Assembly (NCBI GenBank): GCA_900546355.1
Contig: URCM01000014.1
Location: 1 to 42,770 of the forward strand
DNA length: 42,770 bases
Source of the DNA: an uncultured Bacteroides sp.
GTDB taxonomy: Bacteria; Bacteroidota; Bacteroidia; Bacteroidales; Bacteroidaceae
Reading direction: 5' to 3'
The notes under the pieces were generated by a model. It saw only the letters and a list, made by a program, of their open reading frames with translations. It was not told the DNA's origin and searched no databases. The position numbers and the translations under genes are program-made. Below, one piece after another: positions 1 through 42,770 of the stretch (its first letter is position 1; each line of letters opens with the position of its first letter).

Positions 1-84
1 TGCGTCTCTGCGTTCCATTCCATTTTTCGCAATCCATTTCTGATTGACTATAAAATCTGTTGCAATCGTTTGCGTGAACAAGTG

Positions 85-1821
85 TCATGGCTGGCAATGG
101 ATGCAGGGGACATTTTCATCTCCTGCTTGCCAGTTCAGGAGTTGGAAGTCGTATGCTTTTTGGTTGTTGTCTACCCAGCCGTTCAGAGCGTCGAGGAGGG
201 ATTCTCCGGTTCCTGTTACAATAAAGTCGGGAGTGAACGTATGTATGTGATTGAGGTTTATAGCACCTTTATAAACAGGCTTAAAATTAGAATCTTCTGC
301 ATAATAGCATTGGTTGAGAGTCAAATTGCTTCCCGCAGTGTTTGTAAATGCTCCGAATTTAGTTGTTTTAGGAGGAGAGGTATGAAGGTAACAATTGATG
401 AGTTCACCGTTTCCTGATGAATTGTAGCATAAGCCGCCGGCCATGATATTGTTATCAAAATCACATTGGGTAGCATAACAGTTTACGATACTGTTTTTAT
501 TCTCATAACACAATCCGCCACTGATTTTATTGTTCCCTAAGAAATGGATGTCACTGACTGAACTGTTTAGGATGCAGCCTTCATTGATTGCTGTTATACC
601 TCCGGCATATCCGGCATATCCGGCATTATCATTTCCTATTGTACATGATTGGATGTGACAATTGATAATATCTCCTCCTTCATTGTAGCCGGCTAAAACT
701 CCTTCATAAAAATAATAATCTATAGAAGAAGGTTTGGCATAGACATAATCTTTGATGGTAAGGTTTTTTATAATGGCTGTAGACGCAATGTCGCTGAATA
801 AACCATGATGTGAGATGTCTTGCGGTGTCATGATTTGGTGTAGGCCGGATAAACAATGTCCTTGTCCGTCGAATATGTTTTCGAAAGCTACGCTTTTTCC
901 GAATTTCCTTGATTTGATACCTATCGGTTGTACTTTCATACTTTCCTCTTCATTAAATGTGATGTCATTGCGCAGGTAGTATGTCGTTATGCCGTTCTCC
1001 GAGGTTCCGAATTCGTCCAAACTTCTTTCATTGTATTTCATCCCGTTAATCAGGTGGGTAAAGGCGATAAAATCTTCGGCGGTATAGATGCCTTTTTCTT
1101 TTTCTTTGATAATGAAGTGGTAGTTGTATTGTCGTCCCGATTCAAAAGTTTGTGGTGAAGTGGTCAGTGTTTGCTCGCCTTGTTCTGTAGTAAGGACGAT
1201 ATGGACGGACGTGTTTTCGGCTGGCGGAATAAGGAAAGAGTAAATGCCATCGGGCTGGTTGGCGATTTGGAATGTTGAAGCCGGAGTATCCGTTAAAGTG
1301 ATTTCTCCTGTAAACGGGTCGAGGCTTTCGATGCGTGCGGAAGGGGTAAAGGTGATATGTTTTATCTGCTGATTAAGGTTTTCTTCGGCCTCGAAAGTCA
1401 CTTTGGAGAAAAGATGTCCGAATTGAAGCGTTATCCGTCTTCCGTATTCCACTTCCTGGTGGGTATATAAAATGTCCTTCAGTTGTCCGTTTTCATAAAA
1501 ATCGGTGATAGCCGATGCTGCATAAGGATAATAGGCAGTCAGTATGGCAGTTTCTCCCGATTCATTCCATTTTAATATATTTTCGTGCTGCCATTCGCCG
1601 TTAGAATAAGTAAGCTGTACGTTGTTTGCTTCGATGCCTCCTTGGCTGAAGAAAGAGATTGGGTCGCCTTCTTCCAGCGTGTGTTTTTCTTCGCCGCTTC
1701 TTCCGGAGTCTTGCAATTGATTGCCTGTGATAACGACACGGTTTCCGATAGGAGTCAAACATTGTTCTTCTGTGCATCCTATCGTTGAACACAAGAGTAT
1801 GAGGATGATTATCTTTTTCAT
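85..1821 (-). CDS. Fimbrillin-family lipoprotein with GLUG-like repeats
   Basis: The 578-residue product starts with a lipoprotein signal (MKKIIILILLCSTIGC, lipid-accepting Cys16), so it should be exported and anchored to the outer membrane. Residues about 20-240 resemble the N-terminal fold of Bacteroidetes fimbrillin or Mfa-like proteins, with beta-rich segments and a conserved-looking 'Y-Y-P-Y' stretch. Residues about 310-530 hold repeated Gly-Gly-[IL] / Asn-Cys-[YH] units (GGITAINEGCILNSSV, GGLCYENKNSIVNCYA, GGLCYNSSG) typical of GLUG or right-handed beta-helix repeats. Family knowledge suggests a surface adhesin or pilus-associated subunit. No Mfa/Fim operon partners lie in the window. 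I found no convincing TAnnTTTG box upstream. The exact subfamily is uncertain. Confidence 0.72.
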   Translation of the reverse strand: MKKIIILILLCSTIGCTEEQCLTPIGNRVVITGNQLQDSGRSGEEKHTLEEGDPISFFSQGGIEANNVQLTYSNGEWQHENILKWNESGETAILTAYYPYAASAITDFYENGQLKDILYTHQEVEYGRRITLQFGHLFSKVTFEAEENLNQQIKHITFTPSARIESLDPFTGEITLTDTPASTFQIANQPDGIYSFLIPPAENTSVHIVLTTEQGEQTLTTSPQTFESGRQYNYHFIIKEKEKGIYTAEDFIAFTHLINGMKYNERSLDEFGTSENGITTYYLRNDITFNEEESMKVQPIGIKSRKFGKSVAFENIFDGQGHCLSGLHQIMTPQDISHHGLFSDIASTAIIKNLTIKDYVYAKPSSIDYYFYEGVLAGYNEGGDIINCHIQSCTIGNDNAGYAGYAGGITAINEGCILNSSVSDIHFLGNNKISGGLCYENKNSIVNCYATQCDFDNNIMAGGLCYNSSGNGELINCYLHTSPPKTTKFGAFTNTAGSNLTLNQCYYAEDSNFKPVYKGAINLNHIHTFTPDFIVTGTGESLLDALNGWVDNNQKAYDFQLLNWQAGDENVPCIHCQP

Positions 1822-2205
1822 AAATGGGTATTATAAGAAAAGTTTTTTTGTTGTATACAACGCAACTTTCTGATTTTGTTTACTTCTACTTTGTTACGAT
1901 TTGAAATGAAAATCTGTTTTTTGTGTCTTGCCGTTTCTTGGGAGATGGTTTGATGTAAAACTTCAGAGGAAGGAAAATAATGCTTATATTCTGTGGCTTG
2001 ATAGGTTGTTAAACTTTTGATGTGTGACAATGCGGGTTTTGGCGTATCTGTGTCTATTATACCGCAAGTAACAGGCTTGTCTGAAAAGGGAATAGAATTG
2101 TTGTAGTCAAAAAAAAACGCTGTCTACCTTCACAGGCGGACAGCGCATCTACAATACAAAATACAAATACAACTAAACGAGATATATTGTTAATCTCTTC
2201 TAATT
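1822..2205. other. Intergenic region between gdhA and the fimbrillin-like gene
   Basis: This 384-bp stretch is AT-rich and holds the gdhA terminator near its gdhA end. The rest is the upstream region of the fimbrillin-like gene. A minus-strand open frame at 1818-2030 has no signal peptide, motif or family resemblance and is not called as a gene. I see no repeat or RNA gene here. Confidence 0.6.
2109..2145 (-). terminator. Intrinsic terminator of gdhA
   Basis: Read on the minus strand, an 11-bp imperfect stem (CGCTGTCCGCC pairing with GGTAGACAGCG) with a short loop is followed directly by a run of nine T residues. It lies about 60 bp after the gdhA stop codon. Confidence 0.85.
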
Positions 2206-3543
2206 TCATACGATGCCTTGGGCCATCATGGCGTGGGCTACTTTCATGAATCCGGCAATGTTCGCTCCTTTCACATAATTGATATAACCGTCAGGCTCTG
2301 TGCCGTATTTTACACATTGTTCGTGGATGTTGTGCATAATCTGATGCAGCTTTTCATCTACTTCTTGTGCCGTCCAACTGATGTGCATAGCGTTTTGGCT
2401 CATTTCCAGTCCTGATGTGGCTACACCGCCTGCATTTACGGCTTTACCCGGTGCATACATCACTTTATTGGCTATAAACGCATCAATCGCTTCTGGTGTA
2501 CATCCCATGTTGGATATTTCGCCGACGCAAAGTACGTTATTTTTTATCAAATTACAAGCGTCTTCGCCATTTAATTCGTTTTGGGTGGCGCATGGAAGTG
2601 CAATATCTACCTTTACTTCCCACGGGCGGTGTCCCGGATAGAAGGTAGCGTTCGGGTATCTTTCGGCATACGGAGCTATTATGTCATTGCCCGAAGCACG
2701 AAGTTCGAGCATATAATCTATCTTTTCGCCACACACTCCGTCGGGGTCATAAACATATCCGTCCGGCCCGGATAAAGTTACAACTTTCGCACCTAATTGG
2801 TTGGCTTTTGTGACGGCACCCCATGCCACATTCCCGAAACCCGATACGGCAATGGTCTTGCCTTTGATATCGATGCCTTTTCTGTCGAGCATGTGCTTTA
2901 CGAAATACAGTCCGCCAAATCCTGTCGCTTCAGGACGAATCAGCGAGCCGCCGTATTCCAAGCCTTTGCCCGTAAATGTTCCCGTAAACTCATGAGTCAG
3001 CTTTTTGTACATGCCGAACATATAGCCTACTTCACGTCCGCCTACACCGATATCACCGGCCGGTACGTCCATGTCGGGACCTAAATGATGGTATAGTTCC
3101 AGCATGAAGGCTTGGCAGAAACGCATGATTTCGGCTTCGCTCTTTCCACGAGGAGAGAAGTCTGAACCTCCTTTCGCGCCTCCCATCGGCAATGTAGTCA
3201 ATGCATTCTTGAATGTCTGTTCGAATCCTAAGAATTTTAAGATGGAGAGATTGACCGACGCATGAAAACGGATACCTCCTTTATACGGGCCGATAGCATT
3301 GTTAAACTGTACCCGGTAGCCTAAGTTGACTTGCACTTTGCCTTTATCGTCTACCCAAGGCACACGGAACGTAATGATGCGGTCGGGTTCTACCAAACGC
3401 TCAATCAATGAAACCTTTTCAAATTCCGGATGTTGGTTATAAATGTCTTCAATAGAGAGCAGTACTTCTTTTACAGCTTGCAAATATTCGAGTTCACCCG
3501 GATGCTTGGCCTCCAGCGATGACATAATTTGATTGATGTTCAT
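2206..3543 (-). CDS. gdhA: NADP-type glutamate dehydrogenase
   Basis: The 445-residue protein has the length of the hexameric small-subunit glutamate dehydrogenases, which convert 2-oxoglutarate, ammonium and NAD(P)H to glutamate in the cytoplasm. The N-terminal substrate domain carries PMGGAKGGSDFSPRGKS with the catalytic lysine near residue 124, and DVPAGDIGVGGREVGYMFG follows. The dinucleotide domain carries VSGFGNVAWGA. A C-terminal NAGGVATSGLEMSQNA segment closes the substrate pocket. It is transcribed alone, with its own promoter (3590-3619) and terminator (2109-2145), divergently from the receiver/ATP-grasp gene. NADP preference is inferred from family resemblance, not shown by a single residue. 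Bacteroides often carry more than one GDH, so this may be one of two. Confidence 0.96.
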   Translation of the reverse strand: MNINQIMSSLEAKHPGELEYLQAVKEVLLSIEDIYNQHPEFEKVSLIERLVEPDRIITFRVPWVDDKGKVQVNLGYRVQFNNAIGPYKGGIRFHASVNLSILKFLGFEQTFKNALTTLPMGGAKGGSDFSPRGKSEAEIMRFCQAFMLELYHHLGPDMDVPAGDIGVGGREVGYMFGMYKKLTHEFTGTFTGKGLEYGGSLIRPEATGFGGLYFVKHMLDRKGIDIKGKTIAVSGFGNVAWGAVTKANQLGAKVVTLSGPDGYVYDPDGVCGEKIDYMLELRASGNDIIAPYAERYPNATFYPGHRPWEVKVDIALPCATQNELNGEDACNLIKNNVLCVGEISNMGCTPEAIDAFIANKVMYAPGKAVNAGGVATSGLEMSQNAMHISWTAQEVDEKLHQIMHNIHEQCVKYGTEPDGYINYVKGANIAGFMKVAHAMMAQGIV

Positions 3544-3589
3544 GACTACTTATATTTAAGGTCTGACAAAATGAAATGTTTTTGTACTA

Positions 3590-3619
3590 CAAAGGTAGTG
3601 TTTTCGATGGATTGGCAAA
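3590..3619 (-). promoter_or_regulatory. Predicted gdhA promoter
   Basis: On the minus strand, TTTG (3619-3616) is followed after 18 bp by TACCTTTG (3597-3590), matching the Bacteroidetes -33 / -7 consensus (TTTG, TAnnTTTG). The start site would fall near 3583, giving a leader of about 40 nt. Confidence 0.6.
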
Positions 3620-3712
3620 ATGTTTTTGGGGAAATTTGTGCATTGAAAGTGATAAAAAGTTAAAGTGCGACGGACGCGTCAGGATAGCGAGGTAAAGTTT
3701 GTCGCAAGATAA

Positions 3713-3744
3713 GTTGCATAAATCAAGAGAAATGCCGTAATTTG
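3713..3744 (+). promoter_or_regulatory. Weak predicted promoter of the receiver/ATP-grasp gene
   Basis: GTTG (3713-3716), a 20-bp spacer and GTAATTTG (3737-3744) resemble the Bacteroidetes promoter, but the -7 box lacks the usual TA start. The leader would be about 25 nt before the ATG at 3776. Confidence 0.3.
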
Positions 3745-3775
3745 TTAGATAAATAAAAGCGTAAATCCGAAAGCT

Positions 3776-6733
3776 ATGCTCAATAAGTTAAAATTAAATC
3801 AACTCTATTTTAAAGACACCCAATTCGTCAACCTGATGACGAAGCGCATATTCAATGTGTTGTTGGTGGCAAATCCGTATGATGCTTTCATGTTGGAAGA
3901 CGATGGACGCATTGACGAGAAGATATTTATCGAGTATATGAACCTTAGCCTTCGCTATCCGCCCCGCTTCACGCAGGTTTCCACCGAAGAAGATGCCTGG
4001 AAGCAGTTAGAGAATACTCGCTTCGAACTGGTTATTTGTATGCCGGGTACGGATAACAGCGATACGTTCGATATCGCAAGGCAGATAAAAGAAAAGTATC
4101 CCCATATCCCTTTGGTGGTGCTGACGCCTTTCTCGCACGGCATACGGGAACGGATGGAACACGAAGACCTGAGTATTTTCGAGTATGTGTTCTGCTGGCT
4201 GGGGAACACCGACTTGTTAGTGTCTATCATTAAATTGATAGAAGACAAGATGAATTTGGAGCACGACATTAAAGAAGTGGGAGTGCAGATGATTCTTTTG
4301 GTGGAAGATTCAGTCCGCTTTTATTCTTCTGTCTTGCCTAATCTATATAAGTTTGTGTTGCGCCAAAGCCAGGAGTTCGCTACCGAGGCGTTAAATGAGC
4401 ACCAGCGAACGTTGCGTATGCGTGGGCGTCCTAAAATTGTGTTGGCACGCAGTTATGAGGAGGCCATCGATTTATATAATAGGTATAAGAACCATATTTT
4501 AGGAATTGTATCCGACGCGCGTTTCCCGAGTGGAAGAAAAATCGATCCGCAGGCTGGGGTTCGTTTTCTTACCGAGGTGCGTAGCCAAAGTCCTTTCATA
4601 CCTTTGATATTACAGTCTGCCGAAATCGCGAACCGGGAGTTTGCCGACCATATCCATGCCCAGTTCATCGACAAAAACTCGAAGAAGATGAGCCTTGAAT
4701 TGCGCCAGGCGGTTTCCGAGCATTTCGGCTTTGGCGATTTTGTGTTTCGCAATCCGAAAACGAAAGAAGAGGTAGCTCGTGTGCATAACCTGAAAGACCT
4801 GCAGAATGCTATATTCACGATTCCTGCCGATTCGCTTCTGTATCACATTAGCCGGAACCACATGTCCCGTTGGTTATATTCGCGTGCTATCTTTCCCGTA
4901 GCCGAGTTCTTAAAGCAAATTACGTGGGAGTCGTTGCAAGACCTTGACGCACACCGTCAGATTATTTTCGAAGCTATCGTAAAATACCGCAAGATGAAGA
5001 ATCAAGGCGTGGTGGCTGTTTTTCAGCGCGACCGCTTCGACCGTTATTCGCATTTTGCACGTATCGGCGACGGGTCGTTGGGAGGTAAAGGAAGAGGCCT
5101 GGCTTTTATCGACAATATGATTAAGCGTCATCCCGAGTTTGAGGAATTCGAGAATGCGGTCATTGAGATTCCGAAGACGGTGGTGCTTTGTACGGATGTT
5201 TTCGATGAGTTTATGGAGACCAATCAGTTGTATCAGGTAGCGTTGAGTGATGCCGATGACGAGGCAATCTTACGTGCTTTCCTGCGCGCCAAACTGCCCG
5301 ACCGTTTGGTGGAAGACTTTTTCGCTTTCTTCGATGTGGTGAAGGCACCTATTGCCATCCGTTCGTCCAGCTTGTTGGAAGACTCACATTACCAGCCTTT
5401 TGCGGGAATCTATTCTACGTATATGATTCCTTATATGGATGATAAGTACGAACGTCTTCGGATGTTGAGCGACGCGATAAAAGGCGTTTATGCTTCGGTG
5501 TTCTACAAAGACAGCAAGGCATATATGCAAGCTACCAGCAATGTGATAGACGAGGAAAAGATGGCGGTTATCTTGCAGGAGGTAGTCGGCACGCAATATG
5601 GCGACCGCTATTATCCTACCATATCCGGAGTGGCGCGCTCTGTCAACTATTATCCGATAAACGATGAGCTTGCTGAGGAAGGAACGGTCAGCCTGGCATT
5701 GGGGCTGGGTAAGTATATCGTAGATGGCGGACTGACCTTGCGTGTTTGTCCCTACCATCCCGACAAAGTGCTTCAAACCAGTGAAATGGAAATGGCATTG
5801 CGCGAAACCCAAACCCGTTTCTATGCGCTCGACTTGAAGAACCTGGGGCACGATTTCTCGCTGGATGATGGATTCAACCTGTTAAAGCTATCGGTAAAGG
5901 ATGCCGAAGCAGACGGCTCGTTGAATTACATAGCATCCACATACGACCCTTACGATATGGTTATCCGTGACGGTATCTATCCAGGCGGGCGGAAAGTCAT
6001 CACCTTTGCCAACATCCTCCAGCATGATGTGTTTCCTTTGCCGCGCATCCTTCAACTGGTGCAGAAATACGGGCAAGGAGAAATGCGCCGTCCGGTAGAA
6101 ATCGAGTTTGCGGTCAACCTGAACGCAAAAGAAAAGAGCGGCATATTCTATCTCTTGCAAATCCGTCCGATGGTGGATATGAAAGCCGATTTGGAAGAAG
6201 ACCTTGAGGCGATTCCCGAAGAACGTTTGCTGCTTAAAAGTGAAAACTCGTTGGGACAGGGTGTCATGGATGGCATTCAGGACGTGATTTACGTGAAGAC
6301 CGAAGGCTATACCGCTTCGAACAACCAGTTGATAGCCTACGATATTGAGAAGTTGAACAAGCGTTTCCTTGACGAAGGGAAGCATTACGTTTTGGTAGGT
6401 CCGGGCAGATGGGGAAGTAGCGATACATGGTTGGGTGTTCCGGTAAAATGGCCCAATATTTCGGCTGCCCGTGTCATTGTTGAGGCTGGGCTGACCAATT
6501 ATCGGGTAGACCCTAGTCAGGGTACGCACTTTTTCCAGAACCTGACATCATTCGGTGTAGGCTATTTCACCATCAATACGTATTGCGATGACGGTATTTT
6601 CAACGAAGCTTTGCTCAACGGTATGCCTGCTGTGGAAGAAACGAAGTTTATCCGTTGGGTGCATTTCGACCGCCCGCTTACGGTTAAGATGAACGGAAAG
6701 AAAAAAGTAGGTGTAGTAGAATTGCCCGAGTGA
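3776..6733 (+). CDS. Tandem receiver domains fused to a PEP-synthase-type ATP-grasp (PPDK_N) domain
   Basis: The protein has 985 residues. Residues about 22-160 form a receiver-like fold in which the phospho-acceptor position is lost (VICMPG). Residues about 170-320 form a second receiver that keeps the full set: Glu177/Asp178, phospho-acceptor Asp247 (IVSDARF), Ser281 and Lys300. Residues about 425-815 match the ATP-binding domain of PEP synthase and pyruvate phosphate dikinase: GGKGRG with Lys438, IRSSSLLEDS with Arg529, SGVARS, and a closing LLQIRPM. The phospho-histidine swivel domain and PEP/pyruvate barrel of true PEP synthases are absent. A different C-terminal domain (about 835-985) contains VGPGRWGSSDTW and SQGTHFFQNL. 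Such proteins are often annotated as PEP synthase, but this architecture cannot run the full reaction. An ATP-dependent phosphotransfer role controlled by phosphorylation is inferred. No histidine kinase gene is nearby. Confidence 0.88.
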   Translation: MLNKLKLNQLYFKDTQFVNLMTKRIFNVLLVANPYDAFMLEDDGRIDEKIFIEYMNLSLRYPPRFTQVSTEEDAWKQLENTRFELVICMPGTDNSDTFDIARQIKEKYPHIPLVVLTPFSHGIRERMEHEDLSIFEYVFCWLGNTDLLVSIIKLIEDKMNLEHDIKEVGVQMILLVEDSVRFYSSVLPNLYKFVLRQSQEFATEALNEHQRTLRMRGRPKIVLARSYEEAIDLYNRYKNHILGIVSDARFPSGRKIDPQAGVRFLTEVRSQSPFIPLILQSAEIANREFADHIHAQFIDKNSKKMSLELRQAVSEHFGFGDFVFRNPKTKEEVARVHNLKDLQNAIFTIPADSLLYHISRNHMSRWLYSRAIFPVAEFLKQITWESLQDLDAHRQIIFEAIVKYRKMKNQGVVAVFQRDRFDRYSHFARIGDGSLGGKGRGLAFIDNMIKRHPEFEEFENAVIEIPKTVVLCTDVFDEFMETNQLYQVALSDADDEAILRAFLRAKLPDRLVEDFFAFFDVVKAPIAIRSSSLLEDSHYQPFAGIYSTYMIPYMDDKYERLRMLSDAIKGVYASVFYKDSKAYMQATSNVIDEEKMAVILQEVVGTQYGDRYYPTISGVARSVNYYPINDELAEEGTVSLALGLGKYIVDGGLTLRVCPYHPDKVLQTSEMEMALRETQTRFYALDLKNLGHDFSLDDGFNLLKLSVKDAEADGSLNYIASTYDPYDMVIRDGIYPGGRKVITFANILQHDVFPLPRILQLVQKYGQGEMRRPVEIEFAVNLNAKEKSGIFYLLQIRPMVDMKADLEEDLEAIPEERLLLKSENSLGQGVMDGIQDVIYVKTEGYTASNNQLIAYDIEKLNKRFLDEGKHYVLVGPGRWGSSDTWLGVPVKWPNISAARVIVEAGLTNYRVDPSQGTHFFQNLTSFGVGYFTINTYCDDGIFNEALLNGMPAVEETKFIRWVHFDRPLTVKMNGKKKVGVVELPE

Positions 6734-6824
6734 TTATATTCATGAATTCCGCAATCGGTAGTGTATTAAAAAACGATACTACTGGCTTTGCCGGAGGAGT
6801 ATATATATTCACAGGCGGATGCAA

Positions 6825-6921
6825 TATAATTGCTTGACCGACACGATTAGTAATCGTACAGTGTGACGATTACTAATCGTACAGCCTGACGATTACTAAT
6901 CGTGTCGGCAATGCAGTTATG
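6825..6921. repeat. 97-bp triple-palindrome element, copy 1
   Basis: Three 15-bp palindromes lie at 6843-6857 (ACGATTAGTAATCGT), 6866-6880 and 6889-6903 (both ACGATTACTAATCGT), separated by 8-bp spacers ACAGTGTG and ACAGCCTG, so the period is exactly 23 bp. They are enclosed by an outer inverted repeat (ATAATTGC at 6826-6833, GCAGTTAT at 6913-6920) whose centre is the middle palindrome (6873). Inner arms carry CCGAC / GTCGG. The same layout recurs at 20967 and 39485. Confidence 0.93.
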
Positions 6922-6993
6922 TAATGAAACGAATCATTTCCACTGGAAATATCCGCTGACCTCGTATTCTGCCAATGTCTTTCAACTATCTAT

Positions 6994-7033
6994 AAAAAAA
7001 GAGCGATGAAAGAATTGCTTCTTCCATCGCTCT
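6994..7033 (-). terminator. Intrinsic terminator after tRNA-Pro
   Basis: On the minus strand AGAGCGATGGAAGAA and its near-complement TTCTTTCATCGCTCT form a long stem followed by seven T residues. It begins about 2 bp after the tRNA 3' end. Confidence 0.85.
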
Positions 7034-7034
7034 G

Positions 7035-7107
7035 TCGGAATGAGGCGACTCGAACGCCCGACCCCTACGTCCCGAACGTAGTGCGCTACCAACTGCGCTA
7101 CATTCCG
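7035..7107 (-). tRNA. tRNA-Pro (anticodon CGG)
   Basis: The 73-nt minus-strand sequence folds as a full cloverleaf: acceptor CGGAATG / CATTCCG with discriminator A; D-arm GCGC-AGTTGGTA-GCGC; anticodon stem CTACG / CGTAG around loop TTCGGGA, which places CGG at positions 34-36; five-base variable loop; and T-arm with TTCGAGT. The terminal CCA is not encoded (CAG follows), so it must be added after transcription. It has its own promoter (7139-7169) and terminator (6994-7033). Confidence 0.95.
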
Positions 7108-7138
7108 ATTCTGTATCGTTGTCTTTCGATAACGGATG

Positions 7139-7169
7139 CAAAGGTAGTGCTTTTTTTGATATGTGCAAA
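7139..7169 (-). promoter_or_regulatory. Predicted tRNA-Pro promoter
   Basis: On the minus strand TTTG (7169-7166), a 19-bp spacer and TACCTTTG (7146-7139) match the Bacteroidetes promoter consensus. The start site would be a few bases downstream, leaving about 25 nt of 5' leader before the mature tRNA. Confidence 0.65.
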
Positions 7170-7347
7170 ATATTTCTCTATTTTTTTTATTTGTTATATG
7201 GGCGTATTTAGTGTATAGTCTTCATAATCAGTAATTTGTCGTGATTAAATATTTAAAAGAAAGGAAACAGGGGTTTGAGTGTTTGCAAGGTTGTTATTGT
7301 TGAATGAGAAATTGTGAAAGGAAATCAGTTTGATTATCGGTGATTCA

Positions 7348-7405
7348 TAAAAATGAGAGGCACAAGATTTTCGCATTTGATGAAAATCCTGTGCCTCTCG
7401 TTTTT
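7348..7405. terminator. Bidirectional-looking terminator at the end of the nuo operon
   Basis: An 18-bp stem with one mismatch (7355-7372 with 7382-7399; GAGAGGCACA at one end) surrounds a 9-bp loop. A T-run follows it on the plus strand and a second follows on the minus strand (as AAAAAT on plus), so it could stop transcripts from either side. It starts 12 bp past the nuoN stop codon. Confidence 0.85.
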
Positions 7406-7417
7406 ATTTGGGCGTAA

Positions 7418-8839
7418 TTACAAAGAAGCTACTTCGCTCAATGTATTGAATACGCTGCTGCAAATACCTAACAGAACGATGCCCAACAGGCAGATGACCA
7501 GACAAGCGCGTGTCATGGCCGAACTGCGGAATGTAGGCAGCGGTTTGTCGTTCGGCGTAATGTACATGGCTTTCACGATAAGCAGGTAGTAGAACAGTGA
7601 GATGATGGTGTTCACCAATGCCAGGAATACTACCAGCCAGTGTCCGGCATGGAATGCCGAAGCGAATACGAAGAACTTCGAGAAGAAACCGGCAAACGGC
7701 GGGATACCTCCCAATGAGAAAAGTGCCAGTGTCATGATGAAGCTCAGGTGCGGGTTGGTCTGGTAGAAACCGTTGTATGCTTCTCGGTCTACACGGCCGC
7801 CGTTGTGTTGTTCTACGGTAGTGATGACACCGAATACAGCCAAGTTGGCAACGATGTAAACGATGACGTAGTAAACCAACGATGCCATGCCTTGTCCGTC
7901 AGCTCCCAATACAGCCAGCATGATGTAGCCTGCCTGCGAGATACTACTGTAAGCCATGAACCGTTTCAGGTCGTGCTGCAGGATAGCAAAGATATTGGCG
8001 ATGGTGATGGTCACTACGATGACTACCGACAGCAAGAAGCTCCAATTGTCAATCATCGGACCGAACACTTTCACCAAGATACTCATCAACGCAAAAGCAG
8101 CTGCACCTTTTGAGATGACAGACAAGTAAGCTGTGATGCTGGTAGGAGCACCTTGATACGTGTCGGGAGTCCACATGTGGAACGGTACCAGGCTCAACTT
8201 GAATCCTAAGCCAGCGAAGAAGAATACCATAGCCATGATTTGAAGCGGCGTGCCGGTCAGTAAGGCGGGCAGGTCGTCGAAATACATGGTTCCGCATGTG
8301 CCATAAACCAATGACAAGCCGTAAAGCATCAAGGCAGAAGAAAACATGGCGTTCAGGATGAACTTTGTTCCAGCTTCCGCGCTTTGGCGACGGTATTTAT
8401 CGAAAGCTATCAGGCAAGCCAAGGGGATGCTGGCAAGTTCCAGGCCTACGTAGAAGAGGAGGAAGCTGCCGGCACTTACCATATAATACATACCCAGCAG
8501 GGTAGAGAGCGTCAGTACGTAGAATTCGCCTGCCTTGTGGCGTGTGTCTTCACGGTTAATCCATGAATCGGCCTGCATGAAGACGAGTAGCGTACCTGCT
8601 GCCAATACGGTCTTGACGATGGAAGCCATCGGAGTGGTGCGATACATACCTCCGAAAGCCTCGCCCGTCACGGGGATGATGTTCAATGCGATTTGTACCA
8701 CTAAAAGCCCGCAAGCCAAACCTTGCAACGCCTTGTGGTTAGGCTGTTTCAATATCAGGTCGGCAAGCAATACGATAATCAGTATGACTGCCAAGCTGAT
8801 TTCTGCCTGCATGGCAGAGAATATTGCACTTATATCCAT
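7418..8839 (-). CDS. nuoN: NADH-quinone oxidoreductase subunit N
   Basis: The 473-residue polytopic membrane protein is the last gene of the nuo operon and one of the three antiporter-like proton-pumping subunits of complex I. Hydrophobic helices fill the whole length. The conserved core reads [31 protein letters not shown] with the pump-channel lysine, and [24 protein letters not shown] follows, both hallmarks of the proton_antipo_M family. The family length is typical. It starts 12 bp after nuoM, which implies co-translation. Confidence 0.96.
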
Positions 8840-8851
8840 AGTGTGTCTTGA

Positions 8852-10333
8852 TTAATGTATTAATTGTGAAATGATAGGTTCGACACTCGTGCTGATGACA
8901 TCGCTTACCCACCACGGTGCGAGTCCCAGTCCGGCTACTGCTACGATAAGGCAGATGACGGCGAAGCGTTCGTCCCAAGTGGCATCGGTCAGTTTCAGGT
9001 GTTCCGGATTATGACAAGTGCCATATAAGATTTTTCCGACAACACGCAGGATGTACACAGCCGTGATAACGATACTGGTCGTTGCGATGACGGTACATGC
9101 GCGATGGAAGAAGTCGGTGTGTTGGAACGAGCCGACAAATACGGTCATTTCGGCAATGAATCCGCTCAAGCCCGGCAAACCGAGATTGGCAAGACCGGCG
9201 ATAACATAACCTACTGCCAGGAAAGGCATGATTTTCATCAAGCCGCTTAACTGGCGGATGTCACGTGTGTGCGTACGTCCGTAAATCATACCGATGAGGG
9301 CGAAGAACAAGGCAGTCATCAAACCGTGGCTTAACATTTGCAGGATGGCACCGGTAGAGCTGACACGTGTAGCCATCAGCAAGGCGAACAGAACCAGACC
9401 ACAGTGGCTTACAGAAGAGTATGCATTGATGTATTTCAAGTCGGTTTGTACAACAGCGCTGAATGCTCCGTAAACTACTGAGATGGTAGTCAGTACCAGG
9501 AAGAAATCTCCCCAGTATGCCATGCCTGTAGGCATCAGGTACATGGCTACGCGGAAACATCCGTATCCTCCCAGCTTCATCAATACACCTGCGTGCAGCA
9601 TAGATACGGCAGTAGGCGCCGAAGCATGACCGTCAGGACTCCAAGTATGGAACGGGAACAATGCTCCTAATACGCCGAATCCCAAGAATACCATCGGGAA
9701 GAACACTTTCTGGAATTCGGTCGGGATTTTCAAGTGGGCGATTTCGATTACGTTCATCGTTTCAGCTCCGGCACCGTAGAAGATACCCAGGATACCAATC
9801 AACAGGAATGCCGAGCCACCCATCAGCATCAGGGTCAGCTTCATGGCGGAATATTCTTTGCGGCCGCTTCCCCATACACCAATCAGCAGATACATCGGAA
9901 TCAATGCTACCTCGTAGAACATAAACATGGTGAACAGGTCGGTAGAAATAAAGAAACCGAATACACCTGTACTCAACAAGGTGAACCACATGAAGTATTC
10001 TTTGGTAAGGGGTTTCAGTTTCCATGAAGCAAATGTTCCAGTGAAAACGATGATGGCACTCAGCAGCAACATCACTACTGAGATACCGTCTACACCTACA
10101 GAGTAGGCTATATGCAAGGGAGCATACCACGTAATGCTATCGGTAAAAAGCATTTCATCGGTCGCGCCCCCATTCCGGAGTCCTATATAGGAAACGGTAA
10201 GGTATGCGGCAAGAACCAGCAGCACGCTGGAGCCGGCTACCATCACTCCTCTTACCTGATTCAGGTTGCGGGCTATCCATAAGCCCAGTAACATCAGCAG
10301 AGGGACTAATACGAAAAGACTTAATATATTCAT
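8852..10333 (-). CDS. nuoM: NADH-quinone oxidoreductase subunit M
   Basis: The 493-residue protein is a multi-helix antiporter-like subunit. FMFYEVALIPMYLLIGVWG carries the conserved membrane glutamate, FPFHTWSPDGHASAPTAVSMLHAGVLMKLGGYG the discontinuous-helix region, and QTDLKYINAYSSVSHCGLVLFAL the lysine region. An open frame extends upstream to 10381, but the ATG at 10333 gives the usual NuoM N-terminus (MNILSLFVLVPLL) and overlaps the nuoL stop in an ATGA junction, so I chose that start. The overlap points to translational coupling. Confidence 0.95.
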   Translation of the reverse strand: MNILSLFVLVPLLMLLGLWIARNLNQVRGVMVAGSSVLLVLAAYLTVSYIGLRNGGATDEMLFTDSITWYAPLHIAYSVGVDGISVVMLLLSAIIVFTGTFASWKLKPLTKEYFMWFTLLSTGVFGFFISTDLFTMFMFYEVALIPMYLLIGVWGSGRKEYSAMKLTLMLMGGSAFLLIGILGIFYGAGAETMNVIEIAHLKIPTEFQKVFFPMVFLGFGVLGALFPFHTWSPDGHASAPTAVSMLHAGVLMKLGGYGCFRVAMYLMPTGMAYWGDFFLVLTTISVVYGAFSAVVQTDLKYINAYSSVSHCGLVLFALLMATRVSSTGAILQMLSHGLMTALFFALIGMIYGRTHTRDIRQLSGLMKIMPFLAVGYVIAGLANLGLPGLSGFIAEMTVFVGSFQHTDFFHRACTVIATTSIVITAVYILRVVGKILYGTCHNPEHLKLTDATWDERFAVICLIVAVAGLGLAPWWVSDVISTSVEPIISQLIH

Positions 10334-12222
10334 AATACTAATAACATGATGGTTAATACTATAACTCCACCCAAGAACCACATGGTATAGCTCTGGATTC
10401 TACCGTTCTGGATGGGTTGTGCAGCTTCGCCGGCAGCGTTGGTGCTCCATGCCATGAAGTTCATGAACTGGTCAATGACATGGCGGTCGAACCAAGCAAG
10501 CGGAGTAGAGATGCAGCGGAAGATGATTCGTTTCGTAACAAACAACCAAACTTCGTCCATGTAGAAGCGTTTGTAAGCTGCGCGGTGCAGTGTCGCAAAG
10601 CGTTTGGCCAGCATGTCGGCAACGGGTTGTTTGTCGCGTGCGTACATCCATGTAGCCAGTGCGATTGCAATCAGGGCTACCACGATGCTGGTAACAGCCA
10701 CTTGGGTATTCAGATGGATGTCGTAAGCGTGTCCGTTAGCGGATACAAAGTGACCGAACGGAAGAATCCAACCACATACAATGGTAATAGCAGCCAATAC
10801 CATCAATGGGAATGTCATTGACAACGGGCTTTCGTGCGGTGTGTGGTGTGCGTGCAATTCTTTGTTCTCTGTTCCCCAGAAGATACCGTAGTACAGACGG
10901 AACATATAGAATGCCGTCATGCCAGCGATGATGGTCATTATCCATCCCATTACCGGACTGAACTGGAAGCAGGCGGTCAGGATTTCATCTTTCGAGAAGA
11001 AGCCTGAGAACGGAGGTATACCCGCAATAGCCAGACAGGCGATAAGGAAAGTGATGTGGGTGATAGGCATGTATTTGCGCAGGCCACCCATGGTAGACAT
11101 TTCGTTGCTATGAACGGCGTGGATGATACATCCGGCACCGAGGAACAACAACGCTTTGAACATGGCGTGTGTGAACAAGTGGAACATACCAGCCATATAT
11201 CCCAGTCCGCCCTCGTGCGGGTCGGCAGTAGTGCAGACGCCCAAAGCTACCATCATGAAACCAATTTGGGAAATGGTAGAGAAGGCAAGCACCCGCTTGA
11301 TATCGCTCTGTGCGCAAGCTACAGATGCTGCATAGAAAGCGGTGAACGCACCTACATAGGCTACCAGATGCAGGGTTCCGGGAGCATAACCGATGAATAA
11401 CGGGAACATGCGGGCTACCAAATATACACCGGCAACGACCATGGTTGCGGCATGGATGAGGGCACTGACTGGAGTAGGACCTTCCATAGCGTCGGGCAAC
11501 CAAATGTGTAACGGGAACATGGCACTCTTACCGGCACCACCAATGAACATCAAGCCCAAAGCTAACGGCAACAGCATACCACATTTCATCAGTTGCTCTT
11601 GTTCGGGAGTGAAGGTGAAAGTTCCCATATAGAAACCGTAAATCAAAATACCGATGAGGAAGCCCAAATCGGCAAAACGAGTAACGATGAAGGCTTTCTT
11701 GCTGGCAGCAATGGCCTCGGGCTTTGTATAATAGAACCCGATGAGCAGATAAGAAGATACACCCACCAATTCCCAGAATACATACATCTGGAATATATTG
11801 GTAGCAAGTACCAGTCCCAGCATGGAGAAAGTAAAGAGCGACAGGAACGCATAGTAGCGTTGGAATCCGACTTCTCCCTTCATGTAGCCGAATGAGTAGA
11901 TGTGCACCATTAAGCTGACGGTAGAGATGACTACCAGCATCATGACAGAAATCGGGTCAAGCAGGATTCCCATGTCGATGTGCAGCGAGGTGTTGAACGG
12001 CAGCCATTGGAAATTCCAAGGCATCAACGTTTCAAATACTCCTTCAGCCGTACGCGGGGCTGTGAAGTATTCGTAGGCAGTGAGGTAGCTTAAAAAGGTC
12101 ACACCTGTCAGCGACAGAGTACCGATAAGCCCCGCCACGCGATGTTTCATGTACATACCCGTCAGCCCCAGTATCAGGAAGCTCAAGACAGGTAGCGCGA
12201 GTATCAGAATTGTATATTCCAT
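10330..12222 (-). CDS. nuoL: NADH-quinone oxidoreductase subunit L
   Basis: The 630-residue protein is the distal proton-pumping subunit, with about 14 antiporter helices and the long C-terminal lateral helix. Signatures include FWELVGVSSYLLIGFYY, PLHIWLPDAMEGPTPVSALIHAATMVVAGVYL and DIKRVLAFSTISQIGFMMVALG. The C-terminus ends with a hydrophobic anchor (MWFLGGVIVLTIMLLVL). It starts 19 bp after nuoK and shares an ATGA overlap with nuoM. The length is normal, so the pump module looks intact. Confidence 0.96.
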   Translation of the reverse strand: MEYTILILALPVLSFLILGLTGMYMKHRVAGLIGTLSLTGVTFLSYLTAYEYFTAPRTAEGVFETLMPWNFQWLPFNTSLHIDMGILLDPISVMMLVVISTVSLMVHIYSFGYMKGEVGFQRYYAFLSLFTFSMLGLVLATNIFQMYVFWELVGVSSYLLIGFYYTKPEAIAASKKAFIVTRFADLGFLIGILIYGFYMGTFTFTPEQEQLMKCGMLLPLALGLMFIGGAGKSAMFPLHIWLPDAMEGPTPVSALIHAATMVVAGVYLVARMFPLFIGYAPGTLHLVAYVGAFTAFYAASVACAQSDIKRVLAFSTISQIGFMMVALGVCTTADPHEGGLGYMAGMFHLFTHAMFKALLFLGAGCIIHAVHSNEMSTMGGLRKYMPITHITFLIACLAIAGIPPFSGFFSKDEILTACFQFSPVMGWIMTIIAGMTAFYMFRLYYGIFWGTENKELHAHHTPHESPLSMTFPLMVLAAITIVCGWILPFGHFVSANGHAYDIHLNTQVAVTSIVVALIAIALATWMYARDKQPVADMLAKRFATLHRAAYKRFYMDEVWLFVTKRIIFRCISTPLAWFDRHVIDQFMNFMAWSTNAAGEAAQPIQNGRIQSYTMWFLGGVIVLTIMLLVL

Positions 12223-12241
12223 AATCGATAATTTGTTTTAG

Positions 12242-12553
12242 TTATCCTTTCAGGTCGGTGATGTCATCGGTAAGGATTTGTTTCACATTGCGATACACAT
12301 TAATAATGATGGCAATCGCTACGGCTGTTTCGGCTGCGGCGATGGCAATGCCGAACAGTGTGAAGAAGTGTCCTTCCAATTGTCCAGGGAAAAGATAACG
12401 GTTGAATACGGCAAAGTTAATATTCGTTGCGTTCAGCATGAGCTCAACGGAGATGAGCAGTGCCAGCAGGTTTTTGCGGGTAAAGAATCCGTAAATGCCA
12501 CAAAACATCATGATGGTACTGATTACTAAATAATGTATTACATGTATTTCCAT
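12242..12553 (-). CDS. nuoK: NADH-quinone oxidoreductase subunit K
   Basis: The 103-residue protein has three transmembrane helices, as expected for NuoK. The conserved membrane glutamates of the pump path are visible: one in ISVELMLNATNINF and one in AAAETAVAIAIIINVYR. It lies 15 bp after nuoJ in the operon. Confidence 0.95.
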   Translation of the reverse strand: MEIHVIHYLVISTIMMFCGIYGFFTRKNLLALLISVELMLNATNINFAVFNRYLFPGQLEGHFFTLFGIAIAAAETAVAIAIIINVYRNVKQILTDDITDLKG

Positions 12554-12568
12554 AAGTCGAGCCTCCTG

Positions 12569-13087
12569 TTATTTTTCTTCTCTGGCTATCAGGATACCGC
12601 CGATCATACATGCCAGCAGCAATACACTGACCACCTCGAAAGGTAATACAAATTGATATTTGTCTGTTCCTACAAGTGCTCTGCCTACTTCGACAGATGG
12701 CAGTTCCTCACCCAGCGGAATGGCGTTGAGGGCGAATCCGTTTGTAAAGAGCAGCAACAGTACTAATGCGGCTCCCACAACGGTGGTTGCCAATACACTG
12801 AACAGCTTAACCCGGTTCATCTTGTATTTCATATCTTTGTCTGAACGGGTCAAGGCGATAGAGAACACATACAATACGATGATACCTCCGGCGTATACCA
12901 TCAGCTGTACTGCACCTAAGAAGGTGTAGCCCAACATGAAGAATACCGCCGCGGTGCCAAAGAGCACGAACAGCAAGTAGGTAGCTGCACGCAGCAGTTT
13001 GCCTGTTGTTACGGCGAGCACCGAACAGATGGCAATGGCGAGTGCCACTACACCGAATACGATATTTTGAAATGAGAATATTTCCAT
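12569..13087 (-). CDS. nuoJ: NADH-quinone oxidoreductase subunit J
   Basis: The 172-residue membrane protein has five hydrophobic segments. The stretch FLGAVQLMVYAGGIIVLYVFSIAL is the NuoJ signature containing the conserved Tyr and pi-bulge helix that links quinone chemistry to pumping. It starts 9 bp after nuoI. The length is normal for the family. Confidence 0.94.
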   Translation of the reverse strand: MEIFSFQNIVFGVVALAIAICSVLAVTTGKLLRAATYLLFVLFGTAAVFFMLGYTFLGAVQLMVYAGGIIVLYVFSIALTRSDKDMKYKMNRVKLFSVLATTVVGAALVLLLLFTNGFALNAIPLGEELPSVEVGRALVGTDKYQFVLPFEVVSVLLLACMIGGILIAREEK

Positions 13088-13096
13088 GTCTATTGG

Positions 13097-13564
13097 TTAT
13101 TTAGCGAGGGTTGAACCTTCGTGGTTAAGGGTCAGGACGAGTTTGTCTTTCTCGAATACTGCGTTCTCAAAATCGTTTGAGAATTTGATTGCATTGTGCG
13201 GGCAAGCATTTACGCACAGGTTGCAGAACATGCACGAGCCAAGATTATACTCATACTTCACCAATACTTTTTTCTTTTTCCCGTCGGCATCTTCACGTGT
13301 TTCGGTGGTGATTTTAATGGTGCCGTTCGGGCAATTCATCTGACACAGTCCGCACGCGATACAGTGGTGGTGGTTCTCTTCGTCGTGAATCATCGTCAAC
13401 TGTGCACGGTGGCGTTCGGGAATGTGTAGCGTGGTATGACGGTTTTCAGGATATTGTTCGGTTACATTCGGTTCCAAGAATACTTTCATCGAAGTACGCA
13501 GACCTACAAGCAAGCTTTTCAATCCTGAAGCATACCCTTTTATATAGTCGCTGAAACTTTCCAT
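13097..13564 (-). CDS. nuoI: NADH-quinone oxidoreductase subunit I (two [4Fe-4S] clusters)
   Basis: The 155-residue protein carries two complete ferredoxin motifs, CIACGLCQMNCP and CMFCNLCVNACP, which bind clusters N6a and N6b on the route to the quinone site. It sits on the cytoplasmic side of the complex. In full complex I these clusters receive electrons from NuoG. With no nuoEFG in this operon they are the likely entry point for an alternative donor, possibly a ferredoxin or flavodoxin (inference). It starts 12 bp after nuoH. Confidence 0.95.
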   Translation of the reverse strand: MESFSDYIKGYASGLKSLLVGLRTSMKVFLEPNVTEQYPENRHTTLHIPERHRAQLTMIHDEENHHHCIACGLCQMNCPNGTIKITTETREDADGKKKKVLVKYEYNLGSCMFCNLCVNACPHNAIKFSNDFENAVFEKDKLVLTLNHEGSTLAK

Positions 13565-13576
13565 TGTTATTCTATA

Positions 13577-14677
13577 TTAAAAAACGAGTCCATAAACTTT
13601 GCAAACCGCCATAACCAGTAATATTACTAACGACAGCGGCATGATGTATTTCCATTCCAAGGTCAGTACCTGGTCGATACGCAGACGAGGATATGTCCAA
13701 CGAATCCACATCAGCAGGAATACGACGAAGAAGGTCTTGCCTAAGAACCATACAGCTCCCGGAATGTAATCCATTACGGCATTGAATCCGTCGAGGCCTG
13801 CAATGTGCAGCGGCATCCAGCCTCCCAAGAAGAGGGTAGTAGCGATTCCGGCTGTGATAAACAGGTTAAGGTATTCTGCCAGATAGAAGAAACCGAAGTG
13901 CATACCTGAATATTCGGTATGGTATCCGGCGGTCAACTCTTGTTCGGCTTCAGCTAAGTCGAACGGGCCACGGTTGGCTTCGGCGTTACCTGCGATAAGA
14001 TAGACAATGAAAGCTACGATAGCTACGATGTGTCCCTTAAAGATATTCCAGCCGTTAGCTTGTCCCATTACGATTTCGTGGATATCCATTGTCCCGCTCA
14101 GCATTACCATGGTTAAAACGGTGATACCAATGGATATTTCATAACTGATAAGCATTGCGCCGCTTCGTACTGCACCAATCAAGGTATATTTGCTGTTACT
14201 ACTCCATCCGGCAAGCAGGATACCTAAGATGCCGATAGACGAAGCTGCCAGCACGAAGAGAATACCGATGTTCATGTGCAGGATTTCTGCGCCATTGTGC
14301 CAAGGCAGGCACGAGAACGTCAGAATAGAAGCAAGAATCACTAAGAACGGTGCCAGGGCGTACAAGAACTGGTCGGCTCTTTTCAGTTTGAAAACTTCCT
14401 TAATCAGTATCTTGATAACATCGGCAGGCACTTGCAGCAGTCCGCCTTTGCCACCTACGCGGTTCGGACCGATACGGCACTGGAAAGCCGCGCAGACCTT
14501 ACGCTCCATGTAAATGAGGATGATGGCAAGCACGGCATACAATACCATAATGACGACACCTACAACGACACATTCCAAAAATATGGCAAGTCCTTCGGGC
14601 ATCACGCTGCACAGGGCAGTGTGGATGGTTTCCCAAAGCGGTTGCAGGTTATAATAATCTAAAAATGCTTGGTTCAT
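13577..14677 (-). CDS. nuoH: NADH-quinone oxidoreductase subunit H
   Basis: The 366-residue membrane protein, with about eight helices, forms part of the quinone-binding chamber. Signatures include ERKVCAAFQCRIGPNRVGGKGGLLQVPADVIK and GPFDLAEAEQELTAGYHTEYSG, the charged loop facing NuoB and NuoD. WIRWTYPRLRIDQ near the C-terminus is also typical. A 39-bp gap separates it from nuoCD. Confidence 0.96.
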   Translation of the reverse strand: MNQAFLDYYNLQPLWETIHTALCSVMPEGLAIFLECVVVGVVIMVLYAVLAIILIYMERKVCAAFQCRIGPNRVGGKGGLLQVPADVIKILIKEVFKLKRADQFLYALAPFLVILASILTFSCLPWHNGAEILHMNIGILFVLAASSIGILGILLAGWSSNSKYTLIGAVRSGAMLISYEISIGITVLTMVMLSGTMDIHEIVMGQANGWNIFKGHIVAIVAFIVYLIAGNAEANRGPFDLAEAEQELTAGYHTEYSGMHFGFFYLAEYLNLFITAGIATTLFLGGWMPLHIAGLDGFNAVMDYIPGAVWFLGKTFFVVFLLMWIRWTYPRLRIDQVLTLEWKYIMPLSLVILLVMAVCKVYGLVF

Positions 14678-14716
14678 ATTTGTAATGATTGATTTTGAAC
14701 GTTGTTTCTTCTTCTC

Positions 14717-16333
14717 TTATCGGTCGATGTCGGGAATGACAAAGTCTGCCGAAGCGCCGATAGCAATCAGGTCAGCAAATTTCCATCCGCGGCACATCGT
14801 GTCCATAGCTTGTACCAGCGGCAGACCCGTAGAACGGAAGTGCATGCGGTAAGGAGTCTTGTCTCCGTGGCTTTCGATCATCACGCCAAACTCTCCACGG
14901 CTTGATTCTACCGCTGAAGTCCAGATGCCTTCGGGCAACTTGATGATGGGCTTTGTCTTTACACGGAATTCGCCTTCCGGGATGTTGTCAATCAGTTGTT
15001 CGATGATGCGGCACGATTCCATCAGTTCGTCCATACGCACCATGTAACGTGCGAATGTGTCACATTCTTTATAAGTAATCTGACGGAAGTCTACTTTATC
15101 ATACAATCCATACGGATGGCGTTTGCGCACATCGTTTGCCCAGCCTGTTGCACGTCCGGTACCTCCTGTACATCCTAACGAAATAGCGTCTTCCTTCGAA
15201 AGGATACCTACGCCTTTCATACGGGTGTCGGCAATGACGTTGTTGGTGAAAATGTCGTGGTAATCCTTAATGACGCTGCGCAGGTGCTTGATGAACTCTT
15301 TTACTTTCTGGCAGAAAGTAGGATGGATGTCATCCTGCACACCGCCGATGACGTTGTAATGTTGGATGAGGCGTCCGCCGGTAGTCTCTTCGAAAATGTT
15401 GAGTACCATCTCTCTTTCGCGGAATCCATAGAAGAAGGGGGTCATGGCACCCATATCCAATACTAAGCAAGAGTAGAACAGCAAGTGCGAGTCAATACGT
15501 TGCAACTCGTCCATGATGGTGCGGATGTATTTTGCGCGGTCGGAGATTTCGATGCCTGCCGCTTGTTCGATACACATACACAAAGCGTGGCGGCTTTGGT
15601 GTGCACTCAAGTAATCCAAACGGTCGGTCATGCCGAGGGTTTGCGGATAAGTCAGGCTTTCGTTCATTTTTTCGATGCCGCGGTGGATGTATCCCAATAC
15701 AGGGTCTACTTTCTTGACTATTTCGCCGTCAAGAGCAATACGCATGCGTAAAGCACCGTGGGTGGATGGGTGTTGGGGACCCATGCTCACTACGAAATCA
15801 TTCTCGTTGAAAACCTTGTTATCAAAGCCTTTCAGGGTACCGTCAGGCATTAAGCGGTATTCCTTTGTGATATCGGCATTGATTTCATTGTCCAGGCGTA
15901 ATGGATTCGATTTCATATCGTAGTCCTTACGTAACGGCCAGCCTATCCAGTCTTCACGCAAGAAGAGGCGGCGCATATCGGGGTGTCCTTCGAAAAGGAT
16001 GCCGAAGAAATCGTATACTTCGCGTTCTTTGATGAGGGCGGTTTTCCATAAATCGCTTACTGTAGGCAATACCGGTTGTTCACGGTCAGTGGTTGCGGTA
16101 CGGACAGCTATTGTATCGCCGCTCACGGTCGACTCCATGAAGTAAACAGCTCCTAATCCTTCTTCGCCCCAGTCCATACCTACGATTTCTCGTAAGAAAT
16201 CCATCGGGCTGTGCGGGTCGTTGCGCAGGCCTTCCATTACTTTACGGAACTCGCTGAGAGGCAGTTTGATTACGCCTGCGTTTCCTGCGCACACTTCAGC
16301 TCCTTGTATTTTCAGTACGTCGTCACGTTTCAT
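14717..16333 (-). CDS. nuoCD: Fused NADH-quinone oxidoreductase subunits C and D
   Basis: The 538-residue protein joins NuoC (about residues 1-150, with [26 protein letters not shown] and GWPLRKDY) to NuoD (about 170-538, with [28 protein letters not shown], and C-terminal DFVIPDIDR). NuoD holds the quinone-site His of the PQHPSTHG motif. The C-D fusion is known in several phyla, including enterobacteria. Its start overlaps the nuoB stop in an ATGA junction. Confidence 0.96.
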
Positions 16334-16953
16334 TGTTCACCTCCTTTCGTCTTATCTTTTTCGTCTTCTGTCCCTTCATCGTGGGCATGACTGCGGTTTA
16401 CGCCGCCTAAGTAGCGTTCTACTTTCATTTTGCGCTGCAACTGCATCAGTCCATAATAGAATGCTTCGGGACGAGGAGGACATCCTGGTATGTATACGTC
16501 GACAGGGATGATTTTGTCGATTCCGTTTACTACATTGTACGACTTGATGAACGGACCTCCGGAGATGGTACATCCACCTACGGCAACTACATACTTCGGC
16601 TCTGCCATTTGGTCGTACAGACGTTTCATGACGGGAGCCGTACGGTAGGTGATGGTACCCATAACTACCAGTACGTCTGCCTGGCGGGGAGAGTTACGCG
16701 TAACTTCGAAACCGAAACGCGCCATGTCATAACGGGCAGCACCTAAGGCCATGAATTCGATGGCACAGCAACTGGTACCCAGCAGCAAGCCCCATACAGA
16801 GTTGCTTCGTCCCCAGTTAATCAATTCGTCGAATGTAGTCAGGATAACGCCCGCACCATCTTGGTTTACTTGCTCGACAAGACGTTCCAGGTAATCGTTG
16901 TTCTTGAACTCGTTGTATTCCATCGAGCGGATTTTCGGCTTTTTCATTTCCAT
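16330..16953 (-). CDS. nuoB: NADH-quinone oxidoreductase subunit B (cluster N2)
   Basis: The 207-residue protein binds the terminal cluster N2. The four ligands are visible: the Cys pair in [10 protein letters not shown], one Cys in VGGCTISGG and one in PGCPPRPEA. An open frame extends up to 17022, but ATG 16953 is preceded by AAGGAGCG at a suitable distance, a clear Shine-Dalgarno site rare in this window, so I chose it. It overlaps the end of nuoA by 10 bp. The charged C-terminal tail ([17 protein letters not shown]) is longer than usual. Confidence 0.94.
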
Positions 16954-17294
16954 TCCAACGCTCCTTTCCGCCAAGCGTATGCCAGGCCTAAAATTAACAC
17001 TAACAAGAAGAATGATACACACACTAATGCGTAGGCACCGATTTCATGCACAATATTCGCCCACGGGAAGAGAAATACGGTCTCGATGTCGAACATCAGG
17101 AACAGAATGGCGAACAGGTAATAACCTGCCTTGAACTGTACCCATGATTGTCCACGTGTCGGGATACCGCACTCGTAAGGTTCACCTTTTTGCGGGTTGA
17201 ACGAGCGGGGCGATATGAGCCTTGAAATCGTCAGTGCCGCTACCACCAGCACAACGGCTGTCAGGATAGCTACAACTAAAAACGTGAAAAACAT
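16944..17294 (-). CDS. nuoA: NADH-quinone oxidoreductase subunit A
   Basis: The 116-residue protein has three transmembrane helices. The loop [41 protein letters not shown] is the NuoA signature, with the conserved Cys loop and the FDIE acidic pair. It is the first gene of the ten-gene operon, about 170 nt downstream of a predicted promoter. Confidence 0.96.
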
Positions 17295-17375
17295 ATATAT
17301 AAATTGATATTTGATGATAATTCTTTTCTTTGTGTACGGTCACGGTCGGTTGGCAAAAAGGCGCATGCCGTTCCG

Positions 17376-17401
17376 CCTCTTATCGTAGGAGAGATAAGAG
17401 G
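17376..17401. promoter_or_regulatory. Perfect hairpin in the nuo leader
   Basis: CCTCTTATC (17376-17384) and GATAAGAGG (17393-17401) form a perfect 9-bp stem with an 8-base loop. It lies between the predicted nuo promoter and nuoA, about 80 bp before the nuoA start. No T-run follows on the minus strand, so it is more likely an RNA structure or protein site than a terminator. Confidence 0.5.
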
Positions 17402-17465
17402 TCCATAGCGTATTAGTGTAGGGCTTGCTTGTTTTTTCATTGTTGACCGGTCTGAAAACTGGAGG

Positions 17466-17473
17466 CAAAGATA
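17466..17473 (-). promoter_or_regulatory. Predicted nuo promoter -7 box
   Basis: TATCTTTG on the minus strand matches TAnnTTTG exactly. The -33 region has only a weak match (CTGT). The transcript would have a leader of roughly 165 nt containing the 17376-17401 hairpin. Confidence 0.45.
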
Positions 17474-17583
17474 CGTATTTATTTTTAATTAACAGGAAGC
17501 GATTCCGCATAAAAAAGAGGGGAAAATAATTTTTATGCCCAACTTGGGTTGCCATCCTGTCGGGATGCCGATGGAAAAGTCTG

Positions 17584-18924
17584 TCAATTAAAGAATTTTT
17601 CCAGCTTCTTGATCATCATATTCAAGCAGAATACTACTACATGGTCGTTTTCCTGGATGGTGGTGTTACCTGTTACCAAGATACCTTCACCGTTGCGTAT
17701 CAGTCCGCCTATCGTGGCTCCCTTAGGCAGTCCGGCGTCTTTTACTTGCGTGCGGGTGATGCGTGCGCCGGCTTTGACGGTGAATTCGGCAACATCGGCG
17801 TTGGCAAAGGTAAGGCATTTCACATTCGAAACGTCGGCGTCCAGCATCATTTGGTAGATGTGGCTGGCAGCAATGAACTTTTTGTTGATGACACAGCCGA
17901 TGTCCATGCTTTCCGCCATACTGATGTAATCGATGTTTTCTACCTGCGCTACAGTTTTGCTTACTCCCATCCGTTTGGCTGCCAGGCAGGCTAAGATATT
18001 GGTTTCCGAGCTTCCCGTCAAGGCGACAAATGCTTCGGTATTGCGGATTCCTTCTTCTTCGAGTAAATCGAGGTCGCGCCCGTCGCCATTGATAATCATG
18101 ACTTTGTCATCTACCAGTTCGGTCAGGCGGTTGCAACGTGCATAGTCGCTTTCTATGATTTTGGTACGCATATATTCAGGCATATACTGCACGGTACGTA
18201 CGGCGATGCGGCTTCCTCCCATAATCATGACGTTGCGTACATCGGCGTAGTTCTCTTTGCCTGCTATCTTGCGGATATAAGGAATGTACTTTTTGGTGGT
18301 GGTAAAATAAACGATGTCATTCAGCAGGATAGAATCATCGCCTCGGGGAATGATGGTTTCATTGCCTCGTTTGATGGCTACGATGTGGAAGGGGATGTTT
18401 CGTCCGCCCAGTTCGTAGAGGGGGATGTTGAGGATTTCGGCGGTTTCACGCATCTTGGTTCCGATAAGTACCAGGGCACCTCCGGCGAATTCCCACCACT
18501 GGCGTATCCAACTCATCTTTACGGCATCCACAATGTCTTTTGCCGCCAGCATTTCAGGGTAGATAAGGGAGTGTACGCCGCGTTTGGCGAAAAACTCTTG
18601 GTATTTGGGCAGCAGGTATTCGTAATTGTCTATCCGGGCTACGGTCTTTTTGGCTCCTAATCCGGAAGCGAGCATACAGGCGGTCATGTTCTGGCTTTCG
18701 TTAGGGGTGACGGCGATAAACAAGTCGGCGTTGGCTGTCCCCGCTTCTTTCAGTCCGGAGATAGAGGTTGGCGAAATGTTGACCGTCATCAGGTCGAAAT
18801 TGTTGCCTAATTTACCTAATCTGTCTTCGTCTTCATCCATCAGGATGATGTCTTGCTTTTCTCCAGCCAACAGTTTGGCGAGATGTGTGCCTACGGCACC
18901 TGCTCCTGCAATGATGATTTTCAT
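17584..18924 (-). CDS. trkA: Trk potassium uptake regulatory protein TrkA
   Basis: The 446-residue cytoplasmic protein has two RCK (TrkA-N plus TrkA-C) halves. The first opens with [19 protein letters not shown] and an acidic strand end ([10 protein letters not shown]); the second has [17 protein letters not shown]. These bind nucleotides and gate the TrkH potassium channel. Its start overlaps the dxs stop (ATGA), so the two are co-translated. The membrane partner trkH is not adjacent: the next genes downstream belong to nuo. A trkH elsewhere in the genome is inferred. Confidence 0.93.
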
Positions 18925-20828
18925 ATCTTCAGCATATCGATAAGTGTGTTATAAATACTTGTTTGGTCTATGCCGCAGATGGTGTGTAAAGCCTCTACGG
19001 GTCCGTGTTGGATAAAACGGTCGGGGATGCCGAGGCGTTTTACCGTTGGGGTATATCCGTTGTCGGATAAGAATTCGAGTATCGCGCTCCCCATACCTCC
19101 TTTCAGCACACCGTCTTCTACCGTTACGATGCGCTTGAAACGTTTCCCTATTTCGTGGAGCATGGTTTCGTCAAGGGGTTTCAGGAAGCGTAAGTCGTAG
19201 TGGGCGATGCTTTTATGGGTTTGCTTTTCGGCGTCGACGATGGCGCGGGCGGCTGTGTTGCCGATAGGACCCAGGGTAATGACCGCCAAGTCATCGCCTT
19301 CTTTTAATTTCCTTCCTTTACCGATTTCTACGGCTTCAAGCGGACATTGCCAGTCAACCAATGTCCCTCTGCCGCGTGGATAACGGATGGCGAAAGGCCC
19401 TTTCTCCGGAAGTTGCGCGGTATACATCAGGCGGCGCAGTTCGTGCTCGTTATAAGGAGAGGCGATGGTTATGTTCGGGATAGGGCGGAGGTAAGCTAAA
19501 TCAAACGCGCCATGATGGGTGGGGCCGTCTTCGCCTACCAGCCCGGCACGGTCGATGCATAACACTACGTTTAGCCCTTGGATGGCTACATCGTGGATGA
19601 TGTTGTCGTAGGCGCGTTGCATGAATGATGAATAGATGTTGCAGAAGGGCAGCAATCCTTCTTTGGCCATACCTCCGGAAAAGGTGACGGCGTGTCCTTC
19701 GGCGATGCCTACATCGAAGGCGCGGTCGGGCATGGCTTTCATTAAGATGTTCATCGAGCATCCTGTTGGCATGGCGGGAGTCACTCCGATGATTTTGTCA
19801 TTCTGCCGTGCTAATTCTAATAAGGTGTTGCCAAACACTTCTTGGTATAGAGGGGGCATCCCGGTCGTATCTTCTACGATGCGTTTCCCTGTGCCTTTGT
19901 CGAACCGTCCGGGCGCATGCCAAAGTGTCGCCTCTTCTTCGGCCGGCTTGTATCCTTTTCCTTTTACGGTATGGATATGCAGCAGCTTGGGGCCTTTCAT
20001 GTCCTTGATTTCTTTCAACACTTTTGTGAGGGCCAATACATCGTGTCCGTTTACGGGGCCGAAGTAACGGATATTCATCCCTTCGAAGATGTTCTGTTGC
20101 TGGGTAAGGACCGATTTCAGGCTGTTGTTGAAGCGTAGCAGGCTTTTCCTGCGTTCTTCGGTCAAGATGCCCCATTGCCGTAGTCGTTGCGAGATGGCAT
20201 AGCGCAGCCGGTTGTATCCTTCCGAGGTTTGCAGGTTGAGCAGGTATTGCTTCATGCCTCCCACGCTGCGGTCGATGGCCATGTTGTTGTCATTGAGGAT
20301 AATCAACAGGTTGTTGGGAGTAGACGAAGCATTGTTCAAACCCTCAAAAGCCAGTCCTCCGCTCATCGAGCCGTCTCCGATAACGGCTACCACGTGCCGG
20401 TTGTTCTCCCCTTTGTGGGCTGCCGCTACCGCCATGCCTAAAGCCGCCGAGATAGAGTTGGAGGCATGTCCGCAGGTGAAAGTATCATATTCGCTTTCGG
20501 CTGGCGATGGAAAAGGGCATAAGCCGTTCAGTTTCCGGTTGGTGCAGAAACGGTTGCGGCGTCCGGTCAGAATTTTGTGTCCGTACGCCTGGTGCCCTAC
20601 GTCCCATACGATGCGGTCATAAGGTGTATTAAATATGTAGTGAAGGGCTACGGTCAGTTCTACGACTCCCAAATTAGACCCGAAATGCCCGGGCGTGCGG
20701 GAAAGTTCGTCGATAAGCATTTCCCTCAGCTCTTTGCATACTTCGGGCAACGCTTCTGGCGGAAGCTGGCGTAAGTCCTTCGGACTGTCTATTTTACTCA
20801 ACAATTCGTAAGATGTAGTGTGTTCCAT
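18921..20828 (-). CDS. dxs: 1-deoxy-D-xylulose-5-phosphate synthase
   Basis: The 635-residue thiamine diphosphate enzyme condenses pyruvate and glyceraldehyde 3-phosphate in the first step of the MEP isoprenoid pathway. Motifs in order: [33 protein letters not shown], the ThDP signature [32 protein letters not shown], then [23 protein letters not shown] and the C-terminal transketolase domain. The frame is open upstream to 20864, but ATG 20828 ([10 protein letters not shown]) gives the expected start and leaves room for the -7 box at 20854-20861. It heads the dxs-trkA operon. Confidence 0.96.
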
Positions 20829-20853
20829 CTGGTTCTTTTCAACATTAATGGTA

Positions 20854-20861
20854 CAAAAATA
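20854..20861 (-). promoter_or_regulatory. Predicted dxs promoter -7 box
   Basis: TATTTTTG on the minus strand fits TAnnTTTG and lies 25 bp upstream of the chosen dxs ATG. I find no clear -33 TTTG. Confidence 0.4.
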
Positions 20862-20931
20862 CAATAAATATATATAAGGTGTTTACTTTTGGAGCGAAAA
20901 TAACGGGTGGAGGTGATTTGTATGGAGTGTT

Positions 20932-20962
20932 GTTGGGGATTGGGATATTTTACGTAACTTTG
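20932..20962 (+). promoter_or_regulatory. Predicted promoter of the GSCFA-murF-alr operon
   Basis: GTTG (20932-20935), a 19-bp spacer and TAACTTTG (20955-20962) match the Bacteroidetes promoter. The start site would be near 20969, at the left edge of repeat copy 2, so the whole element would be transcribed as part of a leader of about 210 nt. Confidence 0.6.
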
Positions 20963-20966
20963 CCAG

Positions 20967-21063
20967 TATAACTGCGAGTCCTGCACGATTACTAATCGTA
21001 CGGCATAACGATTACTAATCGTACAGCGTGACGATTACTAATCGTGTTAGCTATGCAGTGATA
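20967..21063. repeat. 97-bp triple-palindrome element, copy 2
   Basis: Palindromes ACGATTACTAATCGT at 20985-20999, 21008-21022 and 21031-21045 are separated by 8-bp spacers ACGGCATA and ACAGCGTG. Outer arms TATAACTGC (20967-20975) and GCAGTGATA (21055-21063) differ from a perfect inverted repeat by one base. The symmetry centre is 21015, the middle of the central palindrome. The left inner arm carries CCTGC, the variant also seen on the right side of copy 3. Confidence 0.93.
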
Positions 21064-21182
21064 GGTGATAAGTAGGACAAGCTGTTTATTTCCACCAGGT
21101 TTTCGGGTTGTTCCTGTATATGTCCGTTTTTCAGGCTGGATTTCTGGTGGTGGATTACGGAAGAATTTATAAGATACGATTT

Positions 21183-22172
21183 ATGGAATTCAGAACAAAA
21201 GTAGATTTACCTGCGGGAGTGCCATTGATTGACCATTCGGACGTATTGATGATGTGGGGGTCTTGTTTTGCCGAAAACATGGGCAAACGGTTTACGGATT
21301 ATAAGTTCCGGTGCGATGTGAATCCTTTCGGCGTATTGTATAATCCGTATTCGATAGCGGAGGCGGCAAGGCAGGTAGCGGAAGGTTATATATATAATAA
21401 GGTAGACTTGCGTGAAAAGGGGGGTGTGTGGTATAGCTTGATGCACCATAGCTCTTTCTCATCAAGGAGTGCCGATGCGTGCCTGGAGAAAATCAATGCC
21501 CGCTTGCGCCTCGCGGAAGAATATTTGCGGAAAGCCAGGTGGATGATGTGTACGTGGGGTACAGCCTGGATTTATGAGTGGAAAGAGACGGGACGGATTG
21601 TGGGGAATTGTCACAAACTGCCCGAAGGCTGTTTTACGCGCCGTTTGTTGGAGGTGGATGAAATTGTAACCGTTTATGCCTCGTTGATGGAGAAACTGCA
21701 TCAGATAAACCCGAAATTACGTTTCTTGTTTACGGTAAGCCCTATCCGCCATGTGAAAGACGGGATGCACGGCAATCAGGTAAGTAAGTCGACCTTGCTT
21801 TTGGCTGCTGATAAACTGACGAAGTCATATCCCCGGTCGTGTTTTTATTTCCCTTCTTACGAGATTGTGATGGATGAGTTGCGTGATTATCGTTTTTATG
21901 CCGATGATATGGTGCATCCGTCGCAGGTGGCGGTCGATTACTTGTGGGAATGTTTCGGCCAGACGTTTTTCACGGATGCTGCCTGTCGGTTTCTGCAAGC
22001 GTGGGAGAAAGTGAAAAAGGGATTGGAGCATCGTCCTTTTGACCCTGATTCGGAGGCATACCAGCGTTTTTTAAGTCAAATACTGTTAAACATAGACAAG
22101 TTAAAAGAAAAATTTCCGTACTTAGATGTCCAAAATGAAATAAGTCTATGTCAAGCTCGATTGAAGAAATAA
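21183..22172 (+). CDS. GSCFA-domain protein (SGNH-hydrolase-like)
   Basis: The 329-residue protein carries the name-giving motif (WGSCFAENMGKRF, about residues 23-35) and YNPYSIAE shortly after, both typical of the GSCFA family. DDMVHPSQVAVDYLWE near residue 245 looks like the Asp-x-x-His block of SGNH hydrolases, with Ser of GSCF as the possible nucleophile, so an esterase or acyltransferase activity is plausible but unproven. There is no signal peptide. ATG 21183 (MEFRTKVDLP) is preferred over upstream starts because it begins at the conserved region. Its end overlaps murF-alr by 25 bp, tying it to peptidoglycan precursor synthesis. Confidence 0.88.
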   Translation: MEFRTKVDLPAGVPLIDHSDVLMMWGSCFAENMGKRFTDYKFRCDVNPFGVLYNPYSIAEAARQVAEGYIYNKVDLREKGGVWYSLMHHSSFSSRSADACLEKINARLRLAEEYLRKARWMMCTWGTAWIYEWKETGRIVGNCHKLPEGCFTRRLLEVDEIVTVYASLMEKLHQINPKLRFLFTVSPIRHVKDGMHGNQVSKSTLLLAADKLTKSYPRSCFYFPSYEIVMDELRDYRFYADDMVHPSQVAVDYLWECFGQTFFTDAACRFLQAWEKVKKGLEHRPFDPDSEAYQRFLSQILLNIDKLKEKFPYLDVQNEISLCQARLKK

Positions 22173-24619
22173 CCTCCGCTATCGGAGCGAACCGGATAGG
22201 GGAACGGACTGCGCGGATTGATTGGATCCTGACCGACAGTCGTTCGTTGTGCTTTCCCGAAGAAACCCTGTTCTTTGCGTTGAAGACAAAACGCAACGAC
22301 GGTCATAAATACATTCGTGAATTGTATGCGCGCGGTGTATATAATTTTGTGGTAACCGAAGTGCCCGAAGCCATGAAAGGCTGCACGGATGTGAATTTTT
22401 TGCTGGTAAGTGACGTGCTGAAAGCGTTGCAGCGTCTGGTCGCGAAACACCGCGAGCGGTTTGACGTTCCGGTAGTGGGTATTACGGGAAGCAACGGAAA
22501 GACGGTGGTGAAGGAATGGCTTTACCAGTTGCTCAGCCCTGAACGGCGGATAACCCGTTCGCCGCGTAGCTTCAATTCACAGATTGGTGTGCCTCTTTCT
22601 GTATGGATGATGGATGAACATACCGAGTTGGGTGTTTTTGAAGCGGGTATTTCCGAGATGGGAGAGATGGAGGTCCTCCAACCGATTATTCGTCCTACTA
22701 TCGGCGTGTTGACAAATATCGGAGGGGCGCATCAGGAGAATTTTGCTTCGTTGCAGGATAAGTGCATGGAGAAACTGCTCTTGTTCAAAGATTGCGACGT
22801 GATTATTTATAATGGCGATAACGAACTGATAAGCAATTGTGTCGCCAAATCGTTGTTTACCGCCCGTGAAATAGCATGGTCGATGAAAGATGTGGAACGC
22901 CCTTTGTTCATCGAGAAAATAGAGAAGGACGATACCGGCACAACCATCAAGTATCGCTATTTGGGCTTCTTTAAAGAATACCGTATACCTTATATAGATG
23001 ATGCTTCTATCGAGAATTCGCTGAATTGCTTGGCGGTAGCTTTGTATCTGATGGTGCCGACTGAAACGATAGCCGCGCGGATGGCGAAGCTGGAACCTGT
23101 GGCGATGCGTTTGGAAGTAAAAGACGGCAAGAACGGGTGTGTGCTGATTAACGATAGCTATAATTCGGATTTTGCTTCGTTGGACATCGCGCTCGACTTT
23201 ATGGCACGGCGTTCGGAAGGCAAAGCGTGTCGCCGCACGCTGATATTGTCGGATATCTTAGAGACCGGGCAATCCGGGAAGCAGTTGTATAGCCAGGTGG
23301 CAGAACTTGTGCATAGCCGAGGAGTGAACCGGTTGATTGGAGTGGGAGAGGGAATCTCGGCGGCTGCCGCCCGTTTCGATTTGAAGGAAAAGCAGTTTTT
23401 CCGCACAACGGAAGAGCTGATGGTATCGGGCGTATTGGAGACGTTGCGGGGCGATATTGTGTTGATAAAGGGAGCGCGTCCTTTCCGTTTTGATGAAATA
23501 TCCGATTACCTGGAACTGAAAGTGCACGAAACGATTTTGGAAATCAACTTGAGCGCTTTGATAGACAATCTGAATTATTACCGTAATAAGTTGAAGCCAG
23601 ACACGAAACTGGTGTGCATGGTGAAGGCGTCGGCATACGGGGCAGGGCCTTTTGAAGTGGCGAAGACACTGGAAGAACACCGTGTGGATTACTTGGCTGT
23701 AGCTGTTGCCGATGAAGGAGCGGATTTGCGTAAGGCGGGCATTACCTGTCCGATTATTATCATGAATCCCGAAGTGACCGCTTTCAAGACGATGTTTGCT
23801 TACCGCCTTGAACCTAATATTTATGGTTTCCGCATCCTGGAAGATTTTGTGAAAGCCGCGGAACATGAGGGAGTGTCCAATTTCCCTATACATATTAAGA
23901 TAGATACGGGAATGCACCGTTTGGGATTCGACCCGCATAAGGATATGCAGGCTTTGGTAGAACGGTTGCATCGCCAGTCGGCGGTCATACCCCGTTCTGT
24001 CTTTTCACATCTGGTGGGTAGCGATTCTTCCTGTTTCGATGCGTTTACATGTAGGCAGATAGAGGCTTTCGAGAGGGCTTCTGCCGAATTGCAAGCCGGG
24101 TTCGGCCATAAGATTTTACGCCATATCTGCAATACGGCGGGGATTGAACGCTATCCGGGCGCGCAATTCGATATGGTTCGTTTGGGCATTGGCCTGTATG
24201 GCATCGATCCTTATACCAATCATGTTTTGCATAATGTAAGTACGTTGAAGACCACCATCCTGCAGATTCATGACGTCCCGGCCGAAGAGACTGTGGGGTA
24301 TAGCCGGAAAGGTGTACTGCATCGTGATTCACGTATCGCTACCATTCCAATCGGGTATGCCGACGGCCTGAACCGCCATTTGGGGAATGGTAAAGCCTAT
24401 TGTCTGGTTAATGGGCGGAAAGCACCTTATGTAGGGAATATTTGCATGGATGTTTGTATGATTGATGTGACTGGTATCGATTGCAAAGAAGGCGATAAGG
24501 TGACAGTTTTCGGTGACGGCCTTCCCGTTACCGTGCTTTCTGACATGCTTGACACGATACCTTACGAAATCCTGACAAGTGTATCCAATCGTGTAAAGCG
24601 TGTTTATTTTCAAGACTGA
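22148..24619 (+). CDS. murF-alr: Bifunctional MurF ligase / alanine racemase
   Basis: The 823-residue fusion makes and uses D-alanine for the cell wall. The MurF half (about 1-450) adds D-Ala-D-Ala to UDP-MurNAc-tripeptide. It shows DSRSLCFPEETLFFAL, the ATP loop GITGSNGKTVVKEWL near residue 115, FNSQIGVPLSVW, EAGISEMGEM and the NDSYNSD motif. The Alr half (about 460-823) has PLP-lysine 493 in MVKASAYGAGPFEVA, IKIDTGMHRLGF, RLGIGLYGIDP, the catalytic tyrosine region TVGYSRKG, and IPIGYADGLNRHLGNG. The fusion is known in Bacteroidetes. Both halves keep their key residues, so both activities are expected. It overlaps the GSCFA gene and is probably co-translated. Confidence 0.96.
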   Translation: MSSSIEEITSAIGANRIGERTARIDWILTDSRSLCFPEETLFFALKTKRNDGHKYIRELYARGVYNFVVTEVPEAMKGCTDVNFLLVSDVLKALQRLVAKHRERFDVPVVGITGSNGKTVVKEWLYQLLSPERRITRSPRSFNSQIGVPLSVWMMDEHTELGVFEAGISEMGEMEVLQPIIRPTIGVLTNIGGAHQENFASLQDKCMEKLLLFKDCDVIIYNGDNELISNCVAKSLFTAREIAWSMKDVERPLFIEKIEKDDTGTTIKYRYLGFFKEYRIPYIDDASIENSLNCLAVALYLMVPTETIAARMAKLEPVAMRLEVKDGKNGCVLINDSYNSDFASLDIALDFMARRSEGKACRRTLILSDILETGQSGKQLYSQVAELVHSRGVNRLIGVGEGISAAAARFDLKEKQFFRTTEELMVSGVLETLRGDIVLIKGARPFRFDEISDYLELKVHETILEINLSALIDNLNYYRNKLKPDTKLVCMVKASAYGAGPFEVAKTLEEHRVDYLAVAVADEGADLRKAGITCPIIIMNPEVTAFKTMFAYRLEPNIYGFRILEDFVKAAEHEGVSNFPIHIKIDTGMHRLGFDPHKDMQALVERLHRQSAVIPRSVFSHLVGSDSSCFDAFTCRQIEAFERASAELQAGFGHKILRHICNTAGIERYPGAQFDMVRLGIGLYGIDPYTNHVLHNVSTLKTTILQIHDVPAEETVGYSRKGVLHRDSRIATIPIGYADGLNRHLGNGKAYCLVNGRKAPYVGNICMDVCMIDVTGIDCKEGDKVTVFGDGLPVTVLSDMLDTIPYEILTSVSNRVKRVYFQD

Positions 24620-25066
24620 GGTGCCGGAACGGTTTGTGGCGTTACTCTGGAAAGAATGCGATAGGCTTTGTCTTGTCGTTGCTGGCGACTTGCTTTTGTG
24701 AGTGGCATCAGGACTCATAATAAAGAAAACGATTTACGCCAAGTACCCTATCGGATAAAATTGGAACAGTATCTCATGGCTATGTGTTTTAAAGCAGAAA
24801 TATGGAAGGAAAATTTAGTAAGAGTGTAGCAATAGATGCGGATATTCAAATAAAATTTAAAAATAAGCTCAAAATAACCGCTTTTGATTTTGATATGTCA
24901 TGAATTTCTCTTTTCTTTGTAGCTGTAATTGACGTGAGGGGCGGCGTGGCTATCTGGTACCTTTGTTAACGCAAACCATAGGGGAAGGAAGCAACGTAGG
25001 CCGCAGGTTGATAAATGGGAAACCGACATTCAATTAAATTTCTAATTAATATTAAAAAGTAATTTT
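24620..25066. other. Intergenic region before the exbB operon
   Basis: This 447-bp region holds the exbB -7 box at 24958-24965 and a leader of about 95 nt. A 33-codon frame at 24802-24903 has no recognisable product and is not called. I see no clear terminator for murF-alr and no repeat. Confidence 0.55.
24958..24965 (+). promoter_or_regulatory. Predicted exbB operon promoter -7 box
   Basis: TACCTTTG matches TAnnTTTG exactly. No TTTG lies at the right distance upstream, so the -33 box is weak. The leader would be about 95 nt. Confidence 0.45.
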
Positions 25067-25882
25067 ATGGAAACTACTAAAAAACAAAAAAAACAAGGAT
25101 TTAAGGGAATTGAAGCTGCTGGTTTGGTAATTATCGCATGCTTTATTATCGCATTGTGTATCTACAAGTTCATCTTGGGTGACCCTGCGAACTTTATGAA
25201 CAATGACCCGAACAACCATCCGCTGCCGGGTAACATGTTGGGTACTATCTACAAAGGTGGTGTTGTCGTTCCGGTGATTCAGACATTGTTGCTGACTGTG
25301 TTGGCTTTGAGTGTTGAACGTTATTTCACTATCCGTGCCGCTTTCGGTCGTGGTAAATTGGTTAAATTCGTTGCCCAAATCAAAGACGCTTTGGCAAAGA
25401 ATGACATGGAAGCTGCTCAAGCATTGTGCGACAAGCAACGTGGTTCTGTAGCAAACGTTGTAGGTGCTACTTTGCAGACTTACCGTGAAATGGAACAAAA
25501 CAACGAATTGGATAAAGACCAGAAAGTATTGGCTATCCAGAAGTCATTGGAAGAAGCTACCGCATTGGAAATGCCGATGTTGCAGCAGAACTTGCCGATT
25601 ATCGGTACCATTACTACACTGGGTACTCTTTGCGGTCTGCTCGGTACCGTTATCGGTATGATCCGTTCATTCGCCGCTTTGTCTGCTGGTGGTGGTACTG
25701 ACTCAGTTGCGTTGTCAACCGGTATTTCTGAAGCCTTGATCAATACCGCATTCGGTATCTTGACTGGTGCATTGGCCGTTATCTCTTATAACTACTTTAC
25801 TAATAAGATTGATAAACTGACTTACAGCCTTGACGAAGTAGGCTTCTCTATCGTACAGACTTTCAACGCTACCCATAAATAA
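25067..25882 (+). CDS. exbB: MotA/TolQ/ExbB proton channel protein
   Basis: The 271-residue inner membrane protein has an N-terminal helix (about 17-37), a second near 70-85 and the paired channel helices at about 175-260. The core LPIIGTITTLGTLCGLLGTVIGMIRSFAAL, followed by GISEALINTAFGILTGALAVISYNYF, is the ExbB/TolQ signature. It forms the pentamer that surrounds the ExbD dimer and uses the proton gradient to drive TonB. It heads a six-gene run of exbB, two exbD, tonB, a PstS-like gene and a TPR gene. Confidence 0.94.
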   Translation: METTKKQKKQGFKGIEAAGLVIIACFIIALCIYKFILGDPANFMNNDPNNHPLPGNMLGTIYKGGVVVPVIQTLLLTVLALSVERYFTIRAAFGRGKLVKFVAQIKDALAKNDMEAAQALCDKQRGSVANVVGATLQTYREMEQNNELDKDQKVLAIQKSLEEATALEMPMLQQNLPIIGTITTLGTLCGLLGTVIGMIRSFAALSAGGGTDSVALSTGISEALINTAFGILTGALAVISYNYFTNKIDKLTYSLDEVGFSIVQTFNATHK

Positions 25883-25943
25883 TCGAAGAGACTGAGGTAG
25901 TCTCTCGTGTAAACGAAACGTATAACTTTTTAAATAGTTAATT

Positions 25944-26549
25944 ATGGGTAAAGTTAAAGTTAAAAAGAAATCCATGTTTATCGACATGACTGCCATGAGT
26001 GACGTGACCGTGTTGCTGCTTACTTTCTTTATGTTGACAGGTAACTTCATCAAGAAAGAGCCGGTACAGGTCGTTACTCCGGGTTCGGTTTCGGAAATCA
26101 AGATTCCGGAAACGAACATCCTGCAGATTCTTGTCGAGCCGAGTGGCAAGATTTTCATGAGTCTTGACAAGCAACAGGATATGGCAGCTACATTGGAAGC
26201 TGTAGGAAAGGAATATGGCTTGACATTCACTCCCGAGGAAGTTAAGAAGTTTTCCGTATTCCAGACTTTCGGCGTTCCGATGAAGAATATGAGATGGTTC
26301 CTCTCGCTTCCGGGCGAAGAACAGGATAAAGTATTGAAGGATTACGGAATTCCTTGTGACAGTGTGGACAACCAGTTCAAGGCGTGGATACGTAATGCGC
26401 GTGCTACAAACCGTGACTTGCGTATCGCCATCAAAGCTGACCAAAGCACTCCTTATTCTGTCATCAAGAACGTAATGAGTTCTCTTCAAGATTTGAAGGA
26501 AAACAGATACAATCTGATTACTTCATTGAAAAAAGTGTCTGACGAATAA
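25944..26549 (+). CDS. exbD: ExbD/TolR family biopolymer transport protein (first copy)
   Basis: The 201-residue protein has a short basic cytoplasmic N-terminus, one membrane helix (about 18-38) with the conserved proton-carrying acid at Asp20 (MSDVTVLLLTFFML), and a periplasmic domain. It is longer than classical ExbD (about 140 residues); the extra length is in the periplasmic part. It is followed 16 bp later by a second exbD, suggesting a heterodimer in the channel. Confidence 0.92.
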   Translation: MGKVKVKKKSMFIDMTAMSDVTVLLLTFFMLTGNFIKKEPVQVVTPGSVSEIKIPETNILQILVEPSGKIFMSLDKQQDMAATLEAVGKEYGLTFTPEEVKKFSVFQTFGVPMKNMRWFLSLPGEEQDKVLKDYGIPCDSVDNQFKAWIRNARATNRDLRIAIKADQSTPYSVIKNVMSSLQDLKENRYNLITSLKKVSDE

Positions 26550-26565
26550 AAAAGGAGTTTAAAAT

Positions 26566-27219
26566 ATGGCTGAAATACAAGATAATGGTGGAGGCAAAAA
26601 AGGAAAAGGTTCAAAGCAGAAAAAAATGGCCGTCCGCGTAGACTTTACGCCGATGGTGGACATGAACATGCTTTTGATTACCTTCTTCATGCTGTGTACC
26701 TCGTTGAGCAAGCCTCAAACAATGGAAATCAGTATGCCTACCAATGATGAGAATATTACCGAGGATCAGCAGAATAAGGTAAAGGCTTCTCAGGCTCTTA
26801 CAATGTTGCTGGATGCGGATAATAAGCTTTATTATTACGAAGGAGAACCGAATTATGACGATTATACTTCTTTGAAAGAAACGAATTACACGGCTGACGG
26901 CATCCGTAAGGTTTTGCTCCGCAAGAACTACGATGCAGTGAAGAAAGTGGAAGAGTTGAAACAGAAGAAGGCTAATCTGGAAATTACGGAGGAAGAATAC
27001 AAGAAACAAGTTTCTGAAGTGAAAGGTGCCAAGAATACACCGACCGTAATTATCAAGGCGACTGACAAAGCTACTTACAAGAACCTGATTGATGCATTGG
27101 ACGAAATGCAGATTTGCAGTATCGGTAAGTATGTGATTGTTGAAATCACGGAAGGAGACCAGTTCTTGATTGACAACTATAATGCGAAAGGTCAGTTGAG
27201 TAGTAATGCTGTAAGTTGA
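26566..27219 (+). CDS. exbD: ExbD/TolR family biopolymer transport protein (second copy)
   Basis: The 217-residue protein has a lysine- and glycine-rich N-terminus, a membrane helix with the conserved acid at Asp32 (FTPMVDMNMLLITFFML), and a periplasmic domain with a lysine/glutamate-rich, probably coiled-coil insert at about 125-160. It keeps the FTPMVD motif better than the first copy. The end (GKYVIVEITEGDQFLI) resembles the terminal strand of ExbD proteins. Confidence 0.92.
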   Translation: MAEIQDNGGGKKGKGSKQKKMAVRVDFTPMVDMNMLLITFFMLCTSLSKPQTMEISMPTNDENITEDQQNKVKASQALTMLLDADNKLYYYEGEPNYDDYTSLKETNYTADGIRKVLLRKNYDAVKKVEELKQKKANLEITEEEYKKQVSEVKGAKNTPTVIIKATDKATYKNLIDALDEMQICSIGKYVIVEITEGDQFLIDNYNAKGQLSSNAVS

Positions 27220-27246
27220 AATGTGTAACACCTAAAAAAGAAAAAT

Positions 27247-28062
27247 ATGGCAAAAATAGATTTGATTTCTTTGGAATGGTGTGAACTCATTTTCAAAGAT
27301 AAAAATAAAGCATACGGCGCTTATAAAATGCGTCGTGATTTCGGAAGACGGCAAATGGCTGCTATCATCATTGTGATTGTGGTTGCTGCTGTAGGCTTCT
27401 ATCTTCCTCGCTTGATCCAGATGGCTATTCCTGAGAAGGAAGAGGAAATGTTGGAAGTAACCCAGCTCTCTCAATTGGAAGAACCGGAAGTGAAGCAAGA
27501 AGAACTGGTTAAGCCGGTTGAACAGATTGCTCCTCCTCCCCAGTTGAAGAGTACTATCAAGTTTACTGCTCCGGTCATCAAGAAAGATGAAGAAGTAGCA
27601 GATGAAGATGAATTGAAGAGTCAGGACGAGCTGACCGAATCGAAAGTACAGATTTCTATCGCCGACGTAAAAGGTAACAACGAACTGGAAGGTGCGGATA
27701 TCGCCGACTTGCAGGAAGTGATTACCCAGGCTCCTGAAGAAAAAGAGGAACCTTACACGATGGTAGAACAGATGCCTCAATATCCGGGCGGCGTTCAGGA
27801 ATTGATGAAATACATTTCCAAGAATTTGCGTTATCCGGCTATTGCTCAGGAAAACGGTATTCAAGGACGTGTAATCTTGAGATTCGTCGTTTCTGCTTCT
27901 GGTAAGGTTGAAGATGTTCAGGTATTGCGTTCTTTGGATCCGAACTGTGATAAGGAAGCAGTCCGTGTGGTACAATCGATGCCGCAATGGATTCCGGGTA
28001 AGCAGAATGGACGTAACGTGCCTGTATATTACACCTTGCCGGTTGTATTTAGATTGCAGTAA
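27247..28062 (+). CDS. tonB: TonB family energy transducer
   Basis: The 271-residue protein has a cytoplasmic N-terminus of about 35 residues, one helix (about 37-57), a periplasmic spacer rich in Glu, Pro, Val and Lys, and a C-terminal TonB domain (about 180-271). MPQYPGGVQELMKYISKNLRYPAIAQENGIQGRVILRFVV and the last strand YYTLPVVFRLQ are typical of Bacteroidetes TonB. It carries energy from ExbBD to outer-membrane TonB-dependent receptors. The spacing within the operon (27 bp before, 21 bp after) supports co-transcription. Confidence 0.95.
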   Translation: MAKIDLISLEWCELIFKDKNKAYGAYKMRRDFGRRQMAAIIIVIVVAAVGFYLPRLIQMAIPEKEEEMLEVTQLSQLEEPEVKQEELVKPVEQIAPPPQLKSTIKFTAPVIKKDEEVADEDELKSQDELTESKVQISIADVKGNNELEGADIADLQEVITQAPEEKEEPYTMVEQMPQYPGGVQELMKYISKNLRYPAIAQENGIQGRVILRFVVSASGKVEDVQVLRSLDPNCDKEAVRVVQSMPQWIPGKQNGRNVPVYYTLPVVFRLQ

Positions 28063-28083
28063 TATATCTTAAGAATTGCGTGT

Positions 28084-29025
28084 ATGAAAAGAAGTTTTTA
28101 TGTAGGTGTTTGTCTGCTCTTGTTGTTGGTATCCTGTAACAACAAGCGTTCTGCCGGTGATGGCCAGACGTGGTACTCAGGTTCCATAACAATTGCGGTA
28201 GACGAATCACTGAAGCCGATTATCGAAGAAGAGTTGCAAGTGTACCGGGCGTTGACCCCTGAAGCAGAGGTTACTCCTATTTATTGCAGTGAGGTAGACG
28301 CTATTAAATTGCTTTTGCAGGACAGTGTGCGCTTGGTTATCGCTAATCGTCGGTTGAGTGATGCAGAACTGGCTTCTTTTCATTCACGCAAATTTTTTCC
28401 AGAGTCTGTGCCGATGGCTGTCAGTGGAATCGCTTTAATTACGCATCCGGAAAATACGGATTCATTGATTACAGTGGGACAGTTCCGTAAAATATTGACA
28501 GGGCAGATAAAAACGTGGAAAGATTTGAATCCGAAGTCTCGTTTAGGAGACATGAATGTTGTGTTCGACAATCCTAATTCGGGAACTATTCATTATGCCA
28601 TTGATTCAATTTGCAGAGGCGAGCCGTTGGCTTCTACGTTGACTGCATTGAAATCAAATGAGGAGGTTATCGAATATGTGTCTAAAACTCCCAATGCGCT
28701 GGGGGTTATCGGCGCTAACTGGGTAGGCAATGCAGCTGATACGACGCGCCTTTCTTTCAACGAATCGGTGCAGGTGATGGCTGTCAGCAATTCAGGATAT
28801 GCGACGGTAGGAAACAGTTATAAGCCTTATCAGGCTTACCTTGCTTTGAGAGAATATCCATTGGTTCACGATGTCTTTATCTTAATAAACGATCCGCGTA
28901 CGGCTTTGCCTACCGGTCTGATGCGATTCTTAACCGGTGACAGAGGACAACGTATAATTCTGAAATCGGGTATCGTACCGGCAACGCAACCTATTCGATT
29001 GGTGAATGTGAAAGATGAGTTTTAA
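28084..29025 (+). CDS. PstS-like phosphate-binding lipoprotein
   Basis: The 313-residue product has a lipoprotein signal with lipid-accepting Cys18 (LLLLLVSC). The mature part is a type II periplasmic binding fold of the PstS family: GSITIAVDESLKPIIEEEL, NRRLSDAEL, FRKILTGQIKTWKDLNP and a VIGANWVG segment. No pstC, pstA or pstB is next to it. Its fixed place behind tonB suggests it helps energised uptake, or senses or recruits a ligand, rather than serving an ABC importer (inference). The ligand is not proven to be phosphate. Confidence 0.85.
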   Translation: MKRSFYVGVCLLLLLVSCNNKRSAGDGQTWYSGSITIAVDESLKPIIEEELQVYRALTPEAEVTPIYCSEVDAIKLLLQDSVRLVIANRRLSDAELASFHSRKFFPESVPMAVSGIALITHPENTDSLITVGQFRKILTGQIKTWKDLNPKSRLGDMNVVFDNPNSGTIHYAIDSICRGEPLASTLTALKSNEEVIEYVSKTPNALGVIGANWVGNAADTTRLSFNESVQVMAVSNSGYATVGNSYKPYQAYLALREYPLVHDVFILINDPRTALPTGLMRFLTGDRGQRIILKSGIVPATQPIRLVNVKDEF

Positions 29026-29039
29026 TAAGGAATTAATAT

Positions 29040-30527
29040 ATGATTATGAAAACTAAAGTTTTAAGTGCATTATGTTTTAGCTTCTTGTTGTCTGCTTCTT
29101 TGTATGCCCAAGAGCCGCTGTCTCAAGATATGGTGAAGCAGGTTGATAAGATTGCTGCGATGATTAAAGATAATCCAGATGCTGCTGAAGATGCTTTCGA
29201 TGAACTTCTGAAAGGAAAAAACAAAAAGAACGTATCTTTACTGGTTGCTATTGGTAGGGCTTATTTGAACAATGACAAAATAGATGCAGCGAAAGAATTT
29301 GCAGAGAAAGCTCGGAAGGCAGATTCGAAAAACGGCGAAAGCTATGTATTGCAAGGTGATATTGCCTTGTCGGTAAAAGATGTAGGTACTGCTTGCGGTT
29401 ACTACGAGCAAGCTATCTTGTTTGATGAAGGTTGTTTTGACGCTTATTATAAATATGCCAATGCGTATATTGGAGTGAACCCGCAGTTGTCTGTAAATAT
29501 GTTGCTGAAGCTGAAGGAAAAGTATCCTACAGAAATACGTGTGGACCGCGAATTGGCAAACGCTTACTACCAGATGGGTAGTTACGGTAAGGCAAAACAA
29601 GTATTCGATGAATATATGCAAAAGGGTCAGCCCGATGTGCAAGATTATTCGCGTTACTCCATGTTGCTTTACTTGAATAAAGACTATGCACAGTCATTGG
29701 AAATGGTAAACAAAGGTTTGGCAATGGAAGCTGATAACCATTTGCTGAAACGTTTGAAAATGTACGACTTGTATGAAACAAAGGCTTATGCTGAAGGTAT
29801 TCAGGCAAGTGATGTGTTCTTTGCCGACCCGAACAACCCCGACTTTGTATATATGGATTATTTGTATCGTGCGCGTTTGTATGCTGCCAATAATGAAATA
29901 GACAAAGCGATGGTTGAATTTGACAAAGCGATGAAGCTTGATGAAAAGGGTGAACATCCTGAAATCGCTAAGGAGGCATCAGAGGCTCAGCAAAAAGCGC
30001 AGAATTATCCGGAAGCTATTCGTCTTTATCAACAATATTTAGACGGTATGAAGGATAAGGCCGAAGTGACAGATTTGTTTATGTTCGGTCGTTTGTATTA
30101 TATGGCAGCTGGTGCTTTGTCAACGCCTGCCGCCGATTCGACTCAAACGGAGGCACCGGTTGTTGCAACAGTCGATTCTATCCAGTTGAAAGCTTATTTG
30201 GTAGAAGCCGATACGATTTTTGCTCAAGTGGCAGAACGTGTTCCTGATAATTATTTAGGTAATTTCTGGCGTGCTCGTACCAACGCTATGCTTGACCCGG
30301 AAACAACTCAAGGATTGGCTAAACCGTATTACGAAAAAGCACTTGCTATCTTGGAAGAGAATCCGAAAGCTTCGAAGAATGTGCTTATCGAATGTGAAAG
30401 TTATTTGGGATATTATTATTTCTTGAAAGAAGAATACGAACAATCAAAGGTTTATTGGGAAAAGATTCTTGCTATCGACCCTGAAAACGCGACAGCTAAA
30501 CAGGCTTTGGAAGGTCTTCAACCTTGA
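29040..30527 (+). CDS. Secreted tetratricopeptide repeat protein
   Basis: The 495-residue product has a cleavable signal peptide (ending near SASLYAQ) and then alpha-helical TPR units almost throughout, for example AAKEFAEKARKADSKNGESYVLQGDIA, YGKAKQVFDEYMQKGQPDV and YEQSKVYWEKILAIDPENATAKQALEGL. It should be periplasmic and act as a protein scaffold. It closes the exbB-tonB operon, 14 bp after the PstS-like gene. ATG 29040 is preferred over ATG 29046 because AAGGA lies about 6 bp upstream. A specific function is not known to me. Confidence 0.85.
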   Translation: MIMKTKVLSALCFSFLLSASLYAQEPLSQDMVKQVDKIAAMIKDNPDAAEDAFDELLKGKNKKNVSLLVAIGRAYLNNDKIDAAKEFAEKARKADSKNGESYVLQGDIALSVKDVGTACGYYEQAILFDEGCFDAYYKYANAYIGVNPQLSVNMLLKLKEKYPTEIRVDRELANAYYQMGSYGKAKQVFDEYMQKGQPDVQDYSRYSMLLYLNKDYAQSLEMVNKGLAMEADNHLLKRLKMYDLYETKAYAEGIQASDVFFADPNNPDFVYMDYLYRARLYAANNEIDKAMVEFDKAMKLDEKGEHPEIAKEASEAQQKAQNYPEAIRLYQQYLDGMKDKAEVTDLFMFGRLYYMAAGALSTPAADSTQTEAPVVATVDSIQLKAYLVEADTIFAQVAERVPDNYLGNFWRARTNAMLDPETTQGLAKPYYEKALAILEENPKASKNVLIECESYLGYYYFLKEEYEQSKVYWEKILAIDPENATAKQALEGLQP

Positions 30528-30582
30528 TGTTTAGTTGGGTTATCCTAATAGGAAACAGCTTTTTGGTTGAATAAATTTTTTT

Positions 30583-30647
30583 CGGAGGACACTATAAAGA
30601 GAGTTCATGTAAAAGTGGCTTGTTCTTTTCGGTGTCCTCTTTTTTTT
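30583..30647 (+). terminator. Long-loop terminator after the TPR gene
   Basis: GAGGACAC (30585-30592) pairs with GTGTCCTC (30632-30639), followed by eight T residues. The loop is about 39 bases. It lies 58 bp past the TPR stop and just before the DedA gene. Confidence 0.7.
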
Positions 30648-30674
30648 AGATAATCTTGTAAATATTTTCCGTAG

Positions 30675-31310
30675 ATGGATTTCATTATTGATTTTATCTT
30701 GCATATCGACCGATATATGGTTGACATTGTGCAGAATTATCATACGTGGACGTATGCAATTTTGTTTGTGGTTATTTTTTGTGAAACAGGACTGGTGGTG
30801 ACTCCTTTCCTTCCGGGGGATTCCTTGTTGTTTGTTGCCGGAGCCATCACCGCTTTGCCTGATATGCCGTTAGAGATACATACGCTGGTATTGGTTGTCT
30901 TTGTAGCGGCCGTATTAGGTGATTCGTGCAATTATATGATAGGACACTATTTGGGGCAACGGTTGTTTAGTAATCCGAATTCGAAGATTTTCAAGCAAAG
31001 TTATCTGGATAAGACCCATGAGTTTTTCAAGAAATACGGGGGTAAGACTATTATCATCGCACGTTTTGTCCCTATCGTCCGTACGTTTGCCCCTTTTGTG
31101 GCGGGTATGGGTAAGATGCATTATTATTATTTCATGTGTTATAATTTGATAGGAGCAGCTTTATGGGTAGCTTTGTTCTGTTATGCAGGACATTTCTTCG
31201 GCGACCTTCCTTTTGTGCAGAAAAACCTGAAGTTGCTGTTGGTTGCCATTATTTTCATTTCACTGTTGCCTGCCATTGTGGAAGTGTTGCGGGCTAAATT
31301 GAAGAAATGA
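30675..31310 (+). CDS. DedA/VTT family membrane protein
   Basis: The 211-residue inner membrane protein carries the VTT (SNARE-associated) domain: [39 protein letters not shown], and the conserved arginine helix [20 protein letters not shown]. Members of this family act as flippases for undecaprenyl phosphate or phosphatidylethanolamine, or as related lipid carriers. Which lipid this one moves is not clear. Its stop overlaps the start of the glycosyltransferase gene (ATGA), so a link to envelope glycan synthesis is plausible. Confidence 0.92.
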
Positions 31311-32299
31311 TGAGGTATTCGGTAATTATTCCCGTATACAACCGTCCCGATGAAGTGGATGAATTGTTGGATAGTTTGACCAGGCAGCGGTTTCAGGATT
31401 TCGAAGTGCTGGTGGTAGAAGACGGTTCTTCAGTTTCTTGTAAATCGGTTGTCGACAAGTATGCGGAAACATTGACTATACATTATTTCTATAAAACCAA
31501 TTCCGGACCGGGACAGACACGGAATTATGGAGCAGAACGCAGTCATGGTGAATATCTGGTTGTGTTGGATTCTGATTGTGTGCTGCCTCCGGGGTATTTG
31601 GAAGCGGTAGAAGTAGAATTACGGAAGGAGCCTGCCGATGCCTTCGGTGGACCCGACCGTGCACACGAATCGTTTACCTCGGTACAGAAAGCCATCAATT
31701 ATGCGATGACTTCTTTCTTTACGACCGGCGGCATACGGGGCGGGAAGAAAAAGATGGATAAGTTTTATCCGCGCAGTTTCAATATGGGGATACGTCGGGA
31801 GGTATATCAGGCTTTGGGCGGATTCTCAAAGATGCGGTTTGGTGAAGATATCGATTTCAGTATTCGCATTTTCAAGGCAGGGTATCGATGCCGTTTGTTT
31901 CCCGAGGCATGGGTATGGCATAAGCGGCGTACCGATTGGCGGAAGTTCTTCAAGCAAGTTTATAATTCGGGCATTGCGCGAATCAACCTGTATAAGAAAT
32001 ATCCGGAATCGCTGAAATTGGTGCATACGTTGCCGGCTGTGTTTACATTAGGTGTATGTGGCATTTTGGTCTTGTCTTTTTTCTGCCCATGGCTCTTGTT
32101 GTTTTTAGCTATATTTGTATGGATTATCCTGACAGACGCTTCTTATCGAAATAAAAGTCTTTTCATTGGTGTACTTTCTGTAATTGCTGCGTTTATCCAA
32201 TTGATAGGATATGGAACAGGCTTTCTTTCCGCATGGTGGAAACGTTGCGTGCGCAAGAAAGGAGAGTTTGCTGCTTTCGAGAAGAACTTTTATCAATAA
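31307..32299 (+). CDS. Family 2 glycosyltransferase with C-terminal membrane helices
   Basis: The 330-residue protein has a GT-A domain: [31 protein letters not shown], the metal-binding segment [11 protein letters not shown] near residue 85, and the acceptor-side [16 protein letters not shown] near residue 185. Two hydrophobic segments (about 243-285) likely anchor it in the membrane with the catalytic part in the cytoplasm. Overlaps with the DedA gene upstream and radC downstream (TAATG) suggest one transcript. The sugar and acceptor cannot be told from sequence. Confidence 0.9.
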
Positions 32300-32988
32300 T
32301 GGATGAGAAACTAAACATTAATCAGTGGGCGAAAGAAGACCGTCCACGGGAGAAATTGATACAGCAAGGTGCTTTCGCATTGAGTAATGCGGAACTCCTT
32401 GCTATTTTAATAGGTTCGGGTAATACCGAGGAGTCGGCTGTCGGGTTGATGCGTAAGATACTCGACCGTTATCACAACAGTTTGAATGAATTGGGGAAAG
32501 CTAATATCGAAGATTTGTGCCGCTTTAAAGGTATTGGGCCTGCCAAAGCGGTGACTGTTCTTGCCGCATCGGAGTTGGGAAAACGGCGTATGGAAGAGGT
32601 GCCGAAGGAACGTAAGCAGATACGATGTTCGAAAGACATCTACGAATTGTTTTATCCGCTGATGTGCGATTTGCCAGTGGAAGAGTGTTGGGTGTTACTG
32701 TTAAACCAGTCTTCAAAGGTTATCGATCGTATTCGTATCAGCCAGGGAGGATTGGCTGCTACACAGGTGGATGTGCGCTGTATCTTGCGTGAAGCCTTAC
32801 TGAAGCGTGCTGTATCTTTGGTCTTATGTCATAATCATCCTTCGGGCAACACACTTCCCAGTGGAGAGGATGACCGCTTGACGCAAGCTGTCCGGCAAGC
32901 GTCCGCTACGATGAATATCCGTTTACTCGACCATCTGATAGTAACCGATGGTGCATATTATAGCTATTCGGACGAGGGAAGGATTTGA
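32299..32988 (+). CDS. radC: RadC-like JAB/MPN domain protein
   Basis: The 229-residue protein has an N-terminal helix-hairpin-helix part (LCRFKGIGPAKAVTVLAASELGKR) and the RadC MPN domain with metal-site motif HNHPSGNTLPSGEDDRLT and LLDHLIVTDGAYYSY near the end. Despite the name, a DNA repair role is not established for the family. ATG 32299 ([10 protein letters not shown]) overlaps the glycosyltransferase stop by one base and is preferred over in-frame starts upstream. The length is normal. Its stop codon lies beside the inverted repeat at 32987. Confidence 0.93.
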   Translation: MDEKLNINQWAKEDRPREKLIQQGAFALSNAELLAILIGSGNTEESAVGLMRKILDRYHNSLNELGKANIEDLCRFKGIGPAKAVTVLAASELGKRRMEEVPKERKQIRCSKDIYELFYPLMCDLPVEECWVLLLNQSSKVIDRIRISQGGLAATQVDVRCILREALLKRAVSLVLCHNHPSGNTLPSGEDDRLTQAVRQASATMNIRLLDHLIVTDGAYYSYSDEGRI

Positions 32989-33199
32989 AACTGTTTTGAA
33001 TTTCTCCAAAAAGCTTTTCTTGTCTTGATGTCTTCGTTTTCGTGTGTGCTTTGGACGAATTTTTGTCCTTACCGTATCTGCTCTTCGTCAGATAGCCCGC
33101 TATCTTCCTCATCACAGCATCGGAAACGCCTCAAAAACTCATCCCAAATCAGCATACGATAAATTCAAAACGGTTTCTTGGAAATTCAAAACGGTTTCT
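32987..33199. repeat. Region bounded by inverted repeats, possible MITE or IS remnant
   Basis: GAAACTGTTTTGAATTTC (32987-33004) is an inverted copy, with one mismatch, of GAAATTCAAAACGGTTTC (33181-33198). The right end is doubled: AAATTCAAAACGGTTTCT occurs at 33161-33178 and 33182-33199, a 21-bp step. The enclosed 150 bp encode nothing convincing, though the minus strand has a short basic Lys/Thr/Ser-rich frame (32906-33115) that might be a transposase fragment. The left arm overlaps the radC stop codon. Confidence 0.55.
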
Positions 33200-33246
33200 C
33201 AATGATTCTCTTATTCTTTACTATATAGAGTGTGCGCTTTTTTTTC

Positions 33247-33254
33247 TATATTTG
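33247..33254 (+). promoter_or_regulatory. Predicted promoter -7 box of the MIP18-type gene
   Basis: TATATTTG fits TAnnTTTG and lies 27 bp before the ATG at 33282. A -33 match at the right distance is missing. Confidence 0.45.
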
Positions 33255-33281
33255 CGCCATAATCTAAATAGTTTATAAGAT

Positions 33282-33602
33282 ATGGATAACGATGAAAAGC
33301 TGAAGATAGAAGAACGGATTGTAGCGATGTTGAAAACTGTTTACGACCCTGAGATTCCGGTTAATGTGTACGACTTGGGGTTGATTTACAAGATAGATTT
33401 GCAGGACGACGGGGATGTGTCAATAGATATGACTCTGACGGCTCCTAATTGTCCTGCCGCCGATTTTATCATGGAGGATATCCGTCAAAAGATAGAATCG
33501 GTAGAAGGAGTGAAGTCGGCACAAATCAATTTGGTGTTCGAGCCCGAATGGGACAAGGACATGATGAGTGAGGAAGCGAAATTAGAGTTAGGTTTTTTAT
33601 AA
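33282..33602 (+). CDS. MIP18/DUF59 family iron-sulfur assembly protein
   Basis: The 106-residue protein is a single MIP18 (DUF59) domain: VYDPEIPVNVYDLGLIYKIDL, the reactive-cysteine segment LTAPNCPAADF near residue 65, and VKSAQINLVFEPEWDKDMMSEEAKLELGFL at the end. Relatives (SufT, or the N-terminal part of Mrp/ApbC) help mature Fe-S proteins. No suf genes are adjacent. The lpxH-like gene follows almost directly. Confidence 0.9.
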   Translation: MDNDEKLKIEERIVAMLKTVYDPEIPVNVYDLGLIYKIDLQDDGDVSIDMTLTAPNCPAADFIMEDIRQKIESVEGVKSAQINLVFEPEWDKDMMSEEAKLELGFL

Positions 33603-33615
33603 ATTGAAGGAAACG

Positions 33616-34392
33616 ATGGATGCGATGAAGAATGTTTATTTCCTGTCGGACGCGCATTTGGGTTCGCGGGCTATTCCGCACGGGCGTACACAGGAGCGCC
33701 GCTTGGTCAATTTCCTGGATAGTATCAAGGATCGGGCTGCGGCTGTTTATCTCTTGGGCGATATGTTCGACTTTTGGTACGAGTTCAAATTGGTAGTGCC
33801 GAAAGGATATACCCGTTTTTTAGGAAAGCTTTCCGAATTGACCGATAGGGGAATAGAAGTACATTTTTTCATCGGGAACCATGATATTTGGTGTGGTGAT
33901 TATTTAGAGAAAGAGTGCGGGGTAATTTTGCACCGGGAGTCGTTGACGTGTGAGATTTATGGGAAAGAGTTCTTTTTATCTCACGGTGACGGGTTGGGAG
34001 ATGATGACCGTAGTTTTCGTTTCCTGCGCACCGTTTTTCATAGCCATACCTTGCAACGTATGTTTTCTGCCTTACATCCCCGGTGGAGTATAGAATTAGG
34101 CTTGGAGTGGGCAAAGCATAGCCGTCTGAAACGGGAAGGGGGTAAGGAACCGCCTTACATGGGCGAAGACAAGGAGCCGTTGGTATTGTTTGCCAAAGAT
34201 TATTTAAAAACGCATCCTACCATTAATTATTTCATGTTCGGTCACCGGCATATCATGCTCGACCTGATGCTGAGCCGCACTTCGCGTATGCTTATCCTGG
34301 GGGATTGGATTTCCGACTTCTCGTATGCCGTGTTCGATGGCGAGAACCTTTTCTTGGAACAGTTTATCGAAGGAGAAACGGAAGTGAGATAA
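33616..34392 (+). CDS. lpxH: UDP-2,3-diacylglucosamine diphosphatase-type metallophosphoesterase
   Basis: The 258-residue protein shows the calcineurin-like metal set in order: DAHLG, GDMFDFW, GNHD, HGDGLGDDD and GHRH. In LpxH this fold cleaves UDP-2,3-diacylglucosamine to lipid X and UMP in lipid A synthesis at the inner membrane face. The frame could open at a TTG (33604), but ATG 33616 is preceded by GAAGGAAA at good spacing, so I chose it. Bacteroidetes carry several paralogues of this fold, so the lpxH assignment is likely but not certain. Confidence 0.82.
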   Translation: MDAMKNVYFLSDAHLGSRAIPHGRTQERRLVNFLDSIKDRAAAVYLLGDMFDFWYEFKLVVPKGYTRFLGKLSELTDRGIEVHFFIGNHDIWCGDYLEKECGVILHRESLTCEIYGKEFFLSHGDGLGDDDRSFRFLRTVFHSHTLQRMFSALHPRWSIELGLEWAKHSRLKREGGKEPPYMGEDKEPLVLFAKDYLKTHPTINYFMFGHRHIMLDLMLSRTSRMLILGDWISDFSYAVFDGENLFLEQFIEGETEVR

Positions 34393-34483
34393 TTTTTAGT
34401 TAATAGTGAATAGTTAATAGTGAATAGCATTGTGGCTTAAGCTATTCATTATTAACTATTCACTATTAACTATTAACTAAAAA
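34393..34483. terminator. Large AT-rich inverted repeat between converging lpxH and kdgK
   Basis: A 36-nt left arm (34393-34428) and a 43-nt right arm (34441-34483) are near-perfect complements built from copies of TTAATAGTGAATAG. The right arm has one extra 7-nt TATTAAC unit. Runs of T (plus) and A (plus) at the outer ends give a U-tail for either strand, so it can end both converging transcripts. It stops exactly at the kdgK stop codon. Confidence 0.75.
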
Positions 34484-35524
34484 TCATCGTGCTACTTCGC
34501 CAGTTTCTTGCTTGACGAGCAAGCCCTCTACTTCGGCTGTTTTTACCATGTTATAATCTCCGGCAATGGTGTTCTTCAGCACCGATGCGGCGGTAGAGAA
34601 GTCTACACGTTTCTGTTCGTCTTCGAAAGCGTGCTGGGCATAAAGCATGGCTCCACAGAATGCATCGCCTACACCAACGCAGTCTACTACTTCATCGATA
34701 TCGAACACGCGGGTATGTTTCATCGTGCCGTGCGAATACAGGATACCGGCAAACGTATGGTGTACGGAGCTGATGACATTGCGCAGGGCAATGTAGATGT
34801 ACTTGCAATTAGGCACTTGCTCGCTGATACCTTTGCAGAAAGCTTCGTATGCTTCCAAGTCGTATGCTTCTCCGTTTCGGGTAGCTTTGAATCCCGGTGC
34901 TTTCAGTCCGGTGACCAAGGCATATTCACCTTCGCTTCCGAACATGATGTCGCTCGATGCCATCAACGGGCGCAGCACTTCTTGTGCCGTCTTTCCATAA
35001 TTCCACAAATTTTTCCGGTAATTGATGTCATACGAAATGTGCAATCCCATTTCCTTGGCAATGTCGATGGCTTCTTTACATACATCGGCAAGTCCGGGCG
35101 TCAGTGCGGCGTCGATGCCCGACCAGTGGAAGATGGAAGCGTCTTTGAATGCGTCGTGCCAGTCTATCATGCCCGGTTTCAGCTCAGAGAAAGCCGAGTT
35201 GTCGCGGTCGTAGATGACTTTCGAGTTGCGCATGGCTGCCGCTTTTTCCATATAATAAGTTCCCAAGCGTTTTCCTCCTATCAGTACATGTTGGGTGCCG
35301 ATGTTGTGCGAACGCAATTCTGCCAGACAAGTGTCGCCTAACGCATTTTCGGGCAAGCGGGTAATGAATTCCACTTCTCCTCCGAAATTAGCTACCGAGA
35401 TGGCTACGTTGGCTTCGCTTCCGCCGTAGTTCACCAGGAAATCACGGCTTTGCTGAATGCGTAGGTTATCGGGGGTAGTGAGGCGCAGCATAATTTCGCC
35501 GAATGTTACGATTTTCTTTTTCAT
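34484..35524 (-). CDS. kdgK: 2-dehydro-3-deoxygluconokinase (PfkB family)
   Basis: The 346-residue sugar kinase phosphorylates 2-keto-3-deoxygluconate, a product of uronate and pectin breakdown, before aldol cleavage to pyruvate and glyceraldehyde 3-phosphate. The PfkB motifs are present: VTFGEIMLRLTTP at the start, VNYGGSEANVAISVANFGG, and the catalytic VGVGDAFCGAMLYA with the base Asp near residue 294. ATG 35524 (MKKKIVTFGE) is preferred over 35563, which would add an unrelated basic extension. No KDPG aldolase gene is adjacent. Substrate assignment rests on overall resemblance. Confidence 0.88.
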   Translation of the reverse strand: MKKKIVTFGEIMLRLTTPDNLRIQQSRDFLVNYGGSEANVAISVANFGGEVEFITRLPENALGDTCLAELRSHNIGTQHVLIGGKRLGTYYMEKAAAMRNSKVIYDRDNSAFSELKPGMIDWHDAFKDASIFHWSGIDAALTPGLADVCKEAIDIAKEMGLHISYDINYRKNLWNYGKTAQEVLRPLMASSDIMFGSEGEYALVTGLKAPGFKATRNGEAYDLEAYEAFCKGISEQVPNCKYIYIALRNVISSVHHTFAGILYSHGTMKHTRVFDIDEVVDCVGVGDAFCGAMLYAQHAFEDEQKRVDFSTAASVLKNTIAGDYNMVKTAEVEGLLVKQETGEVAR

Positions 35525-35576
35525 GATGCTATGTTTTAAGTTTTTGGGCTTTTGAGTTTTCAAGCTTATAAAAAAA

Positions 35577-35646
35577 GGACATCCTTATCTGTCGTTTTCT
35601 CTATCAAGCATCGCAAAGATAGTGAAAAGGACGTATAAGGATGTCC
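35577..35646 (-). terminator. Long-loop ackA terminator enclosing a kdgK promoter box
   Basis: On the minus strand GGACATCCTTAT (35646-35635) pairs with ATAAGGATGTCC (35588-35577), a perfect 12-bp stem, and seven T residues follow. The 46-base loop contains TATCTTTG (35621-35614), a perfect TAnnTTTG box for kdgK. The hairpin begins about 20 bp after the ackA stop. Confidence 0.65.
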
Positions 35647-35667
35647 CTCGGTTGGTCTATTTAATGA

Positions 35668-36876
35668 TTATTTATTATTGCGCTCATTCAGGATGTTCAT
35701 CGTGTCGGTAGCGATAGTCAATTCTTCATCGGTAGGAATGACTACAACTTTCACTTTCGAATCGTCTGTAGAGATGATTGCTTCTTCGCCACGCACTTTG
35801 TTGCGTTCGTCGTCTATCTTGACGCCTAAGTATTCCAGGTTTTTGCAGACAGCCGCACGTGCGCTTGCCTGGTTTTCGCCTACACCGCCGGTAAACAAGA
35901 TGATGTCTACCCCGTTCATGGCTGCGGCGTATGCGCCGATGTATTTAGTGATGCGGTAGAAATACATCTTTTCGGTCAGGATGGCACGTTCTTCTCCTTT
36001 TTGTGCGGCAGCTTCCAGTTCGCGCATGTCACTTGATTTTTCAAACATACCCATCACGCCACTCTTCTTGTTCAGCAGGGTCGACATTTCATCAGGAGTC
36101 AGTCCTTCTTTCTTCATGATGTAAGTGATGGCTCCACCGTCGATGTCACCGCTGCGGGTACCCATCATCAAGCCTTCCAGCGGAGTCAGTCCCATGCTGG
36201 TATCGATACATTTGCCGTCTTTTACCGCTGCGATAGAGCCGCCGTTGCCGATGTGGCAAGTGATGATACGGGTGCCTTCCTGCGAGATGCCCAGGAATTC
36301 GCATACACGTTTGGATACATAGCGGTGAGAGGTTCCATGGAAACCATAGCGGCGGATGCCGTATTGCTCAAAGTAGCGGTAAGGGATGGCATACAGGTAA
36401 GCATAGTCGGGCATGGTTTGGTGGAAAGCGGTGTCGAACACGGCCACTTGCGGTACTTCGGGCAGCAGTTTCTGTACGGCGTAGATACCTTTCAGGTTAG
36501 CCGGGTTATGAAGCGGGCCTAAGTCGCAGCACTCTTCTACGGCGGCGATGACAGCATCGTCTATCAGCACCGAGCCGCTGAATTTCGTTCCTCCGTGCAA
36601 TACACGGTGGCCTACGGCATTGATTTCATGCAGGTCTTTTACGGCTCCATATTCCGTGCTGGTCAGTGTGTCGAAGATAAACTGTACGCCGGTAGTATGT
36701 TCGGGTACGTCTTTTTCGATGATTTTCTTTTCCCCGCTCGGCAAAGTCAGTTTCAGGAAAGAGCCGGGCAAGCCGATTTTTTCGATGCCTCCTTGTGCGA
36801 GGACTTGCTTGTTGGTCATTTCATACAGTTTGTACTTGATGGACGAGCTTCCGCAATTAAGTACCAATACTTTCAT
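35668..36876 (-). CDS. ackA: Acetate kinase
   Basis: The 402-residue enzyme makes ATP from acetyl phosphate, releasing acetate. Motifs: N-terminal KVLVLNCGSSSIKYKL, NAVGHRVLHGG, VFDTAFHQTMP, YGFHGTSHRYV, HIGNGGSIAAVKDGKCIDTSMGLTPLEG and ILFTGGVGENQ. The length is typical. It lies downstream of pta on the same strand with 131 bp between them, occupied by an inverted repeat, so read-through from pta may be reduced. Confidence 0.97.
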   Translation of the reverse strand: MKVLVLNCGSSSIKYKLYEMTNKQVLAQGGIEKIGLPGSFLKLTLPSGEKKIIEKDVPEHTTGVQFIFDTLTSTEYGAVKDLHEINAVGHRVLHGGTKFSGSVLIDDAVIAAVEECCDLGPLHNPANLKGIYAVQKLLPEVPQVAVFDTAFHQTMPDYAYLYAIPYRYFEQYGIRRYGFHGTSHRYVSKRVCEFLGISQEGTRIITCHIGNGGSIAAVKDGKCIDTSMGLTPLEGLMMGTRSGDIDGGAITYIMKKEGLTPDEMSTLLNKKSGVMGMFEKSSDMRELEAAAQKGEERAILTEKMYFYRITKYIGAYAAAMNGVDIILFTGGVGENQASARAAVCKNLEYLGVKIDDERNKVRGEEAIISTDDSKVKVVVIPTDEELTIATDTMNILNERNNK

Positions 36877-36917
36877 ATATGTTTGTTTTGTTTTATTGAT
36901 TAAAAATGATGTTTTTC

Positions 36918-36991
36918 TTCACCACAGAGGACACAGCGTACCACAGAGGAATTTGCAAACTCTGTGTGGCCTCTGTGTCCTCTGTGGTGAA
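36918..36991. repeat. Inverted repeat of CACAGAG type between pta and ackA
   Basis: TTCACCACAGAGGACACAG (36918-36936) and its exact complement (36973-36991) form a 19-bp stem. Inside it a second, weaker pair (CCACAGAG near 36941, CTCTGTGTGG near 36960) extends the fold. The ACCACAGAGG core is repeated in tandem. Similar CACAGAG-rich hairpins are common intergenic repeats in many bacteria. No T-run follows. Confidence 0.8.
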
Positions 36992-37007
36992 ATGGGATAT
37001 GCTTGGC

Positions 37008-38018
37008 TTATTCTGCTTTAGCTGCAATGGCTTGATTGGCAGTGATGGCAATCATCTTGTAGACATCGTCGATGCAACATCCGCGTGACAGGTCGTTTAC
37101 CGGGCGTGCGATACCCTGAAGGATAGGACCTACAGCGGTAGCATGACCCAGACGTTCTACCAGTTTATAAGAGATGTTGCCTACTTCCAGGCATGGAACG
37201 ACCAGTACATTGGCGCGTCCTGCGATTTCCGAACCCGGAGCTTTGCTTTGTCCGATTCTTGGAACCAGGGCGGCATCGGCTTGCATTTCGCCGTCGATTT
37301 TCAATGTCGGATCCATTTTTTGGGCGATGTGGAGTGCTTCTACTACTTTGTCTACCACTTCATGTTTGGCAGAACCTTTGGTAGAGAAGCTCAGCATGGC
37401 TACGCGTGGGTCAAGGCCGGCAACGGCTTTGGCGGTACGGGCGGTGCAGACAGCTATTTGAGCCAACTGGTCGGCATCAGGAACCGGTGTAACAGCCACG
37501 TCACCCATTACAATGACACCATTGTCGCCACATTCGGGAGCATGGGTCAGCAGCAGCATGGCACCCGATACGCACGTAATGCCCGGAGCGGTCTTGATGA
37601 TTTGCAGTGCCGGACGCAGCACGTTGCCTGTCGTGTTGCGTGCGCCAGCCAACTGGCCGTCGGCGTCTCCCGACTTAATCATCAGGCAGCCGTAATACAG
37701 CGGGTCGTTCACCAGCTTGCGGGCTTCTTCGATGGTCATTCCTTTTTTCTTGCGCAGTTCGCACAACAGTTGTGCGTATTCTTCTTTTTTCGGACTGGTT
37801 TCGGGATTGATGATGGTAGCTTTGTGGATATTTCCCAAGCCCCATTCTTTTGCCAGGTCCATGATTTCATCGGGGTTGCCCAGCAGAATCAGGTCGGCCA
37901 CACCGTCTGTCAATATCTGGTTGGCAGCTTTCAAAGTACGTTCTTCTGTTCCTTCCGGAAGCACGATGCGCTGTTTGTTTGCCTTAGCGCGTTCAACGAT
38001 TTGACTAATTAAATCCAT
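37008..38018 (-). CDS. pta: Phosphate acetyltransferase
   Basis: The 336-residue protein is the short, catalytic-domain-only form of Pta, which converts acetyl-CoA and phosphate to acetyl phosphate. It opens with VERAKANKQRIVLPEGTEERTLKAA and contains AGARNTTGNVLRPALQIIKTAPG, VMGDVAVTPVPDADQLAQIAV and ISYKLVERLGHATAVGPILQG. With ackA it forms the acetate and ATP-yielding pathway of fermentation. The regulatory N-terminal domains of long Pta forms are absent, as is normal in this group. Confidence 0.96.
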   Translation of the reverse strand: MDLISQIVERAKANKQRIVLPEGTEERTLKAANQILTDGVADLILLGNPDEIMDLAKEWGLGNIHKATIINPETSPKKEEYAQLLCELRKKKGMTIEEARKLVNDPLYYGCLMIKSGDADGQLAGARNTTGNVLRPALQIIKTAPGITCVSGAMLLLTHAPECGDNGVIVMGDVAVTPVPDADQLAQIAVCTARTAKAVAGLDPRVAMLSFSTKGSAKHEVVDKVVEALHIAQKMDPTLKIDGEMQADAALVPRIGQSKAPGSEIAGRANVLVVPCLEVGNISYKLVERLGHATAVGPILQGIARPVNDLSRGCCIDDVYKMIAITANQAIAAKAE

Positions 38019-38086
38019 GACTTTATTTTATTAGAATTGTGATTTGTCTTTGTTGTGTGCGATAATAACCGCTTGCTACCGCACTG

Positions 38087-38094
38087 CAAAAATA
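38087..38094 (-). promoter_or_regulatory. Predicted pta promoter -7 box
   Basis: TATTTTTG on the minus strand fits TAnnTTTG, 68 bp upstream of the pta ATG. A TTTG at 38122-38119 is 24 bp further up, a little farther than ideal. Confidence 0.4.
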
Positions 38095-38192
38095 CGCTTT
38101 TTTGTAATATCAAGTTTGCAAAGAGCCGTTTTTTTTCATGTCATGCAAGGATTTTTTATATGTTTGACAGCAGGAAAAATAAAAAACTCTGT

Positions 38193-38227
38193 TTTGTGAC
38201 AAGATAACGCCGGAATGTGTACCTTTG
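38193..38227 (+). promoter_or_regulatory. Predicted lrgAB promoter
   Basis: TTTG (38193-38196) and TACCTTTG (38220-38227) resemble the Bacteroidetes promoter, with a longer-than-usual 23-bp spacer. The leader would be about 27 nt. It is divergent from the pta promoter. Confidence 0.5.
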
Positions 38228-38260
38228 CAGCCGTTTTCAATAAGTAAATGTTTTTAGGAT

Positions 38261-38611
38261 ATGGTTCGTCAGTGTTCAATTTTGTTTGGATGCCTTGCGT
38301 TGGGTGAACTGGTGGTTTACCTGACCGGAGTCCACCTGCCTTCCAGCATCATCGGTATGCTGCTGCTTACGTTGTTTCTGCAGTTGGGGTGGATTAAATT
38401 AGAGTGGGTGCAAGGATTGAGCGACTTTCTGGTCGCCAATTTAGGTTTTTTCTTTGTGCCTTCGGGAGTGGCGTTAATGCTTTATTTCGACATTATCGAG
38501 GCGCAGTTCTGGCCCATAGTGGTTGCTACGTTGGTAAGCACGGTGCTGGTATTGGTTGTTACAGGTTGGGTTCATCAAATCGTCAGGAAACATGGATTTT
38601 TTCACAAATAA
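38261..38611 (+). CDS. lrgA: CidA/LrgA family membrane protein
   Basis: The 116-residue protein has four hydrophobic helices, beginning with a segment that includes LALGELVVYLTGVHLPSSIIGMLLLTLFLQLG, the CidA/LrgA signature. The family was described as holin-like and linked to cell death; in Bacillus subtilis and streptococci LrgAB-type pairs act in pyruvate uptake. It overlaps lrgB by 20 bp and is divergent from pta-ackA, which supports a link with overflow metabolism (inference). Confidence 0.92.
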   Translation: MVRQCSILFGCLALGELVVYLTGVHLPSSIIGMLLLTLFLQLGWIKLEWVQGLSDFLVANLGFFFVPSGVALMLYFDIIEAQFWPIVVATLVSTVLVLVVTGWVHQIVRKHGFFHK

Positions 38612-39287
38612 GTTCTTTTTGCTTGCCATTACTTTCGGTTTCTATTTCTTGTCGAAAGTCATTCAGAAGAAAACGGGATGGCTCGTGCTCAATCCCATCT
38701 TGCTGGCTATCGCCTTGCTTATCTGCTTTTTGCAGTGTACGGGCGTTTCTTATGAAACTTATTCCGAGGCAGGTTCGTTGGTCGAGTTCTGGCTGAAGCC
38801 TGCCGTAGTGGCGTTAGGGGTACCGCTGTATTTGCAGTTGAAGATGATACGGAAGCAATTGTTGCCGATTCTCATCTCGCAGTTGGCTGGCTGCATTGTC
38901 GGGCTGGTGGCGGTTACGGTTATCGCAAAGCTGATGGGCGCGTCGCCCGAAGTCATCATGTCGTTGGCTCCCAAGTCGGTCACTACGCCGATTGCCATGG
39001 AGGTTTCCGCTTCGGTGGGAGGGATTCCGTCGCTGACGGCGGCTGTAGTGATTGTAGTGGGCTTGTTCGGTGCCATCTGCGGGTTCAAGGTGTTGCAGGT
39101 GGGTCATGTGGGCAGTCCTATTGCGCAAGGTCTGTCTATGGGGACGGCTTCTCATGCGGTGGGCACTTCGCGGGCGATGGAAGTGAGCGGTAAATACGGT
39201 GCTTACGCCAGCCTCGGTCTGACGCTGAACGGCATCCTCACCGCTCTGCTTGCCCCTACCATCCTGCATCTGTTGGGGCTTTATTGA
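38592..39287 (+). CDS. lrgB: LrgB/CidB family membrane protein
   Basis: The 231-residue polytopic protein is the partner of LrgA. Signatures include LNPILLAIALLICFL, the LAPKSVTTPIAMEVSASVGGIPSLTAAVVIVVGLFGAI segment and SHAVGTSRAMEVSGKYGAYASLGLTLNGILTALLAP. ATG 38592 (MDFFTNKFFLL) gives the family start and was chosen over an earlier in-frame ATG at 38556. The gene ends just before a DnaA-box-like inverted repeat. Confidence 0.93.
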   Translation: MDFFTNKFFLLAITFGFYFLSKVIQKKTGWLVLNPILLAIALLICFLQCTGVSYETYSEAGSLVEFWLKPAVVALGVPLYLQLKMIRKQLLPILISQLAGCIVGLVAVTVIAKLMGASPEVIMSLAPKSVTTPIAMEVSASVGGIPSLTAAVVIVVGLFGAICGFKVLQVGHVGSPIAQGLSMGTASHAVGTSRAMEVSGKYGAYASLGLTLNGILTALLAPTILHLLGLY

Positions 39288-39302
39288 CGCTTTCTGTTCT
39301 TG

Positions 39303-39349
39303 TGCACAAGTTATCAACAGTTATGAACAGCCTGTTGATAACTTGTGCA
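39303..39349. repeat. Perfect 18-bp inverted repeat with DnaA-box-like sites
   Basis: TGCACAAGTTATCAACAG (39303-39320) is exactly complementary to 39332-39349, with an 11-bp loop. It contains TTATCAACA (39311-39319), the same site inverted (39333-39341), and TTATGAACA (39321-39329) in the loop. The DnaA consensus is TTATCCACA, so these differ by one, one and two bases. No T-run flanks it, so it is not a standard terminator. Confidence 0.7.
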
Positions 39350-39484
39350 TAGCTGTATGGAAAACCTGTTTTTCATGCAGTTGTCAACCAGTCTTTCCCT
39401 TCTTGGGCTTTTAGATAGGCGGCCTGCCCGTCCGGTCGCGACAAGCGGCGTCATCTGCTTGGTTTATCTATACGCCGCAAGCAA

Positions 39485-39581
39485 TATAACTGCATTTCCG
39501 ACACGATTAGTAATCGTACAGCGTGACGATTACTAATCGTACGACATGACGATTACTAATCGTGCAGGTATCGCAGTTATA
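39485..39581. repeat. 97-bp triple-palindrome element, copy 3
   Basis: Palindromes at 39503-39517 (ACGATTAGTAATCGT), 39526-39540 and 39549-39563 (ACGATTACTAATCGT) are separated by ACAGCGTG and ACGACATG. Outer arms TATAACTGC (39485-39493) and GCAGTTATA (39573-39581) are a perfect inverted repeat centred on 39533. Inner arms are of two types: CCGAC on the left, as in copy 1, and CCTGC (inverted) on the right, as in copy 2. The stop codon of the TPR-HTH gene lies at the centre of the middle palindrome. Confidence 0.94.
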
Positions 39582-41308
39582 CTAAAATGAAAAAGCAGTC
39601 TTTTGTGCCTTTGTGTTTGCGATGATTGGTTTCTAAATCTGTGTGGTAAGATAGTCTTTTCTGGAAGTTCGATGTGTAGCCGTGTGCGCAGGCGTGCGGT
39701 CTTGGTCCGTACCGAAGTCGTGTTGATGCCAAGCAGCGTGGCTTCGTCGTTTGTGTCGAAGCCGAACAGGTAGAGGCAGCAGTATGCCCATTCCGATTCG
39801 CTGAGGTCGGGACAGCGGTTGATTACGTAGCGTCGCAAGCCGGGGTATACCTCTTGTGCTTGCCGCTTGATTTGTTCCCATAGCTGAGGTGTGAGCAGCG
39901 ACTTGTTGTTGCCGGGCTTCTTTTGTCGGGCCAGTTGTTGCAGTTTCTTATAGATTGCCGATGACTGTAGCATGTTTTGCCTCAGTGTGTGATAGTGTGC
40001 GGTCAGTTCTTTTTTCTCTTGTTGCAGCCGTTGTAACGCTTGCTGTTCGGCTTCCGAGCGTTCCAGCAAGGCGTTTTTCCGTTCTATCTCGATGGAAAGT
40101 TCCAGCATTTGGTTGCGTGTCTCGCGGATGTCCGCTTGTTGCAGCAAGAGCCTTTTTTCCGTCCGCTTGCGGTAGTTCCAATATATTCCGAGCAAGATGA
40201 GTACTCCGATTAAGCAAATGGCAATGATTAGCAGATAGTTTCTTTGCTGGAGCTTTAGTTCGGCATTCTCGGTCATTAGCTTCTGGTGCTTGTAGCGGTT
40301 TTCTATTTCGAATATTTTCGATTCATTAGAGGCGGCGGTTAAGGAGTCGTTGATGTCTGTATATTGTTCCAAGTAATAAAAGGCTTGTTCAAATTTTCCT
40401 TCCAGCTTGGCTATTTCGTATAAATCCGAATATACGGCGTAACGGTGGATGTTTTTGTCCATCGGTATTTTTTTTAGTATGTCTTTCGCTTTTTGAAATT
40501 GGTTGGTTTCTATATACAGGCTGGCTAAAGCAAAGTAGTTGGAAATGGAATTTTTATTCAATGCTAATGCTTGGTAAAAGTAGTTTTCGGCTAATTTGTA
40601 TTCACCTTTGCGTCTGTACAGATTGCCGTATGCATTGAGGATAGATTCATACACATTGGTATCATTGAGTGTTTTTCCGATAGAATCGGCTTTTTGCAAA
40701 TAGTAGAAAGCTTGTGATAATGAATCTATAGCAGTATAGTTCATGCAGATATCTCTTAATGCACACGTATAGCTTCTTGGATTGTTTGCTTTTTTAAACC
40801 AAAAAGCGGCTTCCTTTTTTTTATCAACTGATTTGGAAGTATATTCATAATCAAAATAGAGGTCTGCCATATATGAACACGTATATCCCATCAGTTGATA
40901 GTTTTGACTTCTTTCTGCTGCATGGTATACGTGGGAATACGTATCCATGGCTTTGTCTGTTTCTCCTTCATGGGCGTATGCCATACCTAAATAAAATTCG
41001 GATTTCAGTTGTTCTTTTGATTTGCAGTGTTTTTGAAACCAATCGTATGCTGTTTTCATTTCTTCTATTGAAGGTACTGAGACATTTGAGGCACGGTGTG
41101 AGAGTTCAGCTTTCAGCATACACCAATGCGCAAAGTTTCCGGCATTCAGTGTGTCTGTGTTTATGGTAGCTAATAATGAATAGGCACTATCGGGGTTCGA
41201 TTGCATAAGGTTTTTTACCTTATTAAAAATGAAAGGTTGTGTAGAGTGGTTGCATCCGCATAAAATAACGCTAACCAGTAAAGTTAAAAATGAAATTTGT
41301 TTTTTCAT
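39533..41308 (-). CDS. Lipoprotein-type TPR sensor with membrane helix, coiled coil and C-terminal HTH
   Basis: The 591-residue protein starts with a lipoprotein-like signal (LLVSVILCGC, Cys19). Residues about 25-340 are TPR-like helical repeats (YRRKGEYKLAENYFYQALALNK, IETNQFQKAKDILKKI). A membrane helix lies at about 355-376, then a coiled coil rich in Glu, Gln and Leu (about 385-445). The cytoplasmic C-terminal part (about 475-545) has a LuxR-like HTH (CCLYLFGFDTNDEATLLGINTTSVRTKTARLRTRL). This layout is common in Bacteroidales and suggests a one-component membrane regulator. The last 15 or so residues are encoded by repeat copy 3, so the original C-terminus may have been different. It is divergent from three small-protein genes. 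Confidence 0.85.
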   Translation of the reverse strand: MKKQISFLTLLVSVILCGCNHSTQPFIFNKVKNLMQSNPDSAYSLLATINTDTLNAGNFAHWCMLKAELSHRASNVSVPSIEEMKTAYDWFQKHCKSKEQLKSEFYLGMAYAHEGETDKAMDTYSHVYHAAERSQNYQLMGYTCSYMADLYFDYEYTSKSVDKKKEAAFWFKKANNPRSYTCALRDICMNYTAIDSLSQAFYYLQKADSIGKTLNDTNVYESILNAYGNLYRRKGEYKLAENYFYQALALNKNSISNYFALASLYIETNQFQKAKDILKKIPMDKNIHRYAVYSDLYEIAKLEGKFEQAFYYLEQYTDINDSLTAASNESKIFEIENRYKHQKLMTENAELKLQQRNYLLIIAICLIGVLILLGIYWNYRKRTEKRLLLQQADIRETRNQMLELSIEIERKNALLERSEAEQQALQRLQQEKKELTAHYHTLRQNMLQSSAIYKKLQQLARQKKPGNNKSLLTPQLWEQIKRQAQEVYPGLRRYVINRCPDLSESEWAYCCLYLFGFDTNDEATLLGINTTSVRTKTARLRTRLHIELPEKTILPHRFRNQSSQTQRHKRLLFHFSITAIPARLVIVMSYD

Positions 41309-41331
41309 ACGTTTCTCTGTTAGTTGCTTTT

Positions 41332-41339
41332 CAAATTTA
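41332..41339 (-). promoter_or_regulatory. Predicted TPR-HTH gene promoter -7 box
   Basis: TAAATTTG on the minus strand fits TAnnTTTG, 23 bp upstream of the ATG. No good -33 box is visible. Confidence 0.35.
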
Positions 41340-41419
41340 GCGATTTTTCTTGTACGGAGGTCAGATTATCTCCTCAATAATTAGTCGTGTATACGCAAAA
41401 GTGTATAAATTGCTGATAA

Positions 41420-41440
41420 TCAACAAATGCATGAGTACGC
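41420..41440 (+). promoter_or_regulatory. Putative activator site upstream of the DUF3244 gene (site A)
   Basis: The site reads TCAAC, seven bases, then TGAGTACGC. It shares 15 of 21 positions, without gaps, with site B at 41912-41932, including both outer blocks. It ends 16 bp before the predicted -33 box, as site B does. Confidence 0.5.
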
Positions 41441-41456
41441 TAAAATATGGAATATG

Positions 41457-41487
41457 GTTGATATGAAATTTATATGTAATAATTTTG
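41457..41487 (+). promoter_or_regulatory. Predicted promoter of the DUF3244 gene
   Basis: GTTG (41457-41460), a 19-bp spacer and TAATTTTG (41480-41487) match the Bacteroidetes promoter. The leader would be about 20 nt. Confidence 0.55.
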
Positions 41488-41513
41488 TGCTGAATTTAAA
41501 ATGTAACGAAGTT

Positions 41514-41876
41514 ATGAATAAAAAAAGAATTATCCTATTGTTTGTGGTGGCATTGGTGATAATGCCTTTGTCGATGATGGCAAAAGAAAAATCCATAAAA
41601 ATTAAAACAGAGTATAGTACATCAACTCGAGTTCCTTTAGAGGCTCCTTTCGAAATTTTCATAGACGAAGGAAAAATGTTGCGAATTCACTTTTTGACGG
41701 AAGGTACTTTTACGCTGAAAGTGGAAATGTTGGATGATGAGACAGCGTATGTTACTACAGTGACTGCCGTTTCCGGTCAAGATGTATTTATCGACTTGAA
41801 ACAACTTCCTTCGGAGACGTATCTTTTGACGTTAAAAAACGAACGTTTAGAGGCGACAGGATATTTGATTTTGTAG
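41514..41876 (+). CDS. DUF3244-like small secreted protein
   Basis: The 120-residue product has a signal peptide (MNKKRIILLFVVALVIMPLSMMAKE) and a mature beta-rich domain of about 95 residues ending LKQLPSETYLLTLKNERLEATGYLIL, which resembles the DUF3244 family of Bacteroidetes. The fold looks like a small Ig-like or sorting-domain-like sandwich. Function is unknown. ATG 41514 was chosen over 41427 because it places the signal peptide at the N-terminus and lies after the predicted promoter. Confidence 0.8.
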   Translation: MNKKRIILLFVVALVIMPLSMMAKEKSIKIKTEYSTSTRVPLEAPFEIFIDEGKMLRIHFLTEGTFTLKVEMLDDETAYVTTVTAVSGQDVFIDLKQLPSETYLLTLKNERLEATGYLIL

Positions 41877-41886
41877 TCTTGTCTAC

Positions 41887-41966
41887 GCTTTTCTTTCTAA
41901 TCGGTTGATTCTCAACGATGCACTGAGTACGCCGAAACGGAGGATTTGCTTGTTAGAAAGAAAAGC
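41887..41966. repeat. 14-bp inverted repeat flanking site B
   Basis: GCTTTTCTTTCTAA (41887-41900) and its exact complement (41953-41966) bracket site B and the -33 box of the next gene. The right arm falls between the -33 and -7 boxes. It may be a terminator-like hairpin for the DUF3244 gene or an operator pair. Confidence 0.6.
41912..41932 (+). promoter_or_regulatory. Putative activator site upstream of the 73-residue lipoprotein gene (site B)
   Basis: This is the second copy of TCAAC-n7-TGAGTACGC. It ends 16 bp before the -33 box of the downstream promoter. Similarity with site A continues past the motif, with 11 of the next 20 bases shared. Confidence 0.5.
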
Positions 41967-41980
41967 AAGGCGTAAATTTG
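41949..41980 (+). promoter_or_regulatory. Predicted promoter of the 73-residue lipoprotein gene
   Basis: CTTG (41949-41952), a 20-bp spacer and TAAATTTG (41973-41980) match the Bacteroidetes promoter. The leader would be about 30 nt before ATG 42019. Confidence 0.55.
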
Positions 41981-42018
41981 CGGATAGAAAAACGAAGTTT
42001 CCTAATCATTATATACGT

Positions 42019-42240
42019 ATGAAAAAGAAAAGTAGTTTATTGTTTGTGTCATTTTTGGCATTATCGTTGGCAGGATGCACTAACGATTTGCAGGTGCCAG
42101 TGGAAAATGCAGGCAAAGCATTACGTGACGCTTCAGCTGATGCAGTTAAGTTGGTAACAGAGTTTCGCAACGAGGTCAGCCCGGCAGAAAGTACTATTTT
42201 CAATGATGATAATCGGCAGATATATATAACAGGATATTAA
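42019..42240 (+). CDS. Small lipoprotein, 73 residues
   Basis: The product has a clear lipobox (LALSLAGC, Cys20) and only 53 mature residues, predicted as a helix (NAGKALRDASADAVKLVTEFRNEV) followed by a polar tail. I do not recognise a family. A longer open frame starts at 41905, but the signal peptide and the promoter at 41949-41980 fix the start at 42019. The next gene follows 3 bp later, so they form an operon. Confidence 0.7.
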   Translation: MKKKSSLLFVSFLALSLAGCTNDLQVPVENAGKALRDASADAVKLVTEFRNEVSPAESTIFNDDNRQIYITGY

Positions 42241-42243
42241 ATT

Positions 42244-42705
42244 ATGAAACGGGTTTTATTATTTTTATTGTCGGCAAATTTATTGTTGTGTTTAGGAAGT
42301 TGTGCAAATGACGATGAGCCTCTTCCAATGAGGCAGTATGAATTTTCTGACAATCATATGGTAGTGGGTAAAGAGGCAGCTGACATAGAGGTGGTTGTGA
42401 CTAATGCAGATGAATTAGGTTATGGTTGGTGGATTTCAGAGGTGGGTGTGACAGATGATATCCGGACTGATTCTATTATACACAACGTACAATATCCGGT
42501 ATATGATGCGGAAGGTAATTTTAGGTATGAAGGTTTTTCTCCTACACTGGAATGGGGATGGTTTAAGATCCGGAAAGCAAATGAAGGCCGTTCGCTTCAG
42601 ATTCATGTGGATGAAAACAGAGGAGGGGAAAGGTCTTTATCTATTTCCATGGGGTTGCTTATGGATCATGGCAATATTTATTTAACTCAAGAAGGAACGA
42701 AATAA
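42244..42705 (+). CDS. Small lipoprotein, 153 residues, unknown family
   Basis: The product has a lipoprotein signal (lipobox LGSC, Cys20) and a mature domain of about 130 residues rich in aromatic and beta-strand patterns (GYGWWISEVGV, LEWGWFKIRKANEGRSLQIHVDENRGGERSLSISM, IYLTQEG). The closing strands resemble BACON-like or other Bacteroidetes Ig-type domains that end in ITQ/LTQEG. That is a weak resemblance, so no function is claimed. It is the second gene of the small-lipoprotein operon; more genes may follow beyond the window edge. Confidence 0.72.
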   Translation: MKRVLLFLLSANLLLCLGSCANDDEPLPMRQYEFSDNHMVVGKEAADIEVVVTNADELGYGWWISEVGVTDDIRTDSIIHNVQYPVYDAEGNFRYEGFSPTLEWGWFKIRKANEGRSLQIHVDENRGGERSLSISMGLLMDHGNIYLTQEGTK

Positions 42706-42770
42706 AAGAAAAACGATTATGAAATTTCCATGAGATAAAAAAATCACGCCAAAGAGAATGTAAATAGTCA

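What the first reader, a model, noticed from the sequence alone, without database searches (positions are those of the whole stretch)
6825..6921. Family of 97-bp intergenic elements with three phased palindromes
Three elements (6825-6921, 20967-21063, 39485-39581) share an identical plan: three 15-bp palindromes at exactly 23-bp steps, 8-bp spacers in the same orientation (AC....TG), and an outer inverted repeat (TATAACTGC / GCAGTTATA) centred on the middle palindrome. The overall length is 97 bp in all three. Inner arms come in two types (CCGAC, CCTGC) that are mixed between left and right sides. Conservation of length, phase and symmetry in unrelated intergenic contexts points to a mobile or selected element, such as a REP/BIME-like or MITE-like family or a triple protein-binding site. 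A 23-bp step is about two helical turns, placing the palindromes on nearly the same DNA face. I do not recognise this family.
Basis: partly seen in the sequence, partly recalled or inferred. Interest (0 to 1): 0.82.

Follow-up and report, generated by a model that had tools for sequence, protein, structure and literature searches.

The report
HU-linked arrays of phased DNA palindromes
Three short repeat arrays in a gut bacterium belong to a larger family whose sequence, in related bacteria, also sits directly in front of the gene for an HU-type DNA-binding protein, which suggests that this protein has its own private set of binding arrays scattered over the chromosome.

Summary
In detail: three 97-bp elements, each with three 15-bp palindromes (ACGATTASTAATCGT) at 23-bp steps between outward TATAACTGC arms. 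They belong to a patchy Bacteroidaceae family of arrays with 1 to at least 5 units and two main palindrome types (ACGATTASTAATCGT, and AAGATTWTAATCTT-like with A or T at the centre).

The new finding is the likely partner. The same kind of array lies upstream of an HU-HIG (PF18291) DNA-binding protein gene of about 150 codons. Close homologues (at least 60% identical) occur in 6 of 399 sampled family genomes, all 6 among the 13 genomes with arrays. The palindrome at the promoter matches the main scattered type. A 48% homologue carries a different palindrome, and a search then found scattered arrays of it in that genome and not in three others.

In one near-closed genome several scattered copies are internally deleted copies of the HU-HIG gene region (MITE-like). 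An 833-bp array-plus-gene unit is 95% identical in two species (background 77-84%) with different flanks.

Best reading: scattered, spreading binding arrays of an autoregulated HU-HIG protein. Binding, the mobilising enzyme, and presence of the gene in the window's genome are inferred. REP/RAYT is not supported.

The parts
6825..6921 (.). Element 1, 97 bp (arm, three 15-bp palindromes, arm), between a gene on + ending at 6733 and a tRNA gene on - (7035-7107)
   Evidence: also present in G001 at 98% identity with flanks
6843..6857 (.). Element 1 palindrome 1
   Evidence: exact match
6866..6880 (.). Element 1 palindrome 2
   Evidence: exact match
6889..6903 (.). Element 1 palindrome 3
   Evidence: exact match
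20967..21063 (.). Element 2, 97 bp, between divergent dxs-like and GSCFA-like genes, 4 bp behind a TAnnTTTG box (20955-20962)
   Evidence: absent from the orthologous site in G001, G004, G005, G031; gene names by my own reading
20985..20999 (.). Element 2 palindrome 1
   Evidence: exact match
21008..21022 (.). Element 2 palindrome 2
   Evidence: exact match
21031..21045 (.). Element 2 palindrome 3
   Evidence: exact match
39485..39581 (.). Element 3, 97 bp, between convergent LrgB-like and TPR-regulator-like genes; overlaps the last 49 bp of the ORF 39533..41308 (-)
   Evidence: G001 lacks it beside the same left flank, G004 has an AAGATT-type array there
39503..39517 (.). Element 3 palindrome 1
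   Evidence: exact match
39526..39540 (.). Element 3 palindrome 2
   Evidence: exact match
39549..39563 (.). Element 3 palindrome 3
   Evidence: exact match

Best explanation
The 97-bp elements are scattered copies of a binding array for a dedicated HU-family protein (HU-HIG, PF18291), probably encoded elsewhere in the same genome. Proposed working: HU-HIG dimers bind the 15-bp palindromes side by side, one per 23 bp. One array in the leader of the HU-HIG gene makes that gene autoregulated. The scattered arrays are bound by the same protein and bring neighbouring DNA under its influence (bending, or a roadblock where an array lies just behind a promoter, as element 2 may). The arrays spread as small non-coding (MITE-like) copies of the array-plus-gene region. 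Shown here: arrays, geometry, linkage to HU-HIG genes, matching of promoter and scattered palindromes, presence or absence between relatives, deletion derivatives, a predicted HU fold. Inferred: binding, autoregulation, effect on neighbours, the way of spreading, and that the window's own genome carries the gene.
Against: No whole genome is held for the window and no HU-HIG sequence is in it, so the partner gene was never seen in this organism. The sister genome G001 has one close HU-HIG, of the AAGATT kind, and few ACGATT arrays. 7 of the 13 array genomes have no homologue of 60% or more (G066, G095, G116, G007, G232, G356, G405); in G066 an AAGATT array lies about 430 bp before a distant HU-HIG gene, and in G095 about 900 bp before one, but the HU-HIG loci fetched from G116, G232, G356 and G405 have none. 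57 of 72 HU-HIG-like genes have no array by the same test, and PF18291 also rings in ordinary HU bearers such as E. coli, so the family label is broad. HU proteins usually bind with little sequence preference (recalled). Left and right arms match within elements slightly more than between them (0.594 against 0.542) and the elements fold well as single strands, so a hairpin role is not excluded. No mobilising enzyme, exact ends or target duplications were found.
Confidence: 0.62

Rival explanations
1. Passenger model: the arrays are a MITE family moved in trans by an unidentified transposase. It once captured or neighbours the HU-HIG gene; the protein does not specifically bind the palindromes.
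For: Copies look like deletion derivatives with shared ends, the usual relation of MITEs to a longer element; IS copies are common near arrays; BrickBuilt, the nearest described element, shares ends with IS5-family elements.
Against: It does not explain why the palindrome differs between HU-HIG lineages yet matches the scattered type of the same genome, nor why palindromes stay perfect while spacers drift. No transposase with such ends was found.
Confidence: 0.2
2. Conventional regulatory sites: triple operators of another transcription factor whose regulon includes the HU-HIG gene, spread by ordinary evolution.
For: Array position behind promoters of HU-HIG genes; element 2 stands just behind a promoter-like box.
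Against: Of 81 arrays with both neighbours called, 29 are convergent and 13 divergent; only the HU-HIG genes recur at one distance; presence changes between close relatives.
Confidence: 0.09
3. Hairpin elements acting as RNA or single-stranded DNA (mRNA 3'-end protection, termination or replication effects).
For: All three fold far better than shuffles as DNA (z -11.8, -4.4, -8.1), which self-complementary repeats must do; slight arm matching; convergent sites are the commonest class.
Against: The 23-bp phase and near-perfect unit identity are not needed for hairpins; arms are often not complementary (0.594 of positions); no Rfam match.
Confidence: 0.06
4. REP/REPIN elements moved by a RAYT (Y1 transposase).
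For: Many intergenic palindromic copies linked to one gene.
Against: Y1 transposase found in only 2 of 8 array genomes; no GTAG tag; units in direct tandem.
Confidence: 0.03

Closest known systems
BrickBuilt MITE of Porphyromonas gingivalis (Klein et al. 2015, PMC4596501; abstract, sections 5 and 8, part 1 of section 7 and passages seen)
   Same: 23-nt tandem unit in variable number, intergenic, 19 copies in one genome, flanking segments with inverted-repeat ends, unit gain and loss between strains. Table 1 puts BrickBuilt_14 between a gene on the minus strand and PGN_0872, 'DNA-binding protein (PF00216)', on the plus strand, so one copy lies before an HU-family gene (not commented on in what I read).
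   Different: TIR GAGACCTTTGCA is not in the window elements (at least 4 of 12 mismatches); leaders and tails up to 285 and 318 nt; 'palindrom' does not occur in the text. The unit sequence is only in a figure, so homology could not be tested.
HU-HIG family (PF18291) and the solved structure BVU_2165 (4fmr)
   Same: The linked protein passes the Pfam cut-off (67.1 bits against 26.2); its model matches 4fmr and HU/IHF.
   Different: I found no description of cognate palindrome arrays. A 2017 analysis of HU clades expanded in Bacteroidetes by Burroughs and colleagues, proposing recognition of invading DNA, is recalled only; the searches did not show it.
REP / REPIN-RAYT systems (PMC3116915, listing only; PMC3733652, passages seen)
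   Same: Many intergenic palindromes, thought mobile, linked to one gene.
   Different: The linked gene is HU-family, not a Y1 transposase; units stand in direct tandem with fixed 23-bp phase.
BOX elements of Streptococcus pneumoniae (recalled)
   Same: Modular: end modules around a variable number of middle units.
   Different: I recall no palindromic units and no linked DNA-binding gene for BOX.

Membership tests
REP/REPIN-RAYT | Cognate Y1 (RAYT) transposase in the genome | tested here: not met
   PF01797 match in 2 of 8 array genomes (G031, G007), none in G001-G006 (drafts may be incomplete)
REP/REPIN-RAYT | GTAG or CGTC tag at one end of a stem-loop | tested here: not met
   GTAG not seen adjoining the window palindromes; CGTC (as GACG) overlaps some unit ends only and the AAGATT-type unit cannot form it; feature as told in PMC3733652
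BrickBuilt | 23-nt tandem unit in intergenic elements | tested here: met
   201 pairs at 23 bp against 9 at other steps; none of 90 arrays wholly inside a called ORF
BrickBuilt | TIR GAGACCTTTGCA | tested here: not met
   Best fits 4, 4 and 5 mismatches in 12 around the window elements
BrickBuilt | Homology of the 23-nt unit | not testable with these tools
   Unit sequence only in a figure; no P. gingivalis genome reached
MITE (generic) | Short, multi-copy, non-coding, inverted-repeat ends | tested here: met
MITE (generic) | Derives from, or shares ends with, a transposase-bearing element | tested here: inconclusive
   Deletion derivatives of an HU-HIG-bearing unit found; no transposase with these ends seen
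MITE (generic) | Target-site duplication | tested here: inconclusive
   Ends not defined to the base; none seen by eye at L233, L239, L211, L212
HU-HIG-linked palindrome arrays (proposed here) | Same palindrome at 22-23-bp steps before an HU-HIG gene of the same genome | not testable with these tools
   Window genome not held; met in G001, G002, G003, G004, G005, G031, G089, G187
HU-HIG (the linked protein, PF18291) | Pfam gathering score and HU fold | tested here: met

The most novel reading that the evidence does not exclude
HU-HIG genes with their palindrome arrays are a self-contained class of genetic element: a mobile unit whose only gene encodes a sequence-specific HU-family protein, which controls its own promoter and also binds, and perhaps helps to move or to silence, non-coding array-only copies. 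Each HU-HIG lineage evolves its own palindrome, which would account for part of the expansion of HU paralogues in gut Bacteroidales. BrickBuilt of Porphyromonas may be a further case.
Probability: 0.3. Interest if true: 0.9.

Novelty: new variant of a known kind. Interest (0 to 1): 0.78.

Why it matters
HU-family proteins are the textbook example of DNA binders with little sequence preference. A clade of HU paralogues with private, phased palindrome arrays at the promoter and elsewhere in the genome would be a sequence-specific HU system. It would give a testable role to some of the many HU-HIG genes of Bacteroidales and a partner to orphan intergenic repeats. The pairs also offer a natural series of protein and DNA-site changes (ACGATT, AAGATT and TACGAACATG types) from which a recognition code could be read.

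Tried and rejected
RAYT/REPIN: rejected on the missing Y1 transposase. Phage or plasmid origin: element 1 with or without flanks gave no match in the phage or plasmid collection (elements 2 and 3 were not tried). Two viral contigs matched the pattern but at a 24-bp step with other surroundings and were set aside. A known RNA: the only Rfam match in the window is a tRNA. A wider regulon: besides the HU-HIG genes no flanking family recurred at one distance (simple ORF calling; a group of five mixed signalling proteins looked like chance). Special spacing on the chromosome: 31 array positions of G031 do not depart from uniform. A sequence search of the PDB with the HU-HIG protein gave one chance-level match; the fold search was needed. 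Clean empty sites for elements 1 and 3: their two flanks lie apart in relatives.

Dropped or corrected rows. L034 (G006, 5.4-kb contig) and L248 (G001, 4.7-kb contig) are 100% identical to G031 over about 200 bp, probably contamination of metagenome bins; I do not use them as conserved sites, but L034 is still in the counts. In G187 the array at the end of C30 and that at the start of C28 look like one array split by assembly and were counted once. L009/L151, used for the loss of one unit, lie in a stretch 91-99% identical between G004 and G031, above their background, so that stretch was probably exchanged recently. Decay of ACGATT arrays in G004 was looked at but the sample is too small for a claim. 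The third Fisher value printed used a wrong table and is not used.

Full report
OBSERVATION. The window is Bacteroidaceae-like chromosome; no whole genome is held for it. The nearest held genome found, G001 (a metagenome bin), is 96.5% identical over 5.25 kb. The three elements are as described apart from details: nine exact ACGATTASTAATCGT at 23-bp steps, against a mean of 1.03 matches with up to 3 mismatches in 100 shuffles. Arms and spacers are less uniform than stated, and element 3 overlaps the 3' end of an ORF by 49 bp.

FAMILY. A scan of the genome collection for two copies 6-14 bp apart gave 69 stretches, titled Bacteroidaceae, Bacteroides or Phocaeicola, and one Paraprevotella bin. 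In the 0.80 Mb then held, 201 tandem pairs of like 15-bp odd palindromes stood at 23 bp and 9 at all other steps from 16 to 40 (most of these loci had been chosen by the array, but with the gap left free from 6 to 14). Unit number runs from 1 to at least 5. At one place G031 has three units and G004 two, by loss of exactly 23 bp. A second type with AAGATTATTAATCTT and like arms was met in G004 beside the same left flank as element 3. A looser search (GATTANTAATC twice, 23-bp step) found 13 of 399 family genomes with 1 to 97 pairs. In the genus of G001 the strict pattern is in 4 of 61 genomes. So the family is patchy and can be abundant.

SITES. None of 90 arrays was wholly inside a called ORF; of 81 with both neighbours called, 29 are convergent, 13 divergent and 39 in tandem (simple ORF calling). 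Element 2 is missing at the orthologous dxs/GSCFA-like site in G001 (where about 60 other bp stand), G004, G005 and G031. For elements 1 and 3 the two flanks lie apart in the relatives, so no clean empty site can be shown. G001 has element 1, and lacks element 3 beside the same left flank.

THE LINKED GENE. All-against-all comparison of flanking proteins gave one small group with the array 66-69 bp before the start codon in three genomes, G005, G003 and G002. Pfam names it HU-HIG. In G031, G004, G002 and G003 there are 51 matches to this family, 50 over the cut-off; the model also rings in ordinary HU bearers such as E. coli. G031 has two such genes with arrays: one with ACGATTASTAATCGT (about 280 bp upstream, another short repeat lying between) and one with AAGATTATTAATCTT (-128 to -68); G004 has the second kind. 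A protein search of 399 family genomes, made without regard to arrays, ranked G005, G031 (two genes), G001, G004, G089, G002 and G187 on top with a drop after them; all eight genes have an array upstream, that of G187 with a different palindrome. Of 18 lower-ranked genes with enough upstream sequence 1 had a (weak) tandem palindrome.

MATCHING OF TYPES AND A PREDICTION. Where the promoter is of ACGATT type the scattered arrays are too (G005), and likewise AAGATT (G004, G001); G031 has both genes and both types; G089 looks mixed in both places. I then searched the palindrome found before the G187 gene as a test: two scattered arrays plus the promoter array were found in G187, and none in three other genomes. 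In G003 the palindrome AAGGTATATACCTT, before another HU-HIG gene, has one scattered 8-unit array. Upstream tandem palindromes are enriched at HU-HIG-like genes, 15 of 72 against 6 of 241, yet most such genes have none.

SPREADING. Of 17 AAGATT-type loci taken from G031, 8 share sequence with the HU-HIG region beyond arms and array, into the leader or the first codons. Two of them (L233, L236) carry HU codons 1-11 joined to its last codons by BLAST; two more (L239, L237) look alike by eye. These are MITE-like deletion derivatives. An 833-bp unit with leader, array and gene is 95% identical in G031 and G004 with different flanks, while three single-copy regions are 77-84% identical between them. 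The window elements carry only arms and array, and no HU-HIG remnant is in the window, so they look older. No mobilising enzyme was found.

MECHANISM. The protein model has an HU fold. Palindromes are kept almost perfect while spacers drift (0.993 against 0.604 mean identity). In several HU-HIG leaders the array stands shortly behind a TAnnTTTG box (by eye; promoter consensus recalled), and so does element 2. The simplest reading is a row of dimer sites for an autoregulated HU-HIG protein, with scattered copies that the same protein occupies. Binding is not shown. The 23-bp step is about 2.2 helical turns, so neighbouring dimers would not lie on quite the same face; the step may reflect the footprint of one bent-DNA complex (inference).

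KNOWN WORK. The closest described element is BrickBuilt (PMC4596501; abstract, sections 5 and 8, part 1 of section 7 and passages read). It shares the 23-nt unit and the dispersal but not the ends. Its Table 1 places one copy before an HU-family gene, which my reading would predict. For a link between such repeats and HU-HIG I searched the held library and saw none; most subscription papers are not in it.

VERDICT. A real, patchy, spreading family of phased palindrome arrays with a strong and specific link to a clade of HU-HIG genes. I file it as a new variant of a known kind (dispersed palindromic, MITE-like repeats), with a reasonable chance that it is a new class of HU-based element.

Noticed in passing
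L116 1914-1991 (G001 contig C93): Beside the left flank that corresponds to element 3, G001 has another tandem palindrome array (TTCCGCCAGCCGGAA-like, four units at 21-bp steps), unrelated in sequence.
   Followed up: partly
L043 about 203 and L052 about 7926-7960 (G002); L063 about 480 (G003): Further tandem palindromes at 21-22-bp steps (TCCTTAGCCTAAGGA and GGTAATGRGATTACC types), possibly arrays of other HU-HIG lineages.
   Followed up: no
L236 about 140-1436 and L246 (G031): An IS whose transposase looks ISAs1-like (name recalled) sits at the same CGCATATAG arm position in two array copies, flanked by what looks like a duplicated CGCATATAG.
   Followed up: partly
L152, L231, L235, L238 (G031): Another short repeat with ends like GAAGCTGTTTTGAATT lies close to several arrays; in L152 it stands between the array and the HU-HIG gene.
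   Followed up: no
window 39303-39349: A strong inverted repeat (TGCACAAGTTATCAACAG ... CTGTTGATAACTTGTGCA) lies behind the LrgB-like gene; parts of it recur at other places in several relatives.
   Followed up: no
L034 (G006) and L248 (G001): Small contigs 100% identical to G031 over about 200 bp, probably contamination of metagenome bins.
   Followed up: partly
L009 and L151 (G004, G031): A stretch of several kb with an integrase-like gene is 91-99% identical between two genomes that are 77-84% identical elsewhere, so it was probably exchanged recently.
   Followed up: partly
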